In this document: in pieces, positions 1-64,000 of the stretch | How the letters are laid out: every line of letters begins with the position of its first letter | Numbering within the stretch: position 1 is the stretch's first letter | Assembly (NCBI GenBank): GCA_028135785.1 | Contig: JAOIHS010000002.1 | Location: 70,222-134,221, forward strand | DNA from: SAR86 cluster bacterium | GTDB lineage: Bacteria; Pseudomonadota; Gammaproteobacteria; Magnimaribacterales; AG-339-G14 | DNA length: 64,000 nt | Direction of reading: 5' to 3' | The notes under the pieces: generated by a model | Database searches by the model: none | Seen by the model: only the letters and a program-made list of their open reading frames with translations | Told to the model about the DNA's origin: nothing | Program-made: the position numbers and the translations under genes

Positions 1-2156
1 CTTACATCTCCACCCATAAGCTCTGCAAATCTTTTACTAATTGGTAAACCTAAACCAGTTCCTCCATGTGTTGCAGAGGTAGATCTTTCAGCTTGAGTGT
101 ACTCTTCAAATACTTTTGCAACTCCTTCTGCACTCATTCCTTCACCATCATCAGAAACTTTGAAATCAATCATCTCAATATCATCTTTTATCGAAGAAGT
201 TACATCTAAAGTAACTAGTCCAGAATTTGTAAATTTAAATGCATTACTTAAAAAGTTAGTAACACACTGCCTTAACTTAGTTTCATCCTGGGTCATAGAG
301 CCTATAGCATCTTGTATATTAATTTTAAAACCATTGTCATTTTTCGAAGCAAGCGGAGCGTTTACATCTTTTAGAGTTTCAACAAGCTTCTCTATTTCAA
401 AACTAGTAAGGTAAAGTTCCATTTTCCCTGCTTCTATTTTTGATAAGTCCAGTACATTATTTATAAGAGACAATAAATGAGTGCCAGCAGAAGTAATTTT
501 TTTAAGATCAGGCATTAAATCTTCGTATCCTAGGTCTTCACATTCTTCATATAGCATTTCTCCATATCCAAGAATTGCATTTAAGGGTGTTCTTAGTTCG
601 TGACTCATGTTTGCAAAGAATTTACTTTTCTGTGCATTTGCTTCTTGAGCTTCATCACGAGAGTCTTCCATTTCTTTAGTTCTAGAGTCTATAAGAACTT
701 GCACTTCATCCGCCATTCTAGAGAATGCTAATGTCATAAGTTCTACGGATGCATCTTCACTAGAAGATTCATCACTATCGGAAGCGAGATCTTGCATTTT
801 CTTTATGTCATTCAGGATTAACGTTCTAGAGTCTCCTTCTAGTTCATCAGCAAGAATAGACATTTTTTCTATTATCGCTTCATCTCTTTCTTTTCTTCTT
901 CTTGCTTGCTCATCTCTTATATTCTCCATTTCTGTTAAATGGCCTCTATAAATCTCTAAAGCTTTTGCCAATTGACCAACTTCATCATCATCTGACTTAA
1001 GAATACCTCTTCTCTCAGGCATTGTTTTTGTCAAATTCCCACTTGTTAGAGCTTCTAAAACTTCTATAGCTCTATTTATAGATCCAAAAGTATTAGCTGA
1101 AATTAACGAGGTAATTAGAATGACCAGAAAAATCACTATAAAGATTAAGAAGAAAATAAGATTTAAAATATTATTTTCCTGAGTAATACTTTCTGTCTCA
1201 TCCTTGAAGATAAAAAATTGTGCTTTATCTGCTGAAAGGTAAGAGCTCAATGGAAGAAGGGTCATGGAAGAACCCAATTCACTATCTCTTATATTAGTTC
1301 TATTTCCATAGGTAGAAAGATATTCTTCAGCTTTTTCTACAAATAACCCTAACTCATTTTTACTTCCAAATGCTTCATCATCTTCTTTGTCCAAGGCGGA
1401 AGCATATCTAGCATAATCATCACCTAAAGAAATTATTCCCTCAGGAGTTCGAACAGCAGAAACAAGTTCGAACTCATCTCCAAAAGTCTCTAGAGATTTT
1501 CTTATATCAATCCCCATAATAACTATAGCTTCAGCGTTCCTGCCAAAAGCCCTGATCGGAAATGCCATAGTTTGATTTAAAGTTGAGATTTCCTTTTCGG
1601 AAATATCAGAAATAGTCGAAAGAGTCCTTCTTGGCCTTTTACCCGCGTCATCTAAATAATTCTCTAAATCAGCTAGGAAATCAGGATTGGCTTTAGGATT
1701 ACAAGGATCAATACCAGATAAATCTAGGGCACTACTGCAATAAAATCTTTCACCATTTGGGTAATAGGCCATTACATAACTCAAATTGCCTTCATCTAGA
1801 TCGAATTCAAACATTAGGTCTAATAAGTAGCTAGCTTCACCAGCATTCTTTTTTGTTATGAATTCTATTAAAGGATTATCGTATTCATGATCGGGAGAGG
1901 AAAGTTCCTCTTCCGGATAAATTTCATTTTCCGGATCCCAAAAAGTTCCTCTTTCTCCAGAAGGCAACCAACTTGAAATAGGATTGAAAGACGTTTCTAA
2001 AGTTTGAAACCAGGCAGCTTCATATGTTGTAACTAAAGATTCAGAAGAAAAATCTCTTTGAGTATTTTCTCTCCAAGAATAAAGACCATAAAGAACCGAA
2101 GCCAGAAGGATATTTCCTACTAAGCCGATTAAAATCAGTGTAGTTCTAATACGCAT
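1..2156 (-). CDS. Membrane sensor histidine kinase (C-terminus beyond window start)
   Basis: This frame is open from the ATG at 2156 to the window edge (718 codons seen) and is missing from the ORF track because it has no stop inside the window. It has an N-terminal membrane segment (about residues 4-22), a large extracytoplasmic sensor region, a second membrane segment (about 328-350), a HAMP-like linker with acidic and coiled residues, then a HisKA domain with the motif NMSHELRTPLNAILGYGE, whose phospho-acceptor His is about residue 519. A HATPase domain follows, with an N-box-like NFLSNAFKF, a G1 box DDGEGMS and a GGTGLGLPIS G2 box. It should autophosphorylate in response to a periplasmic signal. 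No response regulator is adjacent on the visible side. A C-terminal receiver (hybrid kinase) cannot be excluded because the end is not seen. Confidence 0.93.
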   Translation of the reverse strand, partial: MRIRTTLILIGLVGNILLASVLYGLYSWRENTQRDFSSESLVTTYEAAWFQTLETSFNPISSWLPSGERGTFWDPENEIYPEEELSSPDHEYDNPLIEFITKKNAGEASYLLDLMFEFDLDEGNLSYVMAYYPNGERFYCSSALDLSGIDPCNPKANPDFLADLENYLDDAGKRPRRTLSTISDISEKEISTLNQTMAFPIRAFGRNAEAIVIMGIDIRKSLETFGDEFELVSAVRTPEGIISLGDDYARYASALDKEDDEAFGSKNELGLFVEKAEEYLSTYGNRTNIRDSELGSSMTLLPLSSYLSADKAQFFIFKDETESITQENNILNLIFFLIFIVIFLVILITSLISANTFGSINRAIEVLEALTSGNLTKTMPERRGILKSDDDEVGQLAKALEIYRGHLTEMENIRDEQARRRKERDEAIIEKMSILADELEGDSRTLILNDIKKMQDLASDSDESSSEDASVELMTLAFSRMADEVQVLIDSRTKEMEDSRDEAQEANAQKSKFFANMSHELRTPLNAILGYGEMLYEECEDLGYEDLMPDLKKITSAGTHLLSLINNVLDLSKIEAGKMELYLTSFEIEKLVETLKDVNAPLASKNDNGFKINIQDAIGSMTQDETKLRQCVTNFLSNAFKFTNSGLVTLDVTSSIKDDIEMIDFKVSDDGEGMSAEGVAKVFEEYTQAERSTSATHGGTGLGLPISKRFAELMGGDV

Positions 2157-2190
2157 TTAGCGCTTTGATATTATAATTATAAAGTTCTTA

Positions 2191-2580
2191 CTATTGGACC
2201 TTAAAGGACATTTTTACCTGAACATCATTAACTTTTACAGATACTCCTTCATAAACAGGAGGCTCGTATAAGTATTTCCTTATAGATTTCATTGCTGCTC
2301 TTTCAAATAACCCTGCAGGCTCACTTTCTACAACGTACGGATCTATAACTGATCCATCAGTATCGATATCAAATTCAACAAGGACATAGCCATCTTTAGC
2401 AAGCCTTAAAGCTTTTCTAGGAAATTTAGCGGGTTGTGAGTAAAGCCTTTTAACTTCTAGTTCTACCTTATCATCTTCTCCGACATACCCTGACTCAGAG
2501 GATCCAATATTGGCAAAGGCTATAATTATAAAACTGAAAAGAATTGATTTAAGACTAATTTTCTTTGTATATTTTTTCAT
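2191..2580 (-). CDS. Small exported protein with TonB C-terminal domain
   Basis: A 129-aa protein with an N-terminal hydrophobic signal or anchor (about residues 10-27), then a stretch of roughly 80 residues that reads like a TonB C-terminal domain: a FPRKAL segment, GYVLVEFDIDTDGSV, a Val-rich strand and a YEPP element. It lacks the long proline-rich periplasm-spanning region of classical TonB. The similar C-terminal fold occurs in the TonB of the operon at 27843-28562 (compare YPRRAAERGIEGCVLLEYTVTPSGAV). The start is an ATG with a good Shine-Dalgarno sequence, AAGGAGATGAA. It may be a periplasmic TonB-like accessory protein rather than an energy transducer, since no ExbBD genes are next to it. 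Family assignment is fairly sure; role is inference. Confidence 0.75.
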   Translation of the reverse strand: MKKYTKKISLKSILFSFIIIAFANIGSSESGYVGEDDKVELEVKRLYSQPAKFPRKALRLAKDGYVLVEFDIDTDGSVIDPYVVESEPAGLFERAAMKSIRKYLYEPPVYEGVSVKVNDVQVKMSFKVQ

Positions 2581-2641
2581 TTCATCTCCTTAACGAAAAA
2601 ACATTATAAAACGGATAAATTTACACGTAAAATCATTATTT

Positions 2642-3040
2642 ATGGATAGAGTAATAGGAGACATGCTTTTAAATCAGAGATACTGGGATATATTCTCAGT
2701 CTCTGATGATTCTTCAATCAAAAAAGCTTGTCAAATAATGGATGAAAAAAAAATTGGCGCGCTACTTGTGCATTGTCCTGAGAGCGGAAACCCTCAAGAT
2801 TTAAAAGGCATTTTAACTGAAAGAGACATAATAGAACTCATTTCAAGAAAAAATGCTGTCATCGATGATTTTAAAGTAAAGCATATAATGTCAGAAAAAA
2901 TAATAAGTATCTCATCGAAAGAGACAGCTGGAGATGCTTTAAACCTTATGATCGAAAATCAAATAAGACATTTAGCCGTCATGGAAGATGGAAACCTCAT
3001 TGGAGTTCTTTCAATGAGAGATATTCTTAAAAAAAATTAA
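2642..3040 (+). CDS. CBS-domain protein
   Basis: A 132-aa cytoplasmic protein made of two CBS motifs (Bateman module). The first spans about residues 17-75 with GALLV and GILTERDII, the second about 80-132 with VKHIMSEKIISISS and LIGVLSMRDILK. Such stand-alone pairs usually bind adenine nucleotides and act as sensors; the ligand is not evident here. The gene converges on nadB and their stops overlap by four bases. There is no fused enzyme or transporter domain. Confidence 0.85.
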   Translation: MDRVIGDMLLNQRYWDIFSVSDDSSIKKACQIMDEKKIGALLVHCPESGNPQDLKGILTERDIIELISRKNAVIDDFKVKHIMSEKIISISSKETAGDALNLMIENQIRHLAVMEDGNLIGVLSMRDILKKN

Positions 3041-4605
3041 TAATTTAAATCTTTGTTTGATATTAAAGAAGGTATAGCTTGATCTGATTTTTCTGGATAA
3101 TCACTTGTGAAATGCAAACCTCTACTTTCAAATCTTCGACTCGCGCTTTCTATTACAATTCGTGCTACCAGAACTAGATTTCTCAATTCGATAAAGTCAG
3201 AACTTATTTCATAATTTCGATAAAAATCTTCAACTTCATCATGAATTAATTTTATCTTTTCTTTTGCTTTTTTTAACCTGTCATCGCTTCTTACCACTCC
3301 AACATAGTCCCACATCAAACGTCTGGTTGCATCCCAATTATGAGAGATCACTATATTCTCTCCAGCTCTAATAACTTTAGAATTATCCCAATTAGATAAG
3401 TTATGAGAATTTGGAACAAAATTTATCTTTATATCATCAGCAGCCGACTTTGCAAAAACTACACATTCCAATAAGGAATTACTGGCCATTCTATTAGCAC
3501 CGTGAAGACCCGTACACGAAGTTTCACCAATCACATAAAGAGAGTCTATGTTTGTTCTTCCTTTCAAATCGGTTTTAACTCCACCGCATGTGTAGTGAGC
3601 AGCTGGAACAACAGGAATAGATGTTTTGGTAATATCAAAACCAAACTCAAGACATTTCGTGTGTATAGCAGGGAAGGATTTCTTAATCTCTTTTTCACTC
3701 TTATGACTTATGTCTAAATAGACACAGTCTTTACCAGTTTTTTTCATCTCCTCATCAATTGATCTTGAAACCACATCTCTAGGCGCTAATTCTTCTCTAG
3801 AATCATAATTTTTCATGAACTCTTTGTTCTCATGATTAATTAACTTGGCTCCTTCCCCTCTCAATGCCTCACTTATTAAGAATGATTTGGCTTCTGGATG
3901 ATAAAGACAGGTGGGATGAAATTGATTAAATTCCATATTAGATAAAGTACATCCTGCTCTCCATGCAAGAGCAAAGCCATCACCACTGGCCCCATCGGGA
4001 TTACTCGTATAAAGATAAATTTTACTTGCTCCGCCAGTAGCTAATATCGTCGAGCTTGCTGATATTGTTATGACCTGCTCTCGTTCTTTGTCGAAAACAT
4101 AAGCTCCTTTACAGACCTGATCTTCGGTTATTAAATCAACAGCAAGGTGATTTTCTAAAATAGTTATATTTTTATCTTTAAGAACTTTTGCTGCTAGAGA
4201 ATCAGATACTTCTTTCCCGGTTGTATCCGCTGCATGGATAACTCTTCGATGCGAATGACCACCTTCTTTAGTCAAATGGTAATCACTTCCACTCTCATTT
4301 TTGGTAAAACTAACACCAGAATCAATCAACCACTTAATTGCAGACTTTCCATTTTCTATACAAAATCTGACAGCTTTTTCATCGCAAAGACCATCGCCGG
4401 CAATCAAAGTGTCTTTTATATGACTTTCTGTAGTGTCATTCTCAGCTAGAACTGCAGCAATTCCTCCCTGAGCGTACCAAGTTGAACTATCTACAAAAGT
4501 TTCTTTTGAGATGAGCGTTACTTTAAAATCTTTTGCTAGTTCAAGAGATGCAGTTAAGCCAGCTGCTCCGCTACCAATAACTAAAATATCCGTATTTTGT
4601 TTCAT
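3037..4605 (-). CDS. nadB: L-aspartate oxidase NadB
   Basis: A 522-aa flavoprotein that oxidises L-aspartate to iminoaspartate, the first step of de novo NAD synthesis. The N-terminal Rossmann motif VIGSGAAGLTASLELA (residues 9-24) binds FAD. Also seen are the STWYAQGGIAAV segment, HxxGGHSHRRV around residue 115, the FHPT segment and the late HYTCGGVKTDLKGRTNI and GLHGANRMASNSLLE blocks typical of NadB. Length matches the family (about 530 aa). It abuts the 69-aa gene at 4606, so the three minus-strand genes here probably share a transcript. No nadA or nadC lies in this window. Confidence 0.96.
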   Translation of the reverse strand: MKQNTDILVIGSGAAGLTASLELAKDFKVTLISKETFVDSSTWYAQGGIAAVLAENDTTESHIKDTLIAGDGLCDEKAVRFCIENGKSAIKWLIDSGVSFTKNESGSDYHLTKEGGHSHRRVIHAADTTGKEVSDSLAAKVLKDKNITILENHLAVDLITEDQVCKGAYVFDKEREQVITISASSTILATGGASKIYLYTSNPDGASGDGFALAWRAGCTLSNMEFNQFHPTCLYHPEAKSFLISEALRGEGAKLINHENKEFMKNYDSREELAPRDVVSRSIDEEMKKTGKDCVYLDISHKSEKEIKKSFPAIHTKCLEFGFDITKTSIPVVPAAHYTCGGVKTDLKGRTNIDSLYVIGETSCTGLHGANRMASNSLLECVVFAKSAADDIKINFVPNSHNLSNWDNSKVIRAGENIVISHNWDATRRLMWDYVGVVRSDDRLKKAKEKIKLIHDEVEDFYRNYEISSDFIELRNLVLVARIVIESASRRFESRGLHFTSDYPEKSDQAIPSLISNKDLNY

Positions 4606-4815
4606 TTAAAAAAATAATTTAATCAAAAGTGCGATTACAAAGATAGAAACAAGCATCAATAAAAAGATCTTAAAAAAAGGAGATCTTTTTTTATTCCAGT
4701 CAATTCGATCGGATCTATTTCGTTGCTTAGCCGATGCTCTTATAGGACCAATGAGAAAAAATATCGCTAAAGATCCAACAATTAATATGCCAAAAAAAAT
4801 ATTATTTAAATCCAC
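4606..4815 (-). CDS. Small two-helix membrane protein, function unknown
   Basis: A 69-aa protein with two predicted membrane helices (about residues 6-24 and 48-68) joined by a basic loop (RASAKQRNRSDRIDWNKKRSP). The start is a GTG whose first base overlaps the TAG stop of the upstream YccA-family gene (TAGTG), which suggests translational coupling. The stop abuts the nadB ATG directly. I do not recognise a family. Conserved tight packing between two sure genes is the main support that it is real. Confidence 0.65.
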   Translation of the reverse strand: MDLNNIFFGILIVGSLAIFFLIGPIRASAKQRNRSDRIDWNKKRSPFFKIFLLMLVSIFVIALLIKLFF

Positions 4816-5588
4816 TATCTACTTCTTAACTTAGAAAGCAGTCTTAACATTTCTAAATACAACCAAATTAAAGTCACCATGAGAGAGAAGGCACCAAACC
4901 ACTCCATATATAAAGGCGCGCCGTGCTCAGCTCCTTGCTCAATAAAGTCAAAATCTAAAACTAAATTTAAAGCTGCTATGGCTACGACGAAAAGACTGAA
5001 TCCAATTCCAAAAAGACCATTAGAATGGATGAATCCAATACCTGAGCCAAACATGTTCATCACCATACTAACGACGTATAGCAAAGCAATCCCCATAGTC
5101 GCTGAAACGATCATCAGTCTAAAATTTTCTGTAGGTTTTATTACCCCCGTTTTATATAAAACTAATAAAGAGGCCAAAGTTCCTAAAGTTAAACCAACTG
5201 CTTGAATAACTATTCCAGGAAATTGAAGTTCGAATATTGCGGAGATTGCTCCTAAAAATAAACCTTGAGATAGAGCGTATAAAGGGGCGGTGATTGGAGC
5301 CCACGTTTTCTTAAAGATAGTAGCTAAGGCGAATATAAAACCAAAAATTGCTCCACCTATTGCAATAGGCATAACAGTTTCAGGAAGACCGGTAGAGAAA
5401 AACTGATTCCAAGTGTACGATGCTGTCAAAACTACAAGCAAAAGTAGAATACCTGTCTTGTTTACAGTTCCTTGAAGACTCATGGTTCTGCCGGTTAAAG
5501 AGTCAGGAGTGAAGTTAGAAAAAGTTGCATCATTCATAGCAGGGTTTCCGGATCTGCCGAACATATTTAAAGCGTTGTGTTTAGACAT
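4815..5588 (-). CDS. Bax inhibitor-1/YccA-type membrane protein
   Basis: A 257-aa integral membrane protein with about seven hydrophobic segments after a short cytoplasmic N-terminus (NMFGRSGNPAMNDATF). That N-terminus and the GRTMSLQGTVNKTGILLLL segment match the BaxI_1 branch of the TMBIM/Bax inhibitor family, which is common in bacteria and has no well-fixed role; calcium leak and protease-associated quality control are reported for relatives. It has an ATG start. It is followed without a gap by the 69-aa membrane gene. Confidence 0.85.
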   Translation of the reverse strand: MSKHNALNMFGRSGNPAMNDATFSNFTPDSLTGRTMSLQGTVNKTGILLLLVVLTASYTWNQFFSTGLPETVMPIAIGGAIFGFIFALATIFKKTWAPITAPLYALSQGLFLGAISAIFELQFPGIVIQAVGLTLGTLASLLVLYKTGVIKPTENFRLMIVSATMGIALLYVVSMVMNMFGSGIGFIHSNGLFGIGFSLFVVAIAALNLVLDFDFIEQGAEHGAPLYMEWFGAFSLMVTLIWLYLEMLRLLSKLRSR

Positions 5589-5639
5589 AGTTTGTAATTT
5601 AGTTAATTAATATATTTTATATCAAGTTTAAAGAAAAAA

Positions 5640-6233
5640 TTAAGGAATAAGCCAATTGCTAATTAGATCGCCATTAGACCAATCAAAAGAAGACCTTCGA
5701 TGACCAGCTCCTTTTAGAAAAAGAAACTCTAAATAATCAAATTTGAAGATAATCACTGCGAAATTTTTATAACCACTTTCAATTTCTATTTGCTCTTTGA
5801 CAATATCGTATTCTTCTGGTGCTAGAATTTCCTTTCCTGGAGAGTTTGAAACGGAGTAACACATTTTTGACATTTCTCTTGATTGATCCCATGCATTTCT
5901 AGAAATCTCATCATTTTGATGAATCGTAGTTTGACCATTCAATCTAATCTGTATTTTTAAGTCTGGGTCGTATCCATGAACAGTAGAGGTAGACTCATCA
6001 TTTATTTGATTAATCTTATTTGATCGACTGTCAGTATGAAATCTTAAATATCTTTTTTCTCTATTAAATTCTCTTAAAACCACTGTTCTTGTAGATATTT
6101 TTTTATTTTCAAAGGTAGATAAGGTGGGGGTGTGAAACAAAGATTTGCTATCATCAACAGCACTAGAAAATATAATTTCAGCTTCTGATAGAGTTAACTC
6201 TAAAGAGTTATAAAAGTTTATTTTTTCGTTCAT
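5640..6233 (-). CDS. Pyridoxamine 5'-phosphate oxidase-family flavoprotein
   Basis: A 197-aa protein with the FMN-binding split-barrel fold of the PNPOx family. Seen are TRTVVLREFNREKRYLRFHTDSRSNK (residues 48-73), which corresponds to the FMN phosphate-binding strands, the SxVHGYDPDLKIQIRLNG block, and a C-terminal KGAGHRRSSFDW that resembles the substrate-side RxxR region. It differs enough from classical PdxH (about 215 aa) that I do not name it pdxH; it looks more like the Alr4036-type branch. The gene is divergent from uvrD with about 40 bases between starts, so both promoters must be packed there. Confidence 0.75.
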   Translation of the reverse strand: MNEKINFYNSLELTLSEAEIIFSSAVDDSKSLFHTPTLSTFENKKISTRTVVLREFNREKRYLRFHTDSRSNKINQINDESTSTVHGYDPDLKIQIRLNGQTTIHQNDEISRNAWDQSREMSKMCYSVSNSPGKEILAPEEYDIVKEQIEIESGYKNFAVIIFKFDYLEFLFLKGAGHRRSSFDWSNGDLISNWLIP

Positions 6234-6272
6234 TTTTTTAATTATTAATATGTCTAGCTTAAACTACAAATA

Positions 6273-8441
6273 ATGGATATTTCATATATTTTAGACGATT
6301 TAAACCCAGTACAGAGAGAAGCGGTTACAGAAGAATTACCTTATTCTTTAGTGTTGGCTGGCGCCGGATCTGGAAAGACCAAAGTTATTACTCACAAAGT
6401 AGCTTGGCTTTGTAAAGTTAAAGAAATTAATCCACTTTCTTTAATGACGGTTACATTTACAAATAAAGCCGCTAAAGAAATGCGCGGCAGGATTGAATCA
6501 ATTTTAGGAGAGCAGCTGCAACAAATGTGGTGCGGAACTTTTCATGGTTTATTTCATAGAATGCTCAAAATGCATTGGGAAGAAGCCGGTCTTATAAAGT
6601 CTTTTACAATTCTAGATGGCGATGATCAAAATCGAGTTATAAAAAGAGTCATAAAAAAAATGAATTTGGATGAGGCTACTTGGCAACCAAGACAGACTCA
6701 GTGGTTTATAAATAAACAAAAAGATGAAGGAAGAAGAATTGCAAAACTTCCAAATAAAGCAACTTATGTAGAAGAAAAAATGGCTGACATTTATTTAGAG
6801 TATCAAAAAACATGTGAAGAAGAAGGCGTTATAGATTTTGCAGAAATTCTCTTGCGTTGCCATGAAATGCTAGCTAAAAATCCAAATCTTTTAGATCACT
6901 ATCAAAGAAGATTTCAGCATATTTTGGTGGATGAATTTCAGGATACTAATGAAATTCAATATCTACTTTTAAAACAGTTAGTTGGCAAGGAAGGTCAAAT
7001 GACAGTTGTGGGAGACGATGATCAATCTATTTATAGTTGGCGTGGTGCAAAAAGTTCAAACATAAATAGGTTTATCAACGACTTTAAAACTGTAAAAACT
7101 TTAAAATTAGAACAAAACTATCGATCGACGACTAATATTCTATCTGCTGCAAATGCAGTAATTAGAAATAATCCTGAAAGATTAGGCAAAGAACTTTGGA
7201 CAGAAAAAGAAGAGGGAGAATTAGTAAAAATATATCGAGCTTTTAATGAAAGAGATGAAGCCAAATTCATAGTTGATATTATTAAAAGCTGGATGGACGA
7301 AGGTAGAAGCCTTTCAGAATGTGCAATTATTTATCGCTCAAATGCTCAATCAAGAATCCTAGAAGACTCGATCTTAAGAGCAGAGCTACCTTATAGAATT
7401 TATGGTGGAGTCAGATTTTATGAGAGATTAGAAATTAAAAATGCTTTGGCATATGCAAAACTGGCTATAGATCAAAATAACGATACTGCTTTTGAAAGAA
7501 TAATAAACGTTCCGACAAGAGGCATAGGCGCAAAAACAATGGATCAAATAAGAGAAGTCGCCAGGGAAAATGACTCTTCGCTATGGACAGCTGCTAAAAA
7601 CTTTTCAGATTCTTCAGGTCCCAAGATTTCAAATTCATTAAAAACCTTTTTTGAACTTGTTGAAATATTATCAGAAAGCGCAGAAAAAAAAGAAATAGAA
7701 GAATTTTTTGAAGATTTACTTGGAAGATCTAATCTTAAAAAATTTCATGGTAAAGAGCCTGGAGAAAAAGGAAGATCAAGGGTGGAAAATCTTGAGGAGC
7801 TTGTTTCTGCAGCTGCTGGATTTTTCTCAATTGGCGAAGATGCCGATGATGAGAGATCCCAATTAGAACTTTTTTTAGATCAGGCCTCACTCGATGCTGG
7901 AGAAAATCAAGCAGAAGAAAACGAAGATGCAATTCAAATGATGACTCTTCACTCTTCTAAAGGATTGGAGTACTCAATGGTATTTGTAGCAGGTTGCGAA
8001 GAAGGTCTATTCCCGCACAAAAGATCGACTGAAGATCCCAGACAATTAGCTGAAGAAAGAAGGCTTTGTTATGTTGGCATGACTAGAGCTATGGAAAGGT
8101 TGTATTTAACTTATGCAGAAGTAAGAAATGTTTATGGCGTTGATGGTTTTAGTCCAGCCTCAAGGTTTCTAAAAGAAATACCAGAAGAATTTAAATATGA
8201 AATAAGAATGGCTTCTGAAAATGTTGGTAAGTCAAAAAGTTTTTCTCCTAAAATAGTGGGCGGCACTGATCATAAAGTTGGAGGGTTTGCCCTAGGCGAT
8301 AGAGTTGGTCATCCATCATTTGGAGAGGGTGTAATATTAAACTACGAAGGTGACGGATCTAATGCTAGGGTTCAAGTTAATTTCGATCAAGAGGGTACTA
8401 AATGGCTAGTTTTAAGTTTTGCAAAGTTAAACAAAATCTAA
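6273..8441 (+). CDS. uvrD: DNA helicase II UvrD
   Basis: A 722-aa superfamily 1A 3'-5' DNA helicase acting in nucleotide excision and mismatch repair. In order: Q motif LNPVQREAV, Walker A LAGAGSGKTKV (about residues 29-39), motif Ia TFTNKAAKEM, motif II VDEFQDTN (about 218-225), motif III GDDDQSIYSWRGA, motif IV LEQNYRST, motif V MTLHSSKGLEY and motif VI EERRLCYVGMTRA. The C-terminal 50 residues form the Tudor-like tail GDRVGHPSFGEGVI seen in UvrD and PcrA. Length is standard. The 3' end overlaps the start of the TRAP binding-protein gene by 40 bases. Confidence 0.96.
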   Translation: MDISYILDDLNPVQREAVTEELPYSLVLAGAGSGKTKVITHKVAWLCKVKEINPLSLMTVTFTNKAAKEMRGRIESILGEQLQQMWCGTFHGLFHRMLKMHWEEAGLIKSFTILDGDDQNRVIKRVIKKMNLDEATWQPRQTQWFINKQKDEGRRIAKLPNKATYVEEKMADIYLEYQKTCEEEGVIDFAEILLRCHEMLAKNPNLLDHYQRRFQHILVDEFQDTNEIQYLLLKQLVGKEGQMTVVGDDDQSIYSWRGAKSSNINRFINDFKTVKTLKLEQNYRSTTNILSAANAVIRNNPERLGKELWTEKEEGELVKIYRAFNERDEAKFIVDIIKSWMDEGRSLSECAIIYRSNAQSRILEDSILRAELPYRIYGGVRFYERLEIKNALAYAKLAIDQNNDTAFERIINVPTRGIGAKTMDQIREVARENDSSLWTAAKNFSDSSGPKISNSLKTFFELVEILSESAEKKEIEEFFEDLLGRSNLKKFHGKEPGEKGRSRVENLEELVSAAAGFFSIGEDADDERSQLELFLDQASLDAGENQAEENEDAIQMMTLHSSKGLEYSMVFVAGCEEGLFPHKRSTEDPRQLAEERRLCYVGMTRAMERLYLTYAEVRNVYGVDGFSPASRFLKEIPEEFKYEIRMASENVGKSKSFSPKIVGGTDHKVGGFALGDRVGHPSFGEGVILNYEGDGSNARVQVNFDQEGTKWLVLSFAKLNKI

Positions 8442-9502
8442 TAATTCTTTTATCGAGTATTTTTTTATTTTCCTGTTCTTCAGAGAAAATATCAAATACT
8501 TCAAATGAAATAAAAGAAACATTTAAGTGGAGAATGGTCACCACTTGGCCAAAGAATTATCCTGGTGTCGGCCTAGGTGCTGAAAATCTTGCCAAGCTAG
8601 TCAATGAAATGAGCGATGGTAGATTACAGATAAAAGTATTTGGAAATGGAGAATTGGTTCCAGCCTTAGAAGTCTTTGATACCGTTTCAAGAGGAAGTGT
8701 AGAAATGGGCCATGGGGCAGCTTATTACTGGATTGGAAAAGTTCCCGCCGCACAATTCTTTACTGCCATTCCTTTCGGATTAAATGCTCAAGAAATGAAT
8801 GCCTGGCTTCATTACGGTGGCGGTCAAGAACTTTGGGAAGAGTTATATGAGCCTTTTAATTTAATCCCAATGGCCGGCGGCAATACTGGCGTTCAAATGG
8901 CAGGTTGGTTTAATAAGGAAATAAATTCACTAAATGATTTGAAAGGTATTCGTATGAGAATTCCTGGAATGGCTGGAGAGGTATTTACTAGAGCTGGGGG
9001 AGAAGCTGTTTTAATGCCAGGTAGTGAAATCTTTACAAATTTACAAACTGGCGTCATTGATGCTGCAGAATGGATAGGTCCATACAATGATTTAACTTTC
9101 GGCTTTCATCAAGCAGCTAAATATTATTACTATCCAGGTTGGCATGAACCAGGACCAACTCTTGAAACTTTAGTTAATAAAGAGGCGTTTAATTCTTTAC
9201 CAAAAGATCTTCAAGTTATTCTAGTTACTGCTTCAAGAGCAGTTAATCAAGATATGCTTGATGAATATACTGCGAGAAATAATCAAGCATTAATATCTTT
9301 AATAAATGATCATGGAATTGAGTTAAGAAAATTACCTGACGATGTTTTGGCAGAGTTTAAGAAAATTACAGACGAACTTTTATTAGAAATGATCGAAAAA
9401 GATGACGCTTCAAGAAAAATTTATAAATCGTTATCTGAATTTCAGAAAAATGTTTCTGATTACCATGAGATTTCTGAAAAAGCTTTATACGATCTTCGTT
9501 AA
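8402..9502 (+). CDS. TRAP transporter solute-binding lipoprotein (DctP family)
   Basis: A 366-aa periplasmic substrate-binding protein. The N-terminus is a lipoprotein signal with lipobox LFSC (Cys about residue 25), so it should be tethered to a membrane. The mature part has the DctP-family blocks WRMVTTWPKNYPGVGLGAENLAKLV, AAYYWIGK, FGLNAQEMNAWLHYGGG and IDAAEWIGPYND, like binders of 2-oxo acids or other carboxylates. The ATG at 8402 is the only standard start ahead of the signal peptide, so the 40-base overlap with uvrD looks real. The partner permease genes lie about 1.4 kb away on the opposite strand, an unusual split for a TRAP system. Confidence 0.93.
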   Translation: MASFKFCKVKQNLIILLSSIFLFSCSSEKISNTSNEIKETFKWRMVTTWPKNYPGVGLGAENLAKLVNEMSDGRLQIKVFGNGELVPALEVFDTVSRGSVEMGHGAAYYWIGKVPAAQFFTAIPFGLNAQEMNAWLHYGGGQELWEELYEPFNLIPMAGGNTGVQMAGWFNKEINSLNDLKGIRMRIPGMAGEVFTRAGGEAVLMPGSEIFTNLQTGVIDAAEWIGPYNDLTFGFHQAAKYYYYPGWHEPGPTLETLVNKEAFNSLPKDLQVILVTASRAVNQDMLDEYTARNNQALISLINDHGIELRKLPDDVLAEFKKITDELLLEMIEKDDASRKIYKSLSEFQKNVSDYHEISEKALYDLR

Positions 9503-9783
9503 TTAATTTTTTTAATTATTAGGATCCCAATTGAAGTTGAAAAAATAAATCTTAATGAGAACAAAAGAGAAGCGGGTAAAGATAACCACCAAAGAAGATA
9601 AATGTTCAGAGTCTCGTTTAGTGAACCAAACCATTGAAAAAGATCGAAAGCAACTTGCCAGTATTCTAAGAAATAATCTTCAACGGTTATTGGACTGACA
9701 AATAGACTGTGTATAAAAAACAGAACCAGATAAAAATCTCCCCAAATTAAAAAATAACCTAAACCCTTTAAAAAGTTATGCAT
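9499..9783 (-). CDS. Small hydrophobic membrane protein, unknown
   Basis: A 94-aa protein, mostly hydrophobic, with about three membrane segments (residues 8-30, 40-55, 60-88) and many aromatic residues. I recognise no family. Its start overlaps the end of the M19 dipeptidase gene by eight bases, and its stop overlaps the stop of the convergent TRAP binding-protein gene by four. This makes it the last gene of the dctQ-dctM-dipeptidase-small-protein transcript. Confidence 0.6.
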   Translation of the reverse strand: MHNFLKGLGYFLIWGDFYLVLFFIHSLFVSPITVEDYFLEYWQVAFDLFQWFGSLNETLNIYLLWWLSLPASLLFSLRFIFSTSIGILIIKKIN

Positions 9784-10858
9784 CTGCCAGAGTTTTTACT
9801 TCCTTCCATACTCTTAAAATATTTCCATTTAGTATCTTTTGTAAGTCTTCTTTTGAATAACCTCTATTCAATAATTCCTCAATTAAATTAGGAAATTTAG
9901 AGACATCATTTAAATCATCAGGCAGAGGCACTTCACCATCAAAATCAGATCCAAGGCCGACATGATCAATTCCTACAAGACCTCTTACTCTATCAATATG
10001 ATCAGCAACATTTTTTACCGAAACTTTAATATCTGGATTTGCTTTTCGATCAACCACAAAATCTGATCCGAAACAAATCTGAATAACGCCGTTATTTTTT
10101 GCTAATGCGATAAGCATTTCATCAGACACATTCCTTTCCCAGCCAGGAGTGAAATGACGTAGAGAAGAGTGAGTAGCAACAACTGGAGCTTTACTTAATT
10201 CAAGAACTTGCATAAAAGCAGCATCCGAGACATGAGAAATATCTATCATTACTCCCTGTGTATTCATTTCGTTAACGACCTTAATACCAAACGGACTAAG
10301 TCCATTCCATCTCTTATTTTCATCATAAGATGAATCAGAAATATGATTACTTTTTGAATGTGCCAGAGTTATGTAATTAACTCCTTTATCGGCAAAATAT
10401 TTAATATTTTCTAATTTTCCTTCTATTGGTGCTCCGTTTTCTATTCCGTAAGCAATTCCAACTATGCCTTTTTGTTTTAATTTTTCAATCTGATCAGGGC
10501 CGTCAATAAATATAAACTTATCAGGATTTTGATCAATAATATTATTCATCATTTTTATTAAGTTATTGGCCAACTCAAATGATGTGCCTTCTTCTTCTGT
10601 TTTGGCAGGTATATAAATAGAAAAGAAAGGCAAATTAAGACCGCCTTCCAAGGCTCTTGGATGATCAAAATGAAACGTAGTTAATTCAGTTATATCTTCA
10701 CTTGAACCATTATTAGTCTCTTGCCTATAAAGTTGAAAAGGAATATCAATGTGAGTATCAATAATTATAAGTTCTTGACTCAAAGCTTTTGCTTTATCCA
10801 ATGAATTATTCGAACAAGATAAAAATATAAACGCAGCTAATAAGATAATTTTCTTCAT
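9776..10858 (-). CDS. Membrane dipeptidase (peptidase M19), lipoprotein
   Basis: A 360-aa zinc dipeptidase of the renal dipeptidase family. It begins with a lipoprotein signal (lipobox LSC, Cys about residue 15). The first zinc ligands are in IIIDTHIDIPF (about residues 31-41). YGIENG carries the bridging Glu; VMIDISHVSDA and VATHSSLRHF carry the His ligands; GVDHVGLGSDFDG-type residues appear late as IDHVGLGSDFDGE. M19 enzymes cleave dipeptides, including those with a D-residue at the C-terminal side. It sits between the TRAP permease genes and a small membrane gene, so its product may act on a ligand related to that transporter (inference). Confidence 0.92.
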   Translation of the reverse strand: MKKIILLAAFIFLSCSNNSLDKAKALSQELIIIDTHIDIPFQLYRQETNNGSSEDITELTTFHFDHPRALEGGLNLPFFSIYIPAKTEEEGTSFELANNLIKMMNNIIDQNPDKFIFIDGPDQIEKLKQKGIVGIAYGIENGAPIEGKLENIKYFADKGVNYITLAHSKSNHISDSSYDENKRWNGLSPFGIKVVNEMNTQGVMIDISHVSDAAFMQVLELSKAPVVATHSSLRHFTPGWERNVSDEMLIALAKNNGVIQICFGSDFVVDRKANPDIKVSVKNVADHIDRVRGLVGIDHVGLGSDFDGEVPLPDDLNDVSKFPNLIEELLNRGYSKEDLQKILNGNILRVWKEVKTLADA

Positions 10859-10861
10859 AAA

Positions 10862-12226
10862 TTAATATACTACAGAAGGAAGAAGTGTTGCTAAAGCAGG
10901 GAAGTAAGCTACTAAACACAAAACTAAAATTTGAATAATAATGAATGGCACTACACCTTTATAAATAGTCTCTGTCTTTATTGATTCCGGAGTTACGCCT
11001 CTTAGGTAGAACAAAGCAAATCCAAATGGAGGTGTTAAAAAAGAGGTTTGCAAATTAATTGCAAGCATAATTCCTAACCACAAGGGATCAGCTCCCATAG
11101 TTATTAAAATAGGCCCAACAATAGGAACAACGACAAAGCTTATTTCAATAAAATCTAAAATAAAGCCAAGCAGAAAAACCAGCACCATAACGATCAACAT
11201 GGCACTAAATAGCCCGCCGGGAATAGCATTAAAAATACTAGTGATTAGTTCTTCACCACCAAATCCTCTGAAGACTAAAGAAAAAATAGAAGCGCCTATT
11301 AAAATCATAAAAACCATTGAGGTTATGAAGGCGGTTTGAGTGACGGCGCTGGATAATACTAAATTTGATAATTTGCCATGAAAAAAAGTAATAATTAAGG
11401 CACCCATTGCTCCAATGCCAGCAGCTTCAGTAGGAGAAGCAACTCCTAAAATAATACTTCCTAATACAGAAAAAATTAGTAAAAATGGGGGCAGAAGAAT
11501 TGATAACAAAACTAAAAAGGATTGATCTAGATTGGTTTCGTCTTCCCATTCAGCAATATCTGTTTTGGATATAGAAAATATAAAATAAAGTGCATAGGCG
11601 AAAACCAAAATCAAACCGGGAATGATTGCCGCCATAAACAAATCGCCCACTGAGAAAGACTTCGCAGCAAAGTTTCCCATGTTTAATTGAGCTTGTTGAT
11701 AAGCAGTAGCCAAAACATCACCAAGAATTACCAAGGCAATTGATGGTGGAATTATCTGTCCTAGGGTTCCAGTGGCGGCTATTAAACCAGTAGAAACTTC
11801 TTCCGAGTATCCTCGGTTCAACATTGCTGGTAACGATATTAAGCCCATAGCAATTACTGTTGCTCCAACAATCCCAGTACTAGCGGCTAACAAAGTTCCT
11901 ACTATTACAACGGATATACCTAAGCCACTTTTCAGTTTTCCAAAAAATAAAGACATAGATTCCAGTAGTCTTTCAGCTATTTTAGATTTTTCCAAAATAA
12001 CACCCATAAATACGAATAAAGGAACCGCAACAAGAGTGGAGTTATTCATAATCCCAAAAATACGATTAGGAATGGTTTCTAAGAGATATAAATCAAATAT
12101 TCCAAAAATATATCCAAGACCTGCAAAAATTAAAGACACGCCTCCTAAAGTAAAAGCTACGGGAAAGCCTAATAGCAAAGTTATACAAACAACAAAAAAT
12201 AAGAACAAAGGTAATAGTTCAATCAT
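10862..12226 (-). CDS. TRAP transporter large permease (DctM)
   Basis: A membrane protein of about 454 aa with 12 or more hydrophobic helices, the ion-coupled transport subunit of a TRAP importer. Typical DctM blocks are GFPVAFTLGG near the start, VPLFVFMGVILEKS, STGIVGATVIAMGLISLPAML, the GTLGQIIPPSIALVILGDV loop, ASPTEAAGIGAMGAL and LQTSFLTPPFGFALFYLRG. The ORF track begins at an upstream TTG (12253). I prefer the ATG at 12226 (MIELLPLF), which overlaps the end of the small-permease gene by eight bases, as is usual for dctQM. Neither start has a strong ribosome site. Confidence 0.94.
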   Translation of the reverse strand: MIELLPLFLFFVVCITLLLGFPVAFTLGGVSLIFAGLGYIFGIFDLYLLETIPNRIFGIMNNSTLVAVPLFVFMGVILEKSKIAERLLESMSLFFGKLKSGLGISVVIVGTLLAASTGIVGATVIAMGLISLPAMLNRGYSEEVSTGLIAATGTLGQIIPPSIALVILGDVLATAYQQAQLNMGNFAAKSFSVGDLFMAAIIPGLILVFAYALYFIFSISKTDIAEWEDETNLDQSFLVLLSILLPPFLLIFSVLGSIILGVASPTEAAGIGAMGALIITFFHGKLSNLVLSSAVTQTAFITSMVFMILIGASIFSLVFRGFGGEELITSIFNAIPGGLFSAMLIVMVLVFLLGFILDFIEISFVVVPIVGPILITMGADPLWLGIMLAINLQTSFLTPPFGFALFYLRGVTPESIKTETIYKGVVPFIIIQILVLCLVAYFPALATLLPSVVY

Positions 12227-12719
12227 TGTTAAAGAAAGATAGTATCGATGCAAAGCTTTGCATTATTAAAATAATACCGAATATCAAAAGTGTTGTTTTA
12301 TATAAGTAAACAAAAGGCAGACCTCCGGGCTCAGGAGATACCTCGGTTATTGACCATGAAAATGATACGTAATCATAAGAAAGAATTAAAATCAGCCAAG
12401 CCATTGGCTGTAAAAATAGTAAATGACCGACTAAATTAATTATTTTTTTATTTTTAATCGATGCGCGACGATAAAATATATCCACTCTGACATGTTCACC
12501 TTTTTCCAATGCATAAGCAGAGCAAAATAAGAAAGTAATTCCATGCAAATAAATTACTAATTCTTGCAAGCCAACTACGCCTATACCAAAGACATATCTT
12601 GAGAAAACAACAATTGTTGTAAAAATAATCATTAATAAAACTGCCCAAGCGCTTGCCTTGCCAATGAGGCGGGGAAAAAGTGTAAGTAAAGAATGTATTG
12701 TTTGATTAATATTTTTCAT
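12219..12719 (-). CDS. TRAP transporter small permease (DctQ)
   Basis: A 166-aa protein with four predicted membrane helices, matching the DctQ subunit that pairs with DctM. The ELVIYLHGITFLFCSAYALEKGEHVRVDIFY block is characteristic of the family. It is first in the minus-strand transcript and overlaps dctM. Together with the lipoprotein at 8402 it would make a complete tripartite importer, although the binding protein is on the other strand. Confidence 0.9.
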   Translation of the reverse strand: MKNINQTIHSLLTLFPRLIGKASAWAVLLMIIFTTIVVFSRYVFGIGVVGLQELVIYLHGITFLFCSAYALEKGEHVRVDIFYRRASIKNKKIINLVGHLLFLQPMAWLILILSYDYVSFSWSITEVSPEPGGLPFVYLYKTTLLIFGIILIMQSFASILSFFNND

Positions 12720-12749
12720 AATAAAATTATGATTAAATAACAGTTAATT

Positions 12750-13526
12750 ATGATCATTGTATTATCACCAGCTAAAACTCTTGACTACGAATCTCCTGTA
12801 GATGATTTCGATTATACAACGCCTAGCTTTTTAGGTAAGTCAGAGGCGCTGATAAATATTATGCGTTCTTATGAGCCGGATTTTATTTCAGACCTTATGG
12901 GCCTAAGCGATAATTTGGCATTTCTAAATTTTGAGAGGTATCAAACTTGGGAAAAAAGAAAAAAACCCTCTAATAATGCTAGACAAGCAATTTTTGCCTT
13001 TAAAGGAGATGTATATCAAGGTCTAGATATAGATACGTTACCCAAAAGAGCTATAACTTATTCACAAGATCATTTAAGAATTCTCTCCGGTCTTTATGGA
13101 TTACTAAAACCATTAGATTTAATTTCTCCATATCGTTTAGAAATGGGAACAAAACTTAAATCAGGCGATATAAATGGCCTTTATGAGTTTTGGAAACAAG
13201 ACTTAACAAAATCTATCAATAAAGATTTAATTAAACAAAAAAACAAGGTGTTAGTTAATTTAGCCTCCAATGAATATTTTTCTGCTCTGGATAAAAATAC
13301 AATAGAAGGGCAAATTATTTCTCCTGTTTTTAAGGATTTTAAAAATGGTGAATACAAAATTATCAGTTTTTATGCAAAAAAAGCCAGAGGGATGATGACT
13401 AGGTATATTTTAGAAAATAAAATTGAGAAGTCAGAAGAAATAAATGGGTTTAACCTCGGCGGCTATAAATTTGATAAAAATCTATCCACCAAGCTCATAC
13501 CTACATTCACAAGAAAGGAAAAATAA
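12750..13526 (+). CDS. yaaA: Peroxide-stress protein YaaA
   Basis: A 258-aa YaaA/DUF328 protein. It starts MIIVLSPAKTLDYESP, the family signature, and contains FKGDVYQGLD, DHLRILSGLYGLLKPLDLISPYRLEMGTK and the late YAKKARGMMTRYI block. YaaA lowers intracellular free iron and limits Fenton damage during peroxide stress, and its fold binds DNA. Length equals the E. coli protein. It is divergent from the TRAP permease genes. Confidence 0.95.
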   Translation: MIIVLSPAKTLDYESPVDDFDYTTPSFLGKSEALINIMRSYEPDFISDLMGLSDNLAFLNFERYQTWEKRKKPSNNARQAIFAFKGDVYQGLDIDTLPKRAITYSQDHLRILSGLYGLLKPLDLISPYRLEMGTKLKSGDINGLYEFWKQDLTKSINKDLIKQKNKVLVNLASNEYFSALDKNTIEGQIISPVFKDFKNGEYKIISFYAKKARGMMTRYILENKIEKSEEINGFNLGGYKFDKNLSTKLIPTFTRKEK

Positions 13527-13528
13527 AT

Positions 13529-14392
13529 TTATTTCGCTGACTTGCCGTAGTCTTTTATATCTAACATATCTTTGAATTCGGGTTCACGTTTTTCTACTCT
13601 TGATGTCATTGCTTCCATCATGTCGTCTTGGGGCAGCATAGCACCGCTCCATAGAGCGTTATATTCTAGGCCTTCAGCAATAGTATGATCTCTGGAGAAA
13701 TTTAAAATAGCTTTTGTTCCATGCAGAGCTAATGGACTTTTTGAAGCAATTTCTCTTGCCATTTCTTTCATTGCAGAAAGCATAGCCGCATGATCTTCAT
13801 AAACTTCATTAACAAGTCCGCAGGAATGAGCCTCTTCTGCAGGCATTCTTCTACCGGTAAAAGCAAGCTCTCTAACTTTTCCTTCCTGAATTACTCTAGG
13901 CAATCTTTGTAAAGTTCCAATGTCTGCTGCCATACCAATATTTATTTCTTGAATACAGAAAAAAGCATCTTTACTAGCAAATCTAATATCAGTCGCAGTT
14001 ATTAAATCTAATCCACCGCCAATACACCCGCCTTGAATACCACAGAGTACTGGAATTCTTAATTTTTCTAATTTCGAAAGCATGCCTTGTAATTCCATAG
14101 CGACTCGGTATAAACCCTCACCATTTCTTGCAGCATCAGGCTTATTATTCTTAGTATCGGAACCGTCCGCACCGAGAGTTCCAAAATTTTGCAAATCCAT
14201 TCCAGCACAAAAATGTTTTCCAGTAGAAGATAGAATTAGAACTCTAATTGATGAGTCTTTATTAATTTCCTCTAAAACAATCGGTAATTCATGCCAAAAA
14301 CTATAAGTCATTTTATTCAGCTCTTCGCCTTTATTCATCACTAAATGGGCTATGCCATTTTCAGATGTGTAATCAAAACTTTCGTAAGTCAT
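13529..14392 (-). CDS. Enoyl-CoA hydratase/isomerase-family protein
   Basis: A 287-aa crotonase-fold protein. The CoA-binding and oxyanion-hole segments are GKHFCAGMDLQNFG (about residues 58-71) and CGIQGGCIGGGLDLITATDIRFA (about 117-139). The residues after the second motif (KDAFFCIQEINIGMAADIGTLQRLPRVI) carry the acidic positions seen in dienoyl-CoA isomerases (ECH1-like) rather than the two-Glu pattern of hydratases. It probably acts in unsaturated fatty-acid or acyl-CoA catabolism. It converges on yaaA with a two-base gap, and a 58-aa ORF lies ten bases upstream. Confidence 0.9.
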   Translation of the reverse strand: MTYESFDYTSENGIAHLVMNKGEELNKMTYSFWHELPIVLEEINKDSSIRVLILSSTGKHFCAGMDLQNFGTLGADGSDTKNNKPDAARNGEGLYRVAMELQGMLSKLEKLRIPVLCGIQGGCIGGGLDLITATDIRFASKDAFFCIQEINIGMAADIGTLQRLPRVIQEGKVRELAFTGRRMPAEEAHSCGLVNEVYEDHAAMLSAMKEMAREIASKSPLALHGTKAILNFSRDHTIAEGLEYNALWSGAMLPQDDMMEAMTSRVEKREPEFKDMLDIKDYGKSAK

Positions 14393-14401
14393 ATTCCTCT
14401 C

Positions 14402-14578
14402 CTAATTTTTTAATTTTAATTCTTTTACTAAGCTTTCCGCAACTTCTTCTAATTCCTCAATTAGGTCATAAGATGTGTGATAAGGCATTACAACTTTCCT
14501 GCTTTTCTTACTAAGTCTTTTTAGACCTTCAGCTATTTCTTCAGCTTTTTCTAGCATTTCTTTATTTTCTTCATTCAT
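14402..14578 (-). CDS. 58-aa charged helical protein, unknown (not in ORF track)
   Basis: A short ORF that fills the gap upstream of the crotonase gene. It starts with ATG at 14578 and ends ten bases before the crotonase ATG. The product (begins MNEENKEMLEKAEE, ends VKELKLKN) is rich in Glu and Lys with heptad-like Leu spacing, so it should be helical and perhaps coiled-coil. A GAGG element lies about 12 bases upstream. It is co-directional with the crotonase and could be its leader gene. I recognise no family. Confidence 0.45.
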   Translation of the reverse strand: MNEENKEMLEKAEEIAEGLKRLSKKSRKVVMPYHTSYDLIEELEEVAESLVKELKLKN

Positions 14579-14650
14579 TATTGATAGTATCCTCGGTAAG
14601 TATTGTAAATTAAAAACGAAGTTTTAAAAATTACTTTAACTCAAACTCAC

Positions 14651-15442
14651 ATGGATAATTCAAAGCTTATTTCACCCATATCAAATATATTAAAAAATGC
14701 TTCGAAACTCATTTTAGATATTTATAAAAATAAAGATGCAATTCAAAGCTCTTTAAAAGAGGATGCTTCGCCTATTACAAAAGCTGATAAGGATGCTCAC
14801 TTATTAATAACTAAAGAGCTTTCAAAAAAATTTCCACTAATACCCATCATTTCCGAAGAAGGGCATGATGAGAATGTTAATTCTGATATATTTTGGTTAG
14901 TCGACCCTCTCGATGGCACTAAAGAATTTATCAATCAAAGCGATGACTTCACTATAAATATAGCCCTAATTGATAAGCAAGAACCAGTTTTTGGAGCTAT
15001 ATACAAACCCGTGACAGGAGAGCTGTATATAGGAGGTAAAAATCTTCCTGCTTTCAAGGTTCAAAATAAAGTTAAAAATTATTTGAAAACAGAATCAAAT
15101 GAACGAGTCTGTATCGTTTCACAAAGCAGAAGCCACGGTGGCGAAAGAGAAAATGAGTTTATAAACTCGTTAAGTAAAAAATTTGATACTAATAAAGTTA
15201 TTAAAGCCGGCAGCTCTATAAAAATTTGTTTAGTTGCCGAAGGAAAAAGTCATATTTATCCAAGATTTGGAGATGTATATCAGTGGGATATAGCTGCTGG
15301 ACATGCAATATTGAGTGCTTCAGGAGGAGAAATTACAGATCTAAATATGAAAAAGATCATTTATTCGTCATCCCGTAAAAAGAAGGTAAAAGGGTTCTTT
15401 GCACTGTCAGAACTATCTTTCTGGCAAGAAAAATTACAATAA
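14651..15442 (+). CDS. cysQ: 3'(2'),5'-bisphosphate nucleotidase CysQ
   Basis: A 263-aa inositol-monophosphatase-superfamily enzyme that removes the 3' phosphate from PAP or PAPS, a by-product of sulfate assimilation. The metal-binding motifs are ISEEGHDE (about residues 66-73), WLVDPLDGTKEFINQSDDFTINIALI (about 81-106), and a late VYQWDIAAGHAILSASGG with the third metal ligand Asp. The GTKEFI wording separates CysQ from SuhB. Length fits. It precedes rpoH in the same direction. Confidence 0.94.
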   Translation: MDNSKLISPISNILKNASKLILDIYKNKDAIQSSLKEDASPITKADKDAHLLITKELSKKFPLIPIISEEGHDENVNSDIFWLVDPLDGTKEFINQSDDFTINIALIDKQEPVFGAIYKPVTGELYIGGKNLPAFKVQNKVKNYLKTESNERVCIVSQSRSHGGERENEFINSLSKKFDTNKVIKAGSSIKICLVAEGKSHIYPRFGDVYQWDIAAGHAILSASGGEITDLNMKKIIYSSSRKKKVKGFFALSELSFWQEKLQ

Positions 15443-15514
15443 TTACAATAATTTATAAAAAATAATAACTTTTTATATGCAAATAACAGTTTTTTGGGTA
15501 TAAAATCTGGAATT

Positions 15515-16366
15515 ATGGCTAAAGAACTTCAACCCATGGACGTTTCAACCCCAGGTCAAAACCTGGAAGCTTATCTATCGTCCGTTCAAAACATAGCAAT
15601 TCTCTCTCCAGAAGAAGAAAAAAAGCTAGCCGAAGATCTTTACTATAGAAATGATTTAGAGGCTGCCCGTCAATTAGTTATGGCTCACTTAAGATTTGTT
15701 GTGCACATTGCTAGGGGTTACTCCGGTTATGGCCTGCCTCAGGCTGATTTAATTCAGGAAGGTAATGTTGGATTGATGAAAGCAGTGAGAAAATTTAATC
15801 CAGAAGTTGGTGTGAGACTTATTTCCTTTGCCGTCCACTGGATCAAGTCTGAAATGCATGAATATATTATTAAAAATTGGAAGATTGTAAAAGTTGCAAC
15901 AACCAAGGCCCAAAGAAAACTTTTTTTTAATTTAAGAAGTCAAAAAAAAGAACTTAAATGGCTGACACCTGAAGAAATAAAAGTTATTTCTAAGGAGCTT
16001 GGCGTCGATGAAAAATCAGTCAAAGAAATGGAATCCAGACTTACTTCATCTGATATGTCATTTGACCCTCCTACTGAAGCAAGTGATGACCAAGCTTCTT
16101 TCAGCCCTTCAGGGTTTCTTACAGATGACTCAAATGATCCCGCTGATTTAGTAGAAAAAGAGAATTCAGATAATCATAGCTTTGAACTTCTTCATGAAGC
16201 GATGGCCGAACTCGATCCTAGAAGCAAAGAAATATTAGTTGATAGATGGCTAGAAGAGCAAAAATCAACTTTGCATGAACTCGCTGATAAATATGGAGTG
16301 AGCGCAGAAAGAATAAGACAAATAGAAAAAGCTGCAATGGAAAAAGTTAAGAGCTACATCTCTTAA
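15515..16366 (+). CDS. rpoH: RNA polymerase sigma factor RpoH (sigma-32)
   Basis: A sigma factor of about 283 aa directing heat-shock transcription. Region 2 reads LRFVVHIARGYSGYGLPQADLIQEGNVGLMKAVRKFNPEVGVRLISFAVHWIKSEMHEYI, almost as in E. coli RpoH. The RpoH box follows as TTKAQRKLFFNLR, and region 4.2 is the ending LADKYGVSAERIRQIEKAAMEKVKSYI. The ORF track starts at a TTG (15494); I prefer the ATG at 15515 because it gives MAKELQPMDV and the E. coli length (284 aa). Upstream DNA is AT-rich with a direct repeat of AATTACAAT; no clear promoter could be fixed. Confidence 0.96.
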   Translation: MAKELQPMDVSTPGQNLEAYLSSVQNIAILSPEEEKKLAEDLYYRNDLEAARQLVMAHLRFVVHIARGYSGYGLPQADLIQEGNVGLMKAVRKFNPEVGVRLISFAVHWIKSEMHEYIIKNWKIVKVATTKAQRKLFFNLRSQKKELKWLTPEEIKVISKELGVDEKSVKEMESRLTSSDMSFDPPTEASDDQASFSPSGFLTDDSNDPADLVEKENSDNHSFELLHEAMAELDPRSKEILVDRWLEEQKSTLHELADKYGVSAERIRQIEKAAMEKVKSYIS

Positions 16367-16384
16367 TCAAGCTTTATAAATTTA

Positions 16385-16594
16385 ATGATATTTATTAGGA
16401 TTTCTCTTAATGGCGACTCTCAAGAAATTCCAGTAGAAACTTCCATAAACGGGCTTTTCTCTTTTCTAGATCTTTCAGATAAATTTATTGCTGTTGAACT
16501 TAACAATGAAATAGTTTTTAGAGCTAATTGGGAAAAAGTTAAGTTGAGTGAAGGCGATAAAATTGAATTAGTTAGAGCCATAGGCGGCGGTTAA
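16385..16594 (+). CDS. thiS: Sulfur carrier protein ThiS
   Basis: A 69-aa ubiquitin-fold protein ending in the required Gly-Gly tail (AIGGG). It carries sulfur as a C-terminal thiocarboxylate for making the thiazole ring of thiamine. It lies three bases ahead of thiG and 18 bases after rpoH. No thiF, thiH/thiO or other thi genes are in the window, so adenylation of the tail must come from elsewhere. Confidence 0.92.
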
Positions 16595-16596
16595 TT

Positions 16597-17382
16597 TTGT
16601 CTTCGGATATATTTAATATCGCTGGAAAAGATTTCTCTTCAAGATTACTTGTAGGAACAGGAAAATATTTAGATGAAAAAGAAGCAACAGCAGCAATTGA
16701 AGCATCTGAAGCCGAGATTGTTACCGTAGCCATAAGAAGAGTTGAATTAGAAAAAAATAAGAGAACCGAATCCATACTTAATTATATTTCTCCGCAAAAA
16801 TATACAATTCTCCCAAATACAGCAGGCTGCTTCAATGCTAAAGAGGCAATTAGAATTGCATATTTAGGTAGAGAAATCTTAGAAGGAGCAAATTTACTTA
16901 AGTTAGAAGTTCTGAAAGATAAAGAGACACTTCTTCCTTTGATGGATGAGACAATAGTTGCTGCCAAGGAATTAGTTAAAGAAGGTTTTGAAATAATGGT
17001 CTATTGCACAGATGATTTGAATTATGCAAAAGAATTAGAAGATATAGGCTGCGTAGCAATTATGCCTTTAGCCGCTCCAATAGGTTCAGGGCAAGGAATA
17101 GTAAATCCAAAAGCAATATCTTCAATTATCGAAAAAATATCTTGCCCAGTTATTATTGATGCTGGAATAGGTACAGCTTCTGAAGTTACAGTTGCTATGG
17201 AAATGGGTTGTGATGGAGTTCTTCTAAATACAGCAATAGCACATGCAAAGAACCCAATTTTAATGGCAGAAGCCATGAAAGAGGCAGCTCGAAGTGGAAG
17301 AAAATCTTTTTTAGCAGGAAGAATGAAACCTCAAGCGAAAGCTAATCCAAGTTCGCCTATGCAGGGAATAGTAAATTCTTGA
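16597..17382 (+). CDS. thiG: Thiazole synthase ThiG
   Basis: A 261-aa TIM-barrel enzyme that builds the thiamine thiazole phosphate from DXP, ThiS-thiocarboxylate and dehydroglycine. Seen are [10 protein letters not shown] near residues 12-21, [19 protein letters not shown], the LKLEVLKD segment holding the Schiff-base Lys, [13 protein letters not shown] and [28 protein letters not shown]. The start is TTG, two bases after the thiS stop. Length is standard. Confidence 0.96.
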
Positions 17383-18029
17383 ATAAGACAATTAAAAGTT
17401 TTTCTAAAGCAAGATCAAGATTTTCTGTACAAAATAAAAGTTTATTAAGTGAAGCTGATAAAAATATCTTCCTTCAGCAAGAAAATTTTAAAGATTTTAA
17501 AAATCTATTGAATGAAACAGATAGAAATATCTTAGAAATAGGATTTGGAGATGGAAAGCATCTATATAGACAAGCCGAAATCAATCCAAATAATTTTTTT
17601 ATGGGTGTAGAAGTCTTCGAATCTGGATTAGCAAATATCTATAAAAGAATTATTAAAAATGATTTAAGAAATCTAAAAATTATGGAGGGAGATATTGCCG
17701 AAATAATAAATAAAAATAAAAGCTTAAAAATATTTACAAAAATTTATATATTATTTCCTGATCCATGGCCAAAATCAAAACATAAAAAAAGAAGACTTCT
17801 GAAAAAGAAATTTATTTTAGATTTAAAAAATCTTCTAAAGGAAAATGGAAAATTAATTATTAAGACTGACTGGCAAGACTATGCAGAAGAAATCAAAGTG
17901 AATTTAAACGAAATAGGTTTAACTTTTAAAGTTAATGAAGGAGAAAATCCTTTTAAAACTAAGTATGAGGAGATTGCTATAAAGGAAGATAGAAAAATTT
18001 TTAATTTTGAAATCAAGATAGAAGGTTAA
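17379..18029 (+). CDS. trmB: tRNA (guanine-N7-)-methyltransferase TrmB
   Basis: A 216-aa class I SAM methyltransferase making m7G46 in tRNA. Typical blocks are [15 protein letters not shown] (SAM motif I, about residues 51-65), [32 protein letters not shown] (the TrmB signature) and the late [10 protein letters not shown]. The start is TTG, overlapping the thiG stop as TTGA, which suggests coupled translation. There is no other standard start near. It converges on rdgB with a 17-base overlap. Confidence 0.94.
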
Positions 18030-18588
18030 TCATTTTATTGGACGATACTGTTCTATGGCTAATCTCCATTCTCTTATTTTTAGGCATTTCAGCAAGAGTT
18101 AACTTGCTGTTTTTGATTTGAAATATCGGGTCATATCCAAATCCTTCATTACCTCTAGGCATATATACTATATTTCCATGAAGCTCTCCAAACGTATAGA
18201 TACTTTTTTTATTTTTAAAATCAAAAAAAGATAATACGGATATAAATTTAGCACCTCTTTCTTCTTTTTCACTTAAAGCATCTAAAAGTTTTTGATTATT
18301 CATTTCATCATTAGCTCTCTTTCCAGCGTATCTAGCAGAATAAATTCCAGGCTGCCCATCAAGAGCTAAGACTTCTAAGCCTGAGTCATCTCCTATTGCT
18401 GGCAAGCCGCTCAATCTAGAAGCAAACTCTGCTTTTATGAATGCATTTTCTTCATAGCTTTTACCAGTTTCATCAATATCTTCCTGAGTAAATTCAGAGA
18501 TAGGAATTAATTCGATATTAGTATTTTTAAAAAGAAAATTAAATTCTTTAATTTTTCCAGAATTTTTTGAAGCAAGAACGATCTTCAA
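18013..18588 (-). CDS. rdgB: Non-canonical purine NTP pyrophosphatase RdgB
   Basis: A 191-aa HAM1/RdgB house-cleaning enzyme that hydrolyses dITP, XTP and ITP. The N-terminal ASKNSGKIKEF substrate loop, ETGKSYEENAFIKAEFASRLSGLPAIGDDSGLEVLAL with catalytic Asp residues, GIYSARYAG, and GFGYDPIF plus the ending SHR are all present. Length is normal. Its start overlaps the metW stop by four bases. Confidence 0.95.
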   Translation of the reverse strand: MKIVLASKNSGKIKEFNFLFKNTNIELIPISEFTQEDIDETGKSYEENAFIKAEFASRLSGLPAIGDDSGLEVLALDGQPGIYSARYAGKRANDEMNNQKLLDALSEKEERGAKFISVLSFFDFKNKKSIYTFGELHGNIVYMPRGNEGFGYDPIFQIKNSKLTLAEMPKNKRMEISHRTVSSNKMINLLS

Positions 18589-19172
18589 GATTTTTTAAAT
18601 ATTTTGTAAACAGCAATTTCTGCAAATAAGTTTGGAAAAGATCTAGTTAAAATAGTACTTTTACCAGAGTTCTTAATTAACTTTCTTTCAGCGATAGTTA
18701 TATTTGCATTTGTACATAATTCTTCAAAATCTTTTAAAGAACAAAGATGCAAGTTTGGGGTTGAGTGCCAATCATGAGGAAGAGCCGAAGAGATTGGCAT
18801 TTTTCCAGTTATAAATAATTGAATCCTGCAACGAAGATTTGCGAAATTAGGAATACTTACGATAGATTCATTTCCAATTCTTATTATTTCATTCAAAGCA
18901 GTCTCTGGTTTTTTAAGAGTTTGAAATGATTGACTCATTAGAACGACATCAAATGATTTATTCTTGAAATTCTCCAGACCAAGATCAATATCTTGTTCAA
19001 TTACGCTCAGCCCTTTTTCAAGACTTAGTTGTATATTTTTTTCTTCAATATCAACTCCCAAACCATTAATATTTAATTCATTTTTTAAATCTGCAAGCAT
19101 AGATCCATCACCGCAACCTAAATCTAGAATATGCGATTCTTCTGGAATCCATTCTTTAATAATATTAAACAT
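18585..19172 (-). CDS. metW: Methionine biosynthesis protein MetW
   Basis: A 195-aa methyltransferase-fold protein of the MetW family, which partners MetX in homoserine acylation in many proteobacteria. SAM motif I reads ILDLGCGDGSML (about residues 15-26). FDVVLMSQSFQTLKKP and the NFANLRCRIQLFITGKMP segment are MetW-specific. The gene overlaps the end of metX by eight bases, the conserved metXW order. Confidence 0.94.
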   Translation of the reverse strand: MFNIIKEWIPEESHILDLGCGDGSMLADLKNELNINGLGVDIEEKNIQLSLEKGLSVIEQDIDLGLENFKNKSFDVVLMSQSFQTLKKPETALNEIIRIGNESIVSIPNFANLRCRIQLFITGKMPISSALPHDWHSTPNLHLCSLKDFEELCTNANITIAERKLIKNSGKSTILTRSFPNLFAEIAVYKIFKKS

Positions 19173-20271
19173 TAGAGCTCAAGAAAGTTTTAATGGTTTT
19201 AACATACCTATCATCAGGAAATAAAAATCCATCATGACCTTGATAAGAGTCTATGTTGACATAGCTGACGGATTTCTTTGCGGCAATCAATGAATTAACT
19301 ATTTCTTTTGATCTTTTAGGAGAAAATCTCCAATCGGATGAAAATGAGACAACAAGAAATTCAGATTTAGTATTTTCTAAAGTCGATATTAAATCACCTT
19401 CAAAATATTTTGATGGATCAAAATAATCTAATGCCTTGGTCATGAGTAGATAAGTATGAGCATCAAACTTATCCGAGAAGTTATCTGCTTGGTATCTTAA
19501 GTAGCTTTCAACTTCAAATTCAATGCCATAGCCATATTCAATTTTATCTTTTTTTAAATCTCTATCGAACTTTTCTTTCATAACTTCTTCAGATAGATAG
19601 GTAATGTGTCCAAGCATTCTTGCTAACCCTAAACCTCTTTTAGGATGATGAGTGCCTTTTTCAAAATTTGGGTCAGTTACAATGGCTTGTCTTGCCACTT
19701 CATTAAAAGCTATGTTTTGAGCACTTAATTTCGGAGCTGCCGCTATGACCACAGCTTTTTTAATTTTTTCAGGGTAGTCTATTGACCATTGCAAAGCCTG
19801 CATGCCTCCTAAACTTCCACCGGCGACAGAATGCCAGCAGTCTATTTGAAGAAATTCTCTCAAAATATTTTGACTATTTATCCAGTCTTTAACGGTAACC
19901 AGAGGGAAATCTTTTCCAAATTTACTGCCTGTTTCTGGATCTATACTGGATGGGCCAGTAGAGCCATGGCATCCGCCTAAATTATTAAGAGAAACGATAA
20001 AAAATTTATTTGAATCAAATGCTTTGCCTGGACCGATTAATTCATTCCACCATCCAGGTTTTTTATCATCATCTGGAGCAAATCCTGCAGCGTGGTGATT
20101 TCCACTCAAAGCATGACATATTAAAATAGCATTATCTTTACTTTTAGATAATTCGCCATAAGTCTCATAGATTAAATCAAACCCTTTAAGATTTTTCCCC
20201 GATTCAAGGGGGAAATTTTCTTTATATGAAAAGATTTCCGGTTTAACGATACCCAAAGATTTATTGCTCAT
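19165..20271 (-). CDS. metX: Homoserine O-acyltransferase MetX
   Basis: A 368-aa alpha/beta-hydrolase-fold enzyme acylating homoserine in methionine synthesis. The nucleophile elbow is AGGSLGGMQALQW (Ser about residue 150), preceded by NNLGGCHGSTGPSS. The catalytic Asp lies in the SSDWRFSP segment and His in YQGHDGFL. MetX-fold enzymes in gammaproteobacteria may use succinyl-CoA rather than acetyl-CoA; the sequence alone does not let me decide. It is coupled to metW downstream and yggT upstream (shared base at 20271). Confidence 0.95.
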   Translation of the reverse strand: MSNKSLGIVKPEIFSYKENFPLESGKNLKGFDLIYETYGELSKSKDNAILICHALSGNHHAAGFAPDDDKKPGWWNELIGPGKAFDSNKFFIVSLNNLGGCHGSTGPSSIDPETGSKFGKDFPLVTVKDWINSQNILREFLQIDCWHSVAGGSLGGMQALQWSIDYPEKIKKAVVIAAAPKLSAQNIAFNEVARQAIVTDPNFEKGTHHPKRGLGLARMLGHITYLSEEVMKEKFDRDLKKDKIEYGYGIEFEVESYLRYQADNFSDKFDAHTYLLMTKALDYFDPSKYFEGDLISTLENTKSEFLVVSFSSDWRFSPKRSKEIVNSLIAAKKSVSYVNIDSYQGHDGFLFPDDRYVKTIKTFLSSNV

Positions 20272-20825
20272 TAATATAGTGCGGGAAATCCTAGTGAAAA
20301 CCTTAAATTCTCTAGGACTCTATCAAATTGGATTAAAATAAAAAATACAATTATCGGAGAAAAATCAATCCCACCGGCAGCTGTAAACCTCTGAAAGGGC
20401 TGAAGAAGAGGTTGAGTAATATTATGACAAATACTTAAAAAGGGACTATTGCTAGTTGGAGAAACCCAACTACCAATGATAGATATAAAAAGAGAAAATC
20501 TTAAAATTTGAGAAATTACAAAAAATAAACTTAAAGCAGCCCAACCAAAAGCATTGAAAAAATAAAATTCTAAATCCTTACTTATGCTGAATAAATAGTA
20601 AGAGAGAAATTTCAAATCAACTATCCACGCTATGCAAGCAAGATCAATACCAAAGAAAATTGGCAAAGCAAAACGAAAAGGTTTGCAAAGTGGATCTAAA
20701 GTTGCAAAAGAAGTTTTCACTAAGGGATTCAGCATGCTCACTTGAAAGAATCTAAATAAGAGGTAAAAAGTAAACAAAATAGCTATAAGGTTTGTTAAGA
20801 CGGATGAGGCGTATAATGGATCCAT
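20271..20825 (-). CDS. YggT-family membrane protein
   Basis: A 184-aa membrane protein with several hydrophobic segments. The family signature appears twice in degenerate form: LNPLVKTSFATLDPLCKPFRFALP near residue 32 and ILRFSLFISIIGSWVSPTSNSPFLSICHNITQPLLQPFQRF near residue 105, each a short YGGT domain. Its place next to yggS and proC is the usual gammaproteobacterial order. The molecular role is not settled; osmotic-shock tolerance has been suggested for a homologue. Confidence 0.88.
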   Translation of the reverse strand: MDPLYASSVLTNLIAILFTFYLLFRFFQVSMLNPLVKTSFATLDPLCKPFRFALPIFFGIDLACIAWIVDLKFLSYYLFSISKDLEFYFFNAFGWAALSLFFVISQILRFSLFISIIGSWVSPTSNSPFLSICHNITQPLLQPFQRFTAAGGIDFSPIIVFFILIQFDRVLENLRFSLGFPALY

Positions 20826-20828
20826 TTG

Positions 20829-21611
20829 TTAGTCTCCTAGAGATTTAGATTTTTTGATGGCATCGTTGATGGCTTCACGCCAAATATCCTTTAACCCAGA
20901 AGAATCAATTTTCTTTAGAGCTGCTTCTGTAACTCCTCCTTTTGATGCAACCATGGTTTTTATATCTTCAAATTTTTTAGAGCCTTCATTAGATTTATGA
21001 ATAAAAGAAGTGCCATCGAGCATATCTCTTATCCATGGCTCAGGTTCTATAAATCCATGTTCTTTGGCTATCTCAGCAAGCGTATCTGAAAGATGGCTTA
21101 TATAAGCAGGACCTGCTCCAAATATTGAAGTAAAAGCATCAAACTGATGCTCATCAATATGCAAACATCTGCCTAATAGATTTAAAACGCTCATTACCGA
21201 AGATTCATTGATATCGACCTCTGAGTGGATAGCAATAGGACTAGAACCGCTGCTTATCCCTAGTGTAGGCATTGCTCTATAGATGTTTTCATAATTATTG
21301 AGTAATTTTTTTAATGTATTTAATTTTAAACCCGCTACAAATGAGATGACTGACTGGGAAGAGAGAAGTTTAGATATATCGAAAGCAATTTCTTCTACTT
21401 TATTTGGTTTGATAGTTAAAAAAATTATTTCCGAACCATTAACTAACTCATTAATATCAACATAATTAACGCCAAAGTTAAGCATCTTTTTATCTTCAAT
21501 TGGATCAAAGGCTAATATGTTATGGCTAGGCGCAAGTCTTTCTATGGCATGTTTGCCTAAATTTCCTGCCCCAATAAAACCTATAGTGTTGATTTCTTTA
21601 ATTTCTTTCAC
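20829..21611 (-). CDS. proC: Pyrroline-5-carboxylate reductase ProC
   Basis: A 260-aa enzyme for the last step of proline synthesis. The N-terminal Rossmann motif is TIGFIGAGNLGKHAIERL. SEIIFLTIKPNKVEEI, ISFVAGLKLNTLKKLL, YRAMPTLGISSGSSPIAI, FGAGPAYISHLSDTLAE and the C-terminal VASKGGVTEAALKKI follow the family order. The track starts at a TTG (21614); I prefer the next codon, GTG (21611), with AGGAACAGG upstream. The gene overlaps the end of yggS. Confidence 0.95.
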   Translation of the reverse strand: MKEIKEINTIGFIGAGNLGKHAIERLAPSHNILAFDPIEDKKMLNFGVNYVDINELVNGSEIIFLTIKPNKVEEIAFDISKLLSSQSVISFVAGLKLNTLKKLLNNYENIYRAMPTLGISSGSSPIAIHSEVDINESSVMSVLNLLGRCLHIDEHQFDAFTSIFGAGPAYISHLSDTLAEIAKEHGFIEPEPWIRDMLDGTSFIHKSNEGSKKFEDIKTMVASKGGVTEAALKKIDSSGLKDIWREAINDAIKKSKSLGD

Positions 21612-22278
21612 CAAATATACCTGTTCCTATCCTAATCATTGTAGAACCATTTTCTATTGCAAGACTATAATCACTACTCATTCCCATAGAAATCTCACCG
21701 GCAGTTTCAAATTTCATCATTAGTTTCTTTGATAATAAAAAAGTTTTTTTAAAACTTTCACTTAGATCATATTTATTTCCTTTATTTTCCGGTATCACCA
21801 TTATCCCTTTTAAGTTTAAGTTAGGCAGGCTATCAATTTCCATTGCAATATCTAATAATTGATCTTCAGATATACCAGATTTAGTTTCTTCAGAATCAAT
21901 ATTTATTTGGATTAAAATATTAATTTCTTTTCCAGCAGGACAAAATTTAGACAAAAGCTTCGCAGTCTTTATTCTATCAACTGTATGAACCCAATCAAAA
22001 TTTTCAGCAATTTGTTTACATTTGTTAGACTGAATTGAACCAATAAAGTGCCAAATAATTTTACTATTTTTAAAAAAATTAATTTTCTCTATAGATTCCT
22101 GTAGATAGTTTTCTCCAAAATTCAATATTCCAGCTTCTAGGGCTTGAGAAATCAGTTCTATTGGTTTTTTTTTGCTTACTGCTATTATTTTTAATGTTCT
22201 ATCTTCTCTATTAGAGAGACTTAATGTTTCTTGAACGGACTTTTGTGTCATTGAAATTTTTTTATGTATTTCGTGCAT
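21598..22278 (-). CDS. yggS: PLP homeostasis protein YggS
   Basis: A 226-aa PLP-binding alanine-racemase-fold protein. KIIAVSKKKPIELI holds the PLP Lys (about residue 36). NFGENYLQESIEKI, WHFIGSIQSNKCK and the late GMSSDYSLAIENGSTMIRIGTGIFG are signature blocks. It has no known enzymatic turnover and buffers free PLP. The stop of argS and this ATG share one base (TAATG). Confidence 0.95.
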   Translation of the reverse strand: MHEIHKKISMTQKSVQETLSLSNREDRTLKIIAVSKKKPIELISQALEAGILNFGENYLQESIEKINFFKNSKIIWHFIGSIQSNKCKQIAENFDWVHTVDRIKTAKLLSKFCPAGKEINILIQINIDSEETKSGISEDQLLDIAMEIDSLPNLNLKGIMVIPENKGNKYDLSESFKKTFLLSKKLMMKFETAGEISMGMSSDYSLAIENGSTMIRIGTGIFGERN

Positions 22279-23987
22279 TACATTTTTTCAGGAGCAGATA
22301 CAGATAGTATTTCTAAACCACTTTTTATGGTTTTCTTGGTAGCCAGAAGAAGGGCAAATTTAGCGTTTCTCTTCTTTGGATCATCATCAATAATTACTTC
22401 AGAATTATAGAAAGTGTGAAATTTTGAAGCTAAATCTCTCAAGTAAAAACATATCGGATGTATTTCTAAATCTCGATATGATTGTTCTAAAATATCTTGA
22501 TAATGCTCAATAAAAGAAATCATTTCAGATTCTTGTGGCTGATTTAATTGATATAAATTTTCGCATCCCTCTTCAATATCAAAATGCATTCCTCTTTTAA
22601 TCAATTCTTTCTCTAAACTACAGATTCTTGCGTGAGCATATTGAATATAATACACAGGATTATTTTTATCCTCTGAGGTTGCAATATTTAGATCAAAATC
22701 TAAAGATTGATCTCCTTTTCTAGCCAAGAAAAAAAACCTAGCAGCATCAACACCCACTTCATCTATAAGACTACTCAATGTTATAAATTCACCAGCTCTT
22801 GTAGACATGGATACTAGCTTTCCGTCTCTTATTAAAGAGACAAACTGAATAAAAATAGTTTTTAAAATATCTTTATTTAGACCTAGAGCCTCAACTGCTC
22901 CTTTTATTCTAGGTAGGTAGCCGTGATGATCGGCCCCCCATATATTTATAAGTAAATCAAAGCCTCTATGATACTTTGAGTCGTGATAAGCAATATCCGA
23001 GGCGAAATATGTAGGCTCACTATTTTCTCTAATAAAAACTCTATCTTTTTCATCACCATAATTTGATGATTTAAACCATGTAGCTCCATCTTTTATCGAT
23101 AAATTATTAGACGCCTTCAATTTCTCGCTAGTTTTTAAAAAATTACTCTTTTTAGTTGATTCATAAAGGGATGACTCGTTAAACCAAGTATCATGATTTA
23201 CTCTAAACTTTTTTAAATCAGATTTTATTTTTTTAATCTCAAAATCAATAGAAAAGTTAATCAGCAGGCTAAATTCTTTAAAATTTTTATTAATAAATTT
23301 TTTCATTTCTTCTGATTCATCAATTTTTAAAAACGTATCTATCTCTCTGATAAGAAATTTATCCTGAAAAGATTTTTTAAGTTCTTCTGCCGTATTTTTG
23401 ATGTAATCACCTTGATAACAATCTTCGGGAAGACTTATATCAACACCAAATAATTCTTGATATCTTAAGAAGACACTTAGGCCTAAAGTCTCAGATTGGA
23501 GACCTCTGTCATTAATGTAATATTCTTGAATGACATCATTACCCGCCTTCATTAATAAATTAGTTAAAGCAGATCCGAAAGCAGCCCCTCTTCCATGGCC
23601 AACATGTATGGGGCCAGTAGGATTGCAAGAAACGTATTCTATAAGAATTTTTTTTGGGGCATCTTCTGCAAAAGGAAAATAAGAATCTTTACTCTTTATT
23701 AGTTTCTTTAAATAAGCTAAGGACGCATCATTGGAAAGAAAAAAATTAATAAACCCAGGACCAGCGATTTCAACTTTATCAATCCATTCATGATCTCCTA
23801 GAGCAGAAATTATCTCATATGCTAAATCACGAGGATTTTTTTTTAATTCTTTAGCTAAAATCATAGCCACATTAGTAGTCCAGTCTCCGTGAACTTCTGA
23901 TTTTGTTCTAAGAACCTCCATCGAAATACTGGTTTTAGTTATTGTAGAGATAGTTTTTTCTAACAAATCTTGAATATCTTTTTTCAC
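22278..23987 (-). CDS. argS: Arginyl-tRNA synthetase
   Basis: A 569-aa class I aminoacyl-tRNA synthetase. The HIGH motif is in EYVSCNPTGPIHVGHGRGAAFG (about residues 118-139). The N-terminal tRNA-recognition (Add-1) domain precedes it. YASDIAYHDSKYHRGFDLLINIWGADHHGYLPRI is the ArgRS core. The KMSK loop is VSMSTRAGEFIT, and an anticodon-binding helical domain forms the end. The start is GTG, one base after the efp stop. Length is typical. Confidence 0.96.
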   Translation of the reverse strand: MKKDIQDLLEKTISTITKTSISMEVLRTKSEVHGDWTTNVAMILAKELKKNPRDLAYEIISALGDHEWIDKVEIAGPGFINFFLSNDASLAYLKKLIKSKDSYFPFAEDAPKKILIEYVSCNPTGPIHVGHGRGAAFGSALTNLLMKAGNDVIQEYYINDRGLQSETLGLSVFLRYQELFGVDISLPEDCYQGDYIKNTAEELKKSFQDKFLIREIDTFLKIDESEEMKKFINKNFKEFSLLINFSIDFEIKKIKSDLKKFRVNHDTWFNESSLYESTKKSNFLKTSEKLKASNNLSIKDGATWFKSSNYGDEKDRVFIRENSEPTYFASDIAYHDSKYHRGFDLLINIWGADHHGYLPRIKGAVEALGLNKDILKTIFIQFVSLIRDGKLVSMSTRAGEFITLSSLIDEVGVDAARFFFLARKGDQSLDFDLNIATSEDKNNPVYYIQYAHARICSLEKELIKRGMHFDIEEGCENLYQLNQPQESEMISFIEHYQDILEQSYRDLEIHPICFYLRDLASKFHTFYNSEVIIDDDPKKRNAKFALLLATKKTIKSGLEILSVSAPEKM

Positions 23988-24554
23988 TTATTTGGCTCTA
24001 CTTTGATATTCGTTATTTCTTGTATCTATCTTTATTACATCACCTTGGTCAATAAATAAGGGCACTTTAACTTCTAGACCATTAGCCAACTTAGCTGACT
24101 TAAGAGTATTTGTTGTTGTGTCTCCCTTGAATCCTGGTTCTGTTTCTAAAATTTTAATTTCAATAAAAGTATCAATATCCACTGAAACTAGAGTATCTTC
24201 CCAAAGGGCAATTTCATAAGTTTCACCTTCCTTGATCCAAAGGCTTTTATAACCCATTAACTCAAGATCAAAATTTATTTGCTCATAACTATCAAGATCC
24301 ATAAAAACGGCACTATTAGCCTCTTTATAAAGATACTGCATATTTGAAGTAGAAATATCAGCTTTTTCGACAGACTCACCAGTTTTGAAAGTCTTATCTA
24401 GAACTCTTCCAGTTATTAAACTTCTATATTTGACACGCATTACAGCCTGTCCTTTCCCTGGCTTGTGGAATTGGTTGTCTACGATTTCACAAAGCTCATT
24501 TTCTATAAGTACTTTTAAACCTGGTCTAAACTCATTTGTGCTGATCATTGCCAT
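23988..24554 (-). CDS. efp: Translation elongation factor P
   Basis: A 188-aa three-domain factor that rescues ribosomes stalled at polyproline. The modification loop reads KPGKGQAVMRVKYR, keeping the Lys (about residue 34) that is beta-lysylated in EpmA/EpmB bacteria. The end carries the SYQSR-like EYQSRAK. It has an ATG start with AAGGAAG upstream. It is first in the minus-strand run efp-argS-yggS-proC-yggT-metX-metW-rdgB. Confidence 0.96.
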   Translation of the reverse strand: MAMISTNEFRPGLKVLIENELCEIVDNQFHKPGKGQAVMRVKYRSLITGRVLDKTFKTGESVEKADISTSNMQYLYKEANSAVFMDLDSYEQINFDLELMGYKSLWIKEGETYEIALWEDTLVSVDIDTFIEIKILETEPGFKGDTTTNTLKSAKLANGLEVKVPLFIDQGDVIKIDTRNNEYQSRAK

Positions 24555-24737
24555 AAAAAACTTCCTTGAAACTTTGCTAAAATATCACGATTATGTTTTG
24601 CAAAATCGACATAATGTTGCAATATATTATGCAAAATTTTAAAGTACCTGCATTAAAAGATTAGTTTACCTAAGGAGATACAAGTTTTTCTTGTTTTTTT
24701 TTACAAATTTACATTTATTTCAAGAGAAGGGGATTTC
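24555..24737. promoter_or_regulatory. Divergent intergenic region between efp and the TonB operon
   Basis: A 183-base gap between divergent operons that must hold both promoters. Its centre has a 10-base palindrome TTTTGCAAAA (24596-24605), a second TTATGCAAAAT copy near 24630 and an intervening TTGCAA. A weak plus-strand promoter reading is TTGCAA, 17 bases, TAAAGT. The plus operon has a good ribosome site (GAAGGGG) before its ATG. No terminator is seen. Confidence 0.35.
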
Positions 24738-25502
24738 ATGATTAGACATTTAACAAAATTGATACTTATACCTTTGTTGGTAGTGTTTTCTTTATCTACG
24801 ATGAGTCAATTAGATTCTGTCATGGATGAAAATAAAGACAGAACAAAAGCTGCTGCAGTTTCACAAGCAAAAATTGATTCAACACAAATTAAAACAGATA
24901 AAGCATCTACAGAATATAAAAGCGTAAGTAAACAAATAGAAGGCTTAAAAGTCTATAACGCCCAAAAAAGAAAACAGATAAGAAGACAAATTGAACGCAT
25001 GCGCGAAATAGAGAAAACTATGAAGTATGCATCTGTCTTACAGAGACAAATTCCACCTTTAGCCAGAAGAATGCATGCTGGCTTAGAGCAATTTGTTGCT
25101 CTAGATCTTCCTTTTAGTTCAGGCGAAAGGACAGAAAGACTTAAATTCATTAAAGACGCGCTTGATAATCCTACTGTATCTCCTGCTGAAAAACTAAGAC
25201 AAGTACTAGAAGGGTTTGATATTGAAGCTGAATATGGAAGAAAAATAGATACCTATAAAGATACAATTTTAATCGGCGATAAAGAAAGAGATGTAAATAT
25301 TCTTCGAGTTGGAAGATTGGTTCTTGCGTATCAAACCTCAGACCAAGATAGAACGGGAATTTGGAATAAAGAATCTAAAACATGGGAAAGACTGCCTGGC
25401 CGATATAGGGGAGTCGTAAGAGATGGCATTAGTATGGCTAAAAAACTTAAAACAGTAGACATGCTTGAACTTCCAGTTCCAGCAGCGGAGATAGTTAAAT
25501 GA
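24738..25502 (+). CDS. DUF3450-family periplasmic protein of the TonB operon
   Basis: A 254-aa exported protein. A signal peptide (about residues 1-23) is followed by a long charged coiled-coil (about 35-100, including KSVSKQIEGLKVYNAQKRKQIRRQIERM), then a folded part with the DUF3450 blocks PPLARRMHAGLEQFVALDLPFSSGERTERL and LRVGRLVLAYQTSDQDRTGIW. DUF3450 proteins open many marine ExbB/ExbD/TonB operons; their exact role is not established. The stop overlaps the next ATG (ATGA). Confidence 0.9.
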   Translation: MIRHLTKLILIPLLVVFSLSTMSQLDSVMDENKDRTKAAAVSQAKIDSTQIKTDKASTEYKSVSKQIEGLKVYNAQKRKQIRRQIERMREIEKTMKYASVLQRQIPPLARRMHAGLEQFVALDLPFSSGERTERLKFIKDALDNPTVSPAEKLRQVLEGFDIEAEYGRKIDTYKDTILIGDKERDVNILRVGRLVLAYQTSDQDRTGIWNKESKTWERLPGRYRGVVRDGISMAKKLKTVDMLELPVPAAEIVK

Positions 25503-26896
25503 GAAATATAATGTTTAAAATTTTATTAGTAGTTTCAATTTCTTTTGGATCATTCAATGCAATTGCAGAAGATAAAAAACCTCAATCAGAGGCTTTGAAC
25601 TTAGACGAACTTCTTGAATTAGTAAAATCTGGAAAGTTTGCTGAATCGGAAGAGGCAACAAAAAGAGAAAATAGATTCTCAAAAGAAAGAAACAGACAAC
25701 AAACTCTTTTAGCTAACGCAAAAATAGAACGAGCAAAGTTAGAAGCCACTGCTACGACTTTAGAAACTAGATTTGAAGCGAATGATGCAAAATTAACCCT
25801 GTTAGAAGAACAATTGAAAACTAGATTGGGCTCTTTGTATGAAACTTTCGGACATCTGCAAGGGGTAGCTTCTGATACAGAGGATTATTTTAAGACAGCA
25901 ATTACTTCAGGACAGTTTGGTAAAGAAAGAGAAGTTTTCTTAGGTGATTTAGCTAGGAAAATGGGTGAAGGAGTAAGTGTTGCAACTATTGAGGAGATAG
26001 AGCAGCTTTGGTATGAGCTTTCAAGAGAATTAGTTGCATCTGGAAATGTTCAAAGATTTTCAGCTACTGTCATTGACAATGAAGGCGAGTCTTCAGTTGA
26101 AGACGTCGTAAGAGTTGGAAACTTTAATGCTGTAGCAGAAGGCAGATATTTAACTTATCTTTCTAAAAGAGGCGCGTTTGAGACTCTTCCAAAACAACCA
26201 GGAAGATACCTAGACGGAACTTATGATGTATTTGACGAAGATTCAGGTTTTGTTCAATTTGCTGTAGATCCTACTGGTCCTCAAGGCGGAGCTTTATTAG
26301 TCAATCTTATTTCTCTTCCGTCTTTCTTTGAACAAATTCAATATGGAAGAATAACTGGTTATACAATTATAGTTTTATTCTTAATCGCCATTGGTGTTTT
26401 TGGATGGCGTTTTTATGCTTTATTCACGATAAATGGAAATGTTAAAAAACAGGCAGCTGGAGAATCAGCTGATGAAAATCCATTATCAAGAATATTCGAT
26501 GTAGCGGATAAAAATAAAACCGATACTGAAACGTTAGAGCTTAAATTGTCAGAACAAATTCTTATTGAGAGAGCCGATATAGATCAATATATTTGGGTTG
26601 TTAGATTAATTTCAGTTGTATCTCCTTTGCTTGGTTTATTTGGAACCATCATAGGAATGATAAATACTTTTCAAGCAATTACTTTATTCGGAACTGGAGA
26701 TCCCAAAACAATGGCTGGGGGTATATCAGAAGCGTTAGTTACAACTATGCTTGGACTAATGTGTGCTATTCCAACGACCTTTATGGCAGCAGCATTATCT
26801 AATTACTCTAAAGGAATCTTAGCTATTTTAGAAGAGCAAAGTACGGGTATGGTAGCAGTCAGGTCTGAAGAAACTCATGCGGGAAGTTCTGTCTAA
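25499..26896 (+). CDS. Large ExbB/TolQ-type protein with periplasmic N-terminal domain
   Basis: A 465-aa protein. A signal-like N-terminus and a long periplasmic coiled-coil and globular part (about residues 25-270) precede a MotA/TolQ/ExbB proton-channel domain with three membrane helices (about 285-305, 360-385, 410-435). The core signature is SPLLGLFGTIIGMINTFQAITLFGTGDPKTMAGGISEALVTTMLGLMCAIPTTF. It corresponds to the TtpC-like component needed by TonB2 systems of Vibrio and relatives. It is coupled to the DUF3450 gene and followed by a short ExbB. Confidence 0.92.
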   Translation: MRNIMFKILLVVSISFGSFNAIAEDKKPQSEALNLDELLELVKSGKFAESEEATKRENRFSKERNRQQTLLANAKIERAKLEATATTLETRFEANDAKLTLLEEQLKTRLGSLYETFGHLQGVASDTEDYFKTAITSGQFGKEREVFLGDLARKMGEGVSVATIEEIEQLWYELSRELVASGNVQRFSATVIDNEGESSVEDVVRVGNFNAVAEGRYLTYLSKRGAFETLPKQPGRYLDGTYDVFDEDSGFVQFAVDPTGPQGGALLVNLISLPSFFEQIQYGRITGYTIIVLFLIAIGVFGWRFYALFTINGNVKKQAAGESADENPLSRIFDVADKNKTDTETLELKLSEQILIERADIDQYIWVVRLISVVSPLLGLFGTIIGMINTFQAITLFGTGDPKTMAGGISEALVTTMLGLMCAIPTTFMAAALSNYSKGILAILEEQSTGMVAVRSEETHAGSSV

Positions 26897-26901
26897 AAAC
26901 C

Positions 26902-27426
26902 ATGAGTTGGTTTTTTAATTTACAGGACACTCTATTTTCCTTCCTTGAAAAGGGAGGTGGGGTGGTTTTATTAATAAGCCTTTTAGTCGTATTGATGTGG
27001 TTTTTCATTTTTGAAAGGATTTGGTATTTTTCTCTAGTGCATCCTTTAGTTGAGAAAGAAACAATTCAAGAGTGGTCAAATGTTCCAGAGCATAAATCAT
27101 GGAAAGGGCACATGATCAGGTCAATGCTCGTTTCCAAAGCAAATTTACAGATAAGAAACAACCTTGAATTGATAAGAGTTTGCGTTGCAATTGCTCCTTT
27201 GTTTGGATTACTAGGAACCATAGTCGGTATGATCGAAGTTTTTCACATTCTTGCTGTAACTGGAGGAGGCGACGCCAAAGCAATGGCAGGCGGAGTAGCT
27301 AGATCAACTATTCCTGCGATGGCAGGTCTAATGGCTGCCATACCAGCAAGTATTGCTGCTAGATGGCTAGAAAATAATGCAAAAAAGAAATCAGATTTAT
27401 TATCAGAACGTTTAACATATGAGTAA
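26902..27426 (+). CDS. exbB: ExbB-type proton channel subunit
   Basis: A 174-aa inner-membrane protein with three helices. The conserved core APLFGLLGTIVGMIEVFHILAVTGGGDAKAMAGGVARSTIPAMAGLMAAIPASI spans about residues 95-150. With ExbD it forms the proton-driven motor for TonB. It is shorter than E. coli ExbB (244 aa), normal for this second-type system. There is a five-base gap to the upstream gene. Confidence 0.93.
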   Translation: MSWFFNLQDTLFSFLEKGGGVVLLISLLVVLMWFFIFERIWYFSLVHPLVEKETIQEWSNVPEHKSWKGHMIRSMLVSKANLQIRNNLELIRVCVAIAPLFGLLGTIVGMIEVFHILAVTGGGDAKAMAGGVARSTIPAMAGLMAAIPASIAARWLENNAKKKSDLLSERLTYE

Positions 27427-27432
27427 AGAGAA

Positions 27433-27843
27433 ATGAGAAGATCTTTAATAAGCCAAGCAGTAGAAGAAGTAGATGAGCCGAATATAACTCCCATGTTGGA
27501 TGTTGTATTTATTCTTTTAATATTTTTTATAGTCACAGCAAACTTCATCAAAGATCCTGGTTTAGAAATAAATAGGCCGGATTCTGAGACTGCAGAAATA
27601 ACCGAGAATGCTGCAATTTTAATTGCTATAGGTCCTGCTGGAGAAATATATATGGATGGCAGAAGAATAGATGTCCGCCAAGTGAAAGCAAACGTAATTC
27701 GACTAATGGCAGAAAACCCTCAAGGAGCTGTTGTTATGCAAGCAGATAAAAAAGCGACAGCTGAAAAAATAATTGCCGTTATGGATGAAGTTAGAGAAGC
27801 TGGCGTTATTGATATTTCAATTGCATCAGAACCTAATTTTTAA
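27433..27843 (+). CDS. exbD: ExbD-type biopolymer transport protein
   Basis: A 136-aa protein with one N-terminal membrane helix (about residues 24-42) carrying the essential proton-carrying Asp in NITPMLDVVFILLIFFIVTA. A periplasmic peptidoglycan-side domain follows, with DGRRIDVRQVK and a late VVMQADKKATAEKIIAVMDEVREAGV. It shares its stop region with the tonB start. Confidence 0.94.
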   Translation: MRRSLISQAVEEVDEPNITPMLDVVFILLIFFIVTANFIKDPGLEINRPDSETAEITENAAILIAIGPAGEIYMDGRRIDVRQVKANVIRLMAENPQGAVVMQADKKATAEKIIAVMDEVREAGVIDISIASEPNF

Positions 27844-28562
27844 TGTTTCAAAACTTACTAAATTTATTTAAAAAATATATTCCTATTGATATAGAAGCAT
27901 TTATTTCAGGCTCTCTAGATGACTCTAATATATATCAAAAATATGGGATAGCCGCCGCAGCAGCAACTGCAGTTGCCTTATTTTCGCTATTACTAATGGC
28001 TTTTCTAATCGCAACCGGCGAAGTTAAGTTAGATGAAATTAAAACAAGAAAAATAGCAGATATCGTTATGCCTCAAAGAGACCCGGAGCTTCTTGATAAT
28101 GTTGAGCGTCCAGATGAAGCCGAGCCAGAACCAGACCAAGTTCCTCCTGAGGTAGATATAGAACAAATAGATCAGGTACTTGATGATTCTTTAAACCTGA
28201 ATTTTAAATTCAAAGCAAAAAGACAGGGAGTCTTTGCTGACGGATCATATGTTCCTATTTTTCAAGTACCACCTCAATATCCAAGAAGAGCAGCTGAGAG
28301 AGGTATAGAAGGATGTGTTTTATTAGAATATACCGTTACTCCCTCTGGAGCTGTTAGCGAACCAACAGTTCTAAATGCCATTCCCAAAGGACTTTTTGAT
28401 AGAGCAGCAACGAGAGCTGCGTTAAGATATAAATATAAGCCTTTAATAAGAGACGGTGTTGCTGTTGCTGTTGAAGGCGTGAGGCAAAGAATAACTTTTA
28501 TCTTGGAAGGCGAAAATAAGGGAGCTGGGTATATTCCAGAGAATTGTAGAGGCATGATGTAA
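27843..28562 (+). CDS. tonB: TonB energy transducer
   Basis: A 239-aa protein. One membrane helix (about residues 38-60) is followed by an acidic Pro-rich stretch (ERPDEAEPEPDQVPPEVDIEQ) and a C-terminal TonB domain (about 135-225) with YPRRAAERGIEGCVLLEYTVTPSGAV and FDRAATRAALRYKYKP. The N-terminal cytoplasmic part before the helix is longer than in E. coli TonB. It should energise the receptors at 46803 and 51197, among others. Its start codon overlaps the exbD stop by one base. Confidence 0.93.
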   Translation: MFQNLLNLFKKYIPIDIEAFISGSLDDSNIYQKYGIAAAAATAVALFSLLLMAFLIATGEVKLDEIKTRKIADIVMPQRDPELLDNVERPDEAEPEPDQVPPEVDIEQIDQVLDDSLNLNFKFKAKRQGVFADGSYVPIFQVPPQYPRRAAERGIEGCVLLEYTVTPSGAVSEPTVLNAIPKGLFDRAATRAALRYKYKPLIRDGVAVAVEGVRQRITFILEGENKGAGYIPENCRGMM

Positions 28563-29953
28563 TGAAATTAAATTATTTATACATAACGTTACTTTTATTG
28601 AGTTTTAATTTATTTGTAAATTCTGCTGAGGAAGAAAAAGAAGAATTTAATTTTCCGGGGTTTACTCTTTCAAAATGTCTAAAAGATTACGACATAAAAA
28701 AACAATCAGGAAGAAGAGTAGCAAAACTTCCAAGTAGAAGCGCTCAAAAACATTTAAAAACTTTATTTCCTGTTTTGGAGGAAGATGATCTACCAAAAGC
28801 TTTAGAAATTCTAGATAGAATGAAAGCCGATAAAGAATTACAGGAAAGAGATAAAGCTCAGATGTATTATTACTATGCATACGTTTATTTCAGTCAAGAA
28901 AATTTAAGAAAAGCAAAATCAGCTTATAAAGACTTTTTAAATATTGATGAAGCAGATCCAAGGCTAAGATCTAATGTAATTTTTAGCTTGGCTCAAATTG
29001 CTTATTCAGAAGAAAAATATAGAGAATCTATTTCTAAAATGAAAGAATGGCTTTCTATGGAAGCGAACCCAAGTTCAACAGGATTTGACATCATGGCCGC
29101 TTCATACTGGCAGCTAAAGGATAAAAAAAGAGCTTTGAAAAATGCACAAACAGGATTGTGTGTGGCGAAGGCCAACAAATCAAAACCTAGAGAATCGACC
29201 TACAATTTGCTGTTAGCTTTGTACAATGAAAAAAAACAAACAAAAAAAATGCTCCCTCTTTATGAAGAGCTAGTTAAATTTCATCCTAAGAAAAAATATT
29301 GGACCCAGCTATCTGGAATTTATGGAGAGTTAGAGCAAGAAGATAACCAACTTACTTCTTTGGAAGCAGCATTTGATCAAGAGTTGCTTGACAAAGAAAA
29401 TGAATATATCGCTTTATATCAGCTTTTAATGAGAGCAGAAGCTCCTCTGAAAGCAGCTAAAGTAATGAGTTATGGTTTAAATAAAGAATTTGTAAAGGAT
29501 AATGAAAAGCACTTAAAAATGTTAGCTCAAGGTTGGCATTTGGCACAAGAATTAGAAACAGCAGAACCCATTTATGAAAAAGCGGCAAAGAAATCTGAAG
29601 AAGGTGAGCTTTATGTTTTTTTAGGTCAAATATATCTGGCTACTGATAGATATGACCTCGCTATGGATACATTAAAATTAGGATTAAAAAAAGGAAAGCT
29701 TAAAGACCCAGTCACAGTTAATATTCTACTAGGACAAGTTTCTTATGAAATGCAAAATTTTGAAGATGCTACTAAGTTTTTTAGGACTGCATTAGATAGA
29801 CTTTCTGATTTAAAAATTAAAGATAAAGAACGCTTAGAAAAAAGACAAGATAAGCTAAGAACACAAGCATTGACCTGGCTAACATATACAGAGAAAGAAG
29901 CTAAAAGGGTTAAGATGCTAGAGCTAAGAAGAAAAGATTTAGAAAAAAGTTAA
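28562..29953 (+). CDS. TPR-repeat periplasmic protein of the TonB operon
   Basis: A 463-aa exported protein. A signal peptide (about residues 1-21) is followed by helical TPR-like repeats through most of the length, for example MYYYYAYVYFSQENLRKAKSAYKDFL, SYWQLKDKKRALKNAQTGL and ELYVFLGQIYLATDRYDLAMDTLKLGL. In Vibrio TonB2-type operons the same place is held by a TPR protein (TtpB-like or PilW-like). It is the last gene, converging on folA with a four-base overlap, and has no visible terminator. Confidence 0.88.
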   Translation: MKLNYLYITLLLLSFNLFVNSAEEEKEEFNFPGFTLSKCLKDYDIKKQSGRRVAKLPSRSAQKHLKTLFPVLEEDDLPKALEILDRMKADKELQERDKAQMYYYYAYVYFSQENLRKAKSAYKDFLNIDEADPRLRSNVIFSLAQIAYSEEKYRESISKMKEWLSMEANPSSTGFDIMAASYWQLKDKKRALKNAQTGLCVAKANKSKPRESTYNLLLALYNEKKQTKKMLPLYEELVKFHPKKKYWTQLSGIYGELEQEDNQLTSLEAAFDQELLDKENEYIALYQLLMRAEAPLKAAKVMSYGLNKEFVKDNEKHLKMLAQGWHLAQELETAEPIYEKAAKKSEEGELYVFLGQIYLATDRYDLAMDTLKLGLKKGKLKDPVTVNILLGQVSYEMQNFEDATKFFRTALDRLSDLKIKDKERLEKRQDKLRTQALTWLTYTEKEAKRVKMLELRRKDLEKS

Positions 29954-30441
29954 ATCTTTCTATGATAAATAGTTAGCCGGCAGTTAATTTGACTTTTTTC
30001 GTCAAAAAACTTTTCTTCACTTTTTATCTTCCATCTAGACCAATTAAAATCAGGAAAATAAGAGTCACCTTCAAATTCTTTTTCTATATGTGTTATGGCT
30101 AATTCATCTGCATCAGATTCAAATAATTTATATATTGAGGAGCCGCCGATAATAAAGATTTCTTCATTTAATTTTTTTATAAGATTTCTAGCTTCAATAA
30201 AACTATTTGTTATATCAATTCCTTTGAAAAAATATTTTTCATCACTTGTAAGAACTATATTTTTTCTATTTGGCAAAGGCCTACCTATAGATTCGAATGT
30301 TTTCCTTCCCATTAAAATATGATGACCTGAAGTCATAGCTTTAAATCTTTTTAAATCTTCAGGAATATTCCAAGGCAGAGCATTATTTATACCAATGACA
30401 TTATTTTTAGCTATCGCAGCAACTAAAGTGATTTTCATCAA
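29950..30441 (-). CDS. folA: Dihydrofolate reductase
   Basis: A 163-aa enzyme reducing dihydrofolate to tetrahydrofolate with NADPH. Seen are [59 protein letters not shown] and the late [12 protein letters not shown]. The catalytic acidic residue is in IPEDLK (about residue 29). The start overlaps the thyA stop by four bases, the common thyA-folA order that couples dTMP synthesis to folate recycling. Confidence 0.96.
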
Positions 30442-31232
30442 ACTGCAATCGGAGCAGAAATGCCAGGATGAGATTCATAATTTATAATTTCAAAATCTTC
30501 AAACTTAAAATCAAATAAGTCCTTAATTTTTGGATTAATTTTTAATTCAGGAAGAGCTATAGTATTTCGAGATAATTGAAGTTTAGCTTGTTCAAGATGA
30601 TTGGTATAAAGATGAGCATCTCCTAAAGTATGAACAAACATGCCCGCTTTCAAATTACAAACTTGTGCGATCATATGTGTCAAGAGAGCATAAGAGGCAA
30701 TATTGAAGGGGACGCCTAAAAATACATCAGCACTTCTTTGATAAAGCTGGCAAGAAAGTTCACCATTAGCAACATAGAATTGGAAAAGAGAATGGCAGGG
30801 AGGCAATGCCATGTTATCTACTTCTGCCGGATTCCAAGCACTGACAATATGTCTTCTTGAATCAGGATTTAGATTAATACTATTTATTAAGTTTTGAATT
30901 TGATCTATAGACCCGTTATTACCATCGGGCCAAGATCTCCATTGAGCTCCATATACAGGACCAAGATCTCCATTTTCATCTGCCCATTCATCCCAAATAG
31001 AGACTCCATTTTCTTTTAGATATGAAATATTGGTAGAACCTTGCAAAAACCAAATTAATTCATGAATAATAGATTTTAAGTGCACTTTTTTTGTTGTTAC
31101 TAGCGGAAAGCCTTCTGTGAGATCAAATTTCATTTGATGACCAAAAATACTTAAGGTTCCTGTTCCCGTTCTATCAGACTTTCTCTGACCTTCGGATAAA
31201 ACCTTTTGCATTAAATCAAGATACTGTTTCAT
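30438..31232 (-). CDS. thyA: Thymidylate synthase
   Basis: A 264-aa ThyA, exactly the E. coli length. [18 protein letters not shown] near the start binds the dUMP phosphate. The nucleophile Cys is in [13 protein letters not shown] (about residue 146), followed by [33 protein letters not shown] and [12 protein letters not shown]. The ending PGISAPIAV keeps the conserved C-terminal Val. It overlaps the lgt stop by 17 bases. Confidence 0.97.
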
Positions 31233-32019
31233 TTTTATTTCTATTACTTAAAGTTATTAAAAATAGACCAACTAGGACCATAGGAATGGATAGCAATTGA
31301 CCTCGTGTAATTATATCTAAAAAATCGAAGCCTATATGAGCATCTGGCATTCTAAAAGTTTCCGTGATGATTCTAAACACTCCATAGACTGCCAAAAATA
31401 ATCCAGATAAAAACATTCTAGGTCTAGGCTTTCTAGAAAACCAGAATAAAATAATAAAAAGTATTAATCCTTCAAAAAATGCTTGGTAGAGTTGAGAAGG
31501 GTGCCTATTCAATTGAAGAGGATCACTCCAAAATGTCATTCCCCAAGGCAGATCTGTAGGCCTACCTAGCAATTCGCCACCCAGAAAATTCCCTATTCGA
31601 ACACTACCTAAACCAATAGGAAATGCTAATGCTATGTGATCTGATAATTGAAAAAAATTTATATTCAATTTCCTTGTAAACAAAAGGAATGATGTGAGAA
31701 CCCCTATTAACCCGCCATGAAAGGAAAGACCTCCTTCCCAAACTTTAAAAACACTTAAAGGATCATAAAAGATTTGATCAGTTCCATAAAAAAGCATGTA
31801 TCCAAATCTGCCTCCAATTATTGCACCAAGTACTCCATAAAAAAGAAAGTCTTCAATATCATCCTTTGTAAATGGAGAGCTATTTGTAACTGTTTTTTTT
31901 GCATACCAATGAATGCCCAGAATTCCTGAAAGCCATGAAATACCATACCAATGGACAGGCCACCATCCCAAAAAAGGAAAAGGTATATAAAAAGCTACTG
32001 GATCTATTAAGATGTTCAT
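31216..32019 (-). CDS. lgt: Prolipoprotein diacylglyceryl transferase Lgt
   Basis: A 267-aa inner-membrane enzyme with about seven helices that adds diacylglycerol to the lipobox Cys of prelipoproteins. The [37 protein letters not shown] and [26 protein letters not shown] (Lgt signature) segments are all present, with the conserved His and Arg. The several lipoproteins in this window (8402, 9776, 44795) are natural substrates. Confidence 0.96.
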
Positions 32020-32816
32020 ATAAAATTTTTAAGGAATATCCTTGCAGCGCCTATAATTACTAGTAAAGCAAATGCATACCTAAGAGTTTTATCTTCGGAT
32101 TTAGAAGATAAGTTTGCTCCAACCTTAGCGAAATAAATACTAGTTAAGCCGACAATTAAAATAGCTGGCACATAAAGAGAACCGAACGCATAGGGTATAT
32201 CTTCTTCAGTTTCTGGATAAACAAAAAAAGCAGTTATAGTCATAGTTAAGGCTATGAACCAACCAAGAGTTGAGGAATTTCCAATCGCTTTGTGCATAGT
32301 TGAACCTCTATACTTGAAGTAAGGAACCATAATAATACCTCCGCCAATCCCAACTATAGAAGCCAAAAAACCCATAGACGAAGACCCGATAGTTTTTTCA
32401 AACACAGAAGAATTAACACTCACCTTTTTGGGTTCAAAATTAAGAGCAAGTTGAAAGGCTACAGCTATTAGAAAGATTGATATTAATAAATTAACATTTT
32501 CAAATCCTATTTCTAGAGATGCAAACCTTCCGAGAATAGTCCCAATAATAATTCCAGGGATCATAAATTTTATAATATTTAATTCGACATTTTTATTGCT
32601 GTTATGAACATAAGCGCCGGATGAAATTGCGAATACCATGGTTGCCCCGGAAGATCCAGTTGCCATATACGGAATTATTTCAGGAGGAAAACCTAAGTGC
32701 TCAAAAAGAAAAATATAAGCTGGTACTAAAATAATTCCACTTCCAATTCCAAAAAAACCGGAAAGAAGACCGGAAAATATACCAAGAGTTATTAAAGGAA
32801 GAATTAGCTCAATCAT
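32016..32816 (-). CDS. TauE/SafE (TSUP) family permease
   Basis: A 266-aa protein with about eight membrane helices arranged as two related halves, each with the family glycine-rich motif: GFFGIGSGIILVPAY near residue 21 and SIVGIGGGIIMVPYF near residue 154. The family moves small sulfur or carbon anions such as sulfite, sulfoacetate or taurine products; the substrate is not evident. Its stop overlaps the lgt start. Confidence 0.9.
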   Translation of the reverse strand: MIELILPLITLGIFSGLLSGFFGIGSGIILVPAYIFLFEHLGFPPEIIPYMATGSSGATMVFAISSGAYVHNSNKNVELNIIKFMIPGIIIGTILGRFASLEIGFENVNLLISIFLIAVAFQLALNFEPKKVSVNSSVFEKTIGSSSMGFLASIVGIGGGIIMVPYFKYRGSTMHKAIGNSSTLGWFIALTMTITAFFVYPETEEDIPYAFGSLYVPAILIVGLTSIYFAKVGANLSSKSEDKTLRYAFALLVIIGAARIFLKNFI

Positions 32817-32871
32817 GAATATGTCATTATCTCTTATCTATAAGCTCTGATAAACTTATGTTTTTCCAATT

Positions 32872-33627
32872 ATGTGTTTAATTTTGCTTGCTCAAAAGCC
32901 TACAGATGAATTCAAGTTTGTTATGGCATCAAATCGAGATGAATTCTATTCTCGAGCAACCACTCCTACACATTGGTGGCCAGATATAAAACATCTTCTA
33001 GCTGGTAAAGATCTTGAACAAGGTGGTACTTGGATGGGCGTGTCAAAGAGTGGAAAATTTGCTGCGGTAACTAATGTTAGAGATTTTTACGCTGACAATT
33101 ATTTAGAAAAAAATTACTTATCTAGAGGAGACCTAGTTAAAGACTTTTTTATCTCTTCACAATCTCCAGAAGATTACTTAAGCGAACTTAATTATAATGA
33201 TTATCTTGGATTTAATTTATGTCTTTATGATCGAGGTAAACTTTCTTTTTTTTCATCAAAAGGTAAGGAAAACTTAGAAAAAGAAAGTCTTTTCGTAATA
33301 GGAAATAAAAGAATTGGCGAAAAATCTAAAAAAATTAACTTGGCAAAAGAAGACTTCAAAAATATTTTGAAAAAAAATTTTAAAAATACTGATCTTTTGA
33401 AATTAATGCAATCTCCAGAAGAGGAATATGAATTCAAAGAAAATACTCTCAAGTCCAATCATGGAAATGAATTTTCAGCTAGATTCATCAAATCAAAAAT
33501 ATATGGAACTAGATCTACAACAGTAATGACAATAAACAATGACAATATTGTTTCTATATCTGAGCAAGTTTATGAAAAAAGTGGATTGTATGGACCGATT
33601 ACTAATTTTGAGTTTCAAATTAAATGA
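32872..33627 (+). CDS. NRDE-family (TANGO2-like) protein
   Basis: A 251-aa protein starting MCLILLAQKPTDEFKFVMASNRDEFYSRAT, which holds the NRDE motif and the N-terminal Cys of this Ntn-hydrolase-like family. The W-rich block THWWPDIKHLLAGKDLEQGGTWMGVSKSGKFAAVTNVRDF and the C-terminal RSTTVMTI complete the pattern. The biochemical role in bacteria is unproven; eukaryotic TANGO2 is linked to haem and lipid handling. It shares a stop/start overlap with rppH. Confidence 0.88.
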   Translation: MCLILLAQKPTDEFKFVMASNRDEFYSRATTPTHWWPDIKHLLAGKDLEQGGTWMGVSKSGKFAAVTNVRDFYADNYLEKNYLSRGDLVKDFFISSQSPEDYLSELNYNDYLGFNLCLYDRGKLSFFSSKGKENLEKESLFVIGNKRIGEKSKKINLAKEDFKNILKKNFKNTDLLKLMQSPEEEYEFKENTLKSNHGNEFSARFIKSKIYGTRSTTVMTINNDNIVSISEQVYEKSGLYGPITNFEFQIK

Positions 33628-34097
33628 ACATGAAAATTAAAGAAGGTTATAGACCAAATGTAGCAATGGTTGTCATCAATAGTGAAAATAAAGTTTTAAT
33701 TTGTAGAAGAAGAAATACTCAAACTTGGCAATTTCCTCAAGGAGGAATAGATGCTGATGAAGATATTAAGGAAGCAATGTATAGGGAATTATTTGAAGAA
33801 GTAGGACTTTCTAAACAAGACATAGAAGTTATTGGAGAGTCAAAAGCTACTATAACTTATGACATACCCAAAACTTTAAGGTCATTAGTTTTAGGGGGTA
33901 AATTTAAAGGTCAAGATCAAAAATGGTTTCTTTTAAGAATTAAAAATGATGAATGTAATATAAATTTGGAAAATGAAGCTTTACCTGAATTTGAAGAGTT
34001 TGAATGGGTTTCTTATTGGCGCCCCTTAGACAGAATAATAGACTTTAAAAAAGAAGCTTATCGCCGTGCTTTAATGGAGTTGAGGCACTTGCTATGA
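33624..34097 (+). CDS. rppH: RNA pyrophosphohydrolase RppH
   Basis: A 157-aa Nudix hydrolase that removes pyrophosphate from mRNA 5' ends to start decay. GYRPNVAMVVIN opens the protein as in E. coli RppH. The Nudix box is GGIDADEDIKEAMYRELFEEVGL (about residues 40-62). The late FEWVSYWRPLDRIIDFKKEAYRRALMEL is also RppH-like. It overlaps both neighbours by four bases. Confidence 0.95.
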   Translation: MNMKIKEGYRPNVAMVVINSENKVLICRRRNTQTWQFPQGGIDADEDIKEAMYRELFEEVGLSKQDIEVIGESKATITYDIPKTLRSLVLGGKFKGQDQKWFLLRIKNDECNINLENEALPEFEEFEWVSYWRPLDRIIDFKKEAYRRALMELRHLL

Positions 34098-34738
34098 AAT
34101 TAGCTATATATGACTTGGACGATACATTACTTTGCGGAGACAGCGAGTTTAAATGGGCTCAATTTACTGTAAAAAAAGGCCTTATAGCTGAAGAAGTTTA
34201 TATAAAAGCAATATCACAATTTGAAAAAGAATATAGAAGTGGAAATCTTGACTTTGAGGCTTACTGTAAATTTTTAATTAACCCTCTTATTGGTAAACAC
34301 ATCGCAGAAGTTAAAAATCTTGTAAGAGAATTTATATCCGAATGCAAAGACCAATTAATTGATCAACTGACTTACGATCTATTGGCTAGACATAAAAAAG
34401 ATGAGGTGATCATCGCTTCTGGCTCCTTGGATTTTATTGTTGAGGGGTTTTCAGAGATATTTTCGGTAAATAATACCTTAGGCTCTCCAGTAGAGTTAAA
34501 TGAAGGATTGGTTACAGGAAATCTAGGAGGAACTCCTACTTTTGCGGAAGGTAAATTAACGGCAGTGACTAAATGGTGCCAAGAAAAAAATTATATTTTA
34601 AGTGATGCATACTTTTATACTGATTCCATTAATGATTTGCCTCTCGTAAAAGCATGTAAAAATAGTATTATTATTTCACCCGATAAAAAATTAAGAATTT
34701 TTGCTGAAAATAATTCTTTAGAAATTGTAGAAAGATAA
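34094..34738 (+). CDS. HAD-superfamily phosphatase (SerB-like, IB type)
   Basis: A 214-aa HAD hydrolase. Motif I is IYDLDDTLLCGDS (nucleophile Asp about residue 6), motif II is EVIIASGSLDFIV, and motif IV is FYTDSINDLPLVKACKNSIIISPDKKLRIFA. The cap is helical. HAD-IB enzymes dephosphorylate small metabolites such as phosphoserine, and similar proteins act as histidinol-phosphatase-type or lysophosphatidate-type enzymes; the substrate is not fixed here. It sits in the rppH operon. Confidence 0.88.
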   Translation: MKLAIYDLDDTLLCGDSEFKWAQFTVKKGLIAEEVYIKAISQFEKEYRSGNLDFEAYCKFLINPLIGKHIAEVKNLVREFISECKDQLIDQLTYDLLARHKKDEVIIASGSLDFIVEGFSEIFSVNNTLGSPVELNEGLVTGNLGGTPTFAEGKLTAVTKWCQEKNYILSDAYFYTDSINDLPLVKACKNSIIISPDKKLRIFAENNSLEIVER

Positions 34739-34746
34739 AATTTAAA

Positions 34747-35964
34747 ATGATGAAATTAAGTAAATCAGAACTACAAAAAAAATATAAAGCTTTTCAAAAG
34801 TTAAGATTGAATTTAGATTTAACTAGAGGCAAACCTTCCGAAGAGCAATTGAACCTTTCTAATTCAATGCTGACAAATTTATCTATAGCAAGAAGCTATA
34901 AATCAAATGGAATTGATATTCGAAACTACGGAGAAATTGATGGGCTTCCAGAAGCAAAAAAATTGGGAGCTGCCTTTCTAGGCATTAAACAATCAAATGT
35001 AATCGTGAATGGAACAAGCAGTTTAAATTTAATATCTGCGATGATGCAGACATTATTTTTTAGGGGAAATAGAGATTTGCCTTGGAAAGAAAGAAAAAAA
35101 GTATCTATTATTTGCCCAGTTCCAGGATTTGATCGTCATTTTTCTCTTTGCGAAGAAATGGGAATTAATATGATCAATGTTCCTCTTACAGGCAATGGTC
35201 CTGATATGGACAAAGTTGAAGCTATTGTCAAAAAAGATAAATCCGTGAGAGGCATAATCTGCGTTCCAAAAAATTCAAACCCTACAGGAGAAACGTATTC
35301 AGGAGACGTCGTAAAAAGATTGGCAAAATTGCCCAAGTTAGGAAATAAGGATTTTATGATTTTCTATGATAATGCGTATGCTGTTCATGATTTTTCAAAA
35401 TCAAAAAAATTGGCAAATATATATAGACTTTGTGAAAAGTTTAAAACAGCAAATAATATTTCACTATTTGCTAGTACTAGCAAAGTTACTTTCGCTGGAT
35501 CGGGAATAGCTTTTATGGGTGGTTCAGAAAAGACATTAAAAAACTTCTTATCTTTCTTTAGTAAAACCATAGTGGGCTCAGATAAGGTCAATCAAGCAAG
35601 ACATATTAACTTTTTAAAAGACACGAAAGCTCTAAAAAAGCACATGGAAAATTTAGGCACATTAATTAAACCAAAATTTGATATTGTTGAATCATACTTA
35701 GCGAAACTTCCAAAAGGGATAGCAGAATGGAGCAGGCCTAAAGGAGGATATTTTGTATCTTTCAATGCTAAACCAGGAAAAGCTTCTAAGATTTATAAAC
35801 TTTGTTTTGAAGCAGGGCTCAAATTAACTCCGGTTGGAGCAACCTTTCCTTACGGAATAGATCCTGATGATCAAAATCTACGTTTATCACCCACCCAAGT
35901 AAAAAATTCAGATTTAAAGAAATCGATGGAAATTTTTATATTGGCAGTTCTTTTATCAGAATAA
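34747..35964 (+). CDS. Class I aminotransferase (aspartate aminotransferase, MocR-type family)
   Basis: A 405-aa PLP enzyme. LDLTRGKPSEEQLNLSNSML near residue 24 is the mark of the actinobacterial-type aspartate aminotransferase family (Pfam Aminotran_MocR). IICVPKNSNPTGETYSG, IFYDNAYAVHDF (Asp and Tyr near PLP) and SLFASTSKVTFAGSGIAFMGG with the Schiff-base Lys (about residue 248) follow. The C-terminal LRLSPTQVKNSDL holds the carboxylate-binding Arg. It is the last gene of the plus-strand run that starts with the NRDE gene. Confidence 0.9.
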   Translation: MMKLSKSELQKKYKAFQKLRLNLDLTRGKPSEEQLNLSNSMLTNLSIARSYKSNGIDIRNYGEIDGLPEAKKLGAAFLGIKQSNVIVNGTSSLNLISAMMQTLFFRGNRDLPWKERKKVSIICPVPGFDRHFSLCEEMGINMINVPLTGNGPDMDKVEAIVKKDKSVRGIICVPKNSNPTGETYSGDVVKRLAKLPKLGNKDFMIFYDNAYAVHDFSKSKKLANIYRLCEKFKTANNISLFASTSKVTFAGSGIAFMGGSEKTLKNFLSFFSKTIVGSDKVNQARHINFLKDTKALKKHMENLGTLIKPKFDIVESYLAKLPKGIAEWSRPKGGYFVSFNAKPGKASKIYKLCFEAGLKLTPVGATFPYGIDPDDQNLRLSPTQVKNSDLKKSMEIFILAVLLSE

Positions 35965-36023
35965 AAAGGTAGATTAACCGACAATAAGTCGGTAACCTTA
36001 CACTATTAAGATTTGGAGCAGTT

Positions 36024-36929
36024 ATGTTTAGAAAATTAGGAACACTAATAGCGGTTATGGGAATAAGCGGCCTAGCTTTTGCTGGCGGCGGAGAATTGGC
36101 ATTAAAAGAAGCGGCTAAATCAAAAATAGAGTCCGCTATTTCAAAAAAAATTACAAATACCGCGAAATCATATTTGCCAAGTATAGAGATTTCAGGAATA
36201 AATTTTGATGCTTCAGCTTCTCAATTTGAAATGTTTCTAGTTCAACCTCTGATTGATGATGAGTTAAATGGTAAAGCAGTTTTTTTTCAAGGAAGCCTTA
36301 TTTCACAAGATCATCGCAATACTGCCAATCTTGGAATAGGTGCAAGAAAAATAGCGGATGACGGCAAACGAATTTTTGGAATAAATGCATTCTATGATCA
36401 AGAATTTAAATATGACCACAAAAGAGTTAGTCTTGGAGGAGAGTATCTAACAAGTGTAGGAGACTTTAGAGTAAATAAATATTGGGCCATAAGTAATTCT
36501 TTAACTACTAGGCATGGAATTGAAACAGCTCTCGATGGCTATGATTTAGAGTTTTCTTTGCCTATTCCTTTCATGCCAACAACCAGATATGCAGCAAAAT
36601 TATTTAACTGGTCTGGTACAGGTTCAAACGTTGATATAGAAGGCGAAGTTCATTCAATAATTATTAAAATGCCTTTTGGAACACACAATCTAATTTTAGA
36701 AGCTGGAAAAAAACATTTTGACGCTTCTTCAATTTTAGATGAAGAATTTTTTAGATTTTCCTATTTAATAAACCTAGGAAGTGTAAAACCAAAGCCGATG
36801 AACTTATTCTCTGAGCAAGCATTTAATCTTACTGAAATAAAAGATCGTCGTTTTGAAAAGGTAAGACGAACAAATACTATCGTTAAAGAAACTGCAGCAA
36901 ACAACCAAATAATAATTAGCGGGTACTAA
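36024..36929 (+). CDS. Stand-alone inverse-autotransporter (intimin/invasin-type) beta-barrel
   Basis: A 301-aa exported protein with a clear signal peptide ending AFA (residue 20). Residues about 65-275 match the inverse autotransporter beta domain: FFQGSLISQDHRNTANLGIGARKI, RIFGINAFYDQEFKYDHKRVSLGGEYLTSVGDFRVNKYWAIS and an outer-membrane-like end pattern. In intimins and invasins this barrel is followed by Ig-like passenger domains. Here the protein stops about 30 residues after the barrel, so no passenger is fused. The ribosome site is TTTGGAG. The next gene, two bases downstream, encodes a secreted protein that could be its partner (inference). Confidence 0.82.
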   Translation: MFRKLGTLIAVMGISGLAFAGGGELALKEAAKSKIESAISKKITNTAKSYLPSIEISGINFDASASQFEMFLVQPLIDDELNGKAVFFQGSLISQDHRNTANLGIGARKIADDGKRIFGINAFYDQEFKYDHKRVSLGGEYLTSVGDFRVNKYWAISNSLTTRHGIETALDGYDLEFSLPIPFMPTTRYAAKLFNWSGTGSNVDIEGEVHSIIIKMPFGTHNLILEAGKKHFDASSILDEEFFRFSYLINLGSVKPKPMNLFSEQAFNLTEIKDRRFEKVRRTNTIVKETAANNQIIISGY

Positions 36930-36931
36930 TC

Positions 36932-37873
36932 ATGAATAAATTAAAATTAATAATATTAACGACAATTTTATCTTTATCGGCATCCATTGCCTCTGCACAA
37001 AGCTCTGAATCGTGCACTAAAAGCTCTGGTACTATCATAAAAATAGAAAATGGAGCAACAACCTATCCTTTTAAAGTTTCAAGTGGTCTTAATACGGATG
37101 CATGCTCAGAGATTCCTGATAATTATCGTATTAACATATTTAAATTTGGGCTTTGTACAGCTAATCCTATGACAGCAAATGACTTTTCTAGTTGTTCTTT
37201 ATTGATTGATAGCGATACTGCGGTTACTCAAGTAATTTCAGGAGTAGGGGTAGGTAGCGCTTTAAACACTAATAAGACTATAGCTCCAGGTACCTACGGT
37301 TATTTGGTCACATTAATGACTAATAAATTAGAAATAGAACATACTCAAACATATAACGGAACTATTTATGCTAAGCCTAACGGAGGCACAGAAACTTCTG
37401 GAGTTAAATGCTGGTCTCTTGCAGATTATGGCACTTCTTTTGGTAACTGGGGAACTGAATTCGATGACAAAGGATCTCCAGATAACTCTGGCCTAACTTG
37501 TGGTGATGCAGATGCTACTCTTGTCAATCATGGATATACTAGTGAAACTTTTGACACCATGGGACCTGGTGAAGGAGAAGGATCTTGGACGGCTGAAATT
37601 GATGAAGGTTTTCAACAGGAAGCTGGAACAATGAATGGCAAATTATTGCAAATTGATAATGCTACTACAGCCACTTCTTATGCAGATGCAAAAAGAATGT
37701 TAATAGTACTAGATTTCACTACTGATAAAGTTGTCACCCCAAATAGTAAACTTGAACTAAAATTTAAATTAACTGACGCAGTAAGTGTTGATCATTCATT
37801 ATCTGATAGCAAAATTTATGCAGTTAAATTGGGTGCAGACCCTATTCAAGTTGATTTTGTGGTCACAAATTAA
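36932..37873 (+). CDS. Secreted protein of unknown family, partner of the barrel gene
   Basis: A 313-aa protein with a signal peptide cleaved about at ASA-QSS (residue 22). The mature part is rich in Ser, Thr, Gly and Asp, has several Cys residues suited to disulfides (CTKSSG, TDACSE, LCTANP, SSCSLL, KCWSL, LTCGD), and ends in strand-rich sequence. It looks like an extracellular or surface protein. The gene follows the inverse-autotransporter barrel at two bases and is closed by a strong terminator. I recognise no known domain. Confidence 0.7.
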   Translation: MNKLKLIILTTILSLSASIASAQSSESCTKSSGTIIKIENGATTYPFKVSSGLNTDACSEIPDNYRINIFKFGLCTANPMTANDFSSCSLLIDSDTAVTQVISGVGVGSALNTNKTIAPGTYGYLVTLMTNKLEIEHTQTYNGTIYAKPNGGTETSGVKCWSLADYGTSFGNWGTEFDDKGSPDNSGLTCGDADATLVNHGYTSETFDTMGPGEGEGSWTAEIDEGFQQEAGTMNGKLLQIDNATTATSYADAKRMLIVLDFTTDKVVTPNSKLELKFKLTDAVSVDHSLSDSKIYAVKLGADPIQVDFVVTN

Positions 37874-37888
37874 AAAAGACTAATAACC

Positions 37889-37919
37889 AAAAAAGGCATT
37901 TTTATAAATGCCTTTTTTT
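37889..37919. terminator. Bidirectional rho-independent terminator
   Basis: An 11-base perfect stem (AAAAGGCATTT, loop TTAT, AAATGCCTTTT) is followed by T-runs on both strands. It lies between the convergent secreted-protein gene and hspQ and can end both transcripts. Confidence 0.92.
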
Positions 37920-37933
37920 GTTTCAAGGATTAA

Positions 37934-38266
37934 TTAATTTCTAGCGCCCTGTAATATCTCGTATGAATTATCCTTGTAAGGACCAAAATTATCCATGACA
38001 TCCGGATGCGAGACAGGTTCGTTTGAACTATCAGCTAGAAGATTCTGTTGTGACACATAAGCCGTATAGAAAACGTCATCATTCTCTGCAAATACGTGAT
38101 AAAACGGTTGCTCCTTCTTTGGTCGCATTTGAGCAGGAATGCTTTGATACCACTCTTCGGTATTATTGAATTCTGGATCTACGTCGAAGATTACTCCTCT
38201 AAAATCTAAAAACTTATGTCTTATTACTTGCCCAATGGCAAAATTTGTTTCAATAATTTCATTCAT
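37934..38266 (-). CDS. hspQ: Heat-shock protein HspQ
   Basis: A 110-aa YccV/HspQ protein. FAIGQVIRHKFLDFRGVIFDVDPEFNNTEEWYQSIPAQMRPKKEQPFYHVFAE and the later YVSQQNLLADSSNEPVSHPDV match the family over full length. HspQ acts as a Lon protease specificity enhancer and binds hemimethylated origin DNA in some reports. In E. coli it is sigma-32 dependent, which fits the rpoH gene in this window, though I see no clear heat-shock promoter here. Confidence 0.94.
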   Translation of the reverse strand: MNEIIETNFAIGQVIRHKFLDFRGVIFDVDPEFNNTEEWYQSIPAQMRPKKEQPFYHVFAENDDVFYTAYVSQQNLLADSSNEPVSHPDVMDNFGPYKDNSYEILQGARN

Positions 38267-38315
38267 TTTATATTCTCATCTTACACTATTATATTTGGTG
38301 TCACTTAAATAAAAT

Positions 38316-39371
38316 TCAAGGTTTATGAGGCTCACTTAAGTAATTTTTTGATTGCATTTCTATTAATCTACTAACGGTTCTTTTATATTTATCTATTAAT
38401 TTAGGCATTGAATAAAGTTCTGGAAAATGAGTTTCCGACGAGACAATTACCTTAACTTTGCGGTCATAACATTCATCTATCAAACTTATAAATCTTCTAG
38501 CTTCATCATCAGATTTAATTATAGGAATATTTGAAATTAGAACATTGTGAAATTCACGAGCAATTTCAATATAATCAGCAGAGCTTCTTGGCGAAGAGCA
38601 TATTTCTTTAAAATCAAACCAAATTGTTCCTTCAGAGCTCCTTATTATGCTGATCTTCCTATCCAATATTTTGATAGACTTTTCATTATGTTCTGAAGCT
38701 TTAGACAATGTTTCATAAGCTTTAGACATATTTTTTTCTGCGTTAGTTCCTAGCGGCATAAAAAATAGATCGGTTTGTTCCAAAGCTCTCAACCTATAGT
38801 CATTTTCAGAATCTAAAAAAAATATTTCACAGTTCTCTTCGATAGATTGAATTGCAGGTAGAAATAATTTTCTCTGTAATCCATTGAGATAGAGATTTTT
38901 AGGCTCTATATTCGATGTTGTGACTAAACTTACCCCAGTGGCAAATAGTTCAGTCATAAATCTACCTAAGAGCATTGCGTCTCCAATATCTTCAACAAAA
39001 AATTCATCAAAACAAAGTACTGAATATTTCTTAGAAAGACTTTTCACTATTTTTTTCACAGGATCTTTTTGCTTATCTAAAGAGTGCAAGTCTCTATGCA
39101 AATTATTCATGAACCTATGAAAATGGAGACGTATTTTTCTTTCTGTTTTTAAGTGATCAAAAAATAAATCCATGACAAACGTTTTACCTCTTCCCACTTC
39201 TCCATGAATATATAAACTCCTTGGTTTCTTATCTTTTTTTAAGAAACTAAAAAAGTTTGAAGAGGCATCCAATATTTCAACTCTTTCTTGAAGTCTTTCA
39301 ATCAATGAAAGCTGGAATTCATCCAGCTTAATCTGCCCATTATTGACAGCTTTTAAGTATGTATCTTTCAG
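38316..39371 (-). CDS. zapE: Cell-division ATPase ZapE (probable CTG start)
   Basis: An AFG1/ZapE ATPase linked to Z-ring constriction and membrane quality control. Walker A is YIHGEVGRGKTFVMDLFF, Walker B is VLCFDEFFVEDIGDAMLLGRFM, then TTSNIEPKNLYLNGLQRKLFLPAI, DYRLR and EARRFISLIDECYDR. The ORF track begins at a TTG (39305). The same frame continues upstream as TYLKAVNNGQIKLDEFQLSLIERLQ, which aligns with the E. coli ZapE N-terminus (QYLKALNEG). The only near-standard codon in that stretch is a CTG at 39371 overlapping the previous gene's stop (CTGA). I therefore extend the gene to it, giving about 351 aa. Confidence 0.88.
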   Translation of the reverse strand: MKDTYLKAVNNGQIKLDEFQLSLIERLQERVEILDASSNFFSFLKKDKKPRSLYIHGEVGRGKTFVMDLFFDHLKTERKIRLHFHRFMNNLHRDLHSLDKQKDPVKKIVKSLSKKYSVLCFDEFFVEDIGDAMLLGRFMTELFATGVSLVTTSNIEPKNLYLNGLQRKLFLPAIQSIEENCEIFFLDSENDYRLRALEQTDLFFMPLGTNAEKNMSKAYETLSKASEHNEKSIKILDRKISIIRSSEGTIWFDFKEICSSPRSSADYIEIAREFHNVLISNIPIIKSDDEARRFISLIDECYDRKVKVIVSSETHFPELYSMPKLIDKYKRTVSRLIEMQSKNYLSEPHKP

Positions 39372-39655
39372 TTGATGCTTTTATGAACTGTTATCTCAGG
39401 AGCACCAGCCATAAATGGAGCTAGGGCCATTCCAAGAGTCTTGAAATGTTCAGTCTGCACATGATTTGCATGAGCTTCTTCAGTTTTATACAACTCAATC
39501 ATCATTATTGTTAAAGGATCTTCTGTTTCATGCATTTCATAATAAAAGCAATCTGCTTCATTAGCCGAAACTGCTTGAACCAGTTTCTCCATTGCTTCAA
39601 TAAAATTATCTCTTTCTCCTTCTTTTATTTTTAATTTTGCTATAGCTCCAATCAT
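39368..39655 (-). CDS. ABM-family (putative quinol) monooxygenase
   Basis: A 95-aa dimeric ferredoxin-like protein of the antibiotic biosynthesis monooxygenase family. IGAIAKLKIKEGERDNFIEAMEKLVQAVSANEADCFYYEMHETEDP and the YKTEEAHANHVQTEHFKTL segment, with the conserved His, match YgiN-like members. The likely job is quinol or small aromatic oxidation, or merely dimeric ligand binding. It has an ATG start with an AAAAGAGGAT ribosome site. Its TGA overlaps the proposed zapE CTG start. Confidence 0.85.
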   Translation of the reverse strand: MIGAIAKLKIKEGERDNFIEAMEKLVQAVSANEADCFYYEMHETEDPLTIMMIELYKTEEAHANHVQTEHFKTLGMALAPFMAGAPEITVHKSIN

Positions 39656-39726
39656 TTTTATCCTCTTTTTTGTTATGATTATTGATTAAGGTTTTAGTAT
39701 AACCATTTAATTCCAGAGGAGAAATC

Positions 39727-40341
39727 ATGATTAAAATATGGGGAACAGAAAATTCAAGAGCAATGCGACCAATATGGACAGCTGAAGAAATGGGGCTGGA
39801 TTACGAGCTAAATATGATGCCTTTTCCACCGAGAGTTTTTATGAAAGAGTACTTAGATATAAATATGTTGGGAACGATTCCATACATGATTGATGGGGAT
39901 ATAAAAATGACTGAGTCAGTTGCAATGTCTCAATATTTAGTAGAAAAACATGGACCAACTGCTTTAAGAGTAACGCCTGAAGAAAAAGATTATCCTACTT
40001 ATTTAAATTGGCTTTACCATTCCGATGCAACTTTAACTTTTCCACAGACAGTTGTACTGAGATATAAACTGCAAGAACCTGGCGTTGCTGATGCTGCAGT
40101 AGAAGGCTACAGCAGATGGTTTGTTTCAAGATTAAAACTTTTAGAGACAGCTCTGGAAGATAGAGAATACCTTTGCTCGGATAGATTTACCATTGCGGAT
40201 ATCTGCGTTAGTTATGCAATTAATTTGGCAGATTCCTTGGGGATTCATCAGGCTTTTAAACCTAATATTAAAAGATGGACAGATTTGCTCTTTGAAAGAG
40301 ATGCATTTAAGAAATCGAAGAGTTATAAGTTTGAAGAATAG
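39727..40341 (+). CDS. Glutathione S-transferase family protein
   Basis: A 204-aa two-domain GST. The N-terminal thioredoxin-like domain has NSRAMRPIWTAEEMGLDYEL, the cis-Pro GTIPYMIDGDIKMTESVAMSQYL block with the Glu-Ser pair that holds glutathione, and a helical C-terminal domain with the FTIADICVSYAI N-capping box. Substrate unknown. A strong ribosome site, AGAGGAG, precedes the ATG. Confidence 0.9.
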   Translation: MIKIWGTENSRAMRPIWTAEEMGLDYELNMMPFPPRVFMKEYLDINMLGTIPYMIDGDIKMTESVAMSQYLVEKHGPTALRVTPEEKDYPTYLNWLYHSDATLTFPQTVVLRYKLQEPGVADAAVEGYSRWFVSRLKLLETALEDREYLCSDRFTIADICVSYAINLADSLGIHQAFKPNIKRWTDLLFERDAFKKSKSYKFEE

Positions 40342-40348
40342 GTTAAAG

Positions 40349-41218
40349 CTATTTTTTTGGCGGTAAAGGAATTAGAACTGAAGTTCTTTCAAGATAAGCC
40401 ATGTATTCAGAGTTACCTGACCATCTTTTTAAACCTCGAGCCTCCAGCAGATTTACTCCGCTAACCCTTGTTAACAGAAAGATAATAAAAACAGGCGAAA
40501 TATAAGCAACAGATTGCCATCCGCTTATGGTGGGAGCTGCAATTATGGCTATTCCAATCCAAAGTGTAATTTCTCCAAAATAGTTCGGGTGACGAGACCA
40601 AGACCATAAACCACTGGTAATAAAAGAATCTCTATTATTTGGATTCAATTTAAAATTAGATTTTTGTTGATCGGCAACAACCTCCATCAAAAATCCTGAA
40701 ATCCAAACAATCGAACCTATTAAAGCAAACAGATCTAGGGCTTGTTTATCAGAAGACGTAATCGCTGCTAAAGCCATTGCTGAAGTTAAAAAGACCCATA
40801 GACCTTGAATTGTCCAAGTCATCAAAAACCACCAAAAGTCTAATTTCATTCGATCAAATCTGCCGTCCTTGCCATCCCTTTTAACTCTCGAAAAGAGAAA
40901 AGATCCTAGTCTAGCTGCCCAAATCCAAATTAATAATGTTAAAAGAATATCTCTTAACGAAATATCAATCGTTATCAACATAGCTAATAGAACTACTGAT
41001 AAGTAAGTTAAAGATCCTGTTAAATCAAAATAATGTTCAGTTGAATAAATATAAGATGGGATGAAGACGATCCATTGGATTATAAAGATCATAAAAAAAC
41101 ATGCAAAAATTAAAGAAACACCTGAAACAGAAACACTTCCTTGGTGTATGCCCAGAGCCACCAAAGCTCCAATTAAAACGGATATTATTGTTGAGGGTAT
41201 TGTTACTTTAGGAGACAT
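40349..41218 (-). CDS. DUF1295 / steroid-reductase-like membrane protein
   Basis: A 289-aa protein with about seven membrane helices. FITSGLWSWSRHPNYFGEITLWIGI (about residues 198-222) is the signature of the ICMT/5-alpha-reductase-like family; the C-terminal GVNLLEARGLKRWSGNSEYMAYLERTSVLIPLPPK is typical of DUF1295. Likely a lipid- or prenyl-modifying or reducing enzyme; the substrate is unknown. It converges on the GST gene. Confidence 0.88.
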   Translation of the reverse strand: MSPKVTIPSTIISVLIGALVALGIHQGSVSVSGVSLIFACFFMIFIIQWIVFIPSYIYSTEHYFDLTGSLTYLSVVLLAMLITIDISLRDILLTLLIWIWAARLGSFLFSRVKRDGKDGRFDRMKLDFWWFLMTWTIQGLWVFLTSAMALAAITSSDKQALDLFALIGSIVWISGFLMEVVADQQKSNFKLNPNNRDSFITSGLWSWSRHPNYFGEITLWIGIAIIAAPTISGWQSVAYISPVFIIFLLTRVSGVNLLEARGLKRWSGNSEYMAYLERTSVLIPLPPKK

Positions 41219-41290
41219 ATTTATTAAAAGTATATATTGATTTAAGTTTTTTTTTAATAGATATTAACCATATAAAAAAATGGAGTCAAA

Positions 41291-42436
41291 ATGAAATCAC
41301 CAATATGTGAAATGCTCGGAGCAGAATTCCCACTAGTAGCATTTAGTCATTGTAAAGATGTAGTAGTAGCTGTATCAAAAGCTGGGGGAGTAGGCGTTCT
41401 TGGAGCGGTAGGAATGTCACCTGAAATTTTAGAGCAAGAACTTAAATGGATAGATGAAAGAATCGATGGAATGCCTTACGGAGTTGATGTCTTGATTCCA
41501 AATAAAATGTTGGGCAAAGGTGAAGAATTTAATGCACAAAAGCTTGTAGATATGATTCCACAAGAATATCGAGATTTTAGAACAGATGTTTTAAAAAATC
41601 ATGACATCGATGCGCCAGAATTAAGAACAAATGAAGATGATTTATCTTCTTCTGGTTTTGCAGAAAATACTGCAGACGAGGGGGCAAAAGCGTTACTGGA
41701 TGTTGCCTTTTCTCATCCTATAAAATTGATAGCAAACGCTTTAGGTGTTCCGCCAGAATGGATGATTAAAATGGGTAAAGATAATGATGTAAAAGTTGCA
41801 GCTCTCTTAGGAACTAAAGAACATGCAATAGCTCAGGTAAAAGCAGGCGTGGATATTTTAGTTGTATCCGGCACTGAAGCTGGAGGGCATTGTGGAAGCG
41901 TTTCAACTATGGTCTTAGTCCCCGAAGTGCATAGAGCAATACAACCTTATGGAGATGTCCCCATATTAGCAGCAGGTGGAATAGTTACCGGAGAACAAAT
42001 GGCTGCTTCAATGGTTATGGGGGCCTCAGGAGTCTGGACAGCATCTGTATGGCTAACAACTGCAGAAGCAGAAACACATCCCATTGTTAAAGAAAAAATG
42101 TTGAAAGCTAGCTCAAGCGACACCGTAAGGTCTAGAAGTAGGACTGGTAAACATTCAAGACAACTAAAATCTTCTTGGACAGATGCTTGGGAAGCGGAAG
42201 GTGCTCCAGAACCTTTACCAATGCCTCTACAACCAATTGTTGCGGAACCAGCACTGCGAAAAGTTAATCAACTTGCCGAAGGTGGTCATGATGGGGCAGT
42301 CGATCTAGCTACGTATTGGGTTGGACAAGGAGTTGGTATGATGACTGAAAGCTTATCAGCAGGAACAGTCGTTCAAGAATTTAAACAAGATTTTATAAAC
42401 GCATACGAGAGATTTGAGGGTTTTCTTCAAGAATAA
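41291..42436 (+). CDS. Nitronate monooxygenase-family flavoprotein
   Basis: A 381-aa FMN enzyme of the NMO (2-nitropropane dioxygenase) family. SPICEMLGAEFPLVAFSHCKDVVVAVSKAGGVGVLGAVG opens it. VSGTEAGGHCGSVSTMVLVPEV contains the Gly-His-Cys segment at the FMN, and PILAAGGIVTGEQMAASMVMGASGVWTASVWL is the phosphate-binding end of the barrel. A stretch rich in acidic residues (about 100-130) is an insert relative to minimal NMOs. The enzyme likely oxidises nitronates or acts on a related metabolite. Confidence 0.9.
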   Translation: MKSPICEMLGAEFPLVAFSHCKDVVVAVSKAGGVGVLGAVGMSPEILEQELKWIDERIDGMPYGVDVLIPNKMLGKGEEFNAQKLVDMIPQEYRDFRTDVLKNHDIDAPELRTNEDDLSSSGFAENTADEGAKALLDVAFSHPIKLIANALGVPPEWMIKMGKDNDVKVAALLGTKEHAIAQVKAGVDILVVSGTEAGGHCGSVSTMVLVPEVHRAIQPYGDVPILAAGGIVTGEQMAASMVMGASGVWTASVWLTTAEAETHPIVKEKMLKASSSDTVRSRSRTGKHSRQLKSSWTDAWEAEGAPEPLPMPLQPIVAEPALRKVNQLAEGGHDGAVDLATYWVGQGVGMMTESLSAGTVVQEFKQDFINAYERFEGFLQE

Positions 42437-42952
42437 TTAAGAAGAAATGGTTCCTGACCATCTAAGTTTAGGAACCATTCTATCTTTTTCATTGAGAATC
42501 TCGATTCCATATTCCTTTCTCAAATCAGATATTTTTCTTTCCATATAAAATTCAGGGGGAGTAAAAGGCCACTTTTTTTTCATTTTTTTAATTTTTTTAA
42601 AAATCTTAAAGTGAGTAGGAATAATTTTTATATATAAAGAAACGAACTTACGATAGCCTATTTCCTTAGCTAAATATTTAGTGAGCCCTTTTAGTTCAGG
42701 TAATTTTGTATAAGATAGTAAATATCTTAATTTGTAAGAACAGCCAAATATAAGCCAAGAATCTAAAAAAGACTCTTCCTCTAAAGAAGTATCTAGTCCA
42801 AAAATTACATGTGAAGCGTCATGATCCCTAATTAGGGTGGAGTTGTCTTTATCTACTAATAGTTTTTTATTATTATCTAGTAGATATTGGTCATAAACCT
42901 CAATTCCTTCTTTCAAAGTCAAAGAACAGTTTTGTTCTTGAAAAGCTAGCAT
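42437..42952 (-). CDS. Coq4-like protein (tentative)
   Basis: A protein of about 171 aa. It holds an HDASH segment followed by acidic residues (SLEEESFLDSWL), which resembles the HDxxH-x(11)-E zinc motif of COQ4, a protein tied to ubiquinone synthesis. The basic tail (KIFKKIKKMKKKWPFTPPEFYMERKISDLRKEYGIEIL) resembles the membrane-facing part of that family. The ORF track starts at a GTG (42979); I prefer the ATG at 42952, one base after the SDR stop (TAAGATG). It is the last gene of the ADH-SDR-Coq4-like run. Function is not sure. Confidence 0.55.
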   Translation of the reverse strand: MLAFQEQNCSLTLKEGIEVYDQYLLDNNKKLLVDKDNSTLIRDHDASHVIFGLDTSLEEESFLDSWLIFGCSYKLRYLLSYTKLPELKGLTKYLAKEIGYRKFVSLYIKIIPTHFKIFKKIKKMKKKWPFTPPEFYMERKISDLRKEYGIEILNEKDRMVPKLRWSGTISS

Positions 42953-42953
42953 C

Positions 42954-43718
42954 TTAAGTATTCCACCAAGCCTGATCACTAAAAGATCTAATATCTATTT
43001 CATGAGTCCACGAGGATCTATGCTGTTGGGCAATATGCCAATAAGTTTCAGCAATTTTTTCAGGAACCAATAATCCATCGTTTTCCATGCCTTTAGTTTC
43101 TCTCAGTTTTTGGAAATTTTCTTCACCAAGCATTTTTCCCAGAGTATCTGGAGCATCTACAGCTCCGTCTATAATAATATGAGCAATATGAATATTTTTT
43201 GAGGCAAATTCTGCATTCAAAGATTGGCAAATCATTCTTCTTCCTGCCATGGCTGACGCATGCGAAATTTGACCTTTATTCCCTCTAACGGCAGAAGTTG
43301 CTGATGTTACTAAGATAGTTCCAGATTTTCTTTCTTCCATGAGTGGAGTCAAAACTTGAGCTAAACGAAATAAACCAAAAGTTGCCATTCTCCAGCCCAT
43401 CTCAAAAGCTTTATACGAAGTATCTTTTAGGTCTCTATTACCTATCTGAGCTCCAATGTTATAAACAGCTACTTCGATAGGGCCTATTTCTTTTTCGATA
43501 TGATTAACGATATCTTCGATACTATTTTCATCTATTACATTAAGTAAACTCCCAGATGCGACACCGTCATCTGCTTCAATTTCATTGATGAGTTTATTTA
43601 ATCCATCTTGATCAGTTCTGCGACATAGATAAACATGAAATCCTTCTCTAGCGAATCTCTTCGCAACATTTCCTCCAACACCAGCTCCAGAACCTATTAC
43701 CAAACAAACTTTTTTCAA
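42954..43718 (-). CDS. Short-chain dehydrogenase/reductase
   Basis: A 254-aa SDR. The cofactor motif is CLVIGSGAGVGGNVAKRFAREGF (about residues 5-27). YNIGAQIGN corresponds to the NNAG motif. The catalytic Ser lies in ILVTSATSAVRG, but the usual YxxxK is replaced by HASAMAGRR, so the Tyr and Lys are missing. It may therefore be a divergent or non-classical member. The start is TTG with AAAGAAG upstream. It sits between the ADH and the Coq4-like gene. Confidence 0.88.
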   Translation of the reverse strand: MKKVCLVIGSGAGVGGNVAKRFAREGFHVYLCRRTDQDGLNKLINEIEADDGVASGSLLNVIDENSIEDIVNHIEKEIGPIEVAVYNIGAQIGNRDLKDTSYKAFEMGWRMATFGLFRLAQVLTPLMEERKSGTILVTSATSAVRGNKGQISHASAMAGRRMICQSLNAEFASKNIHIAHIIIDGAVDAPDTLGKMLGEENFQKLRETKGMENDGLLVPEKIAETYWHIAQQHRSSWTHEIDIRSFSDQAWWNT

Positions 43719-43732
43719 TTTATGTACTTCTT

Positions 43733-44779
43733 TTAGTCGTGAGTTAATGAAACCAGACCCACAAGCTTTCCTGCTTTCATTTCCTCAAGAGTTCTATTAG
43801 CCTCAGAAGCATTTCTCGATTCCACCTTTACAGGTTCTATTTTGCCTTCGGCAACGAGCGTCATCAATTCCTTCATTTCTCCTAGACTGCCCACATATGA
43901 TCCAAGTAATCTTTTTTCAGTAAGTGTGTGTATTGGTAAAGGAATAGTTATTTGACCTCCAAATAATCCAACCACTACTTGAATACCACCTCTAGTAAGG
44001 TTGTTGTATCCAAAATTTACCGATGCTTCAGCTCCTACAAAATCGACAATAGCTTTTGCTCCACCGCCGGTAAGTTCGGTAAGTTTTGCAGCAGCATCTT
44101 CAGAAGCAGAATTAATTACATGTGAAGCACCAAGATCTTTAGCAATCTTCAACTTGTCATCATCTATATCCATGACAATAGGGTTGATGCCGTATGCCGC
44201 TCTTGCAATTTTAAGCGCCAACAAACCTAAACCTCCGGCACTAATAATTACTAAGGAATTATCTGTTGTAAAAGGCTCAGCTTTTTTAAGAGCACTATAA
44301 GCAGTTAAACCTCTACAGGCATAACTTCCGGCTAGACTATCAGGAGTATCTCCTGCAGCAAATAAATATTGTTCTCCTGGAACTAAAACATGATCTCCAT
44401 AACCACCGCTCACATTTATACCCAGATTTGAATTATTCATGCAGTAATGAGTTTTATCAGAGTCACAAAGCTCACAGTTTCCGCAACCTATCCAGGGATA
44501 AGCTACATATCTTTCTCCAATACTTACGTTCGAAACTTCATCACCAATAGCTACGACTTCGCCAAAAATCTCATGCCCCATAGTTAACGGATCATTTACA
44601 GGAGTTGGAAGTTGAGCTCCTCCACCTAGATCAAAGTAACCATCAAGAATATGTACATCTGAATGACAAACTCCGCACGATATAGTTTTTATTAGGACTT
44701 CTTTCCCCTTTGGCACTGGAGTTTCCAATTCCATTTCTTTTAGGGGCTTGCCATTTTCTACTACCTGATATGCTTTCAT
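43733..44779 (-). CDS. Zinc-dependent alcohol dehydrogenase
   Basis: A 348-aa MDR-superfamily enzyme. The catalytic zinc site is in CGVCHSDVHIL and GHEIFGEVVAIGDEV; the structural zinc cysteines are in GCGNCELCDSDKTHYC (four Cys). The cofactor fold is VIISAGGLGLLALKIARAA with acidic DIDDDKL after it, which favours NAD. It likely oxidises a primary or secondary alcohol. First gene of a minus-strand run with the SDR and Coq4-like genes. Confidence 0.93.
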   Translation of the reverse strand: MKAYQVVENGKPLKEMELETPVPKGKEVLIKTISCGVCHSDVHILDGYFDLGGGAQLPTPVNDPLTMGHEIFGEVVAIGDEVSNVSIGERYVAYPWIGCGNCELCDSDKTHYCMNNSNLGINVSGGYGDHVLVPGEQYLFAAGDTPDSLAGSYACRGLTAYSALKKAEPFTTDNSLVIISAGGLGLLALKIARAAYGINPIVMDIDDDKLKIAKDLGASHVINSASEDAAAKLTELTGGGAKAIVDFVGAEASVNFGYNNLTRGGIQVVVGLFGGQITIPLPIHTLTEKRLLGSYVGSLGEMKELMTLVAEGKIEPVKVESRNASEANRTLEEMKAGKLVGLVSLTHD

Positions 44780-44794
44780 TTTCTCTCCTTATTA

Positions 44795-45769
44795 TTAATT
44801 TATTAAAGATGCATAAGCTCTATTAACTAAAACTAATGAATTTTTGCCTAAAATATCCTCAAACTCCTTGGCTGGGTTTATTTCTAGTACCTCTTCCAAA
44901 GATATTCCTTTGTATATTAAAGAAGCAATTCTATCTCTTACTATTATCAATTTTTCTAAATAAATTTTAACTGTTTTTTTATCCGATAATTTACCATGTC
45001 CAGGCACAATAATAGTTTTATCGTCTATGATTTTTAAAATCTCACTGATAGAGTCAATCATTCCATTAATTGAGCCGCCATTATCTGCATCTATAAATAT
45101 AAAATCTCCGGATAAATTAATTATATCTCCAGCATGCAAAACATTCGATTTAGAAAAGTACACGAAAGCATCTCCAGTAGTGTGAGCGGGTCCAAAATTC
45201 ATAATCTTAATTTTTTCTTTATTTAAAAATAATTCCATAGAATCATTGAATGTAATATTTGGAAGAGCCGAACTTTCAAAAGCTTGTTGTGGATATTTTA
45301 AAATTACCAAATTCACTAGGTTATCTCTCTTCATAAATTCCCGAGAATTTTGATGAGCAATTATTTCTGCTCCTAATGGCCCAAAAGCTCTATTGCCTTC
45401 AGCATGATCATAATGCCAATGAGTATTAATTACGTAGTCAACTTCTTCCCCGCCTAACTCTGAGATCGCTTTCAAAACTTTTTGATGATATTGCGGATAT
45501 TGATCATCAACTATTACTACACCGTCCTCACCAATAGAAACAAGAATATTTCCTCCAACGACCGGACCTTCAGCAAACAAAACAGACAAACTATTATTAA
45601 TTTTGACGACTTTTATCTCATTTTTATCGAAACCAGGAAATTGAATAGCTTCAAATAATTTTTCTTGATCTTGAGTAAATTTTGTAAAGTCTGGCAATGG
45701 GTCTTGAGTACAAGAGAAAATTAGATTAACAATTAAAAGCAGTGTTAAATTTTTAATCATTTTTTTCAA
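44795..45769 (-). CDS. MBL-fold metallohydrolase, lipoprotein
   Basis: A 324-aa metallo-beta-lactamase-fold protein with a lipoprotein signal (lipobox IFSC, Cys about residue 20). Metal ligands are in NTHWHYDHAEGNRAFG (about residues 116-131), GPAHTTGDAFVYF, NVLHAGDIINLSG and VPGHGKLS. The HxHxDH pattern reads HWHYDH. It resembles quinoprotein relay or SoxH-like periplasmic hydrolases; the substrate is unknown. It sits between the ADH and DUF1330 genes. Confidence 0.88.
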   Translation of the reverse strand: MKKMIKNLTLLLIVNLIFSCTQDPLPDFTKFTQDQEKLFEAIQFPGFDKNEIKVVKINNSLSVLFAEGPVVGGNILVSIGEDGVVIVDDQYPQYHQKVLKAISELGGEEVDYVINTHWHYDHAEGNRAFGPLGAEIIAHQNSREFMKRDNLVNLVILKYPQQAFESSALPNITFNDSMELFLNKEKIKIMNFGPAHTTGDAFVYFSKSNVLHAGDIINLSGDFIFIDADNGGSINGMIDSISEILKIIDDKTIIVPGHGKLSDKKTVKIYLEKLIIVRDRIASLIYKGISLEEVLEINPAKEFEDILGKNSLVLVNRAYASLIN

Positions 45770-45786
45770 TCTAGATTTCTAAAAAA

Positions 45787-46101
45787 TTATCTACCAGGCA
45801 TGCTATGAACAACAGTTAAATTGAGCAATTCGGTAGCAGGTCTTCTATATGTATCTGATAATTTTTGATAGTTTTCTGAGTTATACCAATTATTTAAATC
45901 TTCTTCGTTTGAAAAAGACCAGAGAATAACTCTACCTTGGATTGGAGAAGTTCCTTCCAAATGCTGAGTACTATCGTCCATAGTAATGAATTCTCCGTTA
46001 TGTTCTTTAATGGTTCCGAAAAAGCCTTTTTCATAACCTCTGAATACTTCAGCATCTTTAATGTGAACATTAGCTATACAAATTACTTTCTGATCTGACA
46101 T
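45787..46101 (-). CDS. DUF1330-family protein
   Basis: A 104-aa ferredoxin-like dimeric alpha+beta barrel protein. VHIKDAEVFRGYEKGFFGTIKEHNGEFITMDDSTQHLEGTSPIQGRVILWSFSNEEDLNNWYNSENYQKLSDTYRRPATELLNLTVV matches DUF1330 along its whole length. Role unknown, and no active site is assured. Good ribosome site TAGGAG. A terminator lies just upstream, so it starts a new transcript with the MBL gene. Confidence 0.85.
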   Translation of the reverse strand: MSDQKVICIANVHIKDAEVFRGYEKGFFGTIKEHNGEFITMDDSTQHLEGTSPIQGRVILWSFSNEEDLNNWYNSENYQKLSDTYRRPATELLNLTVVHSMPGR

Positions 46102-46136
46102 TTTTTACTCCTAATTTCTTTATTACTAATATATAC

Positions 46137-46163
46137 GAAAAAGCCCCGCGTAAGCAGGGCTTT
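46137..46163 (-). terminator. Rho-independent terminator for the MarR-like gene
   Basis: Read on the minus strand: AAAGCCCTGC, loop TTAC, GCGGGGCTTTTTC. The stem is nine or more pairs (one G-T pair) followed by a T-run. It sits downstream of the regulator gene at 46277, and a weaker CCCAA/TTGGG hairpin lies between them. Confidence 0.85.
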
Positions 46164-46276
46164 CCTCAAAAATCCTTTTCGATTAATCCCAAATCCTTGG
46201 GGGAAAAAATATTATAAAAAAAAATAAACACTTTTGTTGAAAAATCAACCGTATGAAATGTGCATATTTTTTTTGC

Positions 46277-46768
46277 TTAGTCGCGCACGAGATTATTTAA
46301 TGTCTCATCCATTTCTTTTCTCGAAATTCCGGCTTTATCAAAAAATATATTTGCATCATCACCAATCATAAACATAACTTTATCTAGGACATCAAAATGA
46401 GCTTTGATTAAGCCAAAAGATCGATCGGTAGGAAAATATTCAATAACTCTCTTATCTTTTCCGGGTTTTTTAATATAGTAACCTTGTTGAGTTGATCGAC
46501 TTATCAATCTTTCAATGCTTCTAGTGTTCAGATTCGTTACTCCAGTCAAATCACTCATTGTGAAGAAGCCTTTTTGTATCCAGCAAGTTAGCATAACCAG
46601 ACGAATTAACTCATAACGTGTATCGTTTACATAAATATCATTCCAATCATCGGAATTTCCAATATCCTGAAATGTTTTATATTTTTCCAATTCAAAATTA
46701 AGAATTAAGGCAGCAATTCCTTTTAGCTTAGAAAGTCCTTTTATTTTTTTGGGGTTAGATTTATCCAT
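46277..46768 (-). CDS. MarR-like winged-helix regulator (tentative)
   Basis: A 163-aa soluble protein. Residues about 50-115 look like a winged helix: RLVMLTCWIQKGFFTMSDLTGVTNLNTRSIERLISRSTQQGYYIKKPGKDKRVIEYFPT. The second and recognition helices come before a basic wing that ends with KDKRVIEYFPTD, as in MarR-type repressors. Dimerisation helices flank it. It lies next to the TonB-receptor gene at 46803 in the same direction, so it might control that receptor or others; this is inference. Confidence 0.7.
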   Translation of the reverse strand: MDKSNPKKIKGLSKLKGIAALILNFELEKYKTFQDIGNSDDWNDIYVNDTRYELIRLVMLTCWIQKGFFTMSDLTGVTNLNTRSIERLISRSTQQGYYIKKPGKDKRVIEYFPTDRSFGLIKAHFDVLDKVMFMIGDDANIFFDKAGISRKEMDETLNNLVRD

Positions 46769-46802
46769 AATTAAAGTCTAATTATTCTAATACATTTTAG
46801 TT

Positions 46803-49358
46803 TTAAAAAGAGTTGGTGAAGTTAATGCCTGCTTCTCTTGGCGGCTGATAAAAACGAAAGATAAACCCAGCAGCCGAACCATCATTGTTACTTCTTGCAT
46901 AAACTTCATCGGTTGCGTTTTTTATATAAAACGAAGCAGACGAACTTTCGTTAAAACTCCACTTAGCATTAATATCTACTAAGCTATATGAAGGAGTTAC
47001 TAAGTTTCTTGATGCAGTGAATAAAGGAATCGAAGTTGGAGTGGTTATATTATCCTCAGTAATATCGGCTCCATAATATTTCCATGTGACGCTTGAAGAT
47101 ATCATTTCATTGGGACTATAAGTCAAGACGACACCAAACTGTTCTGGAGTTCCAGGAAGCTCTACTTCATCAATTTTATATGCGGCATTACCATTAAGAA
47201 AATCATATCTAGTTCTCGGAACAGGGTATCTCCCTTCGATGACTGAGCCAAAGACTCTGAGACTTAAAGTGTCGTTAATAAATGCTGTTGCATCTAATTC
47301 GATTCCTTCGATATCAATCTCACCGATATTAGTTTGAGTACAGACAATTGCACCAGTTGCGTCAACCTGACAAGAATTATCCTGTCTATTGTTATAAGTT
47401 GAAGTAAAAAAAGAAGCGTTAACTCTTAGCAGGCCATCAAGATAATCGCCTTTATGGCCTATTTCATAAGATTTAATATCTTGAGGTTTTGTAACAGTTA
47501 TAGGAGGTGAATTATTCACATTTCCGGAAGTATAAGCTTCGGAATAAGATGCAAAGATCATATTACCGTTATCAAAAGTGTAGTCAGTTATGAAACGTCC
47601 AGAAGTATTACTAAAACTTTGATAAACCTTGCATTCGCCATTTGCGTAAGTTCCTGCTGAACACTTAGTTGCTAAACCTCTGCCTGCTGTAGAAGCAACT
47701 TTGTTTGAATTTGCCCAAGATCTGATATTAAAAGTTTTATCATCATCAGAACTTCGCATGCCAAAAGTAATATTCATCTTATCGTTATATTTATAGACCA
47801 CTTCAGCAAATAAGGCTTGAGATTCATTTACTACATCATATTCATCGTATCTGCTTCCTACAAAAGAAGCTCCAAAAGGTGCTTGAGCTGCCGCTGCTAT
47901 AAGAAAGTTTGTGTATGCTGTTGTTGTGGCGCCAGATCCTCCCTCATTTCCAAGTTGAGTGGCTAAAGCTATAGTTCCAGAAGTCGCCCCTGTTCCGGAA
48001 ACGGCAATACTCGGGGCTGTTATCGCAGCAGTTGTGCCATTAAGTGCCGCACCTGCATTAGCTAATAAAGCTGCAGAGGAACCAGCTAATATGCCTCCCG
48101 CAGTTGAAGCTGCAGATGAATATAGAGTACTGACGTCTATCTCAGGATAGAGTTGAACATCAGTTTGAGAATATCCGGTTTCTTCCGATTCAAAATACCC
48201 TAATGTGTAGGTAAATTTGTCAATACTGCCAGTTAATCTTAGTTCTAAAGAATTGCTTTCAGTATCTGATATCAGCGGACCCACATTTGCGTATTCTGCG
48301 GTTGAAGCTCGATGAATTCCCATATTCCAGGTGCTCTGTAAAACATGTTCAGTACTATCTGCATAAATTAGTGTTGCTAACCCATAATCAGTATCAGAGT
48401 TTAATTCTATAATCATTCTATCGGCATCTACTTTGTTAACTCCTCTAGACTCATCCGCGTAAGAAGCAAATGGTGTAGAAGTATTACAAGTATTGAACTG
48501 ATCATCTGCTATTCCAGCGATGCTATTGACCCAAGGAATAGAAGCCGCAGGTGCGCGATTTTGAGTATCATAAGAAAAGTCATTACAGTCTGCTAAGTAT
48601 CCTCGACTATGGTCTTGGTAATTGTGACTGGTAATGGTTAAGTCGGTTTTATCATCAATTTCTGTATAAATAGAGGCACGGTAAGTAGCAGTATCTTCGT
48701 TACCATAATTATTTCCGGTATCTATATTTCTTACAAAACCATCCTGATCATTTTTGACAGCTACAAATCTAGCAGCAGTGCTTTCAGTCAATGGCAAATT
48801 TAGCATTAGTTTTCTACCTTCTTTCTCTCTAGATCCCAGGGTGATACTAACTTTCCCATCAAAACCTTCTAAAGAGGGCTTATTATAAAAAACTTGAAGG
48901 GCGCCACCTGTCGAATTTTTCCCAAAAAGTGTTCCTTGAGCTCCTCTTAAAATTTCAACTTGTCTTACATCAAATAAATCAGAAAGCAGACCAGTATTTC
49001 TATGCACATATGCTCCATCTAAATAAATACCAACAGCATTTTCAATATTTATTGAGTATCTCGAACTTCCAATACCTCGAATAGAAACCATCGCAGCAGA
49101 AGAGTTGCGACCATCTCTTCTGACAAAAAGACTAGGTGAAGTAGCCTCAATTTGAGTAAAGTCTTGCATAGCATTATCTGCTAAAAATTCACCAGTTACT
49201 GCTGAAAGCATAATGGGAACGTCTTGTGAACTCTCTTCTCTTTTTCTTGCTGTTACTGTTACTTCTTCTAGAACAACTGATTGAGCAAAGCTTATTGGAG
49301 TAAATGAAAAAGTTAAGCAAACAGCTAGACTTAAGAAAAAAAGATTAAATTTATACAT
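46803..49358 (-). CDS. TonB-dependent outer-membrane receptor
   Basis: A receptor of about 851 aa with a signal peptide ending SFA and the TonB box region VVLEEVTVTARKREE. The plug domain follows with DVPIMLSAVTGEFL, VSIRGIGSSRYS, GIYLDGAYVHRNTGLLSDLFDVRQVEILRGAQGTLFGKNSTGGALQVF, then a large barrel ending in an aromatic residue (NFTNSF). It looks like the broad SAR86/sphingomonad-type receptors for sterol-, lipid- or glycan-like ligands; the substrate is unknown. The track starts at 49406; I prefer the ATG at 49358 with a GTGGAG ribosome site. Residues about 419-496 form an odd Ala/Gly/Thr-rich insert. Confidence 0.93.
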   Translation of the reverse strand: MYKFNLFFLSLAVCLTFSFTPISFAQSVVLEEVTVTARKREESSQDVPIMLSAVTGEFLADNAMQDFTQIEATSPSLFVRRDGRNSSAAMVSIRGIGSSRYSINIENAVGIYLDGAYVHRNTGLLSDLFDVRQVEILRGAQGTLFGKNSTGGALQVFYNKPSLEGFDGKVSITLGSREKEGRKLMLNLPLTESTAARFVAVKNDQDGFVRNIDTGNNYGNEDTATYRASIYTEIDDKTDLTITSHNYQDHSRGYLADCNDFSYDTQNRAPAASIPWVNSIAGIADDQFNTCNTSTPFASYADESRGVNKVDADRMIIELNSDTDYGLATLIYADSTEHVLQSTWNMGIHRASTAEYANVGPLISDTESNSLELRLTGSIDKFTYTLGYFESEETGYSQTDVQLYPEIDVSTLYSSAASTAGGILAGSSAALLANAGAALNGTTAAITAPSIAVSGTGATSGTIALATQLGNEGGSGATTTAYTNFLIAAAAQAPFGASFVGSRYDEYDVVNESQALFAEVVYKYNDKMNITFGMRSSDDDKTFNIRSWANSNKVASTAGRGLATKCSAGTYANGECKVYQSFSNTSGRFITDYTFDNGNMIFASYSEAYTSGNVNNSPPITVTKPQDIKSYEIGHKGDYLDGLLRVNASFFTSTYNNRQDNSCQVDATGAIVCTQTNIGEIDIEGIELDATAFINDTLSLRVFGSVIEGRYPVPRTRYDFLNGNAAYKIDEVELPGTPEQFGVVLTYSPNEMISSSVTWKYYGADITEDNITTPTSIPLFTASRNLVTPSYSLVDINAKWSFNESSSASFYIKNATDEVYARSNNDGSAAGFIFRFYQPPREAGINFTNSF

Positions 49359-49427
49359 TGATTTTTCTCCACAGAAATAATTAAAAATGATGTAAGTATG
49401 ATACATGACTAATTGTCATCTTCTAAT

Positions 49428-50474
49428 TTAAAAGGATTTTTGATATCCAAATTGAATTTTATAGTCACTTTTCATTTGAAGACCATTTTTATTTTCATAG
49501 ATAGGAAATAGAATTTCTAAACCAAATCTATCTCTATGCTCGCCACCTAGTAAATTGAAAAGGGTGTTAAAACCGAAACCTAAATTCATAGTTCTTCCTC
49601 CATAATTCATAGGATTAGCTGACTGTACTGGACCACTAATTTCAATATTTCTTCCAGATATTTTTCTTTGGTTTATAAAATGTAACCTAGTTGATAATGC
49701 CACGTTGTCATTCAAAGATTTCTGAACCCAGGTTGAAATTTCATACTTATTTCCAAAAGACCATACTTTATCGTCGATCACAGTTTTCATTCTAAATTGC
49801 GAGCCAAAGATAAAATTTTTAAAACTGAGGCTATTTGTTAATCCAAAAATTAAGCGTGTTGAATTATCATTTTGCATGGCATAGGGCATAACCATATTCA
49901 TGACCGCATTCATTGGCGTAAGTATTTTATGTTTTCTATTATTATCCCCAATCGATTTATCAGCTCCAATTTCTAAATGCATTCTAGATTTATCACTTTG
50001 ATTCAGCCTGTAGAGGACTGAAAAAGAAATATTCGATATATCTTCAGTACTAGTTTGAAAACCTCCTAAAAACTCTCTTCCCATCATGCCTCGAAAGGTC
50101 TTTAGATCCATTTCATTTTTCATAAACATAAGCATTCCCATCAAAGTAATATCATTTGAAGGCGCATACATACCGCCCAGCATAAGCATCTTCATATTCA
50201 TTTTTTGCGGGACAATACTCAACATGCTAGGAGCACCAGACATTGCAGCGTATGGATTACTTTGAGTAGTAATTAAAGATTGATCGTTGATGCTGTCACC
50301 ATGCAACGCATTTCCATTCATTTGCATATTAGAAAATCTAGCAGAAACCATTTTTTCTCCAGAGCTGTGAAAATGATCAGCCATGACTCCTATTGGCGCA
50401 TGGCCAATAGCGATATCGTTGGAAGCTATAAAATTACAAAATAAAACCGATATAAAAAAATAAAAAGTTTTCAT
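49428..50474 (-). CDS. Met-rich outer-membrane barrel protein (metal-locus type)
   Basis: A protein of about 348 aa with a signal-like N-terminus (MKTFYFFISVLFCNF). The mature start HAPIGVMADHFHSSGEKMVSARFSNMQMNGN, then PQKMNMKMLMLGGMYAPSNDITLMGMLMFMKNEMDLKTF, matches a family of outer-membrane proteins found in copper and other metal loci, here rich in Met and His. The rest alternates as a barrel and ends in Phe. Annotators often label the family as transporter or alpha-amylase by error. The ORF track begins at 50582, but the ATG at 50474 gives a proper signal. It sits near MerC and ZnuD-like genes. Confidence 0.7.
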   Translation of the reverse strand: MKTFYFFISVLFCNFIASNDIAIGHAPIGVMADHFHSSGEKMVSARFSNMQMNGNALHGDSINDQSLITTQSNPYAAMSGAPSMLSIVPQKMNMKMLMLGGMYAPSNDITLMGMLMFMKNEMDLKTFRGMMGREFLGGFQTSTEDISNISFSVLYRLNQSDKSRMHLEIGADKSIGDNNRKHKILTPMNAVMNMVMPYAMQNDNSTRLIFGLTNSLSFKNFIFGSQFRMKTVIDDKVWSFGNKYEISTWVQKSLNDNVALSTRLHFINQRKISGRNIEISGPVQSANPMNYGGRTMNLGFGFNTLFNLLGGEHRDRFGLEILFPIYENKNGLQMKSDYKIQFGYQKSF

Positions 50475-50571
50475 GTAAATAAGAAGATTTTGAAAAAAAC
50501 ATTCTATCTTTTTTATAAAATTATTAAAGAAATAGTTGATAGAAATTTGTTCAGATGTTCGAATTGGTAGC

Positions 50572-50709
50572 ATGAAATACATTTACATGTTTTTGTCTCT
50601 CATTTTGCTCACCATACTCATCAATCATGAGTACACCCAATATAAAAAGTTTAAATATATTGAAGAAATTCTAGATGTAGATTTAAAAGAAGCGAAAAAA
50701 CTATATTAA
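50572..50709 (+). CDS. Possible 45-aa single-helix membrane protein
   Basis: A short plus-strand ORF filling the gap between the barrel gene and merC. The product has one hydrophobic helix (about residues 4-17, YMFLSLILLTIL) and a charged tail. It overlaps the end of the merC gene by four bases and is too short for the ORF track. No clear ribosome site is seen, so it may be chance. Confidence 0.28.
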   Translation: MKYIYMFLSLILLTILINHEYTQYKKFKYIEEILDVDLKEAKKLY

Positions 50710-51134
50710 TTTATAGATTTTATATCGTGACATTCACAGTCTATATTTTTACATATTTTATAATTTTTATAATGAGAAGTAGCAACAATTAACGATCCAA
50801 CTAAAGTTAAAGTTTTTTCTCCAAATTCTCCTAAGAAACTTTCACCAAGGACTGCTGCTAACACAAGCAATATGAGCCCTGCGGCGCCATTAAGAAAAAT
50901 AGTATAGTTTTTGTGATTTGAGTGACCTGAAATCAAAGCGAATAAACTTATTGGAACTGCCAAAATTAAAATCAATTTGTGAACCATCTCGTTATCAAGC
51001 GACAAAGAAATGAAGCCAGATGAAAGAATCAGAAAAGATGGAACAAAAAAACAGTGTGCCACACAAATTAGCGATAATGATATCGCTAATTTGTCAGACA
51101 TAAATTTTACATTCATATGATCATTTAAACTCAT
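50706..51134 (-). CDS. MerC-domain membrane protein
   Basis: A protein of about 142 aa with four membrane helices. DKLAISLSLICVAHCFFVPSFLIL near the start carries the MerC Cys-x-x-His-Cys type metal site (CVAHC). A second Cys cluster closes the tail (CKNIDCECHD). MerC proteins move mercury in mer operons, but chromosomal copies next to ZnuD-like receptors belong to zinc-uptake regulons in several bacteria. The ORF track uses a TTG (51152); the ATG at 51134 fits better and lies directly at the edge of a 12-13 bp stem-loop. Confidence 0.82.
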   Translation of the reverse strand: MSLNDHMNVKFMSDKLAISLSLICVAHCFFVPSFLILSSGFISLSLDNEMVHKLILILAVPISLFALISGHSNHKNYTIFLNGAAGLILLVLAAVLGESFLGEFGEKTLTLVGSLIVATSHYKNYKICKNIDCECHDIKSIN

Positions 51135-51168
51135 TAGACGCCAAAGTTTCAACTTATTTGACGTCTAA
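51134..51168. repeat. Inverted repeat between the ZnuD-like gene and merC
   Basis: The arms TTAGACGCCAAA (51134-51145) and TTTGACGTCTAA (51157-51168) pair over 12 positions with one mismatch that is a G-U pair in the minus-strand RNA. An A-T pair extends it, and the loop is 11 bases. No T-run follows on the minus strand, so it does not look like a terminator. It covers the region just before the merC ATG. Confidence 0.75.
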
Positions 51169-51196
51169 TTAACTTTAAAAAAATATTACTATTATC

Positions 51197-53212
51197 TTAA
51201 AGTTGAATGGCTAGTTTTAAGCCTAAGTTTTTACCTGGTAAAGGTAATTCATTTTTAACAATAGAAGAATGATTTCTTGCGATTTCATTTAGCAGATTGT
51301 CAGCAAAAAATACTACCTTAAAGTTTTCGATACCTTCAACTGCAAAAGTTTGACTAATACTAAAATCAAGCATTTCATAGCCAGCTGTAGCAGTCTCACC
51401 CGCACCTAAATCATTTTGAGGCTTAACATTGGTTAAACCTAAATCAATTGATAAGTTGTCTTCTTCATAAGAAAGCGAATAAAGAACTCTAGCAGGCAAA
51501 ACTCGAAGAACATTTTCACCATTAGCAAAAGTACCTTCTACTTGGTCTCTTCCAATTGAAAGGTCTAAGCTTCCGTTATAGAAATCCATTTGAGTGCCAA
51601 ATTGAATCTCATAGCCTGAAAACTCAGCATCTTTTTGGAGGTAGTTAGCAACTACAGTTCCACTGATTGTCTCGGAAGAATCTTTGAGATAGATGTAGTT
51701 ATCAATATCATTTTGATAAAAATTTATTGATCCATAAAAATTATCATTATCAAAGTTTAAAGAAAGATCGATATTTTGAGTTTCTTCAGATTTAAGATTG
51801 GGGTTTCCTTTTTCGAATCTGTTTATGGCAGCATGTTTTCCATTCATAAACATTTCCACTGACGAAGGGGCTCTTTCTACTGAACCAAAACTAAGGTTTA
51901 AATCTGCTATCGCACTAAGCTCGTAACACAAACCCAGAACGTAACTGGTAAGATCTATATCTTTGTCATAAGCAGTAGAGCTAATTAAACTTTTTCTATT
52001 TACTTCATCTCTTCTGACTCCAAAATCCAAGTGAATTGAAGAAAATTGTTTAGCTAAGTAATACCCAATACTCGTTTCCTCGCTTTGAACAGGCTTCATA
52101 AAAGCTTCATCACCAAGAATAGCAGTATCTTCATCCATAGATCGCATTACAATTTTTTGCGTTAGGGAATTATCTGAAGTTATGTCTAATATTGCTCCAT
52201 ATTCTTTAGCATCGTTTGTAAAAGTTGTTTCTTCTCCATCTTCATCTCCACCTATATGACCTTCAATAAGAGAGTAATCAGAATCGCTGTAAAAATAATC
52301 TATTTTATTTAATAGATCACCTGAAACTAAATAAGAACCTTTAAGACTAGAAGTATCTGAGTCAGTAGAAGAAAAAATTCTTTCATCTTCTTCAGGAGGA
52401 GAGCCGGGGGCAGGGTCTTCATGCACACCGTGAAAAGGAATTCCATAGAGATTTTCTATATTTTTAAAAGATAAACCAATGTAGCCCCAATCTTCCACTA
52501 CTGAAAAGCCAGCTTTATACGCAGACGATTTTGAATCGGAATTAGACATATGATCTTTCTCTTCTTCGTCATGACCTTCTTCGTGAATAACTGCTTCAGC
52601 TGGTATTTCAAAATTATTAAAGTTTGAATGAGCGTATGAAAGACTCAAATTAACACCTTGAAGATTATCGCTAAAGTTAATGTTATGAACTTTCCCATCG
52701 TTGACCGAATTATGCTCAACGCCAAGATTGATGATTTGTTCAGAAAAATCTTTTGCAGTGATTGAATTATCAACAACGTTGACAATTCCTCCAAGAGAAC
52801 CATTAGAGTAAAGCAAAGACATTGGACCTCGCACAATTTCTATTTGTTGAACATTACTCAATTCAACGTCATTTTGATGGTCCGAACCAATTCCAGAAAC
52901 ATCACGTATTACCAAGCCATTTTCTAGAACCTTAACTCTAGGACCTGAAAGGCCTCTGATGACTGGTTGTCCAACAGCGGAACCATAATCAGAAGAAGCG
53001 ACTCCTAAAAGGTTATCTAGAGATTCACCCAAACTTAAAGTTCCTGTTCTAGAAAGATCTTCTCCAGTGATTACATGAATTGGATTTTCGATTTGATTTT
53101 CTGTTAAGCCTAATATCGATGAATTTACAGTTACGTATTCAATGTCATCTGCAAAGGCTAGATTTGTTATAAAGATGCTCAGAATACTGAGCAAAAATGC
53201 TGATTTTTTCAT
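51197..53212 (-). CDS. ZnuD-like TonB-dependent receptor (probable metal uptake)
   Basis: A 671-aa receptor. A signal peptide ends AFA. The plug domain shows VITGEDLSRTGTLSLGESLDNLLGVASSDYGSAVGQPVIRGLSGPRVKVLENGLVIRDVSGIGSDHQNDVELSNVQQIEIVRGPMSLLYSNGSLGGIVNVVDN. An extracellular loop near residues 209-225 is rich in His and acidic residues (EEGHDEEEKDHM), like the zinc-binding loop of ZnuD. The barrel ends in Leu. A very strong ribosome site (AGGAGGT) precedes the ATG. Its neighbours merC and the 90-aa gene support a zinc role; a Zur site could not be proven. Confidence 0.88.
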   Translation of the reverse strand: MKKSAFLLSILSIFITNLAFADDIEYVTVNSSILGLTENQIENPIHVITGEDLSRTGTLSLGESLDNLLGVASSDYGSAVGQPVIRGLSGPRVKVLENGLVIRDVSGIGSDHQNDVELSNVQQIEIVRGPMSLLYSNGSLGGIVNVVDNSITAKDFSEQIINLGVEHNSVNDGKVHNINFSDNLQGVNLSLSYAHSNFNNFEIPAEAVIHEEGHDEEEKDHMSNSDSKSSAYKAGFSVVEDWGYIGLSFKNIENLYGIPFHGVHEDPAPGSPPEEDERIFSSTDSDTSSLKGSYLVSGDLLNKIDYFYSDSDYSLIEGHIGGDEDGEETTFTNDAKEYGAILDITSDNSLTQKIVMRSMDEDTAILGDEAFMKPVQSEETSIGYYLAKQFSSIHLDFGVRRDEVNRKSLISSTAYDKDIDLTSYVLGLCYELSAIADLNLSFGSVERAPSSVEMFMNGKHAAINRFEKGNPNLKSEETQNIDLSLNFDNDNFYGSINFYQNDIDNYIYLKDSSETISGTVVANYLQKDAEFSGYEIQFGTQMDFYNGSLDLSIGRDQVEGTFANGENVLRVLPARVLYSLSYEEDNLSIDLGLTNVKPQNDLGAGETATAGYEMLDFSISQTFAVEGIENFKVVFFADNLLNEIARNHSSIVKNELPLPGKNLGLKLAIQL

Positions 53213-53256
53213 AATACCTCCTATGAAAAATTAAAATTTAAATTAAAACGAGAAAT

Positions 53257-53529
53257 TTAAATTTTTGGAGGCGCTCTAGATTGAAAGTTTTTTTGATCTT
53301 GAGGGAGAACAATTATTTTTTTTTCAAAAACAAAAACATTGCTTACATAAAAATTTTCATCAAGAGAACATGCTGAAAGGAGATTAGTAAGTTCATTATT
53401 ATAGAATTGACATGCTATTTCAGAAGATTCTTCTGAAAAATGATCATGAACTATAGGATCTAAAGATGCTGTTGCAACTAGTAAAAGACCAGATAATAAT
53501 AAAAAGTTTGTATTGGAAAAAATTTTCAA
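53257..53529 (-). CDS. Small exported protein upstream of the ZnuD-like receptor
   Basis: A 90-aa protein with an N-terminal signal or anchor (about residues 8-22), two Cys residues (about 40 and 54) and a short His-rich VHDHF segment at residues 27-31 that could bind metal. It ends SRAPPKI. The start codon is TTG. A perfect TATAAT lies only three bases upstream of it on the minus strand, so the start or promoter position is unclear. I recognise no family; similar small exported proteins often precede metal-related receptors. Confidence 0.5.
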   Translation of the reverse strand: MKIFSNTNFLLLSGLLLVATASLDPIVHDHFSEESSEIACQFYNNELTNLLSACSLDENFYVSNVFVFEKKIIVLPQDQKNFQSRAPPKI

Positions 53530-53542
53530 GTGATTATAGTAA

Positions 53543-53554
53543 TGTAATTTTACA
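53543..53554. promoter_or_regulatory. Palindrome and TATAAT upstream of the metal cluster
   Basis: TGTAA-TT-TTACA is a 5-2-5 inverted repeat. Next to it on the minus strand is TATAAT (53533-53538). This could be the promoter and operator of the 90-aa/ZnuD-like/merC transcript. It does not match a full gammaproteobacterial Zur box, so the regulator is not identified. Confidence 0.25.
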
Positions 53555-53586
53555 AAAAATAAAGTTTTAATGATTTAAAAAAATAA

Positions 53587-54552
53587 TTATTTTTCTTCAC
53601 TAAATTTATCCGTTGTTTCAATAAGCATTTTCGTTATTTCTTTCTCGAAAGCAGAATGTCCAGAAAAAGGAGCAATTCTTAGTTCCGCCTCAGGCCATTT
53701 AGAGTAGAGTTCGTAGGCAGTTGTTGGAGGACAAACAACATCATATCTTCCTTGAATAATTACAGCAGGGATATGTCTAATCAAATCTATATTGTCTAAA
53801 AGTTGATTTTCATAATCTAAAAATCCTTTATTTACAAAATAGTGATTTTCAATAAGAGCAAAGGCTAAGGCAAACTCTGCATTCACAGAATCTTTTATTG
53901 CATTAGGATTGTGATTGATAAAACTTGCTGATGCTTCCCATTTAGACCAAGCTTGCGCAGCAGATAATTTTTTTTCTTTATCTTCGCCATTGAAGATTTT
54001 CCTATAAGCATTTATTAAATCCAATCTTTGATCTTCTGGTATTTGGCTAATGAATCCCTGCCATGCTTCAGGATATATTTCACTTGCTCCATATTGGTAA
54101 AACCAACTAAGTTCTTTGTCTCTAAGCATAAAGATACCTCTTAAAACAAGTTCCGTAACTCGTTCTGGATGACTTTGAGCATATGCAAGCGCAAGGGTAC
54201 TTCCCCAAGAGCCACCAAATACAAGCCAATTATCTATCTCTAATTTTTTCCTAATAGATTCAATATCCTCAACAAGATGCCAAGTAGTATTTTCCTCGAG
54301 GCATGTATGAGGTTTGCTCTTACCACAACCCCTTTGGTCGAAAAGAATTATTCTATATTTTTTTGGGTTGAAAAATCTTCTCGAAAGTTTTCCTGCGCCA
54401 CCACCAGGACCTCCATGTAGAAAAATAGCTGGCTTGCCTTTTGGATTACCACACTGCTCAAAATAAATTTCATGAATTCCTTCTTTGATATAGCCCGAGT
54501 CATAAGGTTCTATGGATGGGTATAATTTTTTTTCTTTATTAAAAAACTTCAT
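53587..54552 (-). CDS. pip: Prolyl iminopeptidase
   Basis: A 321-aa alpha/beta-hydrolase peptidase (S33) that frees N-terminal proline. The HGGPGGG oxyanion motif is present (FLHGGPGGGAGKLSRRFFNPKKYRIILFDQRGCGKSKPH). The nucleophile Ser is in FGGSWGSTLALAYAQSHPERV (about residue 114). The catalytic Asp lies in GRYDVVCPP and His in SGHSAFEK. Full-length family match. It borders the island's outer repeat at 54612. Confidence 0.95.
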   Translation of the reverse strand: MKFFNKEKKLYPSIEPYDSGYIKEGIHEIYFEQCGNPKGKPAIFLHGGPGGGAGKLSRRFFNPKKYRIILFDQRGCGKSKPHTCLEENTTWHLVEDIESIRKKLEIDNWLVFGGSWGSTLALAYAQSHPERVTELVLRGIFMLRDKELSWFYQYGASEIYPEAWQGFISQIPEDQRLDLINAYRKIFNGEDKEKKLSAAQAWSKWEASASFINHNPNAIKDSVNAEFALAFALIENHYFVNKGFLDYENQLLDNIDLIRHIPAVIIQGRYDVVCPPTTAYELYSKWPEAELRIAPFSGHSAFEKEITKMLIETTDKFSEEK

Positions 54553-54611
54553 AGTATTATTTTACTTTAAGTTTTCGGCTTAGACTTTAAAAGAAATTTC
54601 GAGTTAAAGTT

Positions 54612-54655
54612 GTGCCCAGAGGTGGAATCGAACCACCGACACAAGGATTTTCAGT
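54612..54655 (-). repeat. Distal att repeat (partial tRNA-Phe copy)
   Basis: 44 bases identical to 57561-57604: T-arm, variable region and 3' half of the anticodon arm of tRNA-Phe. The sequence departs just inside the anticodon region. The final CCA is absent here (reads CACAA on the minus strand). Confidence 0.92.
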
Positions 54656-54730
54656 TCTAGTCTCTTATTGATATAAGCTTTTCGAAATAATAATATTAGG
54701 TAATGAGAATTAATTTTAAGGTCTTTAAAT

Positions 54731-55450
54731 ATGCCAAAGAAGATTAAGGGTATAAATGTCTCAGTCTATTCAAAGAAGATTGAATCGCTCAAAAAAAACT
54801 TCAGCATTCTTAGTGTTGACGCAAATAAAATATTAAATAAATACGAAAATATATCTTTTGAAGACACATATTTATCAAAAAAAGAATCTTTTATTTCATT
54901 AATGAGATTAAACCCAAGCATGGCACTTATAAGGTATCTTGACTCAAAGACAGACCTTTGGCACTTCAAAGATAAAAGAACAAACATTGAATATGCAATT
55001 GATTTAGTATTAGGTTGGTTAAGTGAAGATATAATTATTTCTCATCTAAGAGAAAAAAGCATTAAATGTGATTTAAATGGCAGAGATAAGTATAGAGAGT
55101 TTCTAAGTCCAAAATATATCTCTGCACAACCTGACATAAAGATAAAAATTAATGAACGATATAGAACACTTGAAATTGCGAATGATTGGAATGACTACTG
55201 GATTAGGTCAGATATGCTGGATCTAAGAGATAACAAGTTTCTAAAACTAAGAAATGAAAAATCATTATTTCTTGGAATTGCGCCACTATCCTCAAAGGGA
55301 ATCTTCTTAGATTTCTCTGAAAAATTAGATTTTATTAAGAGATTTAATCCCGCATACGGTAAGAGCGCTTATACTTTAAAAAAAATTCGAAATAGAATGA
55401 ATAATATTGATATATCGATACAAGAATTGTTATCAGTAAAATATGAATGA
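54731..55450 (+). CDS. Candidate restriction nuclease, PD-(D/E)xK-like (unproven)
   Basis: A 239-aa soluble protein, first gene of the island. I do not recognise a named family. The central part reads SEDIIISHLREKSIKCDL, then SAQPDIKIKINERYRTLEIANDW (P134-D135 and E148). That is a PD...E-x-A pattern resembling a PD-(D/E)xK nuclease core, but with Ala where the catalytic Lys is usual. N-terminal coiled and basic segments precede it. It overlaps the next gene by eight bases, so they form an operon opposite a cytosine methyltransferase. A specificity or nuclease subunit is the best guess. Confidence 0.6.
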   Translation: MPKKIKGINVSVYSKKIESLKKNFSILSVDANKILNKYENISFEDTYLSKKESFISLMRLNPSMALIRYLDSKTDLWHFKDKRTNIEYAIDLVLGWLSEDIIISHLREKSIKCDLNGRDKYREFLSPKYISAQPDIKIKINERYRTLEIANDWNDYWIRSDMLDLRDNKFLKLRNEKSLFLGIAPLSSKGIFLDFSEKLDFIKRFNPAYGKSAYTLKKIRNRMNNIDISIQELLSVKYE

Positions 55451-56060
55451 TACAGAATTTAAAAAGTATGCAAAAATTTTAAAAGATAGTTATGTTGAAC
55501 ATCTTGAGAAAGAACAAGTAAAGTTTCCAAGTGGAATCAAGTTATATGAGCTTTGTTATTTATATAAAAATTTTAAAAAACCATTAGCGATAAGTGAAAT
55601 ATCAAATGCAGTTCAAAAAAAATACCCTAACCAGGATGGCAAACAAGCAAGACACTTAGCAGGGTCTGGTTGGTATCTAAAGACTGGAACAAAGACAGCA
55701 ACAATTTTTCAATATGATGAAAATATACCTCATGCTCACCTGATGTTATTTTCAATAAAAGAAAAAAATCCAAAATATAATCCAAAAAAAAGGGATGACA
55801 TAATTAATGCAACAGAATGGGAAGATATTTTGAAGTTATTCAATAAAAGAGGTTGTGCAGTATGCGGCATTAAGGATGTAAGTTATGACAAAGGACATTT
55901 AGATGATGAAAAAGGATACAGAGATAATGTTGTACCAATGTGTAGATCTTGCAATAACTGGGGCATGAAATACAAATTAAAATTTGAATTAGATAAAAAT
56001 AATCCTCTTATTGCAAGACCAGTTCTCAAAGGAAGAAATTTTAAGTTTTCAGAGATTTAA
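55443..56060 (+). CDS. HNH endonuclease, probable restriction enzyme
   Basis: A 205-aa protein. The C-terminal part is a zinc-supported HNH fold: CAVCG (C138, C141), YDKGHLDDEKGYRDNVVPMCRSCNNW with H152, N162 and C167-x2-C170. The N-terminal 120 residues (LAISEISNAVQKKYPNQDGKQARHLAGSGWYLKTG) look like a small DNA-recognition domain. The gene overlaps the upstream candidate by eight bases and converges tail-to-tail on the methyltransferase with a 20-base overlap. This fits a Type II restriction enzyme protected by that methylase. The target site is unknown. Confidence 0.8.
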   Translation: MNDTEFKKYAKILKDSYVEHLEKEQVKFPSGIKLYELCYLYKNFKKPLAISEISNAVQKKYPNQDGKQARHLAGSGWYLKTGTKTATIFQYDENIPHAHLMLFSIKEKNPKYNPKKRDDIINATEWEDILKLFNKRGCAVCGIKDVSYDKGHLDDEKGYRDNVVPMCRSCNNWGMKYKLKFELDKNNPLIARPVLKGRNFKFSEI

Positions 56061-57114
56061 ATATCTCTTTACCTAGCGCCTTTGCTAGATGAAATGGAAC
56101 TGCATTTCCAATTTGAAGATTTTTACTAGTTTTACTTCCATAAAATATATAACTATCTGAAAATCCTTGTAATCTTGCTCCTTCTCTTGTTGACAGCGCT
56201 CTGTTTTGAAAAGGATGTATACATCTAGATGATGAAGGCGTACCAAAATTCCTTGTTATTGTTGGCGAAGGCAAGTCACTATCAAGTCTTGCATAAGTAT
56301 TACCAAAATAACTCTTGGGTCTCAGTTGGTCTGGCAAATCTTTGATGGAACCATTTTTAGGAACTAAAGACATTATAAGTTTCATTTTCTCGCCATAATT
56401 AGTTGAATTATGTTCAGAAAGAATTTTTTCCTTGCCTCTTAATTCTTTTTGCAGCGTAGTTTTTGGTTCTAAGTATGTATCACTTTTATCATTAGAGCCT
56501 AACGGCGGGAGGTCAGAGATTGCATCCGAAAGAATATTATATTTCTTTGTAAAAAGATTCCCATCTTTGCTGTGGGTAGGCACAGGAAAGTCAAAAATTA
56601 TTCCATCTTTGTAACCTACTACAATTGTTCTCTTTCTATGTTGTGGAGAACCATAATTTGCTGCATCAAGAATCCCACTTTTTACTTTGTAACCAATATC
56701 GCTTAGTTCAGAAACAAGCGTATTAAATGCTATTCCTTTATAAAGTTTTTTGAACCCTGAAACATTTTCAAACAAAACCATTCTAGGATTGATTTCTTCA
56801 ACCGCTCTAAGAAATTGCCAAAATAAAGAATTCCTTTTGTCTTTCTCATTTTTCTTTCCAACTGTGCTGAAACCTTGACATGGCGGACCTCCGCATACCA
56901 GATCAAGTCTTTCAGGATGAATATGTTTTAAGACCTCAGAATAATTTACATTTCCTATGTCCTCACTAATAACTAGGCACTTCTTATGATTTCTCTTAAA
57001 TGTTTCTGCGAAATCTTTATTAATTTCTACTGCAACCAAAGATCTAATACCTTCTTGTAGTAACCCACAAGACAATCCTCCTGCACCTGAAAATAGATCT
57101 ATTGAATTAAACAT
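56041..57114 (-). CDS. DNA (cytosine-5-)-methyltransferase
   Basis: A 357-aa m5C methyltransferase. Motif I IDLFSGAGGLSCGLLQEG binds SAM, motif IV GGPPCQGFSTVGKKNEKDKRN holds the nucleophile Cys79, motif VI is ENVSGF (116-121), motif VIII is GSPQHRKRTIVVGY. The variable target-recognition region spans about residues 180-280, then motif IX (ARLDSDLPSPTITRNFGTPSSSRCIHP) and motif X LQIGNAVP. It should modify the site cut by the neighbouring nuclease operon and guard the host. Confidence 0.95.
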   Translation of the reverse strand: MFNSIDLFSGAGGLSCGLLQEGIRSLVAVEINKDFAETFKRNHKKCLVISEDIGNVNYSEVLKHIHPERLDLVCGGPPCQGFSTVGKKNEKDKRNSLFWQFLRAVEEINPRMVLFENVSGFKKLYKGIAFNTLVSELSDIGYKVKSGILDAANYGSPQHRKRTIVVGYKDGIIFDFPVPTHSKDGNLFTKKYNILSDAISDLPPLGSNDKSDTYLEPKTTLQKELRGKEKILSEHNSTNYGEKMKLIMSLVPKNGSIKDLPDQLRPKSYFGNTYARLDSDLPSPTITRNFGTPSSSRCIHPFQNRALSTREGARLQGFSDSYIFYGSKTSKNLQIGNAVPFHLAKALGKEIFKSLKT

Positions 57115-57237
57115 AAATTATTTTATTAAGTAATCTTAGGAATAATAACTTAACCTAAAATATTAGTAGTGGATACATCTAGAAGAGATTTTTTAAAAGT
57201 AATTCTGGCAGGTGGGATTTAAATTCCAACTTTCTCA

Positions 57238-57498
57238 ATGGCAGAAAGTTTTTTATTAAATAACAAAAAAGATCCAAATATCAGTGAAGTTATTATCACT
57301 TCTGATGCTTTACAAAGAAGTTATAGCGATCTTGACGAGATAAATCTTAGTTTTGTATTTTATTCTTTACTGCTTGAATATTCAGAATACCTATATTCAT
57401 TTATGATCATTGTTCTTGCCTTGCTGGTATTCTCAATTAGCGGCATTCCAATGATAGATACTCTTTATCTTGGTATTGAAGAACACTTTAAAATATGA
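57238..57498 (+). CDS. Possible 86-aa membrane protein in the island
   Basis: An ORF with one hydrophobic helix (about residues 49-70) and a polar N-terminal part. No ribosome site is apparent and no family is recognised. It lies between the methyltransferase start and the tRNA. It may be a remnant or a chance ORF. Confidence 0.3.
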   Translation: MAESFLLNNKKDPNISEVIITSDALQRSYSDLDEINLSFVFYSLLLEYSEYLYSFMIIVLALLVFSISGIPMIDTLYLGIEEHFKI

Positions 57499-57558
57499 AC
57501 ACTCAAACTAATGTTCATAAGTGTTCATAAAACTCTAATTTAAGAAATGCTTTAAGAG

Positions 57559-57634
57559 TGGTGCCCAGAGGTGGAATCGAACCACCGACACAAGGATTTT
57601 CAGTCCTTTGCTCTACCAACTGAGCTATCTGGGC
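57559..57634 (-). tRNA. tRNA-Phe (GAA)
   Basis: The minus strand folds as a 76-base tRNA: acceptor GCCCAGA/TCTGGGC, D-arm GCTCAGTTGGTAGAGC, anticodon arm with loop CTGAAAA (anticodon GAA), T-arm GGTTCGATTCC, and an encoded CCA. It is intact and contains the proximal att repeat. Confidence 0.97.
57561..57604 (-). repeat. Proximal att repeat within tRNA-Phe
   Basis: The 3' 44 bases of the tRNA, from the anticodon loop to the discriminator base, repeated exactly at 54612-54655. This marks the integration site of the island. Confidence 0.92.
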
Positions 57635-57647
57635 AAAAAGAAGTTGG

Positions 57648-57675
57648 ATTTTATATAAGTTTAGCTAAATAACAA
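57648..57675 (-). promoter_or_regulatory. Probable tRNA-Phe promoter
   Basis: On the minus strand TTGTTA (57670-57675), a 16-base spacer and TAAAAT (57648-57653) stand 14 bases upstream of the tRNA 5' end. Good match to a sigma-70 promoter, though not tested against other readings. Confidence 0.5.
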
Positions 57676-57736
57676 AGCATAGTTTTTATACGATCGGTAA
57701 AGTAGAGTGATAATTAAATTATAGATCTTAAAACCT

Positions 57737-59080
57737 ATGAACAAACTTTCACTATCTAATAAAGTAAGAGCTGGATACGGCATTGGCGATTTTGCAATAT
57801 GTCTTTATTGGAGTGGTGTAGGTCTATACCTTTTATATTTTTATACAGATGTAATAGGCATTTCCCCGTTATTGGCAGGCTGGATCTATGCTTTAGGAAT
57901 AGCTTGGGATGCAGTCACTGATCCATTTATGGGTTACATAGCTGAAAGAACCAGAACTAAAATGGGAAGTTATAGGCCTTATATGTTTTACGGATCCATA
58001 CCCTTGGCTTTTTCATTTGTTTTGCTTTTTTGGGCACCTCCTTTTGAAGGAAATTTATTATTCTTCTTTTTGCTAATCGTTAATCTTTTCCACAGATCTT
58101 GCTTCACTATTGTTAGTGTTCCTTATTCGTCACTTACAGCTCGTATGACAGATGATAGTGACGAGAGAACAAAGTTAACTACAGCAAGAATGATCGCAGC
58201 TTCTTTTGGAACTCTCTCTATGTCTGCATTAGGTTTTCCAATAGTGGCTTGGTATGGAGAAGGTAATGAGGCGTTAGGGTTTGTATTTTTAGGAGCTATT
58301 TCAGGCTTAATAGCTTTAGTTGTTCTTGGGGTTACCATTAAATCTGTTCAAGAAAGACAGTTTAAATTCAATAAAGAAAGCCTTCCTAGCTTTTCAAAAG
58401 TTACAAAATCAGTTGCCAATAATTATCCATTCTGGATTGTTTTTAGTTCAATTTTAATTCTTGGTTCAACTTCAATTATGTTCAATAAAAACTTAATCTA
58501 TTACGTTAAATATGCTTTGGATATGCATGATTCTCAAGGATTGATTTTAGGAGTATTGAGTGCCACTGCATTTTTATCAATTCCCTTTTGGTCGTTTTTG
58601 GCTTTAAAAATAGGAAAAAAGAATGCTTGGCTTGGCTCTATGACAATATTATTTTCAGGGCTTATAATTTTTTATTTATACCCAATTAAGGGAATTTCTG
58701 AGTTACTTATAATTCTAGGCTTTATCGGGATTGGTAATGGAGCTACGGGAGTGCTTTTTTGGTCGATGTTGCCAGACACAATAGAATATGGCGAGTGGAA
58801 AACGGGCATAAGAACCGAATCCTCTTTGTATGGATTTATGACATTTGCTCAAAAAGGAGCAATAGCAGTTGCCGCGCTCAGTCTAGGATGGATTTTAACC
58901 ATAATTGAATTCACTCCTAATACTATTCAATCAATAGAAACCATAGAAAATTTAAAGTTCATTATGGCTTGGATTCCTATAGCTGGGATATTTATAAGTT
59001 TTATTTTAGTCTGTTTTTATCCAATAGATTCAAGCTTTCATAAAAAGCTAATAGAGGAAATTAATGAAAAAAGTGAATAA
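57737..59080 (+). CDS. GPH-family sugar symporter (MFS)
   Basis: A 447-aa membrane protein with about 12 helices of the glycoside-pentoside-hexuronide:cation symporter type. GYGIGDFAICLYWSGVGLYLLYFYTDVIGISPLLAGWIYALGIAWDAVTDPFMGYIAERTRTKMGSYRPYMFYGSIPL has the family's Asp-Pro and R-x-R pattern in the first loop; MLPDTIEYGEWKTGIRTESSLYGFMTF is the signature of the GPH branch. It probably imports a glycoside with a cation. The 3' end overlaps the fusion gene by 17 bases. Confidence 0.92.
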   Translation: MNKLSLSNKVRAGYGIGDFAICLYWSGVGLYLLYFYTDVIGISPLLAGWIYALGIAWDAVTDPFMGYIAERTRTKMGSYRPYMFYGSIPLAFSFVLLFWAPPFEGNLLFFFLLIVNLFHRSCFTIVSVPYSSLTARMTDDSDERTKLTTARMIAASFGTLSMSALGFPIVAWYGEGNEALGFVFLGAISGLIALVVLGVTIKSVQERQFKFNKESLPSFSKVTKSVANNYPFWIVFSSILILGSTSIMFNKNLIYYVKYALDMHDSQGLILGVLSATAFLSIPFWSFLALKIGKKNAWLGSMTILFSGLIIFYLYPIKGISELLIILGFIGIGNGATGVLFWSMLPDTIEYGEWKTGIRTESSLYGFMTFAQKGAIAVAALSLGWILTIIEFTPNTIQSIETIENLKFIMAWIPIAGIFISFILVCFYPIDSSFHKKLIEEINEKSE

Positions 59081-61064
59081 AGTAAAATGGGGCATCATAG
59101 GAACCGGCAGTATAGCTAGCTCGTTTGCGCATTCCATTAAAAGTAGTAAAAATGCAGATTTAACAAGTGTTTATGGTAGAAGCAAATCAAAACTTCATGA
59201 TTTCTCTCAAAAATTTAATTTAAAAGATTTTAATTCTTTAGATCATTTTTTGTCTTCAAAAGAGATTGACGCAATTTATATAGCAACTCCTCATAGCTCA
59301 CATTTTCTATATTCATATGAGGCAATAAAAAATAAAAAACACGTCTTGTGCGAAAAGCCAATAGCCCTTAATTCTTCAGAAAGCATGGTGCTTGTAAATG
59401 AAGCAAGAAAGAATGAAGTTTTTTTAATGGAAGCTTTTATGTATCGAACCCATCCTCAAACTCAAAATATAATTGAACTTACCAAGAAAGAATTTTCAGG
59501 TAAAAAAATCAAAATAGAATGTTCTTTTGGATTCAATGCAAAGGTATCAGAAGATCATAGGCTGAGAAATTTAAATCTCGCCGGCGGAGCCATTTTAGAT
59601 GTTGGTTGTTATCCATTATCAATGGTTAGATTGATAGCTGGAGCATTAAGCGATAAAAAATTTATAGAGCCTTTAGAAATTAAAGTATCAGCAGAAATAG
59701 ACAAAACAGGAGTTGATATTAGCTCAACAGCTGAATTAATTTTTTCAGAAAATATTAGCGCTGAAATAAAGACAGCAATCAATAATGATCTGCCTAACAA
59801 TTTAATTATTAAAAGCAGTGATAAAACTTTAGAGGTTAGCCAGCCCTGGCATTGCGGTCAATTTCAAGATGGAAAGTCTTCAATTTCTCTCTCAGTAGCC
59901 GGCAAAGAAACAAAAGAATTTCATGTTAAAGATGAAACTGGTTTATTTACAAGAGAAATTAATCATGCTTCTGAAGCTATCTTAAGTAGACAGATAGAGT
60001 CAGATTTTATGTCTCATGGCGATACTTTAGGAAATATGATCTCGTTGGAAAACTGGTATAAATCGGCTGGAGTAATTTACCCTCAAAATTTTCCAGAAAA
60101 TTCTCCTATTTTTTTTCCGATCGATAAATCAAAAAAAATTATTGATAAAGTGAATATTGATGAAATCGATAAAGTAGGCTCAAGAATAGTTTTTGGATGC
60201 GATAATCAAACCTCATCTCTCCATGCTTCAACCATGTTTGATCATTTTTTTGAACACGGTGGAAATATTTTCGATACAGCATATATCTATAATTCTGGTA
60301 AATCTGATTCATATTTAGGGGAATGGATTTCTTCTAGAAAATTATCTAATGAAGTAATTGTTATAGGGAAGGGCGCTCATACGCCTGAATGCGATCCAAA
60401 ATTCATAAGGCCGCAATTAGAAGAATCTCTAGATAGGCTTAGACTTGATGCCTTAGACATTTATTGTTTGCACAGAGATAATTTGGAAATCCCAGTTTCT
60501 GAATTTATAGATGCTTTAAATGAACTAAAGGATGAGGGATTAATAAAATCTTTTGGTGCATCTAACTGGACTTTCGAAAGATTTAAAGAAAGCACGGACT
60601 ATTCAGAAAAGAGTAACAAAGTAGGTTTTAAAATTCTTAGTAATAATTTTAGTCTAGCAGAGATGATAAGCCCCGTATGGCCAGGATGTATTCATTGTGA
60701 TGAAGACTATCTATCTTATTTAATCAAAAAAAATGTTTTGCTTTTTCCTTGGTCAAGTCAAGCAAGAGGGTTTTTTATACAAAGAGACTTATTTCCAAAA
60801 AAAGATCATTTTTCAAATCCCACATCAGAAGAAGAAAAAAGAGTCTGGCACAACGAAATCAATCTAAGAAGAAGAGAAAAGTGCTTTAAGCTTGCTAAAG
60901 ATCTAAATTGTACTTCTATTGAATTAGCTCTGGCATATGTTCTTAACAAAAATAAAAATATTTTTCCATTAGTTGGACCAAGGACATTGTTTGAGTCGGA
61001 AAGTTGCATGAAAGCAACGAAAATAGAATTATCTCAAAGTCAGATGGATTGGCTTGTTGAGTAA
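59064..61064 (+). CDS. Fusion: Gfo/Idh/MocA dehydrogenase + aldo/keto reductase
   Basis: A 666-aa two-enzyme fusion. Residues about 5-345 are a Gfo/Idh/MocA oxidoreductase: WGIIGTGSIASSFAHSI (Rossmann), DAIYIATPHSSHFLYSYEAIKNKKHVLCEKPIA, and GGAILDVGCYPLSM. Residues about 370-660 are an aldo/keto reductase: FDTAYIYNSG (catalytic Asp and Tyr about 402-407), VIGKGAH (Lys about 434), YCLHRDN (His about 469) and GASNWT. No frameshift lies between them. The pair may interconvert sugar C=O groups with shared NAD(P)H. It is coupled to the symporter and lies near a GH3 glycosidase. Confidence 0.9.
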   Translation: MKKVNKVKWGIIGTGSIASSFAHSIKSSKNADLTSVYGRSKSKLHDFSQKFNLKDFNSLDHFLSSKEIDAIYIATPHSSHFLYSYEAIKNKKHVLCEKPIALNSSESMVLVNEARKNEVFLMEAFMYRTHPQTQNIIELTKKEFSGKKIKIECSFGFNAKVSEDHRLRNLNLAGGAILDVGCYPLSMVRLIAGALSDKKFIEPLEIKVSAEIDKTGVDISSTAELIFSENISAEIKTAINNDLPNNLIIKSSDKTLEVSQPWHCGQFQDGKSSISLSVAGKETKEFHVKDETGLFTREINHASEAILSRQIESDFMSHGDTLGNMISLENWYKSAGVIYPQNFPENSPIFFPIDKSKKIIDKVNIDEIDKVGSRIVFGCDNQTSSLHASTMFDHFFEHGGNIFDTAYIYNSGKSDSYLGEWISSRKLSNEVIVIGKGAHTPECDPKFIRPQLEESLDRLRLDALDIYCLHRDNLEIPVSEFIDALNELKDEGLIKSFGASNWTFERFKESTDYSEKSNKVGFKILSNNFSLAEMISPVWPGCIHCDEDYLSYLIKKNVLLFPWSSQARGFFIQRDLFPKKDHFSNPTSEEEKRVWHNEINLRRREKCFKLAKDLNCTSIELALAYVLNKNKNIFPLVGPRTLFESESCMKATKIELSQSQMDWLVE

Positions 61065-61118
61065 TTACACTTTAGCTGTAAAATTATTATATAAGTATTT
61101 TTAATTTAAGGAGAAATT

Positions 61119-61511
61119 ATGACTAATAAAGAATTTATTTTTTTAGGAATCAACATAGAAAAAATTTCCATAATCTATGGAGCTTTTTTAATTCTATGGG
61201 GAGTTTCCGTTTCTTTTCTTTCTGGGAGTGAATCAGTAACCTCTTTTATACCTTCTTTTTTTGGTATACCCATCTTAATATTTGCTGTTTTGACGATACT
61301 TTTTCCAGAAAGAAAAAAACTTTTTATGCACATAATCGTACTAATTGGATTAATTATTTTTCTAGGTGGTTTAGATTTTTTAAGAAGCCTATCTAATCCG
61401 TTTGAAAATATCTGGGCAGATTCTTCAAAACTTATGTTACTTGTTACCGGACTGATTTTTACTTATATAAACGTCAAGTCATTTATTTTTATTCGCAAAA
61501 ATAGAGATTAA
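61119..61511 (+). CDS. Small membrane protein of the sugar locus
   Basis: A 130-aa protein with four hydrophobic helices (about residues 15-33, 42-60, 67-86, 103-123). It has a good ribosome site (AAGGAG) and an ATG. I recognise no named family. It converges on the GH3 gene with a two-base gap. Confidence 0.7.
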   Translation: MTNKEFIFLGINIEKISIIYGAFLILWGVSVSFLSGSESVTSFIPSFFGIPILIFAVLTILFPERKKLFMHIIVLIGLIIFLGGLDFLRSLSNPFENIWADSSKLMLLVTGLIFTYINVKSFIFIRKNRD

Positions 61512-61513
61512 AA

Positions 61514-63946
61514 TTAATCAATAATTAGAGATTGTTCCAATTGAATTTGATTACTAGATGAGCCGATCAAAATTTTATAATTTCCTTTTCTTACTTCCCA
61601 TTTTTTTGAATTAATATTCCAAAAAGAAAAATTTCGGCTCTTTAATACAAATTTTAAATTACAGCTTTCATCTTGCCTAATCATAGGCTTTTCAAAAGCT
61701 TGAAGGCCTTTAATAGGTTCATTTTCATCACCATCTAAATAACTTACGTAACATTGAGCAACTTCCTGACCATCCATTAGACCAGTATTTTTGATAACCA
61801 AAGAACACGATACATCTCCTGAATCTTCTTTAGTAATAGACAAATCTTTATATTGAAAAGAAGTATAAGAAAGACCATGGCCAAAAGGGTATAACGGATT
61901 TATATCCTTTCTTTCGTACCATTTATAACCAACTAACAGTTTTTCTTCATAATTCATTTGTAAATCTTGGCCGGGATATGAAGAGAAGGCGGGAGTATCT
62001 TTAATGCTAATTGGGAAAGTAGTAGGAAGTTTTCCAGATGGGTTCACATTACCAAATATAATATCAACTAGTGCATTCCCATGCTCTTGCCCGCCAAACC
62101 AAGATTGAATTATTGCGCGGGTATCTTCTTGCCAAGGCATAGATACTGGAGCTCCCGAATTAATGACAACTAAAGTATTAGGATTAGATTTTAAAACTTC
62201 CGCAATTAATATATCTTGATCAGCTGGCAAATCTAGATTTTCTCTATCATGACCCTCTGTTTCCCAGTCTGAATTTGTACCTATAATAAGAACCACCGCA
62301 TCACTTCGGCTTGCAGTTTTTTTAGCTTCATCAAGTAAATTGAAAGAATCAGGAACAGCGCACCCAAAGTGAATTGCTGGAAATCTGCCCTCAAAATAAT
62401 ATTCTATTTCTATTTTATAAATTTCTCCTTTCACTAAACTTTGTTTTTTTCTTATTGGTTTGGATGCGAATGAAAAGAAAGCTTCTCCGGGTTCTGTTTT
62501 GGTCCAGTTATCTATTATTTCGTTTCCATTTATTTTTAATCTGCTTTTGCCAATAGCAAAAACCTCAAATTCAAATTCTCCAGAAATATCAGGAACATAG
62601 TCACAGGAAAATTTAACGGATACATCTGGCCTCTCAGATTTATTAATAATATCTTTAGCGAAACCATCGAACACCCAATATTTATTACCTGTCAAAATTT
62701 CAGAATCAATAAGGATATTTTTTTCTATTTGACCTTCAAAGTATTCAACTAAAAAGCCTTTAGTATTTTTGAATAATCTCTCATCAAGTTTAGGAAGATA
62801 TTTGTAAGTATGCATTCCTTTTGCATAATTTATTTCGACAGAATTTCCTACAAAGTTTTCTATTGATTGAAGAGGGTGAGTCTCATAATGAGGTTTTAAG
62901 CTGGCACTTCCTCCCCCAATTATTTGACTAAATTTCGAGTTTGGCCCGATAACAGCAAGGGAATTAATTTTTTCCTTATCTAAAGGTAAAAAACTTTCAT
63001 TTCTCAAAAGAACCATTCCTTCACAAGCTACTTTTTTTAATAATTTTTGATGACTTGATCTATTATTTTCTTTTTCAGCTTTATTTTCTGGATGTGTAAA
63101 TCTTTCTGTAAATGAAGCCATGGAAAGTATCCTTTTGACTTTGTCATCAATTAAAATTTCTTCAACATTTCCTCTTTTAATTTCTTCTATTAGTTTTGCA
63201 CCCCAAGTTCCACCCGGACCAGGCATTTCCATATCCAATCCACCATTTGCATTGTCTATTGTTTCTAATGCGGCTCCCCAATCACTCACAACATAACCAT
63301 CGAAATTCCATTCATTTTTTAAAATATCGATAAGAAGTTCCTTATGAGAGCTACAGTAAATATTATTTAGCTTGTTATAAGCAGACATAACAGATTTTGC
63401 ATTCCCTTCTTTTATACTCATCTCAAAAGGTAGAAGGTATATCTCTCTTAACGTCCTCTCATCAACATTTGAGCTCACAGTATGTCTTTGATATTCAGTA
63501 TCATTTGCTATGAAATGTTTAACGCAAGCAGCAACTTTTTGCGACTGAACTCCTTTAACATAGCTAGTGGCGAGAATTCCTGTAAGAACAGGATCTTCAG
63601 AATAACTTTCAAAATGTCTTCCACCCAAAGGATGTCTATGAATATTTATCGTTGGACCTAATAAAACATCTACATCCTTATCTTTTGCTTCTTCACCAAG
63701 TGCAATACCTACTTTATTCATCAAGTCAGAATTCCATGTAGCTCCCATTAAAATAGGACTCGGGAAACAAGCCGATCTTTTATTCGATGTAGAGTCTCCT
63801 CGAACCCCATTAGGCCCATCAGACATTTTTATGGATGGAATAGACAGTCTTTCAACTTTATTTGAATACCAAGAATTAAACCCGCTCAATAAAGAAACTT
63901 TCTCTTCTAAAGTTAAATCATTTACTAGATTATCTATATCAGGCAT
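61514..63946 (-). CDS. GH3 beta-glucosidase with PA14 insert
   Basis: An 810-aa glycoside hydrolase family 3 protein. LTLEEKVSLLSG and MSDGPNGVRG open the TIM-barrel domain. GPTINIHRHPLGGRHFESYSEDPVL and KHFIANDTEYQRHTVSSNVDERTLREIYLLPFE form the sugar site, and the nucleophile Asp is in GYVVSDWGA (D222). A PA14 domain (about residues 390-540, with VEYFEG and IHFGCA) is inserted in the second domain; a fibronectin III-like domain closes the protein. There is no signal peptide, so it is cytoplasmic and probably cleaves imported glycosides. Confidence 0.94.
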   Translation of the reverse strand: MPDIDNLVNDLTLEEKVSLLSGFNSWYSNKVERLSIPSIKMSDGPNGVRGDSTSNKRSACFPSPILMGATWNSDLMNKVGIALGEEAKDKDVDVLLGPTINIHRHPLGGRHFESYSEDPVLTGILATSYVKGVQSQKVAACVKHFIANDTEYQRHTVSSNVDERTLREIYLLPFEMSIKEGNAKSVMSAYNKLNNIYCSSHKELLIDILKNEWNFDGYVVSDWGAALETIDNANGGLDMEMPGPGGTWGAKLIEEIKRGNVEEILIDDKVKRILSMASFTERFTHPENKAEKENNRSSHQKLLKKVACEGMVLLRNESFLPLDKEKINSLAVIGPNSKFSQIIGGGSASLKPHYETHPLQSIENFVGNSVEINYAKGMHTYKYLPKLDERLFKNTKGFLVEYFEGQIEKNILIDSEILTGNKYWVFDGFAKDIINKSERPDVSVKFSCDYVPDISGEFEFEVFAIGKSRLKINGNEIIDNWTKTEPGEAFFSFASKPIRKKQSLVKGEIYKIEIEYYFEGRFPAIHFGCAVPDSFNLLDEAKKTASRSDAVVLIIGTNSDWETEGHDRENLDLPADQDILIAEVLKSNPNTLVVINSGAPVSMPWQEDTRAIIQSWFGGQEHGNALVDIIFGNVNPSGKLPTTFPISIKDTPAFSSYPGQDLQMNYEEKLLVGYKWYERKDINPLYPFGHGLSYTSFQYKDLSITKEDSGDVSCSLVIKNTGLMDGQEVAQCYVSYLDGDENEPIKGLQAFEKPMIRQDESCNLKFVLKSRNFSFWNINSKKWEVRKGNYKILIGSSSNQIQLEQSLIID

Positions 63947-63960
63947 ATAAATATATTTTC

Positions 63961-64000
63961 TTAAGTTGGTTGATAGCCTTCTGGTTGATCTGTAATTTTA
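63961..64000 (-). CDS. C-terminal end of an upstream minus-strand gene (partial)
   Basis: The frame at the window edge reads KITDQPEGYQPT and then TAA, 14 bases upstream of the GH3 ATG. It looks like the tail of a co-transcribed gene whose body lies beyond the window. Too short to name. Confidence 0.4.
   Translation of the reverse strand, partial: KITDQPEGYQPT

What the first reader, a model, noticed from the sequence alone, without database searches (positions are those of the whole stretch)
54612..57604. Minimal restriction-modification island inside a tRNA-Phe gene, without an integrase
The sequence shows a perfect 44-bp duplication of the tRNA-Phe 3' part flanking about 2.9 kb that hold two candidate nuclease genes and a cytosine methyltransferase. 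Such att repeats are the known trace of tyrosine-integrase insertion, yet the island encodes no integrase. It may be a satellite moved by another element's integrase, or a decayed remnant kept because loss of the methylase would be harmful.
Basis: partly seen in the sequence, partly recalled or inferred. Interest (0 to 1): 0.85.

Follow-up and report, generated by a model that had tools for sequence, protein, structure and literature searches.

The report
Integrase-less restriction-modification cassette at tRNA-Phe
In the ocean bacterium SAR86, small packets of DNA-defence genes sit beside one tRNA gene without carrying the enzyme that inserts them, yet most keep what look like that enzyme's docking sites, so they probably spread by borrowing another element's enzyme.

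Summary
An intact tRNA-Phe (57559-57634, -) is followed by a 2.9-kb island closed by a perfect 44-bp copy of the tRNA 3' part. The island encodes a C5 methyltransferase, a probable HNH nuclease and an unassigned ORF. Four same-genus genomes have the empty site.

It is one of 51 att-bounded tRNA-Phe elements in 44 of 203 SAR86 genomes (median 1.8 kb). Only two encode a tyrosine integrase. Restriction-modification is the commonest identifiable cargo.

Most integrase-less elements keep what look like integrase arm-type sites: 8-9-bp direct repeats, most often at +30 (spacing 10) and -70 (spacing 12) from the core. The motif varies between elements but matches between the two ends of one element (0 of 100,000 permutations). 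Similar repeats lie beside the integrase gene in integrase-bearing relatives.

These elements move horizontally: one is 99.4% identical over 1,813 bp between genera whose neighbouring gene is 78.6% identical.

Best reading: satellites mobilised in trans. The window copy keeps its tRNA-side arm sites but has none at the far end, so it may be stranded. The kind is known (CIMEs, hitcher elements); the arm-site anatomy and rarity of helpers are the new points.

The parts
57559..57634 (-). tRNA-Phe (GAA), intact; integration target
   Evidence: ARAGORN; Rfam
57561..57604 (-). tRNA-proximal att core (44 bp, 3' part of tRNA-Phe)
54612..54655 (-). distal att core, perfect 44-bp copy of the tRNA-Phe 3' part
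57520..57528 (-). presumed arm-type site 1 (ATGAACACT)
   Evidence: binding not tested
57510..57518 (-). presumed arm-type site 2 (ATGAACATT, one change from class motif), 10 bases from site 1
57495..57503 (+). presumed arm-type site 3 (ATGAACACT, inverted relative to sites 1 and 2)
57494..57558 (-). conserved tRNA-side end of the element; 65 bp of it 92% identical to G034_E2 of another genus
56041..57114 (-). DNA (cytosine-5) methyltransferase, 357 aa
   Evidence: PF00145 E 7.9e-71; TIGR00675
55443..56060 (+). probable HNH endonuclease, 205 aa, convergent with the methyltransferase
   Evidence: PHROG E 3e-4; cysteine motif by eye
54731..55450 (+). ORF of 239 aa overlapping the start of the HNH gene; function unassigned
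   Evidence: no match; model unusable
54656..54730 (-). far end of the island; the arm pair seen here at -70/-58 in sister elements is absent
57169..57498 (+). probable gene remnant: twin-arginine-like start (VDTSRRDFLK), in-frame TAA, then an 86-aa ORF ending at the arm sites
   Evidence: read; no family match for the 86-aa ORF

Best explanation
The island belongs to a family of non-autonomous integrative cassettes of SAR86 that use the 3' half of tRNA-Phe as att core. They encode no integrase, but most keep attP-like ends: the core plus short arm-type repeats. A tyrosine integrase of a matching arm class, supplied in trans by a helper that is only occasionally resident, would bind these ends, circularise the cassette and insert it at tRNA-Phe. 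The commonest identifiable cargo is restriction-modification. Shown: att duplication, empty sites, repeat geometry and matching ends, absence of integrase, integrase elements at the same site, horizontal transfer of integrase-less elements. Inferred: that the repeats bind integrase, that the helper acts in trans, how the DNA passes between cells, and that the window copy, lacking a distal arm pair, is now poorly mobile.
For: 51 att-bounded elements in 44 of 203 genomes, only two with an integrase. Integrases sit beside the distal att at the same tRNA in G032, G059 and G178. End repeats at 27 and 31 of 48 ends against 64 and 55 of 700 internal segments; motif matched between the two ends of one element, 0 of 100,000 permutations. 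In the ATGAACACT class the far-end sites are invariant while flanks drift. Repeats of the same kind lie between att and integrase start in integrase-bearing relatives. G030 (no integrase) and G032 (integrase), same genus, share the GTGAACCTA repeat and right end (score 82, next best element 28). G007_E2 and G008_E1 99.4% identical over 1,813 bp against 78.6% for neighbouring pip; G034_E2 and G081_E1 90% over 1,666 bp across families.
Against: No integrase with the commonest layout (spacings 10 and 12) was found at tRNA-Phe: G032 and G059 use spacing 11 at other offsets; the spacing-12 relatives found target other tRNAs. No excised circle or attP junction was seen, and viral contigs have no match to the att core. 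The window copy lacks the distal arm pair. About a third to two fifths of ends show no pair by this test. Genomes are incomplete, so helpers may be missed.
Confidence: 0.72

Rival explanations
1. Dead remnants: each island descends from an autonomous element that lost its integrase in place and no longer moves.
For: The window copy has no distal arm pair, one altered arm site and a probable gene remnant. Only two of 51 elements keep an integrase.
Against: Integrase-less elements are nearly identical between genera whose neighbouring gene is much more diverged; motifs at both ends stay matched; same-class ends flank unrelated cargo.
Confidence: 0.15
2. CIME-type mobility in cis: islands move only when an integrase element lands next to them and the pair excises together.
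For: Tandem arrays exist (G002, G007, G034, G056, G114, G129). This is the accepted model for similar islands (PMC5704250, PMC3146451).
Against: None of the tandem arrays found includes an integrase element, most islands stand alone, and cis movement would not by itself require each cassette to keep its own matched pair of arm motifs.
Confidence: 0.18
3. No dedicated integrase: the host XerC/XerD recombinases, or RecA acting on the ~47-bp repeats, move the islands.
For: Near-complete genomes with islands (G002, G008, G009, G010, G013, G038, G056) show only one or two Phage_integrase-family hits, of Xer size.
Against: Neither process needs matched arm repeats at fixed distances; Xer proteins lack an arm-binding domain and act at dif-like sites (established knowledge). 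Tyrosine integrases beside the same att exist in the order.
Confidence: 0.08

Closest known systems
CIMEs (cis-mobilizable elements), e.g. Dehalococcoides ssrA islands without integration module (PMC5704250, PMC3146451)
   Same: Keep attL and attR at an RNA gene, no integration or transfer genes, occur in tandem.
   Different: CIMEs are described as decayed elements moved in cis by accretion. Here integrase-less forms dominate, both ends carry a matched repeat motif in many elements, no integrase neighbour is present, and lone elements are shared between genera.
tRNA/tmRNA-targeting islands with defence cargo, e.g. Pseudomonas I23/I44/I55 (PMC12595487)
   Same: RNA-gene target, flanking direct repeats, defence cargo, no genes for autonomous transfer.
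   Different: The Pseudomonas islands encode a tyrosine integrase needed for excision; nearly all SAR86 cassettes do not.
CALINs and MITEs (hitcher elements, PMC11389934)
   Same: Recombination sites kept, enzyme supplied by another element.
   Different: Different recombinases and sites; no attC sites or transposon ends are involved here.
Tycheposons (seen only in secondary sources, e.g. PMC10872708)
   Same: Marine streamlined bacteria, tRNA-bounded islands with cargo.
   Different: Described as 4-200 kb and associated with a tyrosine recombinase; these are mostly 0.7-6 kb without one. The primary paper was not available.

Membership tests
CIME | att sites on both sides | tested here: met
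   44-bp repeat and empty sites
CIME | no integration or transfer genes | tested here: met
   HMM scan of the island and family searches
CIME | derived by decay of an autonomous element | tested here: inconclusive
   distal arm pair missing in the window copy, but sister elements keep both ends and transfer
CIME | moved in cis by accretion with an adjacent element | tested here: inconclusive
   no integrase element adjacent in any array found; movement itself was not observed
Trans-mobilised satellite (hitcher) of a tyrosine integrase | helper integrase recognising the same att exists | tested here: met
   G032, G059, G178 at the same att
Trans-mobilised satellite (hitcher) of a tyrosine integrase | element carries the helper's binding sites | tested here: inconclusive
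   G030 matches G032; for the window class no helper of the same motif was found; binding untested
Trans-mobilised satellite (hitcher) of a tyrosine integrase | excision in trans | not testable with these tools
   needs an assay or junction reads
Tycheposon | tyrosine recombinase with cargo at a tRNA | tested here: not met
   no recombinase in the island
Type II restriction-modification system | DNA methyltransferase | tested here: met
   PF00145 E 7.9e-71
Type II restriction-modification system | cognate restriction endonuclease | tested here: inconclusive
   HNH protein at PHROG E 3e-4; cleavage untested; 239-aa ORF unassigned

The most novel reading that the evidence does not exclude
SAR86 maintains a shared pool of small defence cassettes made of attP ends plus cargo, sorted into compatibility groups by arm-site sequence and moved by integrases of transient helpers (phages or other mobile elements) that leave almost no trace in host genomes.
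Probability: 0.5. Interest if true: 0.75.

Novelty: new variant of a known kind. Interest (0 to 1): 0.62.

Why it matters
It would show how an abundant, streamlined ocean lineage gains and swaps phage defences with elements of about 1-5 kb that standard island searches, which start from an integrase gene, would miss. The matched end motifs give a sequence code by which cassettes and helpers could be paired in metagenomes, which makes trans-mobilisation of integrase-less islands directly testable.

Tried and rejected
ORF239 structure prediction without homologs was unusable (pLDDT 30). ORF239 and the HNH protein have no homolog in the other 202 genomes of the order; ORF239 has none in plasmids or phages and the HNH protein none in plasmids. 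The att core has no exact match in viral contigs. The pattern ATGAACACTN{1,3}ATGAACACT over all genome contigs hits mostly unrelated bacteria, as expected for so short a pattern; an Arsenophonus locus and a viral contig, nearly identical in the stretch read, have it beside an integrase, but that is about what chance could give, so it is not used as support. An excisionase role for the 107-aa protein found no support: no family and no significant fold match.

Full report
OBSERVATION. The window lies in a genome of the SAR86 cluster; sister loci carry that name in public records. The tRNA-Phe is intact, and its 3' part recurs as a perfect 44-bp copy 2.9 kb away. Four of seven same-genus genomes have tRNA-Phe joined directly to pip; G002, G004 and G007 carry other insertions at the same point. 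The island is therefore an insertion at a hot spot. Its ORF239 and HNH genes occur in no other genome of the order, while relatives of its methyltransferase occur in nine other tRNA-Phe elements.

FAMILY. The order holds 203 genomes. Searching the att core gave 44 genomes with att-bounded elements, 51 elements in all, 0.2-9.5 kb, median 1.8 kb. Integrases of the G032 type are strong in only three genomes (G032, G059, G178), with weaker relatives in G189 and G037. An HMM scan of all 51 elements finds an integrase only in G032_E1 and G059_E1; in G178 the integrase lies beside a distal att on a short contig. Near-complete genomes that carry integrase-less islands (for example G008, G009, G010, G013, G038, G056) show only one or two Phage_integrase hits, of Xer size. 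Genome incompleteness limits the negative statements for the rest.

CARGO. In 92 cargo proteins Pfam finds ten C5 methyltransferases plus parts of type I, type III and other restriction systems; a few elements carry other genes such as an alternative oxidase, a desaturase or dehydrogenases. The window island, a methyltransferase with a convergent probable HNH nuclease gene, fits this.

ENDS. Just inside the att cores lie short direct repeats. The commonest layout has a tRNA-side pair at +30 with spacing 10 and a far pair at -70 with spacing 12. Pairs occur at 27 and 31 of 48 ends against 64 and 55 of 700 internal segments. The motif varies (ATGAACAC, ATGAACAG, TAACACAC, TTGAACAG, GTGAACAG, TGTCCCCA and others) but agrees between the two ends of one element: a mean of 3.02 shared 8-mers (capped at 6) against 0.84 for other pairings, reached in 0 of 100,000 permutations with near-identical copies removed. 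Remaining relatedness between elements is not modelled. In the ATGAACACT class the two far-end sites are invariant in six elements while the bases around them drift, and the tRNA-side sites are 93% invariant against 38% outside. Comparable repeats lie between att and the integrase start in integrase-bearing elements at tRNA-Phe and at two other tRNA-derived sites (the tRNA identities at the latter are read by eye). By analogy with lambda-type integrases (established knowledge) these are arm-type sites. Binding itself is inferred. One caution: the tRNA-Phe integrase elements found use spacing 11 at somewhat different offsets, so the helper of the commonest layout at tRNA-Phe has not been seen.

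MOBILITY. G007_E2 and G008_E1, from different genera, are 99.4% identical over 1,813 bp, although the neighbouring pip genes are 78.6% identical; G034_E2 and G081_E1, from different families, are 90% identical over 1,666 bp. None has an integrase. G030 (no integrase, one 1,027-aa cargo protein) and G032 (integrase), of the same genus, share the GTGAACCTA repeat and the right end, with a local alignment score of 82 against 28 for the next element. This is the best candidate satellite-helper pair.

THE WINDOW COPY. Its tRNA-side 65 bp match G034_E2 at 92%, with two direct presumed arm sites and one inverted; one of them has a change (ATGAACATT). The far end has no such pair, and ORF239 begins 75 bases from the att core. 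A probable gene remnant lies next to the arm sites. So this copy looks like a former or partial cassette; whether it can still move is open.

COMPARISON. Elements that keep att ends but lack integration genes are known as CIMEs (PMC5704250), and fifteen ssrA islands without an integration module are reported in Dehalococcoides (PMC3146451). Other hitchers that depend on a foreign recombinase are reviewed in PMC11389934. Tycheposons were considered from secondary sources only. No paper in the held library was found that describes the SAR86 family, but most subscription papers are not held. What differs here is the dominance of integrase-less forms, the matched end motifs and the direct signs of transfer. 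I therefore call it a new variant of a known kind.

Noticed in passing
L025:4106-4429 (-), L112:101-394 (+), L274, L276, L277 and others: A ~107-aa protein family with no known relatives occurs in nine tRNA-Phe elements, in the G189 integrase contig and in 36 of 199 genomes overall, some copies near tRNA-Ile or tRNA-Glu. Predicted fold has no significant match.
   Followed up: partly
G096, G100, G124, G133 elements (L089, L091, L095, L097): Both repeat pairs (spacing 10 and spacing 12) lie at the tRNA-side end and none at the far end, in four elements with different cargo.
   Followed up: no
G112_E1 (L093): The two ends belong to different motif classes (ATGCACAG and ATGAACAC), which looks like a chimeric element.
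   Followed up: no
G034_E1, G077_E1, G114_E2, G129_E2, G140_E1 right ends: A different right end with an inverted repeat GAGCAAG...CTTGCTC (or close variants) in place of the direct repeats.
   Followed up: no
L274 (G092:C16), 4966-4986 and 8823-8843: A 21-bp direct repeat at the 3' end of tRNA-Glu brackets about 3.8 kb and a repeat pair lies nearby, so the phenomenon may extend to other tRNA genes.
   Followed up: no
G032_E1 and G059_E1 (L024, L029): Both integrase elements carry a 416-465-aa protein of phrog_4756 with a VHDE motif like that of family-A DNA polymerases (motif by eye).
   Followed up: no
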